Positions 1 through 64,000 of a stretch of 64,000 bases of DNA are shown piece after piece. The notes under the pieces are model-generated. The model was given only the letters and a program-made list of their open reading frames with translations, did no database searches and was not told where the DNA came from. The stretch's first letter is position 1. Each line of letters opens with the position of its first letter. The position numbers and the translations under genes were made by a program. Source of the DNA: Apophysomyces variabilis (lineage: Eukaryota; Mucoromycota; Mucoromycetes; Mucorales; Mucoraceae); assembly GCA_002749535.1 (NCBI GenBank), contig MZZL01000409.1, forward strand, positions 895,282 to 959,281. Reading direction: 5' to 3'.

Positions 1-1570
1 TCGGGCACATAAAAAGCTGCCAATACTGGAAAATTCTGGACGAAGCACTCCACGAACTGATGATATTGCTCTGATGTTGCTGTTTTACAACTCTCTAAAC
101 CGGTCTGAATACGAGTGATACCCGCCGCATCCTTCTTTTTTTCGAGTTACTTCGCTCTCCGCGTAGAACTAGTTATGGCATAATACTCTTTTGTCGACAC
201 ACGGCGTACTTGATGCCTCTGTGAGCCATTACCGTCTGCAGCTGTGTATATTTGATTCAACCCCGGATCCACGGCCCACAGTTCGAACCACTGCTCGACT
301 TCATCAATGGTAAAGTCCTCGAGGTCAATTTCTGTTGCCGGCACCTTTTCCTTTTGTTTTATACGAAAACTAGATTAACTGCAAACCCATCAGAAAGAAT
401 TCTTCCTACGAAACGATGATTTCCATTCCTGGTAAAATCTCCCAAGCTGTACGTATATATTAACAGCGTGAGTGTTTGAAACTAATGGTACCTATCGCTA
501 TTTCCCATACCTATTAAATCCGAAACGAGTAAGATCAAGCGCTTCAAAGAAATACTCGTGGGTATTCGCTCGGCTGTGTTGGTTCTCGAATGGATAACAG
601 ACTTACTAAAAGTAAGGCGTTTATTGAAACAAAACGCCACCTGCAACTTGGCTTTGGTGAAATCGAGAAAAGACGAGACAGAGTTGTATCACTAGAATTT
701 TTTTTTCGGAAGCAGCAACGATCTCATGCTCTTCTTCATAGGAAGACAGGATGTATTTTAACGTTGGAATATACGCGCCAGGCGATGCCGATATGGCTTG
801 TTGCGTTACAGGCTTAGGCGTCAGTGCCTCTAAATCATCACAAATCTTATCGACAATAGCCACTAAAGGCAAATCCGGTTCAATCAAATTAGGCCATTGA
901 GGGGATCCAGCAGCGATGCGTTCGAAGGCATATTCCGATGCAATATTTTGTATCTCAGTTTTATTCATACTCTATATATGATGAAACTTAGTTCAGACAT
1001 ACCAAACGCGATACATACCGGAAACGCTACTGACAGCTTATGTTCAACAAATGAACGCACCCGAGTTTCGAAATTTACGCCTATATTATGTGAATAGCAT
1101 TTGGCCAGCAATATACAAGCTTCTAACTATACATCAGATGATCTCAATTGTGTGCTGAGTGTTTGTTGTATCTGAGGGTACTTGTCACAAAATTCTCTCC
1201 AAGAGCCGCTAAGATCTATTGGCATTTTATCGTTTTTAGTCGTCATTGACTTGTTGGGCACAAGCTGCGTGACCGAATAGAAGAAATTTTGAGTGAAACA
1301 GATGGGTGGAATTACTTGATGATCAAGTATATACTGGTTGACAAACAGTTGAGTTCTTGCAATCACCTCTCTCGTATATTGAGAAAGCTAATGAACTTTT
1401 CTTCGGAACTGATCTCGATGTGCTTCAAGGACAATGGAATGTAGAGGAGCTTTTCGAATGAATGTTTCGAAACCTTTCCCGGGTTTATCTTGTAAGCTCT
1501 CCTCGGTCGACTTGGTGTGTCGCGGGCAACTCTTCGCTCGGGTACTTCTATGTTCGGTGGAACCACATGC
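1..1570 (-). pseudogene. Decayed Fanzor (TnpB-like) gene, copy A, cut by window edge
   Basis: Fanzors are eukaryotic TnpB homologues, RNA-guided RuvC-type DNA nucleases. Reading leftward from about 1570 on the minus strand, conserved blocks of the family appear in order but in different frames. At about 1380-1130 is a helical block with RTQLFVNQYILDH and CFTQNFFYSV. At 968-690 is a block ending in GAYIPTLKYILSSYEE. At about 690-610 is the frameshifted CRWRFVSINAL. At 344-147 is the RuvC-I block, with catalytic-type AVDPG and then STKEYYAI. The reading then continues past a frame change at about 146 (GITRIQTGLES) off the left edge. The same blocks occur in the same order in the copy at 18487-20945. 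Frameshifts near 1366 and 690 and a broken segment at 345-610 mark it as a pseudogene. The RuvC-III and zinc-finger part lies outside the window. Family assignment rests on shared motifs, not on a search. Confidence 0.72.
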
Positions 1571-1781
1571 AGGACATGGATTTGCTATAAAGGTTGTATT
1601 ACCGAAACTTGCTTGCTTACTCGCTCAAACCGTTTTCTTTGCTTTTTTCAGCGCAACACTCTGAACTTCTGGCTGGCGCGTCCGCTTAGTACCAGCTATT
1701 GGGCATACTTTAAGCGTGAAACGCTATATACCAGTGTGTATTCCAAACCTTTGACTTCTCTCATTTGACACAGTTTCAACT

Positions 1782-2333
1782 TCATGTTTTGATGCCCCCA
1801 GAGTCCACAAGAATCACACTGCGACTGATTTGCTGAGGTTGGTTGCTGTCGGTTAACTTTTTTTTATGAGGACGTGTGCGTACCTTTTTCAAGCGTTCCT
1901 CCTCCTGTAGCTGCTTTTGTAATTCCACATCAGCAGGACTTTTTTCCTTTTTCTTCTGGATGTAGTCTTTGCCTGTCAAGGCAGTCAGAGACAACATGGA
2001 AAAAGACCAGATAAGCGAACGCATATAAAACGCAAAACCATCCATGATGAGTTCAACAGTAAAAGAAGAAATAACAAGGAAGAAAGGATAATAACGCTCA
2101 GGTGTACTCACATTAAACCATTTTTTCTTTTTTTCTTGTAATGGCAACATTTATCTTACAGGACAGTGTAAACTAACAGTCGCCCAAAGAGAGGTTTCAC
2201 ATAAAATTAGCAGATTATCATTGACCTTACCCAAGGTTAAAGTCAGATAAGGAACGATTTGCCCATCCACACGTTCATGATAATTGTCTGTATAATACCG
2301 CGCCTTGCATTGAAAGTTATGGATCATCCTCAT
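1782..2333 (-). CDS. Possible small membrane protein, unrecognised
   Basis: Two abutting minus-strand reading segments (2333-2151, then 2150-1782) could be exons of one gene. The second has a hydrophobic stretch (YYPFFLVISSFTV and on through LIWSFSMLSLTAL) that would give one or two membrane passes. It is followed by a charged, coiled-coil-like tail rich in K, E and Q and ending near SVILVDSGGIKT. The composition looks protein-like, but I found no clean splice pair joining the two segments and I do not recognise the family. It sits between Fanzor copy A and a transposase fragment, so it may itself be a relic. Confidence 0.3.
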
Positions 2334-2465
2334 CTACTATTCATCTATCACTTTTGCTATAGTCCGTTACAATTTGTTGAATGTGCAATAGCAATGCTTC
2401 TATAAGCGTGCTTGCAAGCGACTCGCAACAAAATTTTTGAAGGGCAATTAAAGCTCGAATTCGCA

Positions 2466-2760
2466 AGAATAAACGCGGTTCATACCGGAATTACACTGAC
2501 GAACAGTTAGCTATGTTGCTCAATCTAGTAATGTATGAAGGAAAGTCTGCAGCAGCTGCAGGTAGAGAAGTGAGTATCAAAGAACGAACAACTCAGAATT
2601 ACTTTGAGTTGTATTACAAGAATCAAAGGGAGAGGGCTCCAGCAAATTCCTGCACCTGTGAAAAAGAGAGATCTAAAGCCAAAGCTGGTGCAAAAGTACT
2701 TTTTAGCTGGTGCAAATTACCTTGCAAAGACCTGTAGATCCTTATCAATCAGCCAATCAC
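2466..2760 (+). pseudogene. N-terminal fragment of an IS630/Tc1-like transposase
   Basis: The plus-strand reading RGSYRNYTDEQLAMLLNL, then EGKSAAAAGREVSIKERT and TTQNYFELYYKN, is a helix-turn-helix-like DNA-binding N-terminus of the type found in IS630/Tc1-mariner transposases of these fungi. It degrades after about 2630, where stops and frame changes separate it from a block reading RPVDPYQSANHMRVFWYSA. No catalytic DDE domain follows. The related catalytic half of such an element is seen separately at 38115-38454. Confidence 0.5.
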
Positions 2761-3281
2761 ATGCGTGTGTTTTGGTATTCCGCAACCCGTCTCAAGTTGG
2801 CCTGAAAATGATAACGAACGAATGTCTGAGACCGAGTCAGTGAGTTGCTGCTGTACAAGCTCACTGTGATTTTTATCTTGTCCAGCGACAACACGTTTCT
2901 TGTGTTCCTTGTCATATTTGAATATTTGAGTCATTCGCTTTTTCTCTACATGGCCTCATTTGGTTAGCGACATTCATGTTTTATTCTTCTTCTATTCCTT
3001 CTTCATACCAATGCGCTCCCTCAATCTTACCAAAGTCTTACATTAACCAAGAATATAAGAGAAGCGGCATAAAGGTGCAGTATCCTTTCTTCTCTTGATA
3101 CTTGAAAAACGTGTCCCCTGCAGCGAACTGTCTCTGAAGGAGCTAGGACCGTAAAATGGATATGATCGATTAGACCCAAGCAGTTCTGCAGATCCATCTT
3201 TAGCCCCTATTTTGCTCCTCTTTTCCTTTAATTAGCCTGAAAATCTAATCATTATCTTTCATCTCTTTCTCACAGAAGAGT

Positions 3282-6209
3282 ATGGGACCGGAAAGTCAGA
3301 TTAAACAAAAATTTATTGACGAACCTGTTGATCTTTATGCTTGCCCATCGATTTACGCACAAGATACCATATCTCAGTCTATCCATCCCTGTTTAACTAC
3401 ATCACAAGCATCTCACCCCGTTCCTGGATCGCGCCGTCGTTCCATTGAGCATAAAACTTCATTTGATGCTAAATTGAAGACCAGAGAAAACGATTTAGGG
3501 TATTTATTCTTTGAACATTATAATCACGACTTACCATAGCTTCAAAAACAGCTCTCCATTCTCCATTGTAAACAACTCCATCGGCATTTTTCCTATGCGT
3601 CTCCATATATCCAAGTCTATCGATGTAAATACTGCGCAATATTATGAGCATGATAAGCAGACCCCTTCAACTGAAGGATCATCATCCACTTTTACTACCT
3701 TGCACGGCTCCGATTCTTTCTCTGCCAAATCAGAGCTGCACGGTCAGGAAGGATTTTCAGACAGAGATAACCAACAAACAGGTACTACATCCGTGAATTA
3801 TGCGTTCCACATGAAGGCATAATTGGTTTTTGGACAGATTGATATTTAATCAAGATTAGATTTTACACCACCATTTCAAAACACCCCACCTCAGGTGCTG
3901 AAAAACGCTTCGTATTTCGACCAATTCGCGGCTTCAACCGAAAACTCATCATTGATATATAGCAATGATGAATACGCGAGACAGGCAAATTGACTATAGC
4001 GTGTGGTTGTTCATATGTACTGACATTATCCATAGTTCTCGTCATCGCCTACATTTAGCCTATCATTATCTACACGCAAGCTTACAACAAAAAACAAGAG
4101 CTTCGAATCGCTCCGAAGTAAATCATGGGTTCAATATCTAGAGAAATCCAATGCCCCCTTGTCCAATCACAAATCAATCGAAGAATCTCATTATAATGGA
4201 TGTACTCGGGCAGATTTCTATGGCCCAGCAAGGCGATACTCGCAGGGGTGGCCTACAACAAATGATATGAGGGATGGTGTAGTCGATCATCTTACAGCTG
4301 ATATCCGGATAAAGAGCCGGCCTACGGCCTCACAATCTTATTCGGATCTTCACGCGGTAGCATCAAGAAATGTCAATGGTAATATCGTTACTAGTACATC
4401 TAGTCCGTTTGTAGAAGCAAGCAAAAATCAGTTATTGGATTTATGTCAGCAATATCAGCAGCTCGGAGTTTGCTCACGGCATGAGTGCTGCTCTTATGCT
4501 CCTTCAATAGCTGCGTTGACGAATGGGATCCTATCTCCCTCTTTCTTGTATCCTAACCAAACATACGTGCCGACCAACACAAATATCCTGACGCAGCATG
4601 TCTCATTGAATGCAGCAATGTGTCAACATTATGTTATAAATCCTCTCATGGATTCCTCGAAACGATCGATGAGTTATCTTTCAAACAACGCTCACGCTTT
4701 CAATTCGAGTATGCCTGCTCATCATTCTCGTTCATCCTCTCCAACGACGAAATTGGAAGGATTGGACACTGCTCAACACCGGCGTTCTTGCAGCGACCAA
4801 GAATCGAATCGACTTTTCGGCGCGAAATTAGAAGATTACTATGGTAAATTATACGAATTATGCAAGGATCAGAATGGCTGCCGATATCTACAGAGAAAAA
4901 TTGAAGAGCAAAACGGTTTGTTAATACCAACGATTTTTGACGAGATACAGCCTCATCTGGTAGAACTGATGACTGGTAAGCTCGTGCTTTGACGAGATTC
5001 CATCTGACAACAAGTAGATCCTTTCGGAAACTATCTGTGTCAAAAGCTCCTTGAACGCTGTAACGATAGTCAAAGGAACGCCATAGTGAATATTGTGTCA
5101 CCAGAATTATTTACAATCTCCTTGAATATGCACGGTACTCGTGCGGTCCAGAAGCTAATTGAATACTTATCCACTGCTGAGCAGGTTGATGTTGCATAGT
5201 ATCAACATGTTAAGCTGATTAGCATCCGATACCTATTTAGATTCAAGCGGTGACAAAAGCACTCAATCCAAATGTCGTTGAACTCATCAAAGATTTGAAC
5301 GGAAACCACGTCATTCAAAAATGCCTACACCGACTCCAGCCCGAACATAACCAATTTATCTATGACGCTGTGTGCGAGAGATGTGTTGTTGTAGCAACTC
5401 ACAGACATGGATGTTGTGTACTTCAGCGTTGTATTGATAACGCATCACAGCTTCAAAAGGTAACTCGTATTCAACATATCGATTTCTCGGGGCTAAATAA
5501 TGAAATAGATACAACTTGTAAATGAAATCACGCGCAGTTCGTTACCACTAGTCCAGGACCCCTTCGGAAACTACGTTGTACAATACGTGCTGGACCTAGG
5601 AGACGTCGGTTTCTCTCCTGCCCTTATACAGCGCTTTCTCGGCCACGTTTGTCAATTATCCGTTCAAAAATTTAGCTCAAACGTAATTGAAAAGGTAAGA
5701 AGATGACTCTTTCTCCACAGCAGCCTATATTTCTATAGTGCATACGTGTCGCCGAGCCGGAGAACAGACGGTTGCTTATTGCAGAACTTATCGACTCTGA
5801 TGCTATGGAGAAGCTCCTTCACGATTCATTCGCCAATTATGTCGTTCAAACTTCGCTCGATTACGCTGATATAGACCAACGTGCCGAGGTTAGTTTTGCC
5901 AACCATGGGCATTACATACATAACAAACTACGGTAGTTGGTTGAATGCATACGCCCACTATTGCCTACTATACGCAGTACACCCTACGGCAAACGAATAT
6001 ATAGCAAAATTTATCGCGAACAGCAACCAACAGCAAACCGCTTGCAGCATCGTCAGAGAATACATTTTGGTGCTCAGTTTCCGCAGTCTAGCGGATCAAG
6101 ACTGGACGGTATAATTCAAAACAATATCGTTCCTATTGACGGAAATTCTTGGAAGTACAACAATCTCACTTTGGTTGGTAATGGCGCTGTTTATTCGTAT
6201 AATTCGTAG
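3282..6209 (+). CDS. Pumilio/PUF-family RNA-binding protein
   Basis: PUF proteins bind 3'UTR elements of target mRNAs and control their translation, decay or location in the cytoplasm. Eight exons assemble in frame to 762 residues: 3282-3499, 3540-3781, 4142-4975, 5018-5184, 5241-5459, 5509-5694, 5739-5888 and 5937-6209. The first ~430 residues are low-complexity and Ser/Thr/Asn-rich. The C-terminal half is a Pumilio homology domain with tandem ~36-residue repeats. Recognition-helix cores visible are NGCRYLQRK, DPFGNYLCQKL, MHGTRAVQKLIE, NGNHVIQKCL, RHGCCVLQRC, DPFGNYVVQYVL, SSNVIEK and FANYVVQTSLD. The last repeat ends in YGKRIYSKIY. The start at 3282 is the first ATG of the first recognisable exon; a run TTTCTCACAG just upstream could be an acceptor, so a 5' exon may be missing. 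The fold assignment is secure; which PUF paralogue it is cannot be told. Confidence 0.9.
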
Positions 6210-6897
6210 GAATCCACTCTGTTACTATCCCGAATACCCTTGTAAACTTGTTAATCTGACCTATGTTAATCCTGATCTTTTCTTCTCCTTTGTGGTAACT
6301 TTGTATACATTACTAGTTCATAGTTTTTGTCATCTCCTACCATTTTTAAGCGGTTTTACCCTTTTGTTAAACTGTATCATTGATATTCTATATGAGTCCT
6401 GTTGTATCGCTTGTTTTAGAATTTTAAGCAAGATAATGAAAAATGAATGTAACTTATATGTTCCTTAGAATATGCAATAGTGACGAATGCAACGGTGTTT
6501 AAATTATAAATAATGCAATGCTTGCACGATCGCCCGATCCAAAGAATAAATAATATCCAAGTTGTCAGTGGAAATAATGGAAACGTTGTCGGAATTGCTG
6601 TTAACCTGGAATAGAGCAGGACCACTAGTGAGCATCTTTACAGTTGATCTTGTCCTAGGATATCTAACGGATTTAAACGCAATTACATTGGTCGCCGCGT
6701 CTCATCCGTTGAATAGAACTTAAAAGCGCAACGGACAGAGACATCCTGCTGGTTAAGTTAAATAATTATCTACTTGCTGAGTTTGAGCCTTGGATACGAT
6801 TCATTACGTTATTCAACTTGTAATGATTGATCTCTTGTGTGACAAGGAATTTTAAAAAAGATAAAAATCATTGTCCATTGACTATTTATTTCTTAGC

Positions 6898-6960
6898 TAC
6901 CCTTGATCCCTAATGGATTTAACCGTTGCCAGTAGGAAAATATCGCGCGTCACAAAAATT
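6898..6960 (+). repeat. Direct repeat, left copy
   Basis: Beginning TACCCTTGAT and continuing through GG-TT--ACC-TTGCCAG to a CGCGC core, this segment matches 9830-9913 in the same orientation. The right copy carries about 20 extra bases that look like an internal duplication. The two copies lie about 2.9 kb apart and bracket Fanzor copy B. Confidence 0.6.
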
Positions 6961-7028
6961 TATACCCGTGTCGTGGCCGGCAGTAGGTACCGGCAAAATA
7001 TTCGCTTATTCCTATTCGTTCCTATTCG

Positions 7029-7170
7029 TGTTCGTTCATCTAACGAACAAATAAGAAAGCTTATCATTGTGAATCGAGCCAATATGAGTATTTTGATTTT
7101 AGTTAACGAACAACTCAAATATCGCCAGAAATGTTAGAATAGTAAACGAATATCCGTTTATTCGTTCGTA
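7029..7170. repeat. Cluster of short inverted repeats on AACGAAYA
   Basis: TGTTCGTT-CATCT-AACGAACA at 7029-7049 is a perfect 8-bp inverted repeat with a 5-nt loop. A second pair, AACGAATA and TATTCGTT, lies at about 7144-7163, and a lone GTTAACGAACAAC is at about 7105. Just upstream, CCTATTCGT occurs twice in tandem. No gene explains them. Confidence 0.5.
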
Positions 7171-8339
7171 TCCATTCATGCCGATGCCTAGGCGTGATAG
7201 AAAAGGAAATATAACCAGAACCGAAAAAAGGTTAGAGTAAGGTCTCTATACGTGACGAAGATTGATTAGCTTTGGTAAATAGGAATCAATCAAAGCAGGC
7301 ATTTGCAGTATGATTTAGCAAACTGACAGTACCGTACATGACGTTGCAGTAAAAATTTCCAAGTAGCAAAGGTATATCCAAACACTCAAAGATGACGGCT
7401 ATTGTGCTATTGGATAAATTAGAAAATCACCTCTATCAGAGTCATTGGATACAAGGATCAGCCTTCTTGCGGCAATGAAGTCAAGACTGAAAGAATCATC
7501 ATTAGTTGATGCGGTCTTTGCTTCTCCTTGTTGTCGAGCCTTTGGTCCATTAGAGAAAATAGATTGGAAAAAAGACGAGGTCTTTGAATAGCTTGACGTA
7601 GCTGGGGACATTCAAGATAAAGTGAGAAAAAAAAGTACAAGTTCAGCACATTAATAAATACTTCTTCCTTTTTTCCCTTAGACTTGCGAGCATTTATCGT
7701 CGGGAAGGATAAAGTTTGTCTGGTTGCTTTAGACTATGCAGATTTGACTACAAACTGTGCTGATTTGGGACAGTTTCTGCGGTAAAGAAAGAGACAAAAT
7801 AGTAAGAATCGAATTTTCATGATATTGTAATTGATAGGGAAAACTTTCATACCAAAAAGATTTATCATTGATTTGTTTCCATATACCCAATGAAATGAAA
7901 GTGTACGATTGCAATGAGCTCTTGAAAAAGCTCGAAAATACTAGAAGACTTCGACTGCAGAACAATCCCGTAACAAAGAAATAAATGGCCAGTATTTACA
8001 ATATAATAAATGGAAAAACACTAGTTCACGAATATATCATTTAAACAACGAAAGGAAAGTCTGCGATAATTGTCAACGTAACTAGCTTAAATTATTGACT
8101 ATTATGTTAAGATATACAAGAGAGGCTTGTGCTGTTTAAAGGAAGCCATGATTTTCAAACATATTGATCCTCGTTCTCAATGACCTGAGGATTATTTAGC
8201 GAACAAAATAATTACGGAGCTGCTCATTATGCCAACATATCAGCTTCCTCAATTATGTGAGATGTTGTTCATAACTGCCTCATATGGTGACCAAATTAGA
8301 GAAATATTTTGTATCTAGGAACGCTAACCATGCCCTAAA

Positions 8340-9310
8340 TTTGATAAAAGGAGAAACTAGAAGACAGTTAGCGAAATGGAAATTGAAAGTCATCTAGAGT
8401 CTGGGAAAACAGCAGCAGTGGAGGGTTATAATACATACTTGCAAAATATTTTTCTCCATATGGACACACTTATCCGTTTGTACAGACCTGAAACGGGAGA
8501 GAGAGCGTCTCACAGATACCAAGGCGTGCAAAGAACAAGAGAAGAAATGGTCAAAATACTAGCATTTGGTGGTAAAAAGTACAACTGTAGCAGACGGAAA
8601 CGGACGAGATCGAACAGAAAAGCCCGGAAAAGGAAACGAAAAAGTCGGAAGAAGCAGGTCAATAAAGATTCAGAAGTTGGCAATCCGTTGCACCAAAGGT
8701 TAATATTTATCTGCATGACAGTTCGTTACCTGCAGTAATTAACAGTTAATTGATAGCCTTCCCCAGCCAAATACATCTACGGAGAGCAGTATGCTTAACT
8801 AAACCAAGCGTTTACCTCACTGGAGGCAAAAGAAATTCACTGTTGAAAGGAAAGTGCCACTCATTGTATTTGGGGACAGGATGTTCAACGATCGATGCAA
8901 CTACAAAGGACACCGAAACGGAGTTGTGAACATGCTATGGAGACTTTGAAACAGAGAAGAAACCGCGAAAAACTAGTGGTGCTCATGATTGATGATTACC
9001 TTTCCTACAAGTAAGTTAAACCGCTGATAGTAATATAATGCTCATAAATATCATTTAGGTATGCCATATCTACAGGTGTAGGTCGTTGGAAAAGCTCACG
9101 ACTGCCGATTGCGTTTCATATCATTGCATCTTGGTCTGCAAAAACTACAAGATGTTATGGGACAGAGACGTCATGGCTGGTAAGAATCTATTCTGGATTG
9201 CGAAGTGAATTTGGTCTGGACAAGAAAGACCAAGAGAATTTGCACGGCCCTCATTAAATCAATATAACCCCGTTACGAATACGGTTGGTCCCTCCGTGCA
9301 GTTTTACGTT
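8340..9310 (+). pseudogene. Decayed Fanzor (TnpB-like) gene, copy B, C-terminal half
   Basis: From 8376 the reading IESHLESGKTA, then FLHMDTLIRLY and REEMVKILAFGGKKYN, followed by a Lys/Arg-rich stretch, aligns block by block with copy C. A frame change leads at about 8828 to KVPLIVFGDRMF and KGHRNGVVNMLWRL. Next comes VVLMIDDYLSYK at about 8980-9010, at the RuvC-II position; copy C has IDEY there, so the acidic residue is Asp here. After a plausible intron (CAA|GTAAGT to TAG/CAG at about 9060-9076), the zinc-finger region (CRSLEKL, ILVCKNYKMLWDRD) and a RuvC-III-like DVMAGKNL follow at 9077-9210. A stop inside IAK*IWSG and the frameshift near 8740-8830 make it a pseudogene. Direct repeats flank it. 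Confidence 0.72.
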
Positions 9311-9940
9311 GTACGTTTAATGCATTAATCAATTGTCGTAATCGGCAGACTTCCTGGAACTGCGCTTACTCTTGCGCATTGTACAGTTAAACCTGGTTTC
9401 ATTATTACGCACGATACTTTTCAGTCTAACTGGACCAAAGATTCACATAGTAAAAGGACAAAATTTTTATTCAAAGACACTAAGTGTCCTTTTATAAATG
9501 TCAAACGAAAGCCGACATCACTGGTGCCGTAGTACTGGCTGGTAATTGTGTCGTGCCTGCAAAATTGTAGTGACACAAAGCTTTTGGTCAGATCGGCCTT
9601 GGTCCAAAAACGGCAAACGTCTAGCGCATCGGTCCTTATCACAAAACAGCAACATCTCCAGGAAGACCATGTTCAACGAAATATTACATAATCTCTTGTC
9701 CGTTTATTTTACTTATTTTGAATGCTCGGCCGTCTCGGTATTGTTCCAATTAGTTTAGAAAAAATATAAATATCCGTAGATTTGTTTAGCAATAAAGAGA
9801 ATCATCCATTTATTCTCTATCTCTTTTGTTACCCTTGATTCTCAGTGGGTTTGACCTTTGCCAGGAAGAAAACCCAGATCAGGAAGAAAATACCGCGCAC
9901 GACAGAAAAATAAAAAAAAAATTTGACATTGGCTCAAAAA
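9311..9940. other. Intergenic, no gene recognised
   Basis: Between Fanzor copy B and the tRNA-Cys gene I see no supported gene. A 73-residue minus frame (9642-9421) with WTKADLTKSFVSLQF faintly recalls reverse transcriptases but is too short to claim. The right copy of the direct repeat occupies 9830-9913. Confidence 0.5.
9830..9913 (+). repeat. Direct repeat, right copy
   Basis: Partner of 6898-6960. It shares TACCCTTGAT, TTTGACC/TTTAACC, TTGCCAG and a CGCGC core, with an extra ~20 bases of duplicated AGGAAGAAAA-type sequence. It ends just before the tRNA-Cys terminator. Confidence 0.6.
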
Positions 9941-10011
9941 GGGACCACCGTGGTTTGAACACGGGACCTTGGGATCTGCAATCCCCTGCTCTACCACTGA
10001 GCTATGACCCC
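9941..10011 (-). tRNA. tRNA-Cys (anticodon GCA), intronless
   Basis: The minus strand folds as a standard 71-nt cloverleaf. The acceptor GGGGTCA pairs with TGGTCCC, with two G-U pairs. The D arm is GCTC-AGTGGTA-GAGC. The anticodon arm is GGGGA-TTGCAGA-TCCCA, with anticodon GCA. The T arm is CCGTG-TTCAAAC-CACGG. The discriminator base is U, as expected for cysteine tRNA. GTTCAAAC serves as the B box. Runs of T directly downstream (below 9941 on the minus strand) act as an RNA polymerase III terminator. The only blemish is a G-A mismatch closing the anticodon stem. Confidence 0.93.
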
Positions 10012-11267
10012 CGGCACGCTTGACAGCTTGTGTGATATTTTTTCAGGCCTCACCACCCGAGTAAATGCAACATGGAAAGAATGAAAAGATGGAGCCTTTG
10101 GGAGTAAGAATGGTGGAAAGTTTGTCTTGATCTTCAAGAAGTACACGGCTAGGTACACTACACGTTGGCCTAGGTGCGCGACCTTTGCTCTTGGTTTGGT
10201 GCACACCTGCCTTGTACGTGCACAACTCCTACGGACCTGGTTGGTACACCACAATCAATTATTTGTACACGCACATCCGCTTCGGACGTAAATGGTCATT
10301 TGGTGTAACTTGGAAAACACAACTGAATCCTTCCTCCCATTCTTTCCCAGTGATCGCATGCTTTTCCTAACCCATGTCCTTAGCGTTTACCTCCGTTTTG
10401 TATGGTTTCAATTTTAAGTTAGTTCTAGTGAATTCCCCTCTTTGGTCGAATAGTTTCAGAGGAAATAAAGACACGGGAAAGGACCTCTTTCGAAAAAGAG
10501 GAGGAGGAATTTCCGGAAAAAAAGAACCTTTTGAACCAAAAAGAACCGGAACCGTATTGTACTTGCAAACATCTTTTCTGGGTACAGTGAATTTGGAGTG
10601 TCTTTGAGATTGCTTTTGAGAAAGGATCTAAGGAACTCATCTTTACTGCTAAGATCGTTTGAAGTGACATTGTTTATTTGGTGAACTCCCTTTGTTATCT
10701 TCCTTCATATATTTTATTTTGTTTTCACACTCTTCTACTACCCTTCGTTATATCTTTTCCTTAACCCGACCCTCCCTCAATTGTATTTGTTTGAACAGTT
10801 GATATTTTGTGAATTCATTATTCACACTTGTTGTTGTTGTACTTTTGTGTCTTGTACTATTTTATTTATTTCTATCCCCATCCTTCTTTTGTACTTACTT
10901 GTCACAGTACATAAGCACCGCACGTGTCACGCTCTTTCGCTTTTTCATCACTTTTTTCGACTTCACGAAAGAAGTGTTCCTTTCATCTTTAAAAAAAAGT
11001 GTTCATCCGTCCTTTATTTTTTGATATATTGTTCTCCCCGATTTCCACTTTACTATATCTCAATTTCAGTGCGTGTTAGCTTAAACTTTTCCCTGTTTTT
11101 ACATCAATTTTCTGAACGTTCGAAAAAAATTTTATCAGAAAGAAAAAGGATTTTTTTCTCAAGTTCCCCTCCCCCTCCCTCTTCTTCAATCCCCGCCCTA
11201 AATTTTTCTTCCCAGGTGCACCCCTCCCTTTGATATTCAATCTCAACAGGCGCCTTTTTCAGAAATT
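10012..11267. other. tRNA flank and probable LINE 5' region
   Basis: No gene is recognised. The last ~500 bases are strongly T- and C-rich on the plus strand and lead without break into LINE ORF1, so they probably belong to the LINE 5' untranslated region. The exact left end of the element is not visible. Confidence 0.45.
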
Positions 11268-12179
11268 ATGCTGTCTGATTTTACTACTGCTCTTCAGGAC
11301 ATGCAATCTCAAATTGCTGCCTTAGTTGCCCGTGTTTCCTCGCAAGAGGAACAATTGACTAAACTTCAAGACTTGGTTCTTGAAAACAAGCAGCTTCATG
11401 AAGAGGTTACTTCTCTAAAAGCCCGTCTTACTGCTGTCTCCAAGGATACTTCCTTTATTTCCTCTTCTTCCAACGCTCCCTACACTGTTTCTCCTTCTTC
11501 GTCAGCTATTTTCAATAGCACAGAATCATCGACCTGGGCAATGGTAGTAAAAAAGCATCGTCCTCCCCATCCACCTGCTTCTGAGCGAAAACAGGCTGCA
11601 GCTGCTCATGGTTTCCAAATTCCATCTGGGCCGCAAGGATTTGGCTATATATTTATTCCGTGTGCAAAACGCATGGATCGTCCTGAAATCCGCCGCTGTC
11701 TCCGCAAGCTTGGGCTGGAATCTGCTCGTATCCTCGATATTTCTTTTCTTACATGTAACGTTATTGGCCTTCTTGTTCATGCTCAGTACGAACCTGTTGT
11801 AAAAGAACTTTTACAAAAGGTTAAAGTCACTATTCTCTCTGACTTTGATCCAGTGGACCCCTCTCATCTGGCCGATCCCCAATTTAAAGATTTACCTGAT
11901 GCTGAACGCGCTGCCCACGCTTTACAACTAAATCACCAGCGTTGTATGAATGCTCTGAAATTCATACGCCCTCCTGTTGCTGCTGCTGTCTGTCGTGACT
12001 TTTTTCAAGCAGGGTGGATCTCAGATGAAGATGTACAGTCTGTCCTTGCATCTGCCTATCCGCCCCGCGACCGCGATAATCCTGCTGCTGGTTTCATCAA
12101 ACTGATGCCAATGAAGATGATGATAAAATACTCAATGACTATTCCGCTGCCTCTGCTTTCTCCACTCCTCAATGAGTGA
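11268..12179 (+). CDS. LINE ORF1 protein (intact)
   Basis: A 303-residue uninterrupted frame. Residues ~8-62 form a leucine/glutamate-rich coiled coil (EEQLTKLQDL, LHEEVTSLKARL), as expected of a LINE ORF1 protein that trimerises and binds the element RNA. A Ser/Pro-rich linker follows, then a globular region (about 115-270) with GFGYIFIPCAKRMDRPEI, which may be an RNA-binding fold. The stop codon overlaps the ATG of ORF2 (ATGAGTGA), an arrangement that suggests termination-reinitiation. It is intact although ORF2 is dead. Confidence 0.8.
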   Translation: MLSDFTTALQDMQSQIAALVARVSSQEEQLTKLQDLVLENKQLHEEVTSLKARLTAVSKDTSFISSSSNAPYTVSPSSSAIFNSTESSTWAMVVKKHRPPHPPASERKQAAAAHGFQIPSGPQGFGYIFIPCAKRMDRPEIRRCLRKLGLESARILDISFLTCNVIGLLVHAQYEPVVKELLQKVKVTILSDFDPVDPSHLADPQFKDLPDAERAAHALQLNHQRCMNALKFIRPPVAAAVCRDFFQAGWISDEDVQSVLASAYPPRDRDNPAAGFIKLMPMKMMIKYSMTIPLPLLSPLLNE

Positions 12180-13810
12180 GATTCTCCCATTTACTATAGG
12201 CCTATGGAATGCAAATGGCCTTCAACAGTCTGTCATTAACGATGTTCTTCACCATTCTTCCTCCTTTGACCTTTTATTTATTACTGAAACGTGGCTTCTC
12301 TCTCCCTCTATCCTTCCCATCACTTGGCAGCAATTTCATTTATATAGACAACCAGTTGCTGGCAATTATCATGGTTCTATGGGTATTTCCGCTCTTATTT
12401 CCTCTTCCTGTCCCCTTCCAGTATACCGTCTTCCCTCCCCTTCTAATTATGCCTTGATTCTCTAATTTGGTCCTCTTCGATTAATATGTCTTTACCTTCC
12501 CCCTTCTCTTGACAACACTGCTATTTCTTCTCTCATTAATTCTCTTCCCTTAACACCCAACACAATTATTTGCGGTGATCTCAATGCCCAATTTGGTTCT
12601 TTAACTGGCAACACCCGTTCAAATTCCCATGCCCCTATTGTCCAAGAATGATGCGAGACATATTAACTTGAGATTCTCAACTGTTCTCTAGCCTACAAAG
12701 TTCCCAATCTCCTCTCCTTTCATAATGGAGAATCAATTCAAAGTATTATTGACCTTTTTATTACTAACTGCCGCCCTTCTCTCATTAACCCCACTATATC
12801 TATTGAACTTGACCTTTCCCTAAATTCTGATCACAAACTAATGTCACTCTCTTTTATCTTAGACTCTGACATTGTTTTTTCTTCCCCTCCTCCTCCTTCC
12901 AGCCGACGCACTTGGCGCCTATCCCGCCTATCGGAAGCAGATCCTTGCTCTCTCTATGTTTCTAATTTTTCTTCTTTTACTTCTTCCCTATCCACCGAAA
13001 TTGCTACCTTTTTACGTCATACTACATCTAATCCTTCCCCCACCCACCCTCTCCTTTTGATCCAGTCATCCATTGATCAATTTGCCATGCAATTGAATCA
13101 AGCTATCTATGACTCACTTGATTCCTCGGTTGGTTCTCGTCCTCCCCGTCCTGCCTCATGGAAAAAGTACTGGAATGCTGATATCCAAGCAGCTGCCGCC
13201 CGCCGAGACCAATGCTACTGTCAATGGCGTCAGGCCATTGGCATGGATAAAGTACTTTGGTGGAATCGCCATCAAGATGCTGAGACCTCGTTCCACTCCG
13301 CCATTAAAGCTGCCAAACGAGCATCTTAGCGTGCATATTGTCATTCTCTCGAAGTGGACTTTGAGAAGACCACATCTAAAATCAAGTCTCTCCATCACCG
13401 TCACAACAATCACCACACCTTTACTCATGTGGATAGACCTCAAGCTGCAGCTGAGATGGTGTGTGACCATCTTGCTAACGTTTTTTGCTGGATCTCCCCT
13501 GGAAACTCTTCTGGCGCAGATCCATCCCTCATTATACCTGTACCATCTGGTGGCGGATTTTAATAGAGAAGGTGACGATCCACGATCACCTGCGCGAACT
13601 TCTTCCTCCTAAATTCCCAATCTAATTGCTATCCTGTTTGCCAAACCGCTCCTGATTCTTTAGACTTTTTCCATTTCACTTGCCTTTCCACAGCTTTTCT
13701 GGCTGATCATCCGTTCTCATTATCTACCCTCTTGGTCCCTCCCGGATCTCCAGAACTTCATCCTCAATATGTCACCGCCACTGCAGTTGAAAAGACGTTT
13801 TACCCTGGGT
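12172..13810 (+). pseudogene. LINE ORF2 remnant: APE endonuclease, RT deleted
   Basis: One frame runs from 12172 to 13563, broken only by in-frame stops at about 12463, 12647, 12662 and 13327. The APE endonuclease core is clear: LWNANGL, the catalytic Glu in FITETWL, ICGDLNAQFG, and NSDHKLM near 12825. After this come the linker and SWKKYWNADIQAAAARRDQC. At 13561 the frame ends in tandem stops, and the sequence resumes at about 13610 with the C-terminal zinc-knuckle-like CYPVCQTAPDSLDFFHFTC. The reverse transcriptase domain (normally 250 residues or more) is absent. The stops fit C-to-T or G-to-A changes of CAA, CAG and TGG codons. Confidence 0.82.
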
Positions 13811-16417
13811 AAAATCTGGGTAAAACGTCAAATATTACCCACATTTTAACCACCTTTATTACCTTTATTAATTGGATAAAACAGTATGTGTCAGACGTAA
13901 TTACATTAATGCTATTGGACTAAGTTGTATGCATTCAATAATTAACATTAGAATTCTATTCGACTATGTTCTTTTCTTTAAGCTCTTTTATTGGATTAAC
14001 TTGCTTACAATGATACATTCTATTGGAGCTAATGATTCTTATCTAGTCTTTCTGATTGAATGCTCTTTTCATAGCATTCATTTTTTTAGCCAATAAAATA
14101 CACTTCTTTATCATGTACAAGGACACTTCTTTAGTCTTATATATAGAGAAAACAAATATTTTTATTTTATTGAAGATATATAATATAACGTACGAACAGG
14201 TATCTAACTTTACGATTCGATCTATATAATCTTACCTAATTACTGAAGGCTAAAGAAGCATAGTTTTTAAAAAATGATAATTACTAAAACATACTAAAAG
14301 TTAACATGTTAACATACCTAAGACGGCATAGCAATAACGAGCGGCAGCATTATATATAGGCCTACAAAAGGTTATCCTGATGAGTAATTAAGTTGTAACA
14401 TAAAAAAATATCTGGACCATTAAAACATGTGTCATGTTTCTCTGTTTTCATTTTTTTAAAAAAAGGAAAAGCTACTCTATAGACAAATAAAAAGTCAAGA
14501 TCAGTCACATTTAGGTCAGTCAATCAAAATACCTTAGTTAAAAGTAAGAAGCAAGCTTTCCTATGACGTTGCAATTATATCGGCTATCAAAAGAAAAAAA
14601 TGAGATGCTGTCAAATGAAGATAAAAGCTTACCAGTAAAGAACACGCTTTCAGGTCAAGGTTGTATATCATTAGGATGATATAGCATCAACATTGTGAAA
14701 GTGAGTTTGCCGATGAAGAAGTACTGAAACACCATGGAGTAAAAAAAAGCAGAGGAAAAAGTTTGTAAAAGAAAAGGATAAGTAAAAAGGAAACGCGAAT
14801 AAACCCATAAAAAAGAAAAAAACCATGTTAAAAGCGCATGATATAAATATTGACGCAGTTTTTGGGAATCGCGCATACACTGTCATACTGCTTATACTTT
14901 TACATTTGCTAGTTTTTTCTTTACTGGGAAAGGAGAGACTGAACTATACTGAAGATTGCTCCCCCCATGGGAAAGTGGGTAAAACGCCTACTCTACCGCA
15001 GTGCGCCTACTAAACAGCCTTCTAAACCATCCTGAACCGCTCGTTTTCTTTCTTGTGCCCGTCTGCCTGTACAGCCTCTGGCGTGCCCAGTGGACCCCAT
15101 ATTTTGAAACGTCCCTTTCTGCCAGGGTGTAGTCGCCCAACGGGTACATCGTTTGTATAACCGAGAACGGAGTATTCAGCAATTTAGTGTAGAAACTGTT
15201 TCATTTTAATTGTAACTTTTCCTTTTTTCTCTTTCCCCTTTCTCTCAATCAATGTCCATCGCCAAGACGTGACCTGACTGAATAAAATACCAAAAAAAAT
15301 CTAGCAGCACCCGTTCCCCATTACTGTACTTTCTTCCCCTTCCTTCTTCTTTTCGTGAATGTTGTTTTGGCACGGATATTATAACATTCGACTTGAAAGT
15401 CTCCCTGACCAAAAGGCGCCAAATGTCAACCATCTGGAAGGAGAATGCTAAAACCGTTGTCAACAGACTTATGGAAATCTTATGAGAGCCCACAGGAAAT
15501 ATGGGCATTGTTCAAGTTGAAGACTAGTAGGTCACTGAATTCATACTGTAAGGCTTCTTGTTTAGTGTTTCGAGAGTGTTTTGAAATTGGTTACCGCAAC
15601 GCTCAGTCCTTTCAATAAGTGTATTGCCAAGGCAACGGTTTCTGTGACACATCGGATTTTTTTTCTTTCTAGATGTAGGCTAATGACAAAGAAACTCCAT
15701 AATGGCGTTTTGCAATGAATCCTTCAAAAGTATTGTTGTTTATACGTAGGACAAAGCATGATATTTTATTGACAATATCAATTTCAAGCCAAGATCACTT
15801 GATTTCTTAGAATGCTGTCATGTTGAAAATGGTAAAGGCAGACCACAGCGTTCAGATTGGCATTCTGTCAACCCTTCACTTCTGAGTGTGCGGCTCTCAA
15901 CATGCTTTCTTTATATTGAGGATAAAGGAGGACTCTTCGGAGTGCAACATGATTTTAGTTTTTGTATACGTTGTTTATGTCTTTACTACAACATCAAGAA
16001 TTGGATAAGAATAAAAATAGTAGCTTTTATTTGAAACTTTAGGAAAAGCATCCATAACCACAGATATCTAATTATTCATTTTGCATTATTGGTCGCCGAT
16101 CCTTAAATAAGACGAGCAAAGAGCAGGCAATATCCGACTACATGTGATAGCACTCCTAGCATTGACAATATTGTTAGCGGTACTAGTTGTCCCTTTCGCT
16201 TCCACTAGACCTCTCTCTCTTTCTTCCTTGGCTTTAGAACATTGTTGTTTGTCGTATGACATAATGGCAAAAGGTGAGCTGCGGGGGCCGTGCAAAACAC
16301 TTATTTCAATTCCCGCGCAAATTGGATATAGGTTCCCAAGTTCACAAGTCTTCTGCCATTTTTTTTCTTCCTCTACTGTAGCAGCTTGAATCGATATATT
16401 CGGAAGAAGAGAAAATC
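13811..16417. other. Intergenic, AT-rich, no gene recognised
   Basis: About 2.6 kb with no frame that I recognise. It includes AT-rich low-complexity sequence (14100-14900) and pyrimidine tracts near 15220-15240. The motif GGGTAAAACG occurs near 13810-13835 and again near 14975, which may be a shared relic. The promoter of the RAD6-like gene would lie at the right end. Confidence 0.5.
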
Positions 16418-17114
16418 ATGTCAACTCCTACCAGAAGGCGGCTTATGCGTGATTTCAAGAGATTGCAAAGCGATCCACCAGGCAAGGATTCTGATGCAGT
16501 AATTAAAGGAAGATGCTAACTACTGCGGTCATCTATATCGTTTCCATTTCTCCCGATCATACAGGAGGTGTATCAGGTATGTACTACTACTTACGTTTTT
16601 TACGGAGATACTTAATTATTATCTATAGGTGCACCATGTCCAGACAACATTATGCTGTGGAATGCAGTAATCTTTGGACCTGGTAAGTATTTGCTCATAG
16701 CTGGCATGCTGGTGCTATAGCTGATTATATAATTGCATTCATTAGCCGATACCCCTTTCGAAGACGGCACATTCAAGTTGGTCTTGCAATTTGACGAAAC
16801 TTATGTAAGTTGACACTGGGAGGTCAAAGCAAGCTAACCGTTCATGGTAGCCCAATAAACCACCGCAAGTCAAGTTCGTATCCAAAATGTTCCATCCTAA
16901 TGTCTATGCCAATGGCGAATTGTGTCTCGATATTCTTCAAAACCGTTGGAGCCCAACCTACGATGTCGCCGCTATTCTCACCAGTATTCAGTCGTTGTTG
17001 CATGATCCTAACCCCAATTCACCTGCTAATGCGGAAGCTGCAAACTTGTACCGGGAAAACAGAAAGGAATATGTAAGACGTGTGCGTGAGATCGTGGAGT
17101 CATCATGGGAGTAA
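16418..17114 (+). CDS. RAD6: Ubiquitin-conjugating enzyme E2, RAD6/UBC2 type
   Basis: RAD6 is the E2 for PCNA monoubiquitination (with Rad18) and histone H2B monoubiquitination (with Bre1), in the nucleus. Five exons close to a 150-residue protein, the usual length: 16418-16481, 16565-16576, 16629-16682, 16746-16804 and 16851-17114. It starts [19 protein letters not shown], includes [19 protein letters not shown], and has the active-site Cys in [19 protein letters not shown]. It ends [10 protein letters not shown] and lacks the acidic tail of the budding-yeast protein, as in most other eukaryotes. Oddities: exon 2 is only 12 nt (it encodes most of GVSG), and intron 1 uses a GC donor (CCAG|GCAAGG) with a CTAAC branch point and a CAG acceptor. 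A possible polyadenylation signal AATAAA lies about 80 nt past the stop. Confidence 0.97.
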
Positions 17115-18425
17115 CAATGATGGGCGCATCGCAGCTTAGCAAGGAGAAAGAATGGCATTTGATCTACTCATCGTTTTTTAACGTCGGAAAGGAAATAAAA
17201 ATTTTAAAGTTTCAAGTGAATATATGTATACAGGTTTTTGCAAGGTAATTTCCGTCAGTCAAAAGTTACTTTTGCACAAGCGAGTAAATAACTTACATAT
17301 GGAAGCAACACTTCTGTTAGAGTAGCGTAAAATTACCTTCCATAAACAATATGTCTCTAACTACTAACAGCATTCGGGTATCTATTACAATGATTTTCGG
17401 GAACTAGGTGAGATTCGACTGGTAGACTATGGGTGCTATGCAGAACTGCCAGACAATGGCATAATTTATTAAACAACATGTACTCGTGAAGTTGCAGACC
17501 TACTGCGATCATAGCGGAGATCCTTTACGTTGGAGGATCCGTGGTAGGAATAGTAAATGAAGTTTGTTCCTATCCTCCGTTATGCGTGGTTAATCGAGTC
17601 AATTATGGAATATGGTAGTGCAGCATCCGCCAAAGTCCATGTTGCCGGTCATATTGTCTTACAGATCTGTAAAGATATTACATTTACAATACAAGAGCAG
17701 TAGAACATGTCGATAAGACCGCCGTGAGAAATGCAAAATATGTTTAATTGACAGGGAATTGTGTTGCTATTGATAGTTTTCATGTTAGCTGAAGCTCTGA
17801 CTCAAAATAAGAAAGTGGGTTTGCTTCGTTAGTGCACTGAACTTTGGCAACGATGATTGAAAACGATTGGCAGTCAATCGTTAGTTTAAAGGTGAGGTCA
17901 TCTTCATTGTACGTAATGTGTTTAATAGAGAAAGAGGTTCGTATATATAGGCAGCAACTGTCGGAGAGCTGAATGACTTTTTCGAAGCAATTGCTTTTCT
18001 TTTCCAAGGCACACTTGGTCCTTGGTATAGTGTTATGTTCCGTTTGCAAAACATTCCTATCTGACTGTGGATATCAAATGTCTTCTATTCTTCTACCATC
18101 CTGATGAGATATCACTGTAACCGAAATTCACAGTGACACTTAAATGAGCACACAATAAAAGTTAATATGAAACAACTAAAGAGTTCCTAGGCTCTGGATA
18201 ATTGAGTCGATATGATCTGCTGTTTGTGAGAGATGACAAAGTTGGGATGCTTGCTGGTGGCGTTGCTCGTCGTCCCTACTGGTTTATTCAAAAGTTTTTG
18301 AAGATTTCATCCAAAATTGTTTGAAGATTTGGTGATAAAACTTATAAAGAATTTACCAACAACTGTTGGTGAGTATCCTCTGTTAAAATGTGATAAAAGG
18401 CTTATCGATTTGAACATCTAGAGAA
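17115..18425. other. Intergenic, no gene recognised
   Basis: About 1.3 kb. An 89-codon minus frame (18049-17780) containing DDLTFKLTIDCQSFSIIV has protein-like composition, but I find no family and no supporting splice signals. The remainder looks non-coding. Confidence 0.4.
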
Positions 18426-18478
18426 GGTAAGTATTAGCAAAATAATACTAACGGGCAACATTGCCTAATACACTTACC
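18426..18478 (-). other. Hairpin just downstream of Fanzor copy C
   Basis: On the minus strand, outer arms GGTAAGTGTATTAGGCA and TGCTAATACTTACC pair with small bulges. Inside, GGCAA-TG-TTGCC forms a second possible stem. It begins 9 bases past the terminal stop of the Fanzor frame (stop at 18489-18487). In TnpB/Fanzor elements the guide RNA scaffold lies at this 3' end. Any role here is inference. Confidence 0.4.
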
Positions 18479-18486
18479 GTAACAAT

Positions 18487-20945
18487 CTAAATCCCAGTTG
18501 GGGAACCCGCGTTCGCAGCAATGATATTGGTTCGAGTTTCGTCTGGCACGGGTCGACTGAATACAGCGGGTCGGTTTCCAGTAGACTACACTGATACGGC
18601 GATTTCAAAAAGATTTTTGGCGGCATTAACATCTGGATTCCGCAGGGTACTGCAGGTTTTACAGTCCAGGACACTGATGAGTAACGCCATCCAAAGTCTT
18701 GAATTTCGTCAAAGTTCTGCTATGGCACGAGTTGCTTATCTCGGTATGACTACATGAGATAAAAACAACTGCATATAGTATGACTAGATTATTTACCAGA
18801 GACGATAGGTACTCGTCTATGGTTACAACAGGGACTTGGTAATTTTTTTCTTTTCGTTTAAGGCTCTTTCAAAGCTGGCCCACAACTCCTGGCGGATGTC
18901 CTTTATACTTCATTTGACGTTTGCCAAACATTACGCTGCCGAAGACAACAAGAGGCATCTTGCCATTAATATCAACCTTTACTTTTGTTTTCTTCCAACG
19001 AGGGAGTCTTCGATTGCTGGTTGTCGACCTAACAGCGGATTCTGGGATCCTACTAAGACTGTAACAAACATATCGCTCGTTAAAAACCTAGACATAGAGA
19101 GATAAAATATTTTACTTACACTTCTACACCTTGAGTAGCATTGCTCGCTTCATCCTGGCGTTCCCTTGCTCTCTTTTCTTTTTCTCTCTCGCGATTTCTT
19201 GATTTTTTTTTGTTTCTCTTGGTTTCTTTGCTCTTTCTGCGATTGTACTTCTTTCCACCGTGCACCATAATATTGGCTATTTCCTCTCGCTCCCGTTGTC
19301 TGCCTTGGTAGTTGTGGAAACGAGAATGACCGCGGCCAGAGTGATAGAACCTAAAATCGCATCTCGATGCGTAAAAAAGTAATTCACGTATTTGGCATAT
19401 TGGTCATTTTCAGTTGACTTGCCGGTGGGAAACTTTCGCTCGATATATTTGATGCCGGCTGCCTGTTTATCTTTGTATAAGGCATTGTTCCTACGACCTG
19501 ACCCAGTGACAGAATAATATTCCGCAGTGGAACGTTTTCTAATTTCATGCTGGTCCGCGCCATGACTGTAAGAGGCAGTTAATAGGTGTCCACTGCCTGG
19601 ATCCACCGCAACAGGTCGGTAGAATTGGCCAACTTCGTCAGTGTTCAAATCTTGGAGCCTGATTTGTTCTTCTGAATGGCTTTGGGTGCTTTTCGCCCGG
19701 GAGAAACTGGAAATGAACCGAACCCGTCTGTCATTATTTAATTACGAAATAGTCGCTGATTGTCACTGCTGTGCTAAATGTTAGTTTGGGGCCATAGTCA
19801 ACTGCGTAATAGTATGTTCTACCTTCCGTAACCATACTTCTCCAGATCGAAGCACTGGTTAAACAAATTGAAGTTTGCTTCATACTTATCAGTTGATTCA
19901 TGGTTGTTGCTGGGTCCACGAGCTGACGAAAGTATCTGCAGTACATTACCGTTAATTGTTATAAATCTCCAGCCGAACGAGGGAAGGGGACCAGAGAAAA
20001 CAGCCTTGGCGGTGTGATGCTTTATTGGTCATCATCTTGAATTCCGGCTAAACCTATGAGAGTTGAAGCTGCCTCGGATTCTCGATGCGCCAAAGTGAAG
20101 CTTTGTAGTATGAAACGGAGCACAGGAATATATGAACCAGGCAAAGCAGACAGATAGGCGGGACGACAAGGACCGTGTATGTGATGACTGAGCTCATCCA
20201 ACACTGTCTTCGCAGCATTCACTGCACGAATATATACTATGCTTACTGATGCTGTCGGCCAGTGTGGCTCACCATGAACGATGACTTCAGCTACGTAATC
20301 CGAACAGATTGCTTTCATTTGAGCTTTGGTAAGCTCCTATGTAGGGCATAAGGTTTACTGCAACACATTTATACAAATCATACTGGAAGAAGCTGCCGAA
20401 TCGATGTATTCAATAAGCAACAATGCGGTTATTGAAGTTGTCGACCGTATGGTTCGTGTAAGCGGTCTGCAACGTGGTGCATGCCGCTGCAAGAGCGTCA
20501 CTGTATCCGACAAATCCTCGTAGAGGATAAACTATTTCTGGATGGTGTTGGCTGAATGTGTCCCCAATCCATACCACGCTTGCAGGGAATTTTGTGTTCT
20601 TGTTCTGGACCGCTTTCCCAACTACTAACTGGCAGACAATGTACCAGAAATTTTGCGCGAATATGTAAACCCAAATCTCTGTTTCAGCGTTGTTAATGAC
20701 GTATCCGTTTACGAAGATCTGCGCTCGGCAAACGACTTCTCGAACGAAGCTACATAGCTCAATAATCTTGCGGTGCAACTGGTTACGGTGTTCGGCGCGA
20801 ACAACTGAATCAAATGGGCCACCCTTGTGTACGTTTCGCTACCAGAAGCGAAGGTTTCTCGAACCTTTTCTTTGATAGTCGTAACATGATCCTCTCATTG
20901 AACCGATCTTGCTGTTGCGTGTCCCTTCTGCCCACAAGAACTACA
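18487..20945 (-). pseudogene. Decayed Fanzor (TnpB-like) gene, copy C, near full length
   Basis: This is the most complete of three copies. From the N-terminus it shows a zinc-knuckle-like CSSCGQKGH (20945-20919), helical blocks REVVCRAQIFVNGYVIN and AQNFWYIVCQLVVG (20778-20410), and GSYIPVLRFILQSF (about 20150-20090). The RuvC-I block with VAVDPG and STAEYYSVTG follows (19648-19500), then AAGIKYIERKFPTGKS, NIMVHGGKKYN plus a Lys/Arg/Glu-rich stretch (about 19280-19140), and MPLVVFGSVMFGK and KGHPPGVVGQL (about 18970-18880). VVTIDEYLSS (RuvC-II position) is at 18824-18795. Last come VLDCKTCSTLRNPDVNAAKN, the zinc finger and canonical RuvC-III Asp motif (18660-18600), and the tail GNRPAVFSRP. 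Frameshifts near 20320-20400 and 19330, an in-frame TGA after GQL, and TAG for an expected Trp make it non-functional. Confidence 0.82.
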
Positions 20946-22969
20946 CACCGCTAAAGAAGTCGATGGATTTTTGTTTGCCCGATCGTGCTCGACTCTTCCA
21001 CGCTTCTTTTGTCTCTTTGTCTCAATGGTGTCTTTAATGGCTTTTCTCTTCCCTGTTAGAAATTATGCGATTAGGGCTTTGATAGTGGTCAATCTGCTAC
21101 GTTTGTACCATATGCCTTTGACAAGGATCATTCGCAACTTCTCTTTGTCTTATGCCCAAAAGCCCAGTAATCTCGACATGTGGCTGTGGATATGCCATGT
21201 AAGATCAATGAATCTCATATATCAGCAACATACCTTGTTGTTCTTCGGCTTCCTCTGCCTCTCGCTGAGATTTTCGTATTGCCTTTTTAGTAAGCGTATA
21301 TAAAATAGGAGTATAAACGTGCAAACCAAGCGAAACTGAAATTGCTGACAAGAAAAGTAATGAATCCATTAGTAAGAGAGGGTAAGAAAAATGGAAGAAA
21401 GAGCTGCATAAGGGGGAAAATAGAGAGGCATCTAAGTTTTGAGAACTCTTGGAATCTGATGACGAGTCACTTCAATCACTGTTCAATTGACAACATCTTC
21501 ATAAACATATAATTTAAGTCGTTGGAGAAAACGCTTAAACACCGTTTCTTCGAATAACATATGAGTACCAAATCTATGTATTATTTTTAACTTATAATGT
21601 ATTATTTCGTTTAGCAGCTTAAGCATGATTATGAGTACGGGCTTTCATTCTAGGTTGAACTTAATCTTTGCCTGAAACATAATGACGATATATACGAAAC
21701 TGATCAATCCCAGTTACTGCAAAATACATAGATTTCCTAATGCACATTATTTTTGATCTTTGGCAATGTAAAAGAAGCAAGGAAGAAAACAGTTGCAGAA
21801 TGCTGGATAGCCTGGGAGAATCTCATCACAAAACTTGGTTGGACTCCAGGCCCACGGCTCCTTAAATGTAGACATCTACTCATTTCTATTTCTCCTCAAG
21901 TCTCTCTTTGATATGACAGGCTGCTTTGAGAGCTTCCGCAAAAGGATATATTACGGTTGACTGGGACATGGGGCACTTTATGACCAACTTTTACATACAA
22001 TTCTTTTTTGGGCCCGGTACGTTCATTCCCTTGTTTGCATCACAAATAATATTGAGACCTTCTTTGATAAACGAGCTGGATCCCATTTCAAGGATCCAAT
22101 GGAATGATATATTTTGACTCAAAATCTTCCATTTTTCTAATTGTCTTCCTCTTCCTCCTTTTATCAAATTATGGGCACGGTCAGCGTTCCTATATATGAA
22201 ATGACTCCTCAAATTCGTTCACCATACGGCGCAGTTATGAGCGACATCTTACGTAATTGAGGAAGCTAATATGGTAGCATAATTAATAGCTTCGTAATTA
22301 TCTAGCTTGTGAGGTAATCCGCAGGACATTGAGAGCGAGAATCAGCACTTTGAGAATCATGGCTTCTTTTACGCAGCATGTAATCCTCCTCCTATGTGTT
22401 AATACTCAGTAATTCAAGCTATTTATATTGAAAATTACTGACTTTGTTTTGTTATTGTAAACAATATGTTTGATAAGGTTCAACCTTTACTTATTGTCTT
22501 TCTATATATCATACAGGTACCTGGCGTTTTGCATGACACAAACAAAATCGGCTACACTATTTTTGCTGAGATTTACCCGTATCCTCAATAGCTTTAACAA
22601 TTGGGTCGTTTATAGTTACCGTCTAGTTAGTAGGATGATCATCTATGACTTTGGGATGTAGTTGCACTTGCCTCTGAACGAGAACACGCTTTTAATTAAC
22701 GTTTAATTGAAAATCTCTTAATTGCGAATTTCCAGAGTTTGATTAGATGATTCTTCAAAAATTGACTCTCCGAAACTACAAGTGGCTTAAAATACAAAAT
22801 AGTCACGAAGCAGCCAATCAGCGACGCCTAAAATTTTGTTTTTGGGAGGAAAATGGGCATCCAAAGCGAGTTGTTTGCGAGTCCTCCTCTTTCGTGTCTT
22901 AATCTCGACTTGGTAACGTTTGTACTTATTCAAGAAGACCGCGATTACTTATCATCGATTAAGTTAGCA
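20946..22969. other. Intergenic; right end is the eL30 promoter
   Basis: No gene recognised in about 2 kb. Frames on either strand look random. A CCAAT box (AGCCAATCAGCG, 22812-22823) about 150 bp before the eL30 start is a plausible promoter element. Confidence 0.45.
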
Positions 22970-23476
22970 ATGGCTCCCGTCGCAAAGAAATCCAAGAAGA
23001 CCTCTGAGTCCATCAACTCTCGTCTCCAGCTTGTCACCAAGTCTGGCAAGTACACCCTTGGTTACAAGTCCACCTTGAAGACCCTCCGTCTTGGCAAGGG
23101 TATGTAAAACCGACTGCCACTTCTGGGGGACAGGAGCCCGATCAGCAGTCGTCTTCTTGTCCCGCTGGGCAGAGATCGTCCCCCTACAATTACTAACCCA
23201 TTTATAGCCAAGTTGGTCATCATTGCCGGTAACTGCCCCCCTCTTCGCAAGTCCGAGATTGAGTACTATGCTATGTTGTCCAAGACCGGTGTCCATCATT
23301 ACAATGGCAGTAAGTATTGTTTATAATGATGATGGCATAGAGCAGTCCGGATACTTAATTTGCTGCTGCTCCTTTTAGACAACATTGATCTTGGTACCGC
23401 TTGCGGTAAGCTTTTCCGTACTAGCGTTCTTTCCATCACCGATGCTGGTGACTCCGATATCTTGACCGCTCAGTAA
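22970..23476 (+). CDS. RPL30: Large ribosomal subunit protein eL30
   Basis: eL30 is a component of the 60S subunit. Three exons (22970-23099, 23208-23309, 23379-23476) give 109 residues, the normal size. It starts [20 protein letters not shown]. The conserved [39 protein letters not shown] and GTACGKLF follow, and it ends [11 protein letters not shown]. Intron 1 has a perfect TACTAAC branch point at 23191-23197. In budding yeast the RPL30 intron is the target of autoregulation by the protein itself; whether this one behaves likewise cannot be read here. A possible AATAAA signal lies about 43 nt after the stop. Confidence 0.98.
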
Positions 23477-25840
23477 GTGCACGGTAGCCATGACCTCTTG
23501 AAGGGCACCGTTGCCACGGAATAAAGATAAAAACTATTTTGTGTTCGAAATGTGCATGCACGGTTGCTGGGTTGTTGATTTGTTTGTCTTTTTTCTTTTT
23601 GCTTTTGCTTGTTACGAACTACAAGTCTAATTCATCTGTTCATTGGGAATTTTGTTTTATGCGCGGTAACAAGCTCACGCTTGACATGAGTACTGCAGTA
23701 AATTTTATTAACACTGCATGAAAGGCTTAATAAGTAGAACGGTTGCTCTTCGAGCCTACTTGTTTCGTCTTTTGGACATGGCAGATGACTCTTCGTACTA
23801 GAAAAAGTGCAAAAGGGATGCGTCATACACTTGGTAACCCAGTTTTATAACAAAATTCGGCTAGCTCTTGTAAAGCAATTGAATAAGGGGTAGTGAATTG
23901 CTGCGATTGAGAGAGGATGAAAGAAGTCAAGGTATTCCTCCCTTGGATGATCGTGAAATGGCTATCCAAACAGATAAGTAAATGGCTCGACGCATTTACA
24001 TTATACCCGGAACACGGGCGGGAAATCTCTCTTTCCCTCAGTAATATCTCCAAGATAAAGCCAATTTAACTGCGCCATTTTCTGTCTTCAAGATTGCGGA
24101 GCTTTTTCGATTACTGCATGACATCTTAGACACGGAGCATGTGTATCCTATTGTGCGTGCGCATGACTGTTGGTGAGCAGAGCAGAAAAAGTCGGTTGTG
24201 GTAGGGATGTAAAGGTTCTAAAGCGCCTTAGAACTTTGTGTTTCCCTTATAATTGCCAGGTGACATCCAAATAGTTTAAGGACGTTATGTTTACTCGGTC
24301 AATTTCCAAGGTAAATTAGGTATTATTACAGATGATTAAGGATCCTGAAAGGTTAACGAGGTTACATACTGACGAAAAGAGCGACAGGTCGTCACTATTC
24401 CTTAGCTTTATTAACTCTTCTTCGGGTTACTTATGCTATCCTAGTGCGAAGCATCTTTAATCCATGGAACATTGGAATAGGTTCATAGCGACAATTGTAA
24501 TACGATAGCGTTGTATCAAAGACAGTATCTCTCTCAAACGATGGGCGAGTTCGGCTTTTAGATCGTAACTGAATGTTTGGGATGAATTATCTTGTTTATG
24601 CTGGTATTCTATATCATATCAAAAGGTCGTCGGTAACGTGTTGCGTGAGAATACATTGGGTGACAAAACTTTATCTGTTTAATCTCTCAAGGATACAAGA
24701 CGATTCTGCACACTTTGAATTTGTCCTGCAATGAACGCGCGTTTTTTATGAGGTGTTACAGAGTATATCGCCATCTGACCGGCATACAGCACCATGGTCA
24801 ATTTTATCCCAAGAATGATGGTTAGTGCAGCTGATTCAAAAGGAACCCAATGTCGATTCAAAGAGCAGTTTGGTGGCCTGACTGAAGTTATTTTTTCTTT
24901 TCTGCTTTATTCAATGCTAGACATTTATTCACCATTGTACGACACATACATGCCTGTTCAAAATAGGTACGGTTGTACTACGTAGGATGTGCAAGGGCAT
25001 CATGTTCGCATTGACAGGCGCCCTTGCATCCAAAGATGCAGTTCCCATATAGCTGCTAGCATGACGAGATTCAAAACTTTCGCTTACATCTATCTGTGTC
25101 ATGTAGAGACAGGAGCTTGCTATTTAGTTACCTTACCTGCTGTGCTAATTAAACACGAATTCCTTTGATCATGTTTTCGGAGGTAGAATATACTGTTTAT
25201 TTTTGGTGTCTTTGAAAATGAAGTACAGAAGGAAATGTGTTTGTATCTGGTTTGCAGTAAAGAAAAGCTGAAGGGAACCTGCATACGGGATGGGTATGCT
25301 TTGAAAGCAGGCAATACAAATAAAAAGGAAACGATATCATCGAGATAAATGATCATGAGATGGAATATAAATCGTGCCACAAAGACGGAATAGAATGAAG
25401 AAATAAAGAGTTTCGGGGCGTGGAAACGTATAACTATTGATAGCAAAAGATCTTTGAATCTAGAACATAGAAAGGGGAAACAAAGTGTTAGAGAGTTTTA
25501 TGTGCCAGGGAAAGCAACTAAAACGGTTTTGTGTATATTAGTGGACGTATGCATTATATGTATAGGTATACTTCCCCATTGTTTCCTTTGTTTGCTTTTG
25601 GTTTAACCGGGTTATTTGTCATTACAGCCATGTGAAGGGGACCAATTCCTTATCGATGATTCAAGCCCGTTTTGGTGTTATCTATTACATGAAAATCAAA
25701 TCTGATTGGCTAATGACTGTTATCTGCTCCAAAGATAACTTTTTCTCTCTTCCCAAGCCGTAGCATCGGCTCCCGACTTTGCCCATTTGGGTCCTGTTTT
25801 TTGATCGGCGGAAGAAATATTTAATGACTCACTACTCCTT
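23477..25840. other. Intergenic, no gene recognised
   Basis: About 2.4 kb between eL30 and the CofD-like gene. I see no frame with recognisable protein features on either strand and no repeats of note. Confidence 0.5.
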
Positions 25841-25847
25841 TATATAT
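25841..25847 (+). promoter_or_regulatory. Candidate TATA box of the CofD-like gene
   Basis: TATATAT lies 48 bp upstream of the start codon and is followed by a C/T-rich initiator-like tract. Confidence 0.35.
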
Positions 25848-25894
25848 CGCTGTCTGTCCTCTCCCCTTCCTTTCCCCACACTGTAACCCTCTTC

Positions 25895-27544
25895 ATGACA
25901 CAAATCACTTCATTCGCCATCATCTCAGGCGGATCCGCATGCAACCACATTGCAAGATCCTTCCATAAACTAAGTTCAAATAACGTCTGTTATATCCTGG
26001 GAATCTCGGATAATGGTGGTTCAACGGTAAGTAATTAGTACGAGTCATACTCCTTTATCCATCAGAAATCTCATACATTCCTTGTTTAGAGTGAACTTCT
26101 ACGAGTTTTGGGAGGACCTAGTATCGGAGATTTACGGTCCCGATTAACTCGGTTAATCGATGTGGGCGAAAACGCTCAATCGCCCGAAAAAATGGCCATG
26201 AAAGATCTTTTAAGTTATCGGTTGCCTGCTGATGCGTCTGAAGAAGAAGTCAAGGATGAATGGGCCGCAATTGTGGAAGGCCGTCATAAGTGCGTACTTT
26301 TGCCGAAAGCATACCATCAACTAACGATCTAATGTTATAGACTGTGGAATGATATACCTATAGAGAAGAAGGAAGCTATCCGCGGTTTTCTGGCAAGTTT
26401 CAATTTCGAAATATTGAAGCGCGCACACAAAAGGTTCAATTTCTGCAATGGAAGCATCGGCAACTTTTTCCTCACCGGCGCCCGTTTATTCTTTGGCTCA
26501 CTCGAAGCTGCCCTATTCCTGTTTTCAGCAATTACTGGCATTTCTGAACCAACGACTGTCGTTCCTATAATCAACACAAATCACACAGCCACTATCGCAG
26601 CGCTTCTGGTCAATGGCGAAACATTAGTTGGCCAATGTGAAATTTCCCATCCCTCCTCCTCTCCACATCCTAAAACCCCAGGTGGTAGACGCAACCTCAA
26701 TCCAATAGACGCTTTTTCTCATCTGGATGAAGATGCACAGGCCGAAGATGATAATGCGTACTTCCGTGATAATTCTAACTTGGTCTTCTCCAAACACGCC
26801 AACGAAAAGCTTGTTTCGCCCATTCAGCGAATTTACTATATTAACACCTTCGGACAAGAAATCTACCCTGTACCTAATCCAAAGGTTATAAGCCATCTGT
26901 CATCGAAAGAAACCTTGATATACTCCATCGGATCGCTCTACACTTCCATCGTGCCCTGTCTGATACTTCGGAATGTCGGAAATACCATCGCCCAGTCGTC
27001 ATCGCTTAAATACAAGATCCTGATGTTGAATGGTTCCAACGATCGTGAGACAACGGACTACACTGCCATGGACTTCATCCAAACCATTACCGCTGCACTA
27101 AACGAGAGTCAAAAAATAGATGCACGCCGTGCGTTTTATCAGTCTTGCGATAGCGAGCCTTCGTCATATGCTTTCCCCTCTTATTCACAAACAACCCCAT
27201 TTCGACGGTCTCCCCTGAGTAGTCATTGTGGAAGCAGTGTTTACAGTTTCGATAGTGTGACCACAGCCCCTTCGATAACCTCCTCCACAGCCGTTGGCAG
27301 TATGCCTGCTTCTCCTTCGCACCAGTATCCTCCGTTTCCCGACCATCTTTTCTCTCCAAGTCCACCTACTTCGTTTATTACCCATATGATCTATTTGCAT
27401 AATAGCACTATACCTGTGGACACAGAGGCAATCACAAGATTAGGCATACAGTGCGTTTGCATACAAGGTTCCACAACTCCGTGCGGAGAACCTGTCTATG
27501 ACGAAGCGATCCTTACGCGAACCATCGAACGCATTGTACAATAG
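25895..27544 (+). CDS. CofD/UPF0052 (YvcK-like) family protein
   Basis: Bacterial and archaeal relatives include CofD, which transfers 2-phospho-lactate in F420 synthesis, and YvcK, a UDP-sugar-binding regulator of cell-wall metabolism. Fungal members are uncharacterised as far as I know. Three exons (25895-26026, 26090-26289, 26341-27544) give 511 residues. Near the N-terminus are the glycine-rich nucleotide-binding signatures SGGSACNHIA and ISDNGGSTSELLRVLGG. IGDLRSRL and FNFCNGSIGNFFLTGARLFF follow, and GSLYTSIVPCLIL lies in the second half. A Ser/Pro-rich insert occupies about residues 385-450. The protein is longer than bacterial YvcK (about 320), mostly because of low-complexity inserts. 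It is convergent with RPN8, with 191 bp between the stops. Since F420 is not known in these fungi, a CofD reaction is unlikely. Confidence 0.9.
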
Positions 27545-27735
27545 TGACACTAAATCCCAATTTCCTTTCCATTTCCCCTGCCACTGCATCATACCATCTA
27601 TTTAGCATTATTCCCGTTTACAAGATTACGAAATCAAAAATTACTGCATTTTTCAGATAAAGATAAATTTAGCCAAACTGATCTATCCTTTTGCTCCATG
27701 GTGCACGATTGTATGTTTTACTTCACGTTTATCGA

Positions 27736-28897
27736 CTATGGTTTGTTCTCTACCTTTGCCTGACTTTGTTTCTTTTCATCTGTCTTTTCTTTCTCCTTTT
27801 CTTCTTCGTTTCCGTTGCTAGATGGCAAGACTCCTTCCCCTCGAAGATTATCGAGCTTGTTATCGATAAGATTATGCAGTGCAATGACAGATCGGATCAA
27901 GCTTGATAAGTAGATCAACAATAATTGGTCGTTCGTCTTCGTGCTAAATGAGTTCATCATCTGCTGTGACTCAAGATTCGGTAGGAGGTTGAATATGTCT
28001 TGTAGATTGTAGATGATCTGATGATTGATAGGTAACTTTCCCGCAACCACCTTTTGAAGATAATCGCGGATTTCCTCCAATCGCCCTTGTAAACCTGACA
28101 AGGAACTCAGCTGCCCACTGATTCGTGTTGACAATGTGCCCACAGCGTTATCCTTGATGTCACGCAAAAGATGTTCTACACCAATCTCTTCAGCCTCCTC
28201 CGCAACGATTTCTGACGGTACGTGCATAAATGTCTTCGTGGTAGCCGTGCCGTCCTAAATCCAAAAAAAAAAGTTTAAGCTTGCTGTTCAGTATATTCCC
28301 GCTTCGTCTCAAATAAGTATTTACATCTTTAATCTCTTCAATAGCAAAATAAGCGTCCGTTGGAATTTCCACTTCTTTGGGCTTGACATCGACAATGACA
28401 AGTACTGGATGAGGGGTGTATCGTTTAAAAAGTTCGTTGATCTCTAAATCCGACGAGCGCAACTTAGGTCCACTATGATACCATCCAATCATCTTTTCCT
28501 TGGCTATAAAATATACACATGCATAAGAAAACAGGTATCCATACATACAAATTGTTCGCGCTTACCATTGACTTTTTTGAACATGTCATTCATGGCTTCG
28601 ACATAATTATGGTCCAAGAACCACACAGATGGATCTTTCTCATCTTCCTCGAATGGTACTTTCAACAACAAATATCAGTGTGAGTTTGTGAAGTGTTTTC
28701 GAGGTATATCTATCAACTCTACCGGCAAAGCTGTTGGCCACATTGACTGTCTTCCCTTTTTGCTGACCGAGAAGAACGCCCACTACGCGCTTTTTGGTAT
28801 CTTTTGCAACTCGATTATAATGATCCGTGACCGAAAGAAGCACTAATGGATGAACGTTGACGGTTGTTGCGGGTGAAACGGACGTAGTCGAAGGCAT
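27736..28897 (-). CDS. RPN8: 26S proteasome regulatory subunit RPN8 (PSMD7)
   Basis: RPN8 is the MPN-domain partner of the deubiquitinase RPN11 in the proteasome lid. Four exons on the minus strand (28897-28723, 28658-28566, 28503-28325, 28254-27736) give 321 residues. The start at 28897 fits the family's [11 protein letters not shown] opening. The MPN domain contains [27 protein letters not shown] and [13 protein letters not shown]. The histidine of the JAMM zinc site is lost (YHSGP instead of SHP), as expected of this non-catalytic subunit. The C-terminal helical half includes [15 protein letters not shown] and [10 protein letters not shown], and the end is a Lys/Glu-rich tail. It is divergent from nothing recognisable; the upstream 80-140 bp hold a CRE-like site and a CCAAT box. 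Confidence 0.97.
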
Positions 28898-28972
28898 GTG
28901 TGATGGATGTGAAAGCGCGTACAGTTTAAAGGAACTTGGCACTGGAGAGCGGCAATTGATAATTGAAGGCAA

Positions 28973-28980
28973 TGACGTCA
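28973..28980. promoter_or_regulatory. CRE-like palindrome TGACGTCA upstream of RPN8
   Basis: A perfect TGACGTCA lies 76 bp upstream of the RPN8 start codon, and an inverted CCAAT (ATTGG, 29029-29033) lies about 50 bp further out. These are typical bZIP and NF-Y sites. Function is inferred from sequence only. Confidence 0.45.
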
Positions 28981-29989
28981 GGAATTGCGTAAGACGGGCA
29001 TTCAGCCAGCAATCCGCACCAGGCAGGGATTGGCTATTCGCACGACTTGTTCCTTATTCGCACTGCATTTACGTAATGACATCCATACAAACGATGACGA
29101 GATTTCGTGGAATAACTTGTGCCAAAAGATAATGACCCAATCAAATCGTATATCCTAAAAGAGAAAAAAAAGAAGCTACATTTCGATATAAAATATGTGT
29201 TTATCTCCTTGTTAAAGGACTGCAAATCCACCCAAAAAGTGAGCAAAACCTTAGTATGTAAGCTTTGGAATTGCAATTTTTCGCTCGATTTTGACGGATT
29301 TCATCTCAACAATAAAGTTATTAGCAAGAGAATACAACAAAAAACAATAGGACATATTATTGTTTTTCATCAGATAAATACTTCAGATCAACGCAAATAC
29401 AGAATATTACGATGAGGATTGGCTATCAGACATCTTGCAGGTTCCATATCGTGACGCATGTCATCTGTGACACTACTATAGGACAAAGTAGTTATATTCT
29501 ATTCGTCTCAAAATTAGTTTTGGTTAATGTGGTTTCATCCGGAAGTGATGCAAGAAATGGCACCCAAATGATCGGTAAACCTTCGTTGCTCTTTTAAGGT
29601 AACCGAATCGACCTGGAATGCAGCCTCCTTATCGACTGTTGAAATTTCAGTATTTGCTCACTTGTGAAAGCCATGTTAGGTTCTTTGCCCTCTATCTCTA
29701 CTATGGTTACTGTAAGCTGGGTGATCCAGTGTAATAAGTTTCGTAAGAGTAGCTATGCACCATATCAGATCAATTTTAAGCGAGCAAAGAAAGCGCAGTT
29801 ACCCTGGACGAGTTCGATTAGCGCTCTGGCACAATGGATAAATAGATTTGCCCACATATGGGCTTGTGCCAAACGAAATCGTTCCAAGTGCATGCTATCC
29901 TATCTTCAATAGCTGTGATGGATACACAGAGCATCGCTGGTAAAAGATTCAACGTAAAAGGATTAAATCAAATTGTCTATGCGTATTGA
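28981..29989. other. Intergenic, no gene recognised
   Basis: AT-rich. Plus-strand frames at 29119-29415 and 29664-29912 have no recognisable features. The left part may hold further decayed Ty3 sequence continuing from 29990 on the minus strand, but I cannot align it. Confidence 0.4.
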
Positions 29990-30542
29990 GAGATAGCTTC
30001 GGCAGCAATTTCTCTTCTACGACGTCCACTAGATAGGTTGAAGGTTGTTGGTGTGTCATTATTGTTACTGGGTTTCCTTCAATATAACGTTTTTATCCCT
30101 TGATAGCGGCTACAGTGGCTAAAATCGTTTCTTTGAGCAGTTGAGTAATTTAGTTCTGCAGGTTGGAGTTTTTTGAATATGGTAAGCCGTATGAGAGTAC
30201 AGCTCCAATACCATATCCGGAGCTATTCATCTCCAAAACAACCGGTAAGAATGTCGTTCGTGTCATGCGAGATATATTAAGTGCCCTCAGTCTAGTGTCG
30301 TTGATTAAGATATTGGTCAATCGGTCTATTGTTCTATGCACTTCGCTTGAAGTAGATGGTTTCTTGGCTGATACACCAGTTTCAACGCAGTTGTTCATCT
30401 CCATGCTAGAAAAGACACGTGGCTGATATGACGCTGGCCACTTGTTAAGCTCGTCGTGGTCAAGATAGTAACTATTAAAGTACACGAGAAAAGCCAGCTT
30501 GGGTATTGAACTATGTAATGAACCGACGTAGCCTCTCAGCAA
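29990..30542 (-). pseudogene. Ty3-type retrotransposon relic (RT end and RNase H)
   Basis: The minus-strand frame 30542-30150 begins LRGYVGSLHSSIPKLAFLV, resembling the post-RT connection segment. It passes through DRLTNILINDTRLRAL to VVLEMNSSGYGIGAVLSYG, the RNase H opening in which the usual TDAS catalytic Asp is replaced by Asn. After a stop the resemblance goes on with LLKETILATVAAIKG, RYIEGNPVTIMTHQQPSTYL (usual TDHQ changed to THQ). No LTRs, protease or integrase could be recognised nearby. Confidence 0.6.
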
Positions 30543-31132
30543 GCGCTAGATCTCTCTGTTTTCCACATATTGACTTGAAGCTAGACATCGGTTGCTGCTT
30601 CGTTTCTGTCCTTCTCTCTTATGCTGCCAATGTTTACTTTTTTTTTCTAAGCTGTTCCCACCAAGTGCATGCAACATGAAACAGACACCATTGGAGATTC
30701 AAATCAACGAAGCAAACTTTAATAGCAAAGTTTGCCGCATAACTGGTATTAACTTTGATTCTTGTTAGACTAGAAAGAAAGATCGTAGTCATTGAACGAC
30801 TCTGAAAGACGTTGCAACTCTTTCAAGCAAAGCATTCCCAAATTTTTCTTGTCGTTGTGTCTCTTATAAATGGTCCTTTATATTTCATGACTTGTATATC
30901 CCCACATGCGCGCAGGTGAAGCACAGATAAATATCACGTCATGTCCAACGAGGACTCCGTAAGTAGGATAAATTAGTTCTATAGTTCGCCCATACGGATA
31001 TAGGAAGCCGCATGCAGTGAACCGGGATGGATAATGACCTCGCAGTGGTATCCTGTGATCGCTATGTTAGGCACGCTCTGCATAACGCGCAAACGCAGAG
31101 TATCACCAGAGAGTCATACCTTTTTCTAGTAC
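30543..31132. other. Intergenic or 3' part of the small membrane-protein gene
   Basis: No independent gene recognised. A second exon of the minus-strand membrane-protein gene may lie at about 31077-30980 (acceptor ATGCAG), but its reading frame could not be fixed. Confidence 0.35.
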
Positions 31133-31369
31133 CCGGTCTTTGTTGTCAGGACAATTTTCATTTACTATTGACAGACAAAGACAATATCCAAATACAAGAT
31201 AAATAGGAATCAAAGCGATAATAAAGGCTAAAAAGTTGCATATCTGCCTATGCATGGTTGTAAAGGCTTTGTTTCTGGTGAGAATACCAAAATTGGCAGG
31301 GACTGTGACTTGGGAGTAAATCGGTGGTGAACGGTGCGATTCCTGGTGCGTTTCTTTTTCTTCTGCCAC
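31133..31369 (-). CDS. Small single-pass membrane protein (5' exon)
   Basis: The minus-strand frame encodes a ~47-residue polar N-terminus (MAEEKETHQESHRSPPIYS), one strongly hydrophobic segment (FLAFIIALIPIYLVFGYCL) and a short polar stretch (NENCPDNKDR). A GT donor after that Arg (CGG|GTACTA) could join an exon near 31077; read through, the frame stops after 88 residues. I do not recognise the family. Its ATG lies only 38 bp from the ATG of RAB2 on the opposite strand, so the two would share one very compact promoter, or one start is misplaced. Confidence 0.45.
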
Positions 31370-31407
31370 CCACTTCCCCTTAAACTTGAAACATAAAGAA
31401 GAGAAAA

Positions 31408-32626
<1,219 letters not shown>

Positions 32627-34289
32627 ACGTAGGAAAGGATTGCACAGTCTTTTCCGCTTTATAATTACTATAGTTATACCAAAGAAAAAGAGGAAAAAGA
32701 AACAAGCGAATACAGTTTTTTTTTTCACAGTCGCTGGAGCACCGTTTCTATGCTGATTAATAGATATACCTGACGTTAATTAAGGCGAAAGCCTGTGTTA
32801 CTTTACGATGTGGACCACAGTGTGGTCATCTACTATTTTGTTTGTGTGAAAGCAAACCTTACCTTATCTAAACACATCGACATGAGAAGACGTTGCATCT
32901 TTAACCCTCCCCAAATACCTGCATATGTCTTGCGTATTTAAGCACTGGGAATCACATCCTTAAACAAAATTATTCCAGAATAACGTCACGCCCCGATTAT
33001 TTACATTATTCATGTTGCAATATCCGACATTGACAGCTATGCTAATTGAGCAGGCGATTATGTTACGTTCTGTGGTTTTGTCATCCACAAAAAGAAGTTC
33101 CCCGGTACATCATTTGGATCGATCATTCATGCATGGTCATTCATTCATGGTCATTTATGCTTTTCCCCCCTCGCCTATCCGCTAGTCTTATGATTTACGT
33201 CCCAGAATGCCCCCGGTTTGAAGCAGGTAAATAGCCACTACAGTCGTTTTTGTTTAAGAATCCAACTTTTCAGATCCTGCGATAAAAATCCAGCGTGCTT
33301 AGTAAGGGTTTCGACCGGGCAGTACAATTCCTGGTATGTCGATGCACTTTATCAAGAATGCAATCCCGAATCAAATATCATGAATATAGGGAAAAACATT
33401 GTGTAATATGAAGCGAGTACTTACGTATGTATATGTTCATTATCCAGGCGTTTGGCCAAAGTACTTGTAGGAATGTCGAATCCAACCTCAACAGTTCTTT
33501 GTATAACAATCTGTGGCAAACCATGTTAAACTGATACGCGCTAAGTCAAATTCAAGGACCGCCTAAAAGGTGCGCAACTGCATTTTCACTTTGCCTATCA
33601 TATGATGGATGTGCGATATCATGAAGGTAATAAAATTGTACAATCAGTATTGATCTAGTCCACTAACTTAATTGCTATAGTAATCTCCAATTATTTGCTG
33701 AGGGCAATCGAGAAAGGTGAACGTCCGACATTACATGGCTTTGTGCAAGAACAAAGGAAGTTTATCGCGGAGAATACGCGAGTCGACGAAAATCTTGTTG
33801 ATGTTTGGTCAACACGCTTCGGAAAAGTGGCTTAAAAGCTCGATATTACTATAGTATGTATAACTTATTGATGCCGCGTGTGTCTTATTAACCCGTCGCA
33901 AAATGTTTCGAGCCGAAAACAAGGAATAAGCCGGATTGGGCATCGGTTGCGTTCGAAATGCTCTTGTATTTAGCATCCGAGACAACACAATCATGTATAT
34001 AATTATCTGCATAGAACATCAAACACTGATAAATCATATATTACCGACACTAGCTATACCGCCCGCACCTACTACGGCAACGTCCACTAGATCTATTGTA
34101 TCCGTTGTATCACCCAACCGTTCGTCACCCAGGTCCACTCCATCATCCGGCCGCTCATCACCCAGAAGTGTAATTGATGCGATATCATTTGTATTTGTAG
34201 CTGTATAAGTGATTAGCTCTTTAGCAGGTATCAAATGCTGATTCGATTTTGCTGACAGAGACTGCGAAGGATCATTCAGGCACAAATAT
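32627..34289. other. Intergenic with coding-like relics
   Basis: No intact gene. At 33540-33834 (+) the reading LKGAQLHFHFAYHMMDVRYH, an intron-like gap, then NYLLRAIEKGERPTLHGFVQ and VWSTRFGKVA has the look of a C-terminal gene fragment. I do not recognise it, and the upstream frames are broken. The rest is unremarkable. Confidence 0.35.
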
Positions 34290-35375
34290 AATGCGCTAGA
34301 CCAGGACAAAAAGTGGAAATTGTCAAGCGGAGCAGTGCTAGAAGACGTCATGTTCAATTTTGGCATGAAATGTGAATACGAACAGTAAGTATCTATGGCG
34401 TTCGTTAGATCTAGCTTATGAAACATTACGATTTCTGTAGCCCAGTTCCCTCATTTGTTCTCTGTCTTGACGACCCATGCTGGTCTATCGAGTTCGAAGA
34501 GTGCGATTTAAAAGCAATTTCTGAAGAAGGCAACCCTTGCTTGCCGTCAATCCACAGCGGTGCGAGGAAGTTTCTGAACGCGTTTAACATCCCAGGCGAC
34601 AAGGATAGTGAGAAAGCTGTCATTCAGGAGCTTTGGACAACAGCAACGAGTTTCGGTTTCTTCGATCCCCACGAACGCTTTGACGAAGACTGGTTGCAGT
34701 CAACTATCCTCCATTTCCTTCTGTATTATCGATGGGAATTTATCGATAAACTACATGATCAAGGCTGGGAGATGGATCTTGTTGTCTATTTGTGGAGCTT
34801 GTTGGATCGATGCTTTCATCAGCTGCGAGTAGTCACGCGAAGGTAAGCGTACTGTTCGTTAATCTTTTATTATACTCATGGCGTTTCAAGGGACCAATTG
34901 TGCCTGGCCACCTCACCCGAGCGAACGAAAATCGCGCCATCAGAGGCACCAAATCAAGTAGTAGCCAACCAGACTTAGTGCTCATGAAGAATGGGGTAGA
35001 GTTTGGGGTGGCCGAATGCGGCAAACAGGAGGCGGAGGCCATCGGTAAGAAGGAGATAGTGGAAAGTCAGCTGCTTTGTCCAAAGAACAATGAAAGACAT
35101 GTTTGTCTGCGCAGCTGCCAAGGCCGACAATGAGAGCACCATACGAGGATTGCGGATAGTCGGTTTGCACCAAACAGGTATGCGCTATGGTTCACACGGA
35201 CCATTCTTCTCATTGATGTGTTGTCGTAGCCTTTCGATTCCACATGACCGTGATGGACTGTCCACGTGGGTACGTATGCCGACTAGTAGCAAGCAAGGGG
35301 TATGAGATTCCCACCCAAGCCGATCTGATTCTGTTGAAACTGTAGCCAGTTTTGGAGCTGACGCTACAAGCAAAG
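34290..35375 (+). pseudogene. Broken copy of an uncharacterised fungal protein family
   Basis: Blocks in order: DKKWKLSSGAVLEDVMFNFG (34304-34363), an intron (GTAAGT at about 34386 to TAG at 34410), SFVLCLDDPCWSIEFEE, LPSIHSGARKFLNAFNIPGD, FDEDWLQSTILHFLLYY and WEMDLVVYLWSLLDRCF. After a GTAAGC donor at about 34842 come SSSSQPDLVLMKNGVEFGVA, ECGKQEAEAIGKKE, MKDMFVCAAAKADNESTIRG, QTGMRYGSHGPFFSLM and finally ADLILLKL-PVLELTLQAK. From memory this resembles an expanded, uncharacterised family in Mucorales genomes. A stop in place of a residue between LLKL and PVLEL, and frame changes near 34440 and 35090, show decay. Function is unknown. Confidence 0.5.
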
Positions 35376-38114
35376 GTAGGTTATTACTTACGTACAAGCT
35401 ATAGAGATGGCAGGCTATATTGTCAATAACAATAACTGAAATATTCAAGTAGAAGTCGAGAAAATACGCGTATGGATTGCAAGAGAAAAAGGGAACAGTA
35501 AAATACTGTGAGACTTTGGTATATCCTTTATTTAGAGTATAAGTTGCTCCCTTTTATATGTCTTGTGACTGAGCTTCATTTAATATCTTTGTTGATCACT
35601 TGCGGATACAACAATAACAATATAACTATCACAAGTCCATTGTCAAGTCCTCCATTAAACTACTCGAAAATCAGCAGAAAATGAAGAAGGAAATGCCTCA
35701 GGATTTTGCTTACAAGTCTACAGCCGGGTTGGTGATTCCTCCGGCATTAAATGTCTGGTGTAAACGGAAAGTAGATGAAATTGACCAGTGACAAGTCATT
35801 TGCTGTCCTTTCTCCTCTCCTTTCATCCTTCTATGCATTATTCTTCCGAACAATAACCTTTTGCTGGGTCCTTTCATCATTTTGTCAATCCTTCATCTCC
35901 TTATTTATGAGAGTTCATCAGATTGCCTTTCTTCATCTCCTTTTCTTTATGTGAGTGTATATCTTTGCTTGCTCATATCTTATCAGGTATGGGTGGATGC
36001 GATGAAGCGCTCGAATGACATTGAGACTTGTAATGAGACGCTCATGAGACTGTGGTTTATTATCGAGAGATCAGATTACGTATCCACTGCCTTAGGGAAA
36101 CTATTTCACTATGGGCTGATGTCACATAGCTATATGATATGGCTTTACTTAAATATTAATACATGTGTGTGTGTTGTTCAGGGAGATGGGGTATTGAATG
36201 GGAGATGGATGGACGGATGCGTGAACGGCATGGATGGCACATTCCATGTAGAAATTGCGTTGTCTGTCAGTGGTATTGTTATAGGCAGCGTTGCCCTTGT
36301 TTTTGCGCTAACATTTTGGACGGACCGGAGAATGGTAGACCGAGTACTGCAACGCTAGAATTATGAGTTGTCTCAACCCAGTGCTCGTTATCGCTAAAAG
36401 TTACCTGTTGACATTGACGTAGTGTAATTTATATCATATATCTTCGCGGTGCGCTGATTATAATTGGATCGTCTTTATAAGCGTCATGTTGCTCGTGCTC
36501 TGTACGCAAATCCTAAGGTATCTGCATCAGTAAAGTATTACACTTATAATTAGTGGAAGCAGCGCAAGAACAGAGAGTGACCATTGAGTTCGCGATTGCC
36601 AGTAGAGCAAACAGCACCCCAAAGTATACATCTGCCTCACTCGGACAGGTCGAAGCTTATCACAGCGGCACCATCCTGGGAGTGGTGAAAGACTATGTGT
36701 ACAGTGAGAGCCTTTCTTAAAAAAAATTTAGCTTTGTTGCTGCGGACTGGAATTTAGTTTTGCGGAAACTAAAAAGATAATTCTGCGAGATCGGCTGAAA
36801 AGTTTACGGTCGAGTCAGGAATAATGCAGGCTTTCATACCGATGTCTTTAATCCAAACGTAGTTAATAAACTAAAAGAAACTCATCTTATTGCATAACTT
36901 TACACAAACTATTGCTGCATAGTAATTACTGTACTGGTGATACTCGATTCTGGATTGCATTATCTACTAAATGTACTGGAAGACCAAACGTTGTACTACC
37001 GGGTCATTCACATATCGCAGGATCTGAAAAATGGATTTTCAAACGCAAATCAGTGTTCTTTGGATTTTGCTCAAACCTCTCCGGGAAGAATTGTCACTGT
37101 TTCCGAAAAGGGAGCATAAGAGCGATAACATAATCATATGCTAATTTTATTCGCCTTAGAAATGCAATATAATGCGTAGACAGAAAATACGTCTAAATTA
37201 ATACCAATACTACTGATTGATGCTTGATAGGGTGAGCAATGTTTCCCATATACTGTTTATTGAACAATTTTTTATGCTACTCTAAATAAATTTTGCGTCC
37301 ATGCAAGGATCAAGTTTGCGCTAAAAGGGATATAAATATGCGTCATTAGTAAATGGATTATGCGGGAAATATATTTTGCTTACTTCAACTTGGTCCTTCC
37401 GTGGACACAAAATTCATTCGAGCAGCGTAAAAGAATGTTCATGGTTAGTAAATGGAAGGATAGCTTGACATCTTTTTTACTTACCCCCGAAGGTTAATCC
37501 TGCCCAAAGACAGGGACCTGCCCCGCGCCTGTGTCGGTGGGGGTGGCGAGAGAGAGACACGGCATCTGGGAGTGGCCGGTTAGAGTGTAACGCACTGCAG
37601 AGGACTTGAAGCGATGCAACACCTGGCGAGGACTTGGAAGCAGAAGATAATGAATAACACTGTGCATAAGCAAACAACATTTCTTTTTCACTTACCTAGT
37701 GGTGTGCAGGGAGCTTACTCATACAACCAAGGTGGTTTGGGACAGAGGTCATGCAGGCTAAAGGATATATAAAAGGGACATCAGTCATTCTATACATATA
37801 ATCAATGCGAAGTACATACCGGGAATGTTTTTGGAGATAAGACAACAATTTTCCCAAGAGTAAAAACGAACTCAGTCTGATAGAAGGTCTTAGACAGAAT
37901 GGAACATCTGTAGAAGAAATGAGCCCTCTTCGTTTGTTTCTGTACGTCATTGATGCTATCATATCCGTTTCTGTCAGTTATGGTATTAGAAGCTGTCAGG
38001 GCAATGGTACCCAGTTCCGGTTCTGCTCAATTGTATTGCCTTACGTTCTACTTTTATTTTCCCTGAATGTGGTTACGCTCTCCTTTTCTTCTATTTTATC
38101 TTCAACTTTGTCTA
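35376..38114. other. Intergenic, no gene recognised
   Basis: About 2.7 kb. Frames at 35861-36366 (+) include Cys-rich CRNCVVCQWYCYRQRCPCFC, but no family is evident and the surroundings are full of stops. Sequence at 37700-38114 may be the decayed N-terminal half of the transposase that follows. Confidence 0.4.
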
Positions 38115-38454
38115 TTAGGCAATCCAATCTTTTGTGCTTGCCACGGAATGAACGGTTATTATCTTGTCATGGATAATGCACCCATCCATACACCAGTCAA
38201 GGTTAAGCAGTTGGTCGAAGAAGAGGATACAAAGGTCTCTATCTTCCTCTCGAGTCTCCCTTTCTCAACCCAATAGAAGAGTTTTGGGCCAAAGTGAAGG
38301 CTGGGGTAAGAAGGGAGCCCTTACGAGTGACGATAACCTTCAAGAGCGTATTGTTCAAGCAGCGCGAAAAGTAAAGCGCTCAGACTATCAAGGATGGATC
38401 AGACACGCTGAGAGCTTTTTCGTTAGAGGAAAAAATAAAGAACCACTTCTTTAA
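38115..38454 (+). pseudogene. C-terminal half of an IS630/Tc1-like DDE transposase
   Basis: NGYYLVMDNAPIHTPVKVKQ carries the second catalytic Asp. After a +1 frame change comes LYLPLESPFLNPIEEFWAKV with the third acidic residue. After another frame change, ALTSDDNLQERIVQAARKV and YQGWIRHAESFFVR end the protein at 38454. The two frameshifts and the lack of a recognisable N-terminal half make it a relic. It is probably the same family as the N-terminal piece at 2466-2760. Confidence 0.75.
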
Positions 38455-39208
38455 ATAAATTCGTCTTGCTGTGGTTTGAAATAAACTGTCTCAGTAAATA
38501 GTGAACATGGACACGACTGTACGCAAAGAAGGGTAGTCTGACCGCAAATATTTTCATCCAATCATGCAAAAGCATTTTTTGGATTCCGCAAATACTTGAA
38601 TCCCAGTTCGCAAATAAAAAAATAGAAACACGCACACAAATAGGAAAAACACAGTATACTTATAGAGAGAAGAGAGATAGAGAGAAGAGAAGAGAGATAC
38701 ATTTATCAAAAAAGAAGCTCAAATGCGATGATGACTGGGAATGGAAGGCACAGATGAACACGTTCGCCAATCCAACCAGGAAGTTGTCGTCCATGGGAGC
38801 GCAGAACTAGAACATGCTCTGGTCAGCGAAAAGTGTACTCCTGAATAGATGAAGCCTGAAGAACAATTGTCGTTGTTGGCTGGACTTTTTATTTCAACAG
38901 CAATACTTTCAAGTACAAACAGGACCAACAGTGTTGCTTATAAGCAAAATCTATTAGTCCCTAAAACCTTGTAATGTGTTGTATCAGTCAGTGGTTTACC
39001 GTGCCTTTGACTCGAAACGTTTTGTTAAACATGCTACGGCCCACAGTGAGGGATTCATATGATACATTGTTGCTATCCGGAATTACGCGGGAAGACAAAT
39101 TCTTCTTAATGTATGTGAATTATTTTTTTTCTTTTAATATAGATACAAATGTTTAACGCAAAGCAAAAAAGAAAAAAAATTCAGGAATAATATTGGTTTC
39201 TTTTCCCC
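38455..39208. other. Intergenic with an AGAGA-rich microsatellite
   Basis: No gene recognised. A purine-rich run of GAGA and AGAGAT units lies at about 38663-38700. The right end is the 3' flank of SEC61 (minus strand). Confidence 0.5.
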
Positions 39209-40937
39209 TTATTGAGCCATCATCATGCCCTCCATACCAGCTCCGCTCTCCATCTGTTCCTTGACAAACATTTCAAAATACTAAACATAGGTATAAGTAT
39301 CGAAAATGGAAAATAACACAAATCACTTGTTTCGACTTACCTGGAAGATAATGGTGACGCACAGAAGAATACCAGTACCAGAGCCAATGGCGCCCATCAT
39401 ATCTGCCAAAACGGATACAGCGCCAAGACAGGCACCACCAAACGAGGCAGCGACAGGAATGACACGCTTGAGTTCTTTGTACATCGAAGTATCACGGTAT
39501 CCGGCAATAACAAGTTGCTGATCCTTCAGCTGACGAGCGACATCACGAGGGGAGGAACCGGAAACCTCAATCCAAGTCTTGGACAGAAGAGCACAGCCAG
39601 CAAGCATGATACCAATGTAAAGCACAGCATGGATGGGATCAGATAAGGCATCCATCAGACTGTGAGGAGCAGACAAATAGTAGGCAATACCACCAGTGGC
39701 ATGCAACTGCTGTGAAGTCTTTTCAGGTTCCCACACACCCAACAGACGGACCAAGAAGTTAGTGTCGAAGCGCTTGTAGAGCATCTGAGAGATCATGAAG
39801 ATGTTGGAGGTCATGGTGGACTGAAGCATAATTGGCATGTTGGAGGTATAGAACAATTTCACGGGGTAGGTGCCTCGCTGACCACGAACGCGGTTGGACT
39901 TGACAGGCAATTCCACACGGAAACCTTGAAGATAGATGACCAACGCGAAAATAGCACCAGTTGACAGCAAACTCATTAGGTTAGGAAGATTGGTACGATA
40001 AAATGCTTCCTTCAATGCACGTCGCTTGTCATCACGGGTGAACAACAAATGCACAAGCGCAATCAGAGCACCCTCGAATTCATCACCGCGGCCGGCATTA
40101 GTAGTGGTGGGTGACAGAGCTTTCCAGAAGATGGTCTCACAAATGTTGGTGGCAATAAACAAGTTGATACCAGATCCAAGACCATATCCCTTTTGCAACA
40201 ATTCGTCCAACAACATCGTAATAAGGGAGGCAACCACCAATTGCACAATCAGGAGCAAACAAACACCAGCACCGATACCCTTAGGACTTCCGTACAAACC
40301 AGTGAGAACCGATACCGTAGCATGTCCAAAAGCAATAATCATCGCAAACACTTGGTTGGCATAGCCAGTCAGTAACGCGGAAAAAAAAAGCAGGAAATTT
40401 ACTAACATTTCTGAGCGCCGCTGAACAACGCTCTGTCCTCCTTCAAGCTGTAATCGACTTCAATAATGTTGGCACCAGACAAAAGTTGCATAATCATGCC
40501 CGAGGTAACAATGGGAGTAATACCCAGCTCCATAAGAGTACCACGGTTAGAGGCCAGGATGACACGCATCCAGAAAAGAGGATCGGACGAATCGGATGAC
40601 ATGATGCCGTACAGAGGGACTTGAGACATGACCAAGAAGATGAACAGGGTCACTGCAGTCCACATCACTTTTTGATTAAATGGCACCTAAAATAACGTAT
40701 AACATAAGAAATGTATCAGTATGCTACTTCTCTACGCGTAACATCCAACAAGAATTATTATATGTGGGGGGAATCTTTTTTTTTTTGGGTATCCGCCTAG
40801 TTACCTTGCGATCGGGTGTCGCGATTTCGGGCAAGATGGCCATAAAAGGCCGCACGAGATGGAGAACCCGGACTGGTCAAGAACGAAATAAGATAAAGTT
40901 TTCAAGAAGACGAAGCGGTCAACCACTTACAACCCAT
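39209..40937 (-). CDS. SEC61: Protein translocon subunit Sec61 alpha
   Basis: Sec61 alpha is the ER channel for co- and post-translational protein import. Five exons (40937-40931, 40872-40805, 40686-40407, 40350-39341, 39280-39209) give 478 residues. It starts [19 protein letters not shown], with ten-odd membrane segments expected by homology. Conserved landmarks are [19 protein letters not shown] (plug/TM2 region), [37 protein letters not shown] and [14 protein letters not shown] [38 protein letters not shown] ends the membrane domain. The first exon is only 7 nt (ATGGGTT|GTAAGT). The tail ends in a Met-rich MEGMMMAQ. Confidence 0.97.
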
Positions 40938-43936
40938 GACTTTCTATGTATAACGTGTGGGATGAGGAACAAAGAGCCAGCCAGAGGAGAGGGCCCCATC
41001 GATTTTATTATTTTTTGTTTACCAGGAGCCAATCAACACATCAGTGCAAATTCTGCCAATCATAAATCACCACCTTGTTAGGTTTGTGGGTCCGCCCCGT
41101 AGCTTGCGGAGATCGACAAAGCTCAGAGTTATGGTTGTATCATCCCCAGAATGCGTGACAGAGCTGGAGCGATCGCTACAGGTTTCTTTTGCAATGAATA
41201 AGTCGAGCTCGTCGACCGACTTTGCAAACCAGAGATACCGCCGTTCTAACGTACACAGAGCGTGCTGGTCTTACTCAAAATGTGGTCATGTATGCTCTCA
41301 TGCTAGGCTCTAGCATGAAATGAAAATCAACGAGCCTATACAGTACCTTTACCCACCGTGTGTCTCTAAAAGGCGAGCAAGGCTTTGCGGTCTGACTTGA
41401 TGAGAGAAATACGATTCATAATCCGCAGTTAGAGGAGATCTTGCGCCAGAGCATTGATGTTGGATGTTTGCCTCATCGTACCTGAGCAGATGTCGCAAAC
41501 AGTCGTGTGTAGCGATGGATTCCAGCCTCAATGCCAACCTACAATGATATCGTCTGCCTTATAAATAGAACCATTATCCGTAGCCTAGTGATAGCCCTTC
41601 ATATTCTTCTATATGTCCAGCTCATCCATCCTAACGTTAAGCGAGCCGAGATAATGTCCAGTTACAGTGCCTTTGCTTACAAAATGAGATCGTACCGCCC
41701 TCTTTCTTCTATTTAACGGTGGCTGTTCAGACCCTCAGTCTGTATCTAATAATACCAGATGTCAAGGTTGACACCGACATTAAAGTCGCCTTTGCTCTTG
41801 TATTTGGCATTGCAATCACTTGCAGAAGACTCCTTCCTTGTACCATGTCATGCTGTGTTTCATATTGATATAGAATGCAGACCAATATCTGGCTTTCGTA
41901 AAAGCTATGTTTTTGTTGATGGACCATGTCCCATTTGGCGCACCCACTCGAGATGTTCTTGGATATTAATCTCGCTATTTCTGTGTGCAGGTAGTAACCG
42001 AGCTTTTTCAACCACTAATGCGGTTCGTTCTTCCACAAATGGATAAAGTGTTTGCTTGCATAGTTTGAGTTCCTTCCATCTCTGAAGCAGGTGCGCAACG
42101 ACAATCCACAGAGTTTCGTCAATGCATTGTCCAAAATACAGTATTTTGCAAGATAGTTTTCGCCACCCCAAGATATCCCATTTTACATTTCACTCCGTAT
42201 TTCAGTTTGATGTAGGTGTATTGTTGCGCTTAAACTGTCAGCTCATACAAGTTCGATGTTTATATTGTTAATACCTTGCGAATGACTTGTCAATGAAAGC
42301 TACATGTACATTCGTGCGTATAAGCCCTTGACAAATAGATTTTTTCGTACAGGCATCCAGGTTTGAGTTTGGCATTGTATCTCTCTGTGCTTCCCTCTTT
42401 TTTTTTCTACTGTATTACACTATATGAGCAATATCGCTTCCAATGCCTATTGAGCGAGCGAACACCTTTGTTGTCATTATCTGCTATTGAAGAGTGTGGT
42501 CCAGAATATCCCACGATAGTGTTGGGTAAGACGTCATGACGATGTTTTTAGATACGTTCCTTCATAAACGCGTGCGAATTGTTGTCGCTTTCGCTTCTTC
42601 TTTGGACTTCTTTTCTCTTTTGCCGGGACTTGTACCACTGTTGGTAAGTATACATGCTCTGGAATTGCACACTTTGCCCTAGACTCACGTAATATTGGAC
42701 AGTGTTCTCGTGGTTGATGCGGTCTAGGTGCCTTCGCTCTCACTTTGAATGTTTTTCATCGTCTCGCCCCCCAGGATGAGCACCAACCCTTCTAAGGCAG
42801 TGTTCGTATGCCATGGATTTGGATAAGGTTTCTGTACCTACTTCATCTTTTATTGAATGAACAATTGCATATTGACAACACCTTTCCCATTTGTAGCCCC
42901 TGGCGGCTTTTTCTCTTTACCAACCATGGATGGTGCGCCGCGGGCCCGAATCCATGCGTTGGGATTGCCCTTCGAGAATAACTAAAGAGACTTCCAGTAT
43001 ACCCTTCCATTTACCAACTATGGGTTTATATTTCATGTTGCTCGGATGGATTTGGTGTCCACTGCAAGGTCAGGTTGGTGTAGGTGAAATGTACTTCTAG
43101 CACAACGTATTTACTTAGGATGCATATCTACTTTACTCTTAGCGCAAGCTTGACTCTTTTCCGGACGCAAAAAAATTTATTTCAAGAGTAGCGCGAGATA
43201 TGACTCAATAAATAGTAACTTATGCTCACCATTTAAAACACGCGGACGATCGTTGACTTTACAATTGTAAAGACGCTGTCAGGTTCCTTCTCATATTGTA
43301 ATGCCCATCTTTGCATTGAGCGAACATGGCATGCTAATTGCTTTGCAGCAGCTGATACATTTAAAACCTTTCAAACCTTAGTTTGAAACGTCTTTACTTT
43401 GTCTTGGCTTAGTGTAGATCGTTATAGACAAACTTGGATTTTGCTTCTATATAAATTACGTATCTCTGAGTTGGTGAGTTGTATAACAATACATTTGGTT
43501 TGTCATCGACCACGTACGGCTTCGAAATTAGGCGTTGAGTTTGGGGAAGAATATACATCGAAACGCGCTAGTGCCATCCTTTGCATTATTTGTCTTATTT
43601 GTCTTATTTTTGTTATTTACTTTTGCGTAGGGATGCATTTTAGCAACAGATCCGTCGACTAACCTTTTAAAGAAATGATCTAAGAAGTACAGAAATGAGG
43701 AGAATAATCATGATTAAATCCAGGTTAGATGATCTTTTCGATATAACAATACCATGCATTGCTTTATTAAAAATGGCTCAGATTGTTTGAACTTTACTGA
43801 TTGATAAATCATGAACGAAACTTAGTGTATATGGATTAGCGGCTACCGTTGGCTGAAATGCATCTGTCCGGCTGAGTTTGCAGCAGCATTTCTGTTTGCT
43901 TCTTTTTTTTTTCTTTTTTTTTGGGGGGGGGGGGTT
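40938..43936. other. Intergenic, coding-like relics but no gene
   Basis: About 3 kb. Minus-strand pieces look like decayed coding sequence: NPNAWIRARGAPSMVGKEKK (about 42985-42910), a Lys/Arg-rich piece with VPAKEKRSPKKKRKRQQFAR (42743-42534), and LLPAHRNSEINIQEHLEWV (about 42010-41945). I cannot assign them to a family. The right end is a T run followed by a G run abutting the gap. Confidence 0.4.
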
Positions 43937-44469
43937 NNNNNNNNNNNNNNNNNNNNNNNNNNNNNNNNNNNNNNNNNNNNNNNNNNNNNNNNNNNNNNNN
44001 NNNNNNNNNNNNNNNNNNNNNNNNNNNNNNNNNNNNNNNNNNNNNNNNNNNNNNNNNNNNNNNNNNNNNNNNNNNNNNNNNNNNNNNNNNNNNNNNNNNN
44101 NNNNNNNNNNNNNNNNNNNNNNNNNNNNNNNNNNNNNNNNNNNNNNNNNNNNNNNNNNNNNNNNNNNNNNNNNNNNNNNNNNNNNNNNNNNNNNNNNNNN
44201 NNNNNNNNNNNNNNNNNNNNNNNNNNNNNNNNNNNNNNNNNNNNNNNNNNNNNNNNNNNNNNNNNNNNNNNNNNNNNNNNNNNNNNNNNNNNNNNNNNNN
44301 NNNNNNNNNNNNNNNNNNNNNNNNNNNNNNNNNNNNNNNNNNNNNNNNNNNNNNNNNNNNNNNNNNNNNNNNNNNNNNNNNNNNNNNNNNNNNNNNNNNN
44401 NNNNNNNNNNNNNNNNNNNNNNNNNNNNNNNNNNNNNNNNNNNNNNNNNNNNNNNNNNNNNNNNNNNNN
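43937..44469. other. Assembly gap (533 N)
   Basis: A run of N follows a poly-T tract and twelve or more G. The homopolymers probably caused the assembly break. The length may be an estimate. Confidence 0.99.
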
Positions 44470-45042
44470 ATTGGATATCGAGATCTATATCAAAAGCTAC
44501 CGTCGCTTACTTTTTTTCCATTTTTCCGGATAATTGTACTTTAGTCTAGTTCAGATCTGTAGTGCCTTTTATCTTTGCTTTTTTGTTTTTGCTAATGTTG
44601 TCGATGACTGATATCCGTGTGTGGATTTGTTGCCTGTACGGACCGATGAGAGGGAGAGACGTGTTTCTTGTTTTCTGTCCCAAAGGCCTTCTTTTTCTGT
44701 ACAGTGACCTGTGCTATTTTTACTTGTGAGACATACGATGAAAAACAGAGAGACATCCGACTCCGATTTGTTCATTTGGCGTTTTTTGCAGACGAAAAAT
44801 AACGAAGAAACAAAGTAAACAATATTTTCCGATTGAAAAAAACATAATTAATAATGTTATAATAAACGCAGAAATCCTCATCTTTTCTGTGAAAAGATAG
44901 GGAAGAAAGAAATAGACTCGCACACACAAATCATTTTGCAGGCAAAAAAGAAGAAAAAAAAAGAGAAAAAGACGACAAAACATGAAAGAATGAAAGAAGA
45001 GAATTTCTATAGAAAACTTTTTTTCTTTCTCTTTTTTCCTTT
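44470..45042. other. Intergenic; 3' flank of the chitin deacetylase gene
   Basis: No gene. It is AT-rich with several A runs, read as T runs on the strand of the upstream gene. Confidence 0.5.
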
Positions 45043-46441
45043 TTAAATAAGAACCAACAATCCAAACAGAGCAGCCAAGAACAATGGGCCATTAAGCATG
45101 GAATGAGCGCCTGCGGCAGAATTATTACCTTTAGCACCCGGTTGCACGCCAGTGGTGGGAGAGGCATTATGGTTCACGGCGGCATCAAAGTCAGGATAAG
45201 TGACGGTCTGTTCCACATAGGGATGGCTGATATTCATACAAGTGGCGACATCAAGAACATGTTTGTAAGTCTGTTTGATCTCTGGCAAATGTTTCAAAGC
45301 GAAATCCATAGTCATGTTGTTGATTTCGTGCGATAGTACGATGTTGCCGGAGGAAGCAAAGGTACCGTTCTTGCCCATGTTAATAAAGTTTTCGTAGTTC
45401 TGATTCACAGTATCTGCAGTGATACCAGGCGTCACACCTGCAGCCCAGTCATCTGTATCCAAGTTCCACAAAATGGCAGTCAAGTTAAGCTGTGTTGCGA
45501 TCCATCGCACACGGTCATCCAAATCACCCAAGGCCTACAGTATATATAGAAACCTTGTGTTAGTGTTTTCTCGATCTAAAAATAAAAGCACACTAACCGG
45601 GCGCCAGTACAAGGGAGTGACACCGGTAACGAATTTGATAGCTTTGGAAGTGTAATAGAGCTCGGCTAGGACTTCTTGGTTGGTCAGAGTAGTCATCATT
45701 TTGTGTGACCAGGTGTGGCTAGCAATATGGTGGCCGTCTTTGAGACCTCGGAGGGCGCCGTAAGGCCAGTTGATGACGTTTGAACCGATATAGAACATGG
45801 ATGCCCGGAGATTGTTTTGTTTTAGATAATCATAAAATGCGTTGTGGGAACAGTTTGGTCCATCATCATAAGTCTATAGAAAAGGGATGAGTATTTGTAT
45901 TTCGTAAGGGATTTAGAAAATAAGGGTGGCATTGGGGAAGGGGAGCAAGCAAGAGGAAAAAAAAGCTAAAAAAAGAGACACTTACCAGACCCCAGGTCTC
46001 TGGTTCAGGACAAGCGTAAAGATCGGGATATACGTCTTGAATCTTTGGCTTGACACATTGACTAGCAGACCACCAACAGTCGGGATCTTGAGCAGTATTG
46101 TAGCCTTGCATGTTAAGTCCACCTGCGGGCGTCAGTTGTCTGACGGGGATATTGGGTGCCTTTGTCCAATCGATGGAGTTGTACAATTTCTGGAACTCCT
46201 GGCTGGTGTTCATACCATTGCTGGTTGCTATATCCCAAATGGTTGGCCATTCAGCCTTGTTCACTGTGAGTCCTTGGGGTTGATAATATTGACATTCGGT
46301 TGCCACGTCGTACGAGGTTGTTTGAGGGATGTTAGGGATGTTGATCTTTGTGGGATCTGCGTTGGATGTATAGTTGGTAACGACAGCCTGGGCCGAGAGA
46401 CCACCGGCTATGACCGATAGGAAGATGGAGCTCCAAGCCAT
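45043..46441 (-). CDS. Chitin deacetylase (polysaccharide deacetylase, CE4)
   Basis: CE4 chitin deacetylases remove N-acetyl groups from nascent chitin to form chitosan, the main glucosamine polymer of Mucorales walls. Three exons (46441-45986, 45873-45598, 45534-45043) give 407 residues. Residues 1-19 are a signal peptide ending SAQA. NodB motifs are: motif 1 TYDDGPNCSHNAFYDYL; motif 2 GHHIASHTWSH, with both zinc histidines; motif 3 region YWRPALGDLDDRVRW; motif 4 LWNLDTDDW; and motif 5 NIVLSHEI. There are many N-glycosylation sequons. The C-terminus (Ser/Gly/Ala-rich, then LFLAALFGLLVLI) looks like a GPI-anchor signal. The overall layout matches the Mucor rouxii enzyme. Motif 3 reads RPALGD rather than the usual RPPYGD. 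Confidence 0.95.
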
Positions 46442-47181
46442 GAGAGTTATATGAGAAACGATTGCGGCAGGAAAGAGAGAGAGGAAGAAAAGAATAAAAA
46501 GGATAGGGGTTGGGGATGAATGAGCCCGGTATATAAATAATCAGTTTAGGGAGCAAAAGAGAGGGACAGCACATCCATATACAGTAATAGAGACTAAACC
46601 AAATGGATAACTCGTTCGACGTTCCTTTATCAGGTTTGAATGAATTCCAGGCTAAACAAGGTGATTTGATTTGATTCTTTGCGCAGACTAAAAAAATGAT
46701 CCTTTTTAGTCCATTTTCTTGGTCAGGGTTACCGATATCTAATTATAGCAGCAATCGCGCGCCTATCCGTCGATCTCTTTCTCTCTTTCTCTCTGTCTCT
46801 TTCTCTTTCTCCATCTGTGCTGTCTTCTCCACTCATCCAAATATCCTGCATTCATCTTTTAACCATGGAAACCATAATAAACTCAAACAGATCTGTTTGT
46901 TCATTTGTTACCACAGAAGCCTTTTTTTTTCTGTTTCTTGTACTACAAAAAGAAAGGGATCGGCAAATGATCGTCGCTACAACCGAAGGCTTTGTTGCTT
47001 AGACTTTCACTGAGCAGTTCTAGACATAGATATGCTCTGTTTAAGCTGGATCTGACAACGAAATGGAATAGTGTTACATCTATAAAAAAACAAAACCACG
47101 AGATGACAAATATTAAAAAAAATAATATTTTTCTTGGCATCCATCTGCTTCAGTGAAACAATTATTGAGAAAGTAAAAAAG
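46442..47181. other. Chitin deacetylase promoter and PHD-gene 3' flank
   Basis: No gene. A TATATAAA at 46530-46537 lies about 90 bp upstream of the deacetylase start and may be its TATA box. A long CT-rich tract lies at 46768-46815. Confidence 0.5.
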
Positions 47182-48659
47182 TCAGTTGCCCATTTCTTTT
47201 TTTTTTTTCCTTTTTTTTTTTTGGGTTTTTTTTTTTTTTGCTTTTGGTTGGCACATTACTCCAAATTTACGTTGAAATTTCATTAGTTCTCGGGTTACTC
47301 GATCCATAATATCTACTGCTGTCTCCTCTTCGGGATTTTTTAAAACGGAAGGTGCAAATGGTATAGGTGTAGTCGGACTCGTTGCCGATAAAACCGAATG
47401 ATTTCCCCAATCATCATCATCATTATCCTCATCTAACAAAGGAACAGTGGATGCACTACTTAAAGATGAACCGGAAGAAGTGGAAAAGGATCGAGGTCGG
47501 TAGGTTTGAGCTGTTGGCGGAGCTTGACTTTTGTTTCCAGCTAAATCAAGTTGCAGTTTACCCACATAATCCAGAATTTGCTTAGCACGTCGGTTCATAT
47601 CAACCAACGTCATTTTTGGATTTGGATATTTTACTTTAGCAGGTGGCGAACTTTCTCGGTTCGGTCGACCCTGGTCATTCCAATAGGGCATACACATCGG
47701 CGCCTGTTGTGCATCATCGGCAAGTGGTGTAGATGGTCTTGAGCCTTGTTTGGATTTTCCGTTGGACTGCTGTCGTGTTTTCTGGTCAGGAGAAATCAAA
47801 GAGTTGGTCGAACTTGACGTTTGCCGACGAACAGGTTTCTTCGTATCGACTGTAGTTCTTCGAGTCGAAGACGATCGTGGTCTGCGCTCATAAGATTCAT
47901 CTTCATCAGTAAACTCTGTTAACGGGGTGTCCTCTGTTGCACCCTGCCATCCATTTGAATTTTGTGTTTCGTCTTCAATCGATGGTTTGCCCAAACTTTC
48001 AGGTGAACTTGATCCGGGCTGGACTTGTATTGAAGCGACTGGCGAAGCCGGCCGCCGTAACCGTGTTCCATTCAGACCTGTACGTTTTCGGCGTTTGGGT
48101 ACTCTTCCGCCTTCCGAGTCTGCTTTGTGTAATTCGGCCGAATGACCTGCATCATCCGAAATCGTAGATTGCCGTTTCCGGCTACTGTCAATTGGTTGGT
48201 ATGCTCGCTTCACTCTACACAGCCGCCCCCTTTTCAGTCTGGCATGTTCCTAATCCCTTCCGAATTTATCTATTTACCTGCCATGGGTTTTGATTATCTG
48301 ATGATTCTCTGGTTTGCACAGATCACAGTAGTAATGATCTGGTATTTCCTCCTCCGTCAGGCCAACACAATCACAGTGTTGCCATACCTCGCACTTGTCG
48401 CATTGAACCATCAAACCAACGTTATCTGTATTGCCCAATATTAACGTTGTCTTCGGGGGACGAAAAACTTACGTTGGTCACCGCATACGCACCGGGTGAC
48501 GGAACCTCCATCTGAACTTTCTTCTTCTGATGTGGATGCCTCTGGTGGTGGTGGTGCTCTCGACTTTCCTTTGTTTTGCTTGCGACTTCGCCTTGAGGGA
48601 GGTGCTATATGGAGGGTGAGGACTTTTTTGATCTTTATGCATTCAAACAACTTACTCAT
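47182..48659 (-). CDS. PHD-finger protein, Cti6-like
   Basis: Cti6 is the PHD-finger subunit of the Rpd3L histone deacetylase complex and reads histone H3 methylation. Four exons (48659-48656, 48604-48473, 48425-48278, 48214-47182) give 438 residues. The PHD zinc finger sits at about residues 40-90: RCVCGDQ, LMVQCDKCEVWQHCDCVGL and YYCDLC, with the C4HC3 ligands in place. The rest is low-complexity, basic or Ser-rich, with VPKRRKRTG as a likely nuclear signal and a conserved-looking helical patch TLVDMNRRAKQILDYVGKLQ near the middle. The end is a lysine block (KAKKKKTQKKKRKKKK) coded by a long A run. The first exon is four bases (ATGA|GTAAGT). The PHD is certain; the Cti6 identity is a guess from finger type and layout. 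Confidence 0.8.
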
Positions 48660-51600
48660 GTCAATAGTAAAATAAGCTAAATGAAAAAAGTGACCAAGAG
48701 TTAAGGGAATCAGGGTATATGTGATGCTTGTTGTAGATGGATTGCGCGTATATTTCAAATTTAGTTTATAGCGTCGTTGAATGGTACATGAAACACGTCA
48801 AAGAAAGGGTTTTCAGTGAAAAGGGGAAAAGCAGGAAAACAGCGAAAGAAGACTTTTCGGATTAGCTGGACAAGTCGCAATTACGGACACCACCGCACTG
48901 TGAGAGTTTGCCCAAGCTAGCACGAAGGGAAAACATTTAACGCATCGGGACTTCAACGCTCTTACCGACCCTTTCACAACGGATAGGGCAATGTTTGCGT
49001 ACACGCAATCACTATCGGAAGAATAAATAGTTTTGATGTGAAAAGGTTTCACTTATCTTAACAAAGGCTGAGAGAACACGTTATGCTTAAGAGATGAAGA
49101 GTTCCAAGCGATACCCCACATTTTGCCCTGAAAGTCACGCTTGAATCGGGGGAGCGTTCCTGGTCGATGATAAAAAGGAAGTGGTTAAGAGGAGAAAACA
49201 TACTAAAACCGTTATTGTACCTCGAATTCATAACTGGTTCAATGGATCAAGTTCGGATCCAAACAAATACACTTCTTGATCGAAGGTCAGAAGCGATCTT
49301 CAGCCTAGAGAGCAACCTAACCAAAGGATTTGTACCTTTTGAACTAATTATAACAAGGTATATATATTGTTATATACTCGTTCATACATCTCCAGAGAAC
49401 GAACTTGTTAGTGGATTCAGGTTAGGTCGCGTACAGGATGTTCGTGTATTCATGGAACGTCTAAAGATGAAGAAGCCTGTTAAATCATGTATACATAGAC
49501 TTTCGCAGGAGATAGATATGTAAGAACTAAATTTCCATTCTAGGAACTGATTTTCTTCTAGTACTGTTTGGTGATAGATGACTAATGACATCCATCCGTG
49601 GACTACTTCTAAAGTTGCGAACACATTAAGAAACAAGACAGAAATTCGCAGATAGCATTACAACCAAACGTGAACATTTGGCATAGCTTTATTGATTGGC
49701 ATGTTTCCGAGCAAAATACGGATTTAGATGCATCTGAAAAAAGAAGTTAGTTTCATCGGCCTATTCTAGTTATATCTTTGTTTGACTAACTTTTTCTTTC
49801 TCTTTGTAGGACCCCAAAGTGTGAGAGAACTTTGAGAGGTAGAGAGCACGCAATGAAAGCGTTGCAATATCGTTACATACCCAGAGTTGTAAGTATACGA
49901 AAGATTTTATCCGAACATGACTATCCTAACGGATTCTGTGCTTGTTTGGCTAATGCAGCTGTCATGCCACCGCTCTTCCCTTTCATGCACCAGAGGATTG
50001 TATAAGGTATTCCTGACCGCGTTGACGTCGCCATTGCAAATTGTATCGCTTGTTTGGTAATATCGTACGGCGTGCAGGCAGGTCCCGAAAAGCGTAGAGA
50101 ATCTTTGCCGGTGTGTACAACGGTCATATCAGCTTGTAGATTTGGAGCATTCACGACTTGGTCGCAATTGCGTCAATAGCGATCATGATCACATACTGAG
50201 ATAAGTATTAGCGCAATGTCTTGGCATGTACTGCTCTATGTCCTATGTATGTATGACCAAAGCTTCCAGCACCGTATACTACATGATGGCTTCTTTTTGA
50301 CTCGACAGCATATCTCATCCAAGGCTCTTTGCGTCTAGCGTAGGTAGTCTATGGTACGGTTCGTTGGCGAGCATGGGATACGAAAACATAGTCCATATAA
50401 GGAAAGAGTGAGCGTAGACTTGCTGCAAACACATCTTCCCGAACAGTTCTTGATGTCGTTACGCTTGGAGTTGTTCGACCAATCGTTGCATTACCAGTAT
50501 ATTCTACAATGTACTTGACGGATATGTTGTGGTTGGTAGATTAGCCTAGTGAAGATCGTAACTGCGATTAAGAGAAGTCTGCTCGGGATCGTTGCTGATA
50601 GGTTTATTATGTCCTGAAGGATGTAATGCATTGGTGCATGTGAGATACAAAGGACGTGTAGAAGAACAGCCTTTATTAACGGTTTGTTGCCTTTATAGTT
50701 CTGAATCAGTAATATATAGTCTTTGTTATGTGGGTCCAAGCAATAACTGGAAATTTATAGCATCATCTTATTCCCGTATCCTGACTATACAGCTGGCTAC
50801 CGATGGGTTTTATGGACTTTGTAGCATCACAGCAAGAGAGAGCAGGCATTTAACCTCCTGGGCCTTGCTAGATAGCTCTCGGGCCTTTCAATTTCGGTTT
50901 CTCTCTTTCTGGTGTAGTCAGATTCAGAAGTTGTTGCCAGTAGGCCTTGTTAATGATCTGGGCTTGAAGTTTGTTACTTTAAGCTAGTATTACTTGAGCT
51001 GAGTAACATTTAGGCTTAATGCCATCTAATGTTGTTTAGCTCCATTAACATTTTAACTTCGGTTTTTAGCTAATAGCGTCCTTGATCATGATACGCTGAA
51101 AGCATGAAGGGAAGGACATTGTAACTCAGAAGGAATGTTCCCCTTTTTTAAGCAATCTACGTATTCTATTCTAGAAAGCAAAAAGCTCGTTTATAGAAAT
51201 AGGTAGTATTTCAGATGCTCTTTTGCCAAAAACACTTTAAAACAATAACGTTCTTCTTGTAGAGATTTAGACTTAAGTTGATGTTGTACAAAGGTACCTG
51301 AAATGAAGCTCCCTTGCACGGGGAAAGCTCGTATTTTGCAGAAGCATCCGAGAATAATATTTTTATATCTTTGAGATATAAGAGCAAATGTAATTATTTT
51401 TGGCCAAAAGAGGGGTATGCGCTGCAACAGCAACCTTCTGCTGTATTCTTCTGTTTCACAAATGCAATCTGTATGTATATAATAAGCACCTCCATGTAAA
51501 AGGAAGTGTTGAAGGCTGCGTCGATCGCCACATCGCCTTGTTAATCAAGCATGAACTCCTTCCTTGATAAAGTTTTTTATGACCTTTCGGTCTGAAGAAA

Positions 51601-51688
51601 CCTTCTTAACATCCTAAAATTGTATTTTTTTCCCTGGCAACACAGGGTACAAGGAATGCGTGATTTCTTTTATTACTAGCACGTATTA
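48660..51688. other. Intergenic, coding-like relic at 50154-49921
   Basis: About 3 kb with no intact gene. A minus-strand segment, MTVVHTGKDSLRFSGPACTP then IPYTILWCMKGKSGGMTAAL (50154-49921), looks like protein sequence; upstream at about 50520-50380 is another fragment (TTPSVTTSRTVREDVFAASL). I do not know the family, and stops separate the pieces. Confidence 0.35.
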
Positions 51689-54600
51689 TTAACCTCGAAC
51701 CCCGCGTTTGCCTGCTGTAAAATTAATCGTGATGCGAATCTCGCCGCTTCCATCAGGGGTCAGTGGCAGCCATCTATCTATTTTGGTTTCTTCAGGCGGA
51801 TTGATCAGATCCCAAAGATCCCATTGTCCTTCGCACAAGTCCACATCATGGCTGAACATATTATGATCTTTGATTTTGATGTCCAAGATCGTGGGTTGGC
51901 TTGACACGTTGTATTGGAAATATTCTTGCCTAACGGAGGTGTTTAAGTTTATGCTCATAAAAAAAAAAAGAAAGGAAGTACTCCTACCAAACTGGGTTAA
52001 GGCTTTTCTTGACAAACTTCGTCTTATGGATCAGCTGTCTCCCGATTTTCACGCGTACATAAGGATCGCTCGTGCCTCCTTTGTCTACTCCGTGAAGTCC
52101 TCTGGCTTCAATAAGGCGAACCATAATTGATCCGTCCATGCCTCCATTATTTCGCTTTACTACTGATTCTGTTACACTTTCAGCCACGGATGATGTCCGA
52201 CTATGGTTGGACATCACTGTTTTAACACGACTGCTGCTTGACGGTATTATGGACGTAGATCGACTGGTCTGTGGCATTTTAGAATAGTCAAACGTTGATG
52301 TGGTCTTTGCGTTCATCGTCGTCTTGGTGAATATGCGTGTAGTTGACGCTAACATAGATGTGTGTGTCTTTTTGCGTACTAGTAGTTGGGGTTGCCATAA
52401 CAGTCTAACCCGCACAGACCCGGAAACGCCAGATACTCCATCGAGTGGAATCATAACATCGCGTGCCACGAAACTTTGAACACAATCACCTCGAATAGAA
52501 ATTCCGCCAGACCCTGGATCCAAACCGTTATAGCGTCGTGGATTTTGCAATGCTTTTCAGACTTACCTATGGGATCATGTCCTTGGAATTGGTTCCAATC
52601 AAATACCTCAATCCTGAAACTAGCTGTAACCCGGGATGGCTAAAGAGACTGGACACATTAGAACGAATTTTTCTTTGCTTCTAGAGAGAAACGTACGATT
52701 GGAACAACAAATTGCTCATTTTGCCATTGAGGTGATAGCGTCTTTTTGACAACTTGACTCGTGTGAACCCGTTCTCCGTTAACCGTGAATACCACATAAG
52801 GATCGCTCGTACCTTTCAATGAGTTAGACGTTTGTTCTAAACCTTGTTATTCGTTCGTACTAACCCGATTTATCAGCAGCCTTAAGGTTCTTTGCATTAA
52901 GCAAGGTTACCGTAAGATTTCCTTGGTCTTTCCAACAAAATCATCAATATCCTGATTCGTTTCCAATTAGGTTAACTTACTGTCCAAGCTCTCATCAGGG
53001 TTTAAGATAAAGTTGATAAGGGGAGTGTAGCTGAAACTTAAGCGAATCCATCCTGGATCATCCGTACCAAGAAGTTCGTACCAGTCCCCATCCTCCGCTT
53101 TTTCCTTATTCTCGCGTTCATTACGCTGAATATGACGAATAATGCTGCTGACTGTATCCACCCAGTGACCAACTTTCGTATCGTCCTTCTCATTTGTGTT
53201 CGCTGGCTTGATCTCTATAGCCACTCGTGAAAAGTCGGCTTCCTTCACAAAAGCATCTCCTGCTTCATTAAATGTTAGCGTTTTGCCTTTGGCTTTCGTC
53301 GTTTTGAATTGCGGACTCAGAGAGTCCACCAATAATTGACAATATACGTGGGAGAGCTTCGCCAATTTAACTTCGTGAATCCGTACCGTTAGTACTCCCG
53401 AATTATAGACTGAAAGATCCACAAGATCGTCAGGCGTGTATTTAATTGGTACGCCATGCAGATCGTGCACTGGTAGTTCTTCGTCTTCATCTTCATCTCT
53501 CATCTGTGGTACCGCCAAAGTAGGAAAAAATTCGGCCGTATAGCGCAGTTCTCCCTTTGTAGGTGATCTGCGATCAACTGATTTTAAAGGCGCCCATCTA
53601 TCTCTTATTAACTATTACGCAGAACTTCTCTTCTCTGCTTACCTGTCCACCTTAACTCCTAATGATTCAAACCACTTGTCTGGATTCTCTTCCTGGTCGC
53701 CCACACGTTGTCTTATCAGTTCTTTCATGCGCAGTACTGTGTACCCAAGAGATCGATCCTTTGTCTTTGCGTTCCAATCCATAACCTCGAGCACGAGATC
53801 TTCTCTGATAGAGTGAACCGGAACATAATGCACCTCTCCCCATTCCGGATTTAGATTATTATCCACAACCTCAGTTTTTGCCCGTATCTGAAGACCAGAC
53901 ATTACTCGAACGTAGGGATCGGATTTGTTTACTGCTTCGACGTTGCGTAGATCTCGAGCTTCCCAAAAGGAGAACTTTACTACACCCACAGGAGGACCTA
54001 TACCATGTATTTAGACATAAACATTACTACATTTAATCTTAACTTACTATAGTACCCATGACCTCCCATTCCCTGTGTCAAGCCTGTCATGATCACTGGT
54101 TTCCATTGGACACTCAGGCGAATTCGGGCGCCAGACTTTTGGTTTGCTTGAAGATCCCACCAGTATTCATTTTTTTGTTGTGCCTCCATCATGTCGACTA
54201 GGTACGATGTCCAAACACCAATTACTCTGTCCTCCGCAAAACTGACACTGTCCTTAATTTCAACCCGGACAAACACCTCTGTTTTGTCCAATACGACTAC
54301 CTCACCCGGTCGTTCAAACTTGGGATTGGCATTGTATTTAAACACAGGAGTCTTGATTTTTTCCGCTCCATTAATAATCACACGAGCATAAGGGCAAAGC
54401 TTGTTCGATCCGAGATTATGACATTCATGCACCGTAAATCGTAGAACACCAGAGTCTATCCGTCCATCAAACGTCAATATGAGCTTATACCGGAATATTC
54501 TAGTTACTTGATTCGGCCGCAGGTTCTATTGAACCGTCTTCTCGAGTGGTAGGCTTGGACACTGGCAGATAACGCATGTCTGCCTTGAGATCGGTAACAG

Positions 54601-56572
54601 GTTTCCCGTGTCGCTGCATGACAAGATCCCTGTGAAGACCCTGTCAAATAATCTTCTTTTTTTTCCTTCATATCACGGGGATAGTTAATAATACACTTAC
54701 AGCCCCCGCAACTCATATTCCTCCTCTTCTGTTAGATCCGCCAAGTCAATATGTGCTCGTGCGATACGCTTATCCTTCGTTGTTGTGTTGTGATTTCGAA
54801 GTTCAAATGTCAAAATCGAATTAAGATTATTGAGCAATAAAAAGTGAGTCTCATTCCAGATTGGCTCCAGTGTGTTTTCGCGCACACTAGTACGACCAAG
54901 TTCTTGCGCCTTGTCAAGGAAAAAGCGTATGTATGGACTAAGTGAGCCATCGCCCGAACTGATGCTGGACGCCGAATACACGGTAACAGCCAAGACACCG
55001 TTGGCTTGAGCTATAACAGACAGTTCAATTCATAATATGTTTCTTACCGTCTAGCTCTCTTACTAATATCAAGCTCGCCAGCGAAAAATTTCTCGACGTC
55101 AAAGGCAAACGTATTTGGATAGTACATCATAGGTTCCAGGATCGTATGTACCTGGTCGCGCACGAAGCTTTGCAATCCAGGGATCTAGTTCCTAAAGTTC
55201 AGCAAAATAATATTACTAGGTTACGTAAATACTTGCATTATTGACATCAAATCCAAACGTCTCACCACCGATAGGTTTCAGCACATAGTCGAATTGAGGT
55301 TTATCCATGAAACAGGCTTCCACAATTTTGACATGCGGATATTTGCTCATAAATTTGAGCTTTATCCTCATCTGACCTCTGAAACTCATATCTTCCACCA
55401 ACACTGGCATACCAGCAGCAACCATACCCTTTCCCAATCGAATATTTAGCACGACCTTTGGATTGATCTTGCGTTCAATTTGCTTTTTCGTCATTTCCGA
55501 GGTATCATTCGGAATAAACGACACAGTCCAGTCCATGCACTTTAGAGCAACGGCACTTTTAGCAACGGAAAACAAAGAAATTGCTTTTTATGTGCACTGA
55601 CCACAGTATCCTCATTGGTATCGTGCAAAGTCTTGACGCTTTCAATTTTGAATGGCTTGGTCCCTAGGGTAAATGTGGTTAAGCGGACCGAGTCTAGAAA
55701 CCCTGGTAAATAGTCAACTAGGTAGGTATCGATGTTCTCAATGACATAAGCGCTAAGCACCGGTTCGAAAATGAGCCAGAAATTCTCCACCATGCCATTG
55801 AGCCATTCTACAGGTTCTGTATCTGTTTCTATCCGTAATTTCGCCAGCTCGCGTACGATATCGTCACGAGAGTTTCTCTCAAACCGAAAAGCCGCAATCT
55901 TATAGTACGTTGCTAGGCCAAAATATATGAGAAAGTCGCTTCTCTTCACTTTTCGAAGCCAGGATGCGTACCTACAAATAAGGACGCCACGAGAAAGGTG
56001 ACAGCTCCACCACCCATTCGCGCGAGTTGCCAAAATATGATTCCTACTACGAAGATGACACCTGTGCTACTCCACCACTCAGTGTAGAACAGTTCGGATA
56101 TAAGATTTTCAAACGGATTTGCCTCCTTTTCCGTTGCTTTATAAGGGAGCGGTCCTCCAGGGTTAGTCTTCGTTGAAAACGCCGTCCAGCCTGTACGAAA
56201 CCAATCCGGAATGCCACCCGATGACGGCGGGATGGCTTCTGCTTGTGAAGCCAATTTGGGAGTCTTAGGGCTTTTGGGTGTGCGTAGTTGGGAACGCGCT
56301 GTTGAACTTCGTTTAAGCTGTCTACCGGTTTGAACTGGTTGAGGTACGGGTTTCCGTTGCGCGTTTGTCAGTGCTTGTATGATTTCGGAAGCATCGCTGG
56401 TGCCTAATTCCGTTTGAAGACCTGCTCTATTACTAAGATTGCGAAAGTCTGGTATGACATTTTTTGGAATTTCTCGAAGGGCTTCTGAGGATACGTTGTC
56501 CTCGTAATCGTCCATGGAGGAAACGTAAGGTGCCTTGTCTTCTTCCACAGTTCCTTCAGTTTCGTAACTCAT
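51689..56572 (-). CDS. Tricalbin / extended synaptotagmin (SMP and six C2 domains)
   Basis: Tricalbins tether the ER to the plasma membrane and move lipids through the SMP domain. Fourteen exons join in frame to 1391 residues: 56572-55972, 55912-55602, 55539-55237, 55184-55064, 55010-54701, 54629-54508, 54455-54048, 53997-53643, 53567-52981, 52927-52865, 52812-52697, 52639-52567, 52552-51988 and 51929-51689. The N-terminus is low-complexity. A membrane hairpin (STGVIFVVGIIFWQL, GAVTFLVASLFVATYY) is at about 180-210. The SMP domain spans about 230-430 (EPVEWLNGMVENFWLIFEPV, LVEDMSFRGQMRIKLKFM). C2-like domains begin near GVLAVTVYSAS, GVLRFTVHECHNLG, GVVKFSFWEARDLRN, GVLTVRIHEVKLA, GNLTVTLLNAKNLKAADKSG and IMVRLIEARGLHGVDKGG. 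The third, fifth and sixth keep the SDPYV calcium-site motif. Intron 3 uses a GC donor (AAT|GCAAGT). Confidence 0.94.
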
Positions 56573-57067
56573 TGGTACAGAAGGCTAAACGGAAAAAAAG
56601 AAGTTGAAGCGGTCGCTGAACGCGAGGTTTATTGGCACATACAACGACGACTTGCTTTTTGACCCCCAGCGACGCACAAAGAATGAAATACAATGATAAA
56701 CTCTCCCCTTTCCTTTACTAGCAATTCATGTGCCATGCCCTTTTCATGCTTTCGTTCAAGCAGATGATCGGCGTTTCAATACATAGAAATGCTGACGATC
56801 TCTGTGTACAAGAAAAGCTTGAATACAAACAAATAAGTGGACATCTATCTTCTAGTTTAGACAAAATGGGATCCTATCCTTATCAGCGAGTTAAGAGTTG
56901 AATTTTCGCTTTGATGATTACAAAGGCGTCCTGCATCAGTGCCAGTAAAATAGTCCGATTGGCCCCGAATTTGGGCGGTGACTCGTTTCGGAGGATCCGG
57001 ACACAGTGAAGTGGTCGCACATGGTGAAATAGATGCAAACCCTCTTTATCCATTCCTAGTAGATACA
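56573..57067. promoter_or_regulatory. Shared upstream region of tricalbin and RPS17
   Basis: The 495 bp between divergent tricalbin (-) and RPS17 (+) must hold both promoters. I see no other gene. No clear TATA box is evident. Confidence 0.45.
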
Positions 57068-57577
57068 ATGGTAACCTTCAACAACTGCCGAGAGATGGAT
57101 TCAATGGATGGATGAATGCTGATATCGAATGGATGATAGGGTCGCGTTAGAACCAAGACTGTCAAGAAGGCTTCCCGTGTCTTGATCGAGAAGTACTATC
57201 CTCGTCTTACTTTGGATTTCCAGACTAACAAGAAGATCTGCGATGAGGTTGCCATTCTTCAGTCCAAGCGTCTCCGCAACAAGATTGCTGGTTTCACCAC
57301 CCACTTGATGAAGCGTATCTCCCGCGGTCCCGTCCGTGGTATCTCCTTCAAGTTGCAAGAAGAAGAACGTGAACGTCGCGACAACTACGTTCCCGAATTC
57401 TCTGCTTTGGACACCAACGTCATTGAAATTGATCAGGACACTAAGGATCTCCTTAAGTCTCTTAACTTCGAGAACCTTCCCGGCGTTCAGGTGGCTGCCC
57501 CCGTTGCCCAGACTGATGTCCGTCGTCCCCGCAACAACCGTGCTCCCCGTGCTCCTCGCCAGGAAGTCTCTGCCTAA
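57068..57577 (+). CDS. RPS17: Small ribosomal subunit protein eS17
   Basis: eS17 is a component of the 40S subunit. The start codon alone forms the first coding exon (57068-57070). A 69-nt intron (GTAACC to ATGATAG) follows, then 57140-57577. The protein is 146 residues: [54 protein letters not shown], and an Arg/Pro/Ala-rich tail ending PRQEVSA. An intron directly after ATG is also known from budding-yeast RPS17 genes, which supports this start. AATAAA follows the stop by about 35 nt. It is convergent with DPM3. Confidence 0.97.
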
Positions 57578-57747
57578 GCCTGAAAACGGTTTTGTGTGTA
57601 CGATCTGATCCAATAAATCAAATAACAAAACAAAAACAAAAAAGTAAAAGAACTCATGTGTGTCTTGGGCGGGATTGAACAGAATCGTGTTTTTGGTGCA
57701 AATAGGATTGTGTGGATATAGAAATGCGATCTATTAGTGTTTGGTTT

Positions 57748-58149
57748 CTACAATGATACGCCTTTAGATTGTAGATCGGCTTTGGCTTGCTGAACTTCCT
57801 GCATTGTTATTTTCAGTCTATTAACTAAAACCAGGTCATCAGACTGTCCGCCCTTCCTTACCAACATAAGCTCATTGTAAGCTTCAGGACAATCACTAAA
57901 TGTCATGACGTGCCATCCAAGGTAACCAAGACTATAGGATCCAAAAGCCATTAGAACCCACCAGGGAAACTAAGCAACAAAAGAGATTAGACATCTTACT
58001 CTTTTTCACGCGTTTTCCTGGCCATGCCTTACCACAGGAATGATTTTATTTTGAATAACATCAGGTAATGGAATAAAACCAAAATAAAGAATGAAATAAA
58101 GAACTGTAGATAGTCCTAGTATAGTGAATGCTTCAGTTGCTCGTGTCAT
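57748..58149 (-). CDS. DPM3: Dolichol-phosphate mannosyltransferase subunit 3
   Basis: DPM3 anchors and stabilises the catalytic subunit DPM1 of dolichol-phosphate-mannose synthase in the ER membrane; the product feeds N-glycans, O-mannosylation and GPI anchors. Two exons (58149-58033, 57969-57748) give 112 residues. The start at 58149 gives MTRATEAFTILGLSTVLYFI, followed by a second hydrophobic segment PWWVLMAFGSYSLGYLGWHV. The signature TFSDCPEAYNELM and the coiled-coil tail VQQAKADLQSKGVSL match the family. Between NELM and the tail lie about 20 extra residues (including GGQSDDLVLVNRLK). They begin with a donor-like GTAAGG, but no in-frame acceptor removes them. DPM2 lies head to head 681 bp away. 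Confidence 0.9.
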
Positions 58150-58830
58150 GATGAGAACTGATGAAAGGAAAAAGACCGAACGCAGCCAAACCGGGTTGAC
58201 CACAGTGCGTCATGTGTCACGGGTAAAGTATTTCAATCACAGTCTTCATACCCGCCAAAGTACGACCTATTCTTCCAGGAACATTCTTAGCATATATTAT
58301 ACTAGTGTATACCTGCTAAGATTCTAATATAGCCTACTAAATGGTGAACTATCCATATCTCAATTTCTACCTAGGGTAAGCATTCTGTCAATTTTCATGT
58401 TCATCAGATTGTCCTATTGGATTGTTTGACGAAGCTGTCCACTAATACGAGATTCCATTATCATGTGCTTTGCTTCATCTGGTTACATTAAATTGTCTAT
58501 GACTTTGTAATAGACAGGTATAATACATACTGAAGTAATACGCTAATCCATGGCAAACAAAATAGCATTTACACGAGTATTTACTCTATGGGATAAGCAT
58601 GGGTCTAGCTCTTTTTTCTGGCATTGAAAGAGGGTGCTTTTGGTATTGCATTTGATTGTTTCTCTTTAGCAATGTCTTGGGATGTTTTTCTTAAATTTCC
58701 AATTAAAGGGCACGACTGCATTTGATTTATTTCAATCCATCGTAGCACACGCATACACCAGCAGTCTGCAGTTGAAAAATGGTGACTGACCTTTTCGCGG
58801 CATCTCTTCTTCGCACACATCAGTCATCTC
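58150..58830. promoter_or_regulatory. Divergent DPM3/DPM2 intergenic region
   Basis: 681 bp between the two start codons. No other gene is visible. It would hold both promoters; I see no strong TATA or known operator. Confidence 0.45.
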
Positions 58831-59241
58831 ATGGTAATCTCTTGGAAAGACATCTCGATTATAACTTGTATCATCTGCATGTAGAGTTCCAGTCTGGATA
58901 AGCTTGTAGGTGCTGGCGCTTTTTTTGCGGCTATAATCATATTCACTTATTATACCTTTTGGTCGTTAGTCCTGGTAAGCAGAAAACATAAATAAGACAT
59001 GAAGACATATTTCGTAGAAACAGAGAATATGTATTTTCGTGTTACTCAAATGAAACGATTTCTTTTTTTTTTCCAGCCGTTTGCCGAAGAGGACAGCACG
59101 CTTCATGATTACTTTCCGCCGTGGGAATACGCCATACGATTACCTTTATTTATTCTTATTTGCGGATTAGTTGGCGTCAGTGCCATCTTGGGATTAGCAA
59201 CACTTAAAAACAGAAACAAACAGACCAAAAAATCGAAATGA
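58831..59241 (+). CDS. DPM2: Dolichol-phosphate mannosyltransferase subunit 2
   Basis: DPM2 is the small regulatory membrane subunit of dolichol-phosphate-mannose synthase and also associates with the GPI-GlcNAc transferase. Exons 58831-58833 (ATG only), 58885-58974 and 59077-59241 give 85 residues; human DPM2 has 84. The sequence starts MSSSLDKLVGAGAFFAAIII, then FTYYTFWSLVLPF with the conserved TYYT and LPF. It continues DYFPPWEYAIRLPLFI, a second membrane helix, and a Lys-rich end KNRNKQTKKSK, fitting an ER-retention signal. The stop is 35 bp from that of the convergent MBOAT gene. Confidence 0.92.
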
Positions 59242-59276
59242 AACAAAAGAATATATGCACTTTTCTCCAAACACTT

Positions 59277-60888
59277 TCACTGCGTCTTTCGTTCCTCACC
59301 ATCCTTGGATAGCAAACCGGCTTTTTCCATTCTTCTCTTCTGCCATACCAATAGTTGCGGATGGCAGACGTACCAGAGAGCGGAAACAGTCAAATAGAAC
59401 CAGATATGGAAAAAATACACGCCACGCCAGATATGCATTGTCCTTGACACATAGAGAACATCGAAAGGTGCAATAAGGATATTCATGATACCCATGGTTG
59501 TTATCCATCCGATCGTGTTATATGCAGTGTTCCAGAAGGGCAAGGGCTTCTTTCCGTCAGGGGTGAACATAAGCGGTCGCACACATCTTCGGATTTTGCG
59601 TCCGAGAATCTGAAGGAAGGAGACGGACACAAACATGACTATGATATAATTGCTTAGGTACATGCTATAGCAAAGTCGATGCTTACAATAATATCCAGGA
59701 TGGAAACCATGCCACATGGCTGATACAGAGTAGGTAATAATGGCACTGGTTGGTTTGGGTTTCGTCCCTGCAGGTACCATTCGCAAGTATACATAATGAC
59801 GCAGCCAGATATTGGCACCGATATTCCAGGCTTCTGACAGCAGCTTGTAAGATTGGGCACATTCGACACCGGGAATGCGGACATTGATCAGCCGGTCCCA
59901 CTTTGCATTACCCTGCTCATCGTATCCATTAAATCCAAACCCACAAAGTATGCATGCACTCTCGGCAAAAGACCATACAACATAGTATTTGCTTCGTGTC
60001 ATTAGACCTGCACCTTGAAGGAACAGTAGCCTGCAGAAAACGAGTTAAAAAACAGCACAAGATCCCTTTTCTTCTATTACCGTTTATAGAATGGCATCTT
60101 TTCCCATGCTGGTTCCAGTGCTGCAAAATAGTTGATGGTTGGTGCCCATTTAATAAGGATGGCGCAAAAGAAAAGGCCTTTGACAGTTGATCTCACAGCA
60201 GGCATCCAGACCGATTCCTTAGATACATCTTCAGGGCCAGCTTCTGTGAATCGCATATAATCCATAAATTCGCAGGCTGGACCAGTGAGGAAACCTCCAA
60301 AAAAAAAAGCCCATCCAAAGAACTCTATTGCGCTAGGGTATTGTGTAATTTTCATGCGTTGATTATATTCGGTCAGTGCGTCTTGGTCCTTTCTACGCCC
60401 ATCATGTACACTCCAACCAAAGGACGACAGCTTAATGCTCAAAATCATCAGTGCCCCTGAATAATCCAGAGTTGTATCGCCATAATACCCCTTCCATTGA
60501 CGATCAAGGTGACTAATATGCAAAGTGAGATCTCCTTTTTTACTCTTGCCACTTTATAACCTTACCAAATCGACATGCTAGTCATAACTATCCAAAAATT
60601 TATCCAAGGACCATTAGAACGTTGGCAATATTTCATCAAAAGGAACGTGCAGAGACATGTAAGGGTAATATGAAAAAAACCAACATAGGATTTTAAGACG
60701 ATCAGCATAGTAAAAATAGTGGAAATAATGGAAAATAAGTGCTTTAAGATAGCTTGACTGATAGGGAGATTCCGAAAGAGAAGTGCGCTTGGGTAGGTTG
60801 ACAGTATACATGCCGCTAGCTTAAGATGATCTGGTGCTACTTCCCCACCCAAGGATATTGATAAGTTGTAGAAAAACGCATCCATCAC
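59277..60888 (-). CDS. ALE1: MBOAT lysophospholipid acyltransferase, ALE1/LPT1-like
   Basis: This is a membrane-bound O-acyltransferase that reacylates lysophospholipids with acyl-CoA in the ER (Lands cycle). Three exons (60888-60566, 60512-60081, 60030-59277) give 502 residues. The N-terminus (DAFFYNLSISLGGEVAPDHL, LSTYPSALLFRNLP) is of the LPCAT3/ALE1 type. Central motifs are YPSAIEFFGWAFFFGGFLTG and YYVVWSFAESACILCGFGFN. WNIGANIWLRHYVYLRM and SAMWHGFHPGYY contain the catalytic Asn-region and His. Many hydrophobic segments follow. It ends with a Lys/Glu-rich cytosolic tail. After HPGYY the segment CKHRLCYSMYLSNYI is unusual for the family and might hide an unusually short intron. Confidence 0.93.
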
Positions 60889-63651
60889 AGACCGGGTGCA
60901 ATAAAGATAGAAAGTAAAAAGAAGATGACTTTGGGCAAAGTAGATGGAAGTTGATCTCCTTAATCGATTTGGATACGGTTAAACGTCCGATACACCTAGA
61001 CCAATCATGGTTGATTTCTGTATTCGAGAGAACCTTAAGTTTTGTTTTTGACAAGAGCATCTTGTTTTGAAACAAAAATAAAACTCTCCAGGTAAACATG
61101 AGACGGCCAAATCATTCCATAATCCTCTAATGCTATAGTTGCACAAAAACTCAAATAACCATTATTTAGCAGCATTGGAAGAGGATTTTCTGATATCCTT
61201 TTCAAGTCATTCTACAGAAAGTTAGCTAGAAACCGCAAATGCATTGAATGGTTAATGATATATGTCACAAACCGGACTCATCTTGGAACCTAAGCATTAA
61301 ATAACAACTACATTGTGTGCAAGTTCTTGCTGGGTACATTGGCAAATAAGTTTCGAAAGCAAGCTATGTCGAGGAATTCGCTTTTTAATTATTGCAGCTT
61401 AACTTATTGAACTATTCTCGTCAAGAATTTATTGGGAACGAAACAATATCAACATATCTATAGCCCCCTTTTATTTTCGTTTACGACACGCTTAGCTTTT
61501 CAAAGAAAACATTCTGATTACGTAAAGATTAGGAGTGGAATAGACTGATATCGATTGCTCCTAGTCTTGTACTTCGATAATTGCAAACATGTATTAACAC
61601 GCTTATGCTATTCCGGTCTTGCCATAAAAGCGTAGAGTTGGGATCAACAAAATATTCGCCTATTCTCTATTTGGATGTCTGTTCGAATGATTTCGAGGTT
61701 CATTCGCGCCAGTACACGAATATTTTTTTTTTTTCGCTCGTGTTCATTTATGTGTTTCATCAATCATTGCGTGCACATCAATACCATTCATAGGATCCGA
61801 AAAGGTAATAAGAGAAAACTGACATAATCTTGCAAGAAGCTTGGAAAGAGCCAAATGTCAAGAAGTACATGCATTTCTAAGGAAAGAAGAACACTTACGC
61901 TGACAAGTAGTGCTTTCTTGCTTCTTAAAACGTCTGCCGGAAAACGGCCCAAAAACTTATTTAGTTCTATATTGACACACTTTGGAACAAGTCTCATGTT
62001 GTGATGGAAATCTGCTTGAGGAGTTAACTAAATCTATGTATTCTGAAATTTCAAAACTGTTGTGTATTAGTAAAACGATAGGAATATTATTCAACCTTGT
62101 TTAAAGGATAATGTATTTAGTTGATGAACAAGTACGAATATTCCTCCATTTCCGAAACAGCGTACGTAAAAGTTGCATCGTCTACAGATGCGTCGCAACA
62201 CAGTTCACATAATTTACGTCATGTTTAATTTATTGTATATGAAGAATTACGCTGATACTACGTATAGCAGTGCAGTCCATGTACTAAAGCCTATCAGAGT
62301 TGTTAATAACATTTGCTTGTCATTTAGGTTCAGAACGTATACAATGAGAAATTGTAAAATAGTGGAACGGTATGCAAAAGGAATAGACCAGGTGTGCTTT
62401 GTAATTTCACAATGTGTTTTTATTTTCTGGGTCTAATGAGCGCAATAGCCGGTCCTGAGCATCTAAACCCTATCGGAAATGGAGGATTTACGTCAAAAAC
62501 TTTTTAATCATTTTCTATTCATTGCAAAATTATTTCTGCGAAATACAGTATCTAAATGCATTCAGGCGCAACTAATCTTGCATTAGTCGGCGAACACCAT
62601 GGGAAATCAGGTAACCATAGGAATCTAGCGGTTCCTAAATTTCTAATTTTCAGGACTGTGGTTCCCGCAGGCATCTAAGGGATGCTTTGGTTCCGGCAGG
62701 TTCTTTCTGGTACCTAATAGTTCCAGAATATACAATTTACCTTAAACTAGTTTGTTTCTCTTCCGGGCATAGTCTTTAATTGATTATTCGATGTTTACTA
62801 AAACTATTTGGCAAGATATAATGCTTATTCGTTCAGAATCTTGTGGATCCTACAGGATCCAGGTGGTCACCGAATGTTACTATGGGATCTTGGAGGATCC
62901 AAGAGGATCCATATGGCAGAATCACTCTGAAACAAGCTCTGCTGTATATTTGAAAATGTATTTTTGTAAAAAGGGTCGAGGTATTGAACATCTTATTCGG
63001 CGCTTCTGGTCCACCTACAATACAGACATTATCAAGATCGGGCAATCGTTGCCAACTGCGTCACAGCTTTGGAATGTCAATGGAGAAGTATTTGATTGTC
63101 TCCTCTCCTGGGCAGCAAATACTACGTGATCATACCATACAGTAATGATGGCTCTAGACGTTGGCTGCAATAAAGATACACGCATGATCAAGAGAGTACT
63201 GCGTACCTACTTGCGGAAAACGCTATTGTTTCTTCAAGCAATCTTATGCTCAGCGGTCTGAAGCCCTTGCGCTAGTCAGGATTTACAAGGCAACTTTGGC
63301 GGCCTAACGTTAAACCATATATGCAGCCTTCAGTGAGTCGCAATTATGCATTATCCGTGCAGAGGATATAGTGTGGATGACTGCCTGGATATGTGCAGGG
63401 CCTGAAATGACACATATTGTATGGCCAAAGATGCATGAGTGCAAAACAGTGCAGCTTGGGATACTTTGCTTTTTAGATAATTAAACCTTGGGTTACACTC
63501 TCCAGCCTGCAATTGGTAGATTCAGTGTTCCACATTTATTACCCTGTGCTTGTGATACCTTCCCACGTTCACTTTTGAGGTCTTTTTCTTCTGTGAAGTC
63601 AAATCGATTACAACTTTGCTTCCTTTTCCCCTTCCTAGCTAATTACTGAAT
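60889..63651. other. Intergenic, no gene recognised
   Basis: About 2.8 kb beyond the MBOAT gene. It contains a cluster of GGATCC repeats (62843-62912) and GGTTCC-type repeats (about 62625-62725). A 112-codon frame at 62791-63129 runs across the repeats and shows no family features. Confidence 0.45.
62625..62912. repeat. Degenerate GGTTCC / GGATCC short-repeat cluster
   Basis: GGTTCC or GTTCCT recurs several times at about 62625-62725, and GGATCC occurs four times within about 70 bp at 62843-62912 with spacers of 4-40 bp. A near-miss GGGATCTTGG lies among them. Confidence 0.55.
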
Positions 63652-63771
63652 ATGGATGCGTATTTCAAGAACATGACTCCGAAAATGCTGTCAAAGCTAG
63701 TCCAAACGTGCGATGAAAATGACAGGCTACGGCGAACAGTAGATGATACTACAAAAAAGTGGAAAAAATGA
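63652..63771 (+). CDS. Possible first exon of a gene cut by the right edge
   Basis: A 39-codon frame reads MDAYFKNMTPKMLSKLVQTC then DENDRLRRTVDDTTKKWKK, a helical, charged peptide that looks like real coding sequence. A donor-like GTACGTTTCG follows at about 63777 and an acceptor TTTTATTAG at about 63834. A second protein-like stretch (ALVPVNRIVFADEDSNTEH) comes at 63870-63960, but the frames do not join cleanly. Family unknown. Confidence 0.3.
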   Translation: MDAYFKNMTPKMLSKLVQTCDENDRLRRTVDDTTKKWKK

Positions 63772-64000
63772 GCGTGTACGTTTCGTATCTGAAAGTATCT
63801 AAAGAAAACATTCTTTTTTTCTTCTTTTTATTAGCTTTGCTGCCATTGCACAAAGAAAATTGCAGTATGGCAGCCAGCGTACATGCGCTTGTACCCGTGA
63901 ATCGAATTGTGTTTGCTGACGAAGATAGCAATACCGAACATCCCATGAAAGATAATGGTACGTAGTCTCAGGACGGAAAACCAGTGCATCTGAGCGCAAA

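Follow-up and report, generated by a model that had tools for sequence, protein, structure and literature searches.

Introduction

Fanzor1 genes within Tc1/mariner transposons have been described for PGv-1, PUl-1 and PUl-4, elements that occur with or without a mariner transposase, have terminal inverted repeats (TIRs) and are flanked by TA duplications; the transposase-less forms share their ends with mariners (Bao and Jurka 2013, PMC3627910). The Fanzor elements of Mucor, Rhizopus and Phycomyces described there are MuDR-like or unclassified. The hosts of the three named elements are viruses, Hydra and, going by the prefix PUl, an oomycete. In Chlamydomonas, the Fanzor1 elements CRe-1/2/3 include 5'-truncated copies with direct repeats of ~7-19 bp beside a fixed TTTT or T-rich motif (PMC3627910). 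In SpuFz1, a fungal Fanzor1 of Spizellomyces punctatus, the left repeat is preceded by a conserved CA, an RNA is made from the right end, and Fanzor-less "ghost" copies occur (PMC10432273). SfAV Fanzor1 lies in a TIR element with a target site duplication (TSD) (PMC10711439, PMC3627910), and this TSD forms part of the reRNA scaffold (PMC10711439). In bacteria, TnpB is an RNA-guided nuclease thought to aid transposon persistence by cutting (PMC10278001, PMC11870625).

The window analyzed here is a stretch of 64,000 nucleotides from Apophysomyces variabilis, in which an earlier note had described a near-full-length Fanzor relic. The literature search returned nothing on Fanzor together with Mucoromycota.

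The element in the window and its relatives share with PGv-1, PUl-1 and PUl-4 (PMC3627910) a Fanzor1 that occurs either alone or next to a mariner transposase, the TIRs, the TA duplications, and transposase-less forms with mariner ends. Unlike them, they reside in a mucoralean host, and their long form on contig C94 has an extra internal end between transposase and Fanzor. Like SpuFz1, they have a conserved dinucleotide ahead of the left repeat, ghost copies and, by our inference, an RNA from the right end. In contrast to SpuFz1, their protein carries a CCHC-like knuckle, the left bases are (A/G)C before TA instead of CA, and the size is 4.4-7 kb with four likely coding introns, compared with a locus of ~2.1 kb with one ORF (PMC10432273). 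SfAV Fanzor1 differs in its 4-bp TTAN TSD, viral setting and compact protein (PMC10711439, PMC3627910).

Results

A dead Fanzor1 gene in a mariner-type transposon

The element in the window is a transposon with mariner-type ends that carries a dead, intron-containing Fanzor1 gene. When relatives encoded elsewhere in this genome (38.7 Mb, 126 contigs) supplied exon proteins as tblastn queries, a co-linear but broken gene was recovered in pieces between 21053 and 18526 on the minus strand. The pieces were 39-66% identical across the matched stretches, with E-values from the N- to the C-terminal piece of 1.1e-58, 3.3e-33, 4.9e-40, 2.2e-37 and 6e-10, a series far beyond chance. The features are as follows.

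18279..22799, minus strand: whole element, ~4.5 kb, from five sister alignments; left limit tentative (end degenerate)
21054..22781, minus strand: 5' region, from sister alignment
20401..21053, minus strand: N-terminal exon with CCHC-like knuckle; tblastn 1.1e-58; frame change near 20820
from 20945, minus strand: Cys/His knuckle, CCHC-like
20337..20383, minus strand: likely intron 1; GT...AG letters and frames
19823..20333, minus strand: REC-type helical exon; tblastn 3.3e-33; frame change near 19989
19774..19822, minus strand: likely intron 2; GT...AG, homologue P0001 lacks an equivalent stretch
19723..19731, minus strand: TDG motif of the Fanzor1 wedge domain, from motif search
19122..19705, minus strand: RuvC-I exon with AVDPG (19606-19590); 4.9e-40 and 3.5e-27; frame change near 19355
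19059..19119, minus strand: likely intron 3; GT...AG letters and frames
18797..19058, minus strand: RuvC-II exon with IDEY (18820-18809); 66% identical, 2.2e-37, match 19063-18791
18750..18796, minus strand: likely intron 4; GT...AG letters and frames
18526..18672, minus strand: second zinc-finger CxxC and RuvC-III; tblastn 6e-10; CKTC 18663-18652, DVNAAKN 18633-18619
18418..18477, minus strand: GT...AG intron-like stretch 3' of the stop codon; donor GT-A-A-G absent from L040-L044 (by eye)
18279..18491, minus strand: conserved right end, 3' UTR and candidate fRNA scaffold; at least 39 other places, 75-91% DNA identity
18279..18329, minus strand: right TIR; 83-91% identical to the left ends of L040-L043, inverse orientation
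18277..18278, minus strand: TA at the right end, from sequence read

The earlier note had placed a knuckle, AVDPG, IDEY, CKTC and DVNAAKN in this order on the minus strand, and all five were located as claimed; the near-full-length character of the relic was likewise borne out by the piecewise match. The element as a whole is larger than the note's span of 18487..20945, about 22799-18279. The note had also mentioned a few frameshifts. Five breaks have the look of GT...AG introns; four of them interrupt the coding sequence and one lies past the stop codon. A spliced homologue, P0001, supports intron 2, and the other four are suggested by splice-site letters and frames. Besides the introns, the tblastn pieces contain true lesions, with five in-frame stops and a minimum of four frame changes. 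The CKTC of the zinc finger is in place, but the first zinc-finger Cys is changed to Ser (by eye). The coding function of the window copy is lost.

Five sisters (L040-L043 and L045) aligned with the window at 85.4-88.4% over ~4.5 kb, from ~22781 to 18277-18306. A sixth, the C101 copy (L044/L048), aligned at 85.5-90.9%, in parts due to an N gap, and L046/L047 is a more distant copy (78-82% in pieces). Alignment of the ends gave a clean right border, exact at CCAG|TA (18282-18277), and a decayed left one, where the repeat of the window copy is gone; on this side the element probably ends at GACTA (22804-22800). At the right tip, the copies differ in the number of ~25-29-bp near-repeats (by eye, including window 18277-18330).

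Per codon position, the window copy differs by ~6-9% from five sisters and by ~10% from the sixth; substitutions are nearly even over positions 1, 2 and 3 (0.079-0.101, 0.059-0.096 and 0.081-0.105). Divergence of the 5' region, measured for five sisters, is above that of the coding part (0.130-0.146). The lower value at position 2 and the higher 5' divergence leave room for some earlier constraint. Among seven aligned copies, 35 frame-changing indels are private and 5 are common to two copies. The window copy has 7 of the private ones and takes part in 3 of the shared ones, whereas L040 has no private indel. The simplest reading would be that the copies decayed separately after insertion. That the element died recently enough to stay readable, as had been suggested, is reasonable for a copy 6-10% from its sisters with mostly private lesions, where the age is a relative one only. 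CpG- or RIP-like decay was not seen in the seven-copy alignment (CpG 0.060 vs. 0.062 for other C/G).

At its start, the window also cuts through another Fanzor copy that is less closely related, of which a piece is included (33..308, minus strand). It is 39% identical to the RuvC-I piece (1.6e-15) and has one stop; a zinc-finger match lies near it, just outside the window (C95:894603-894812). An ORF at 16887-17114 (plus strand) presumably corresponds to the C-terminal portion of a ubiquitin-conjugating enzyme of the Rad6/Ubc2 type.

Shared ends and transposase-bearing long forms

TIRs of ~50 bp were found at both ends of L040-L043, and of the 32 copies in which both ends could be placed, 31 are flanked by TA on either side; for the window copy, the right TA alone is clean. 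A right-end pattern, which also catches left ends, occurred 73 times with up to 3 mismatches, compared with 0 for the reversed pattern. The same ends bound a unit of 1,625 bp on C86 with a single uninterrupted frame of 466 amino acids, and this protein matched DDE_3 (75.7 bits) and HTH_Tnp_1 (32.8 bits). No transposase was found in the window element, and none was recognized in three 5' ORFs of a 4.4-kb relative, which lie in its region equivalent to 21054..22781.

At least 11 transposase copies are ≥84% identical, with 91 of 618 candidates scored. Seven of the 11 (C86, C94, C95, C43, C89, C35 and C59) lie upstream of a Fanzor piece and the common right end in the same orientation; the transposases of C35 and C59 contain stops. 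Some copies of ~7 kb thus bear transposase and Fanzor together. The long form on C94 (~7.07 kb) combines an intact transposase frame, the internal transposon end and a Fanzor of five open exon-like frames (230, 174, 249, 95 and 82 residues; putative exons), and is an example of the intact-looking relatives found elsewhere in the genome. Over its first ~155 bp, the L040 element is 78.8% like the left end of the transposase unit, so the 4.5-kb elements look like descendants of transposase-bearing forms that lost the transposase; the reverse order is possible.

The uninterrupted transposases at C86, C95 376 kb, C94 1887 kb and C89 640 kb scored from 1057.6 to 1050.7 bits, and a spread within 7 bits suggests recent movement. 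At C41:91.7-92.1 kb, a long form's internal end and a Fanzor-type left end abut in opposite orientations, and this locus looks rearranged or chimeric. L049 (C94:170.6-172.9 kb) is an internal deletion in which the left ~2.1 kb are fused to the last ~85-110 bp, and C99:28.7-30.1 kb is a ~1.3-kb ghost with both ends and no space for a Fanzor gene. Both carry a target stub at the left end.

A one-sided motif at left junctions

Left junctions were placed with strings that had been selected by eye within the first bases of the inverted repeat. Among 44 placed junctions, 41 read TA, 38 CTA and 35 (A/G)CTA; C at -3 given TA (38/41) has a binomial p of 4e-23 against 0.205. Of 50 right ends, 48 read TA, 7 TAG and 2 TAG(C/T). 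The right side therefore has no mirror of (A/G)CTA, the preference is one-sided, and (A/G)CTA is a candidate TAM.

The 44 take in two Fanzor-less derivatives (L049 and C99), five left ends that belong to long forms, and L077, which is flanked like the internal end of a long form. The right end was unreadable in L096 and L141. Fifteen left stretches outside the set were too decayed or truncated to place, or were not left ends (the window copy, L045, L046, L048, L066, L072, L102, L103, L105, L106, L107, L112, L125, L131 and L136). The set also excludes the transposase-only or fragment ends L123 and L145-L148, as well as L149 (C113), L150 (C62), L151 (a right end), L153 and L154. Two of these are later left fragments, C62 with ATTA (Fanzor-type by BLAST) and C113 with GGCA (Fanzor-type by eye); with them included, (A/G)CTA stands at 35 of 46.

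Target stubs and their origin

In 4 of the 32 pairs of ends, the left tip is replaced by an 8-13-bp copy of the right flank. Including TA, these stubs measure 13 bp (L049), 12 bp (C95 970 kb), 8 bp (C99) and 12 bp (C95 377 kb), compared with a best of 6 among 1568 mismatched pairings. Stubs are absent from the remaining 28 pairs, and the window copy is too decayed at its left end for a call. In a looser earlier test, which accepted a match anywhere in the left stretch of 19 pairs, the 779 controls reached 9 (a chance 9 was obtained for C83), which makes the 8-bp stub of C99 the weakest case. The element resumes within a T run in three of the four stubs and a few bases further in at C99. The transposase at C95 377 kb has 100% identity and the same score as that of C86; the stub event there may therefore be young.

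We propose that the live element would have been moved in trans by a Tc1/mariner-type DDE transposase, as the shared ends suggest. Fanzor would have bound an RNA from the right end, with the flanking DNA just past the right TA as guide, and, once excision had restored the site with its TAM and a flank matching the guide, would have cut this unoccupied site beside the left (A/G)CTA. Repair from another copy would then have returned the element to the cut site, and the four stub copies would be imperfect products of this repair. A stub-type left junction is what is expected when an empty site is cut beyond a left TAM and the element is copied back, with 6-11 nt of target proposed to be kept at the junction, mostly through microhomology at the T run. 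The explanation as a whole, that is, a dead Fanzor1 element of mariner type, movement in trans and retention by guided cutting and repair, appears probable to us. The narrower claim that the stubs are genomic traces of a eukaryotic Fanzor acting in RNA-guided retention, and that the 7-19-bp repeats of Chlamydomonas have the same origin, is a tentative one that may well fail. CRe-1/2/3 resemble the stub copies in the duplication of flank beside a fixed motif, but they differ from the window family in their Helitron context and greater copy number, and their authors invoke one-ended transposition (PMC3627910). Retention by TnpB is bacterial (PMC10278001, PMC11870625), whereas the eukaryotic step proposed here is drawn from junctions alone. 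Among the papers listed by a literature search that combined Fanzor with homing, microhomology or target site duplication, PMC12633428 included, no proposal of such junction footprints was found.

The main rival for the stubs keeps the identity of the element and attributes both the stubs and the (A/G)C to the transposase by itself, through asymmetric target choice, imprecise cleavage of the left end and end joining at the T run, with Fanzor uninvolved. Three of the four stubs join at the T run and the fourth nearby, as in end joining, and the majority of ends (28/32) are clean; moreover, the part given to Fanzor in this family is read from sequence. This account explains less well why the (A/G)CTA motif is one-sided and why all four stubs lie on the left, the side covered by the stub test, where the broken end on the TAM side is expected. 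The transposase copies speak to both sides. Complete transposase-only copies with both ends present read GTTA (C93) and ATTA (C79), as does C84 (ATTA), in which the right end is missing; C81 and C77 read ACTA, C81 having a flank of the long-form or composite type and C77 being a fragment. A Fisher test that used C93, C79 and C84 only gave p 0.0015, which, being post hoc and with C81 and C77 omitted, is a hint. Overall, we regard an origin of stubs and motif from the transposase alone as a serious but doubtful alternative to guided retention.

The right end as a candidate source of guide RNA

The last ~215 bp of the element are 75-91% identical at at least 39 other places (best 40 candidates scored). 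This end is conserved even in copies that are 42-44% identical in the RuvC-I piece; L022, for instance, has 44% there vs. 78% in right-end DNA. Conservation of right-end DNA above that of the protein fits an RNA from the right end as in SpuFz1, and the guide would then be the DNA beyond the right TA. The right end could instead be a region for transposase binding or processing together with the 3' UTR, and no guide-RNA gene. The first ~290 bp of the left end are at least as conserved, so conservation of the right end need not imply a guide RNA. In 20 of 22 right-end sequences (L051 and L035 excluded), the RNAalifold consensus fold was not clearly above column shuffles (z -0.6 to -1.9), and a 5-bp hairpin kept its two inner pairs in 14 and 15 of the 20 with no two-sided changes; neither covariation nor folding thus supports a guide RNA, in keeping with this alternative. 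Against it, the right-end repeat is the source of the SpuFz1 RNA, and in GtFz1 the RNA and the end of the gene overlap (PMC10432273). A right end that serves the transposase only seems rather unlikely to us, and a right-end guide RNA is retained in the proposed mechanism. At gathering scores, Rfam matched one tRNA in the whole window and nothing else; this is a tRNA-Cys(GCA) gene at 9939-10012 (minus strand).

Assignment of the gene to Fanzor1

A frameshift-aware translated search left the Fanzor placement standing and indicated no other family. When a profile of the relatives (alignment A2) was compared with solved structures, the top match was the Spizellomyces Fanzor SpuFz1 (8gkh, E 0.0015). 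The second-ranked of the 45 matches listed was an unrelated binder (E 0.076), and SpuFz1 alone fell below 0.05. The sequence of one relative by itself gave no match to a solved structure at E ≤10. Genome-wide, PF07282 had at least 73 matches, a lower bound since 150 of the 164 candidates were scored. Its curated cut-off is exceeded by three sister copies, those on C17, C101 and C116, and L040 exceeded it in a further search as well; the C64 sister falls short, and pieces of L022 and C94 scored 21.8 and 22.2 against a cut-off of 26.3. In a Pfam search of six window pieces, the sole match was a weak one to TNB (12.5 bits), and NCBIfam gave weak TnpB matches under the cut-offs for the C-terminal exon of one relative. 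Of four database matches to a Fanzor of this genome, three are named, two being from Apophysomyces and one from Rhizomucor. AlphaFold gave a poor model (mean pLDDT 43.7) for the 380-aa ORF of one relative.

The DPG, TDG and zinc-finger/RuvC-III motifs agree with this assignment. The DPG of RuvC-I, present in the window as AVDPG, occurs in 10 of the 11 A2 rows covering the motif; the row without it is P0002, and P0004, which is outside A2, reads NPG. The TDG motif of the Fanzor1 wedge domain has been described (PMC10711439) and is present in the window at 19731-19723. Of eight A2 rows covering this position, five read TDG, two SDG and one TDT, and the C94 long form reads TDD. An alternative RuvC-II Glu six residues ahead of the first CxxC was seen in P0004 and, counted across a likely intron, at the same spacing in C116b and C94. 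The window retains this Glu, but Ser stands in place of the first Cys (by eye). The full published RuvC-II/CxxC spacing pattern is unmatched in C94, where the stretch between the two CxxC is longer. A C4 zinc finger followed by the RuvC-III Asp is given by PF07282 in the three sisters and by the 6e-10 tblastn piece in the window.

By these sequence criteria the window gene belongs to Fanzor1, and the live element may have been RNA-guided, as the earlier note supposed. A decayed host gene, or a RuvC/zinc-finger family other than Fanzor, would suit the weak Pfam scores of the window pieces taken by themselves, but is highly improbable and was rejected in view of the PF07282 matches, with three sisters above the cut-off, the profile match to SpuFz1, the co-linear tblastn series, and the transposon ends and multiple copies.

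Discussion

Taken by itself, the copy in the window is an unremarkable dead representative of a known type. The wider family is of more interest, since its junctions carry a testable signature of the service that Fanzor may render to its transposon. This genome offers many copies with readable ends, a candidate TAM, junctions of the type that retention predicts, and intact-looking relatives in which transposase and Fanzor occur together. With these resources, the question of what Fanzor does for its transposon becomes testable in one organism.
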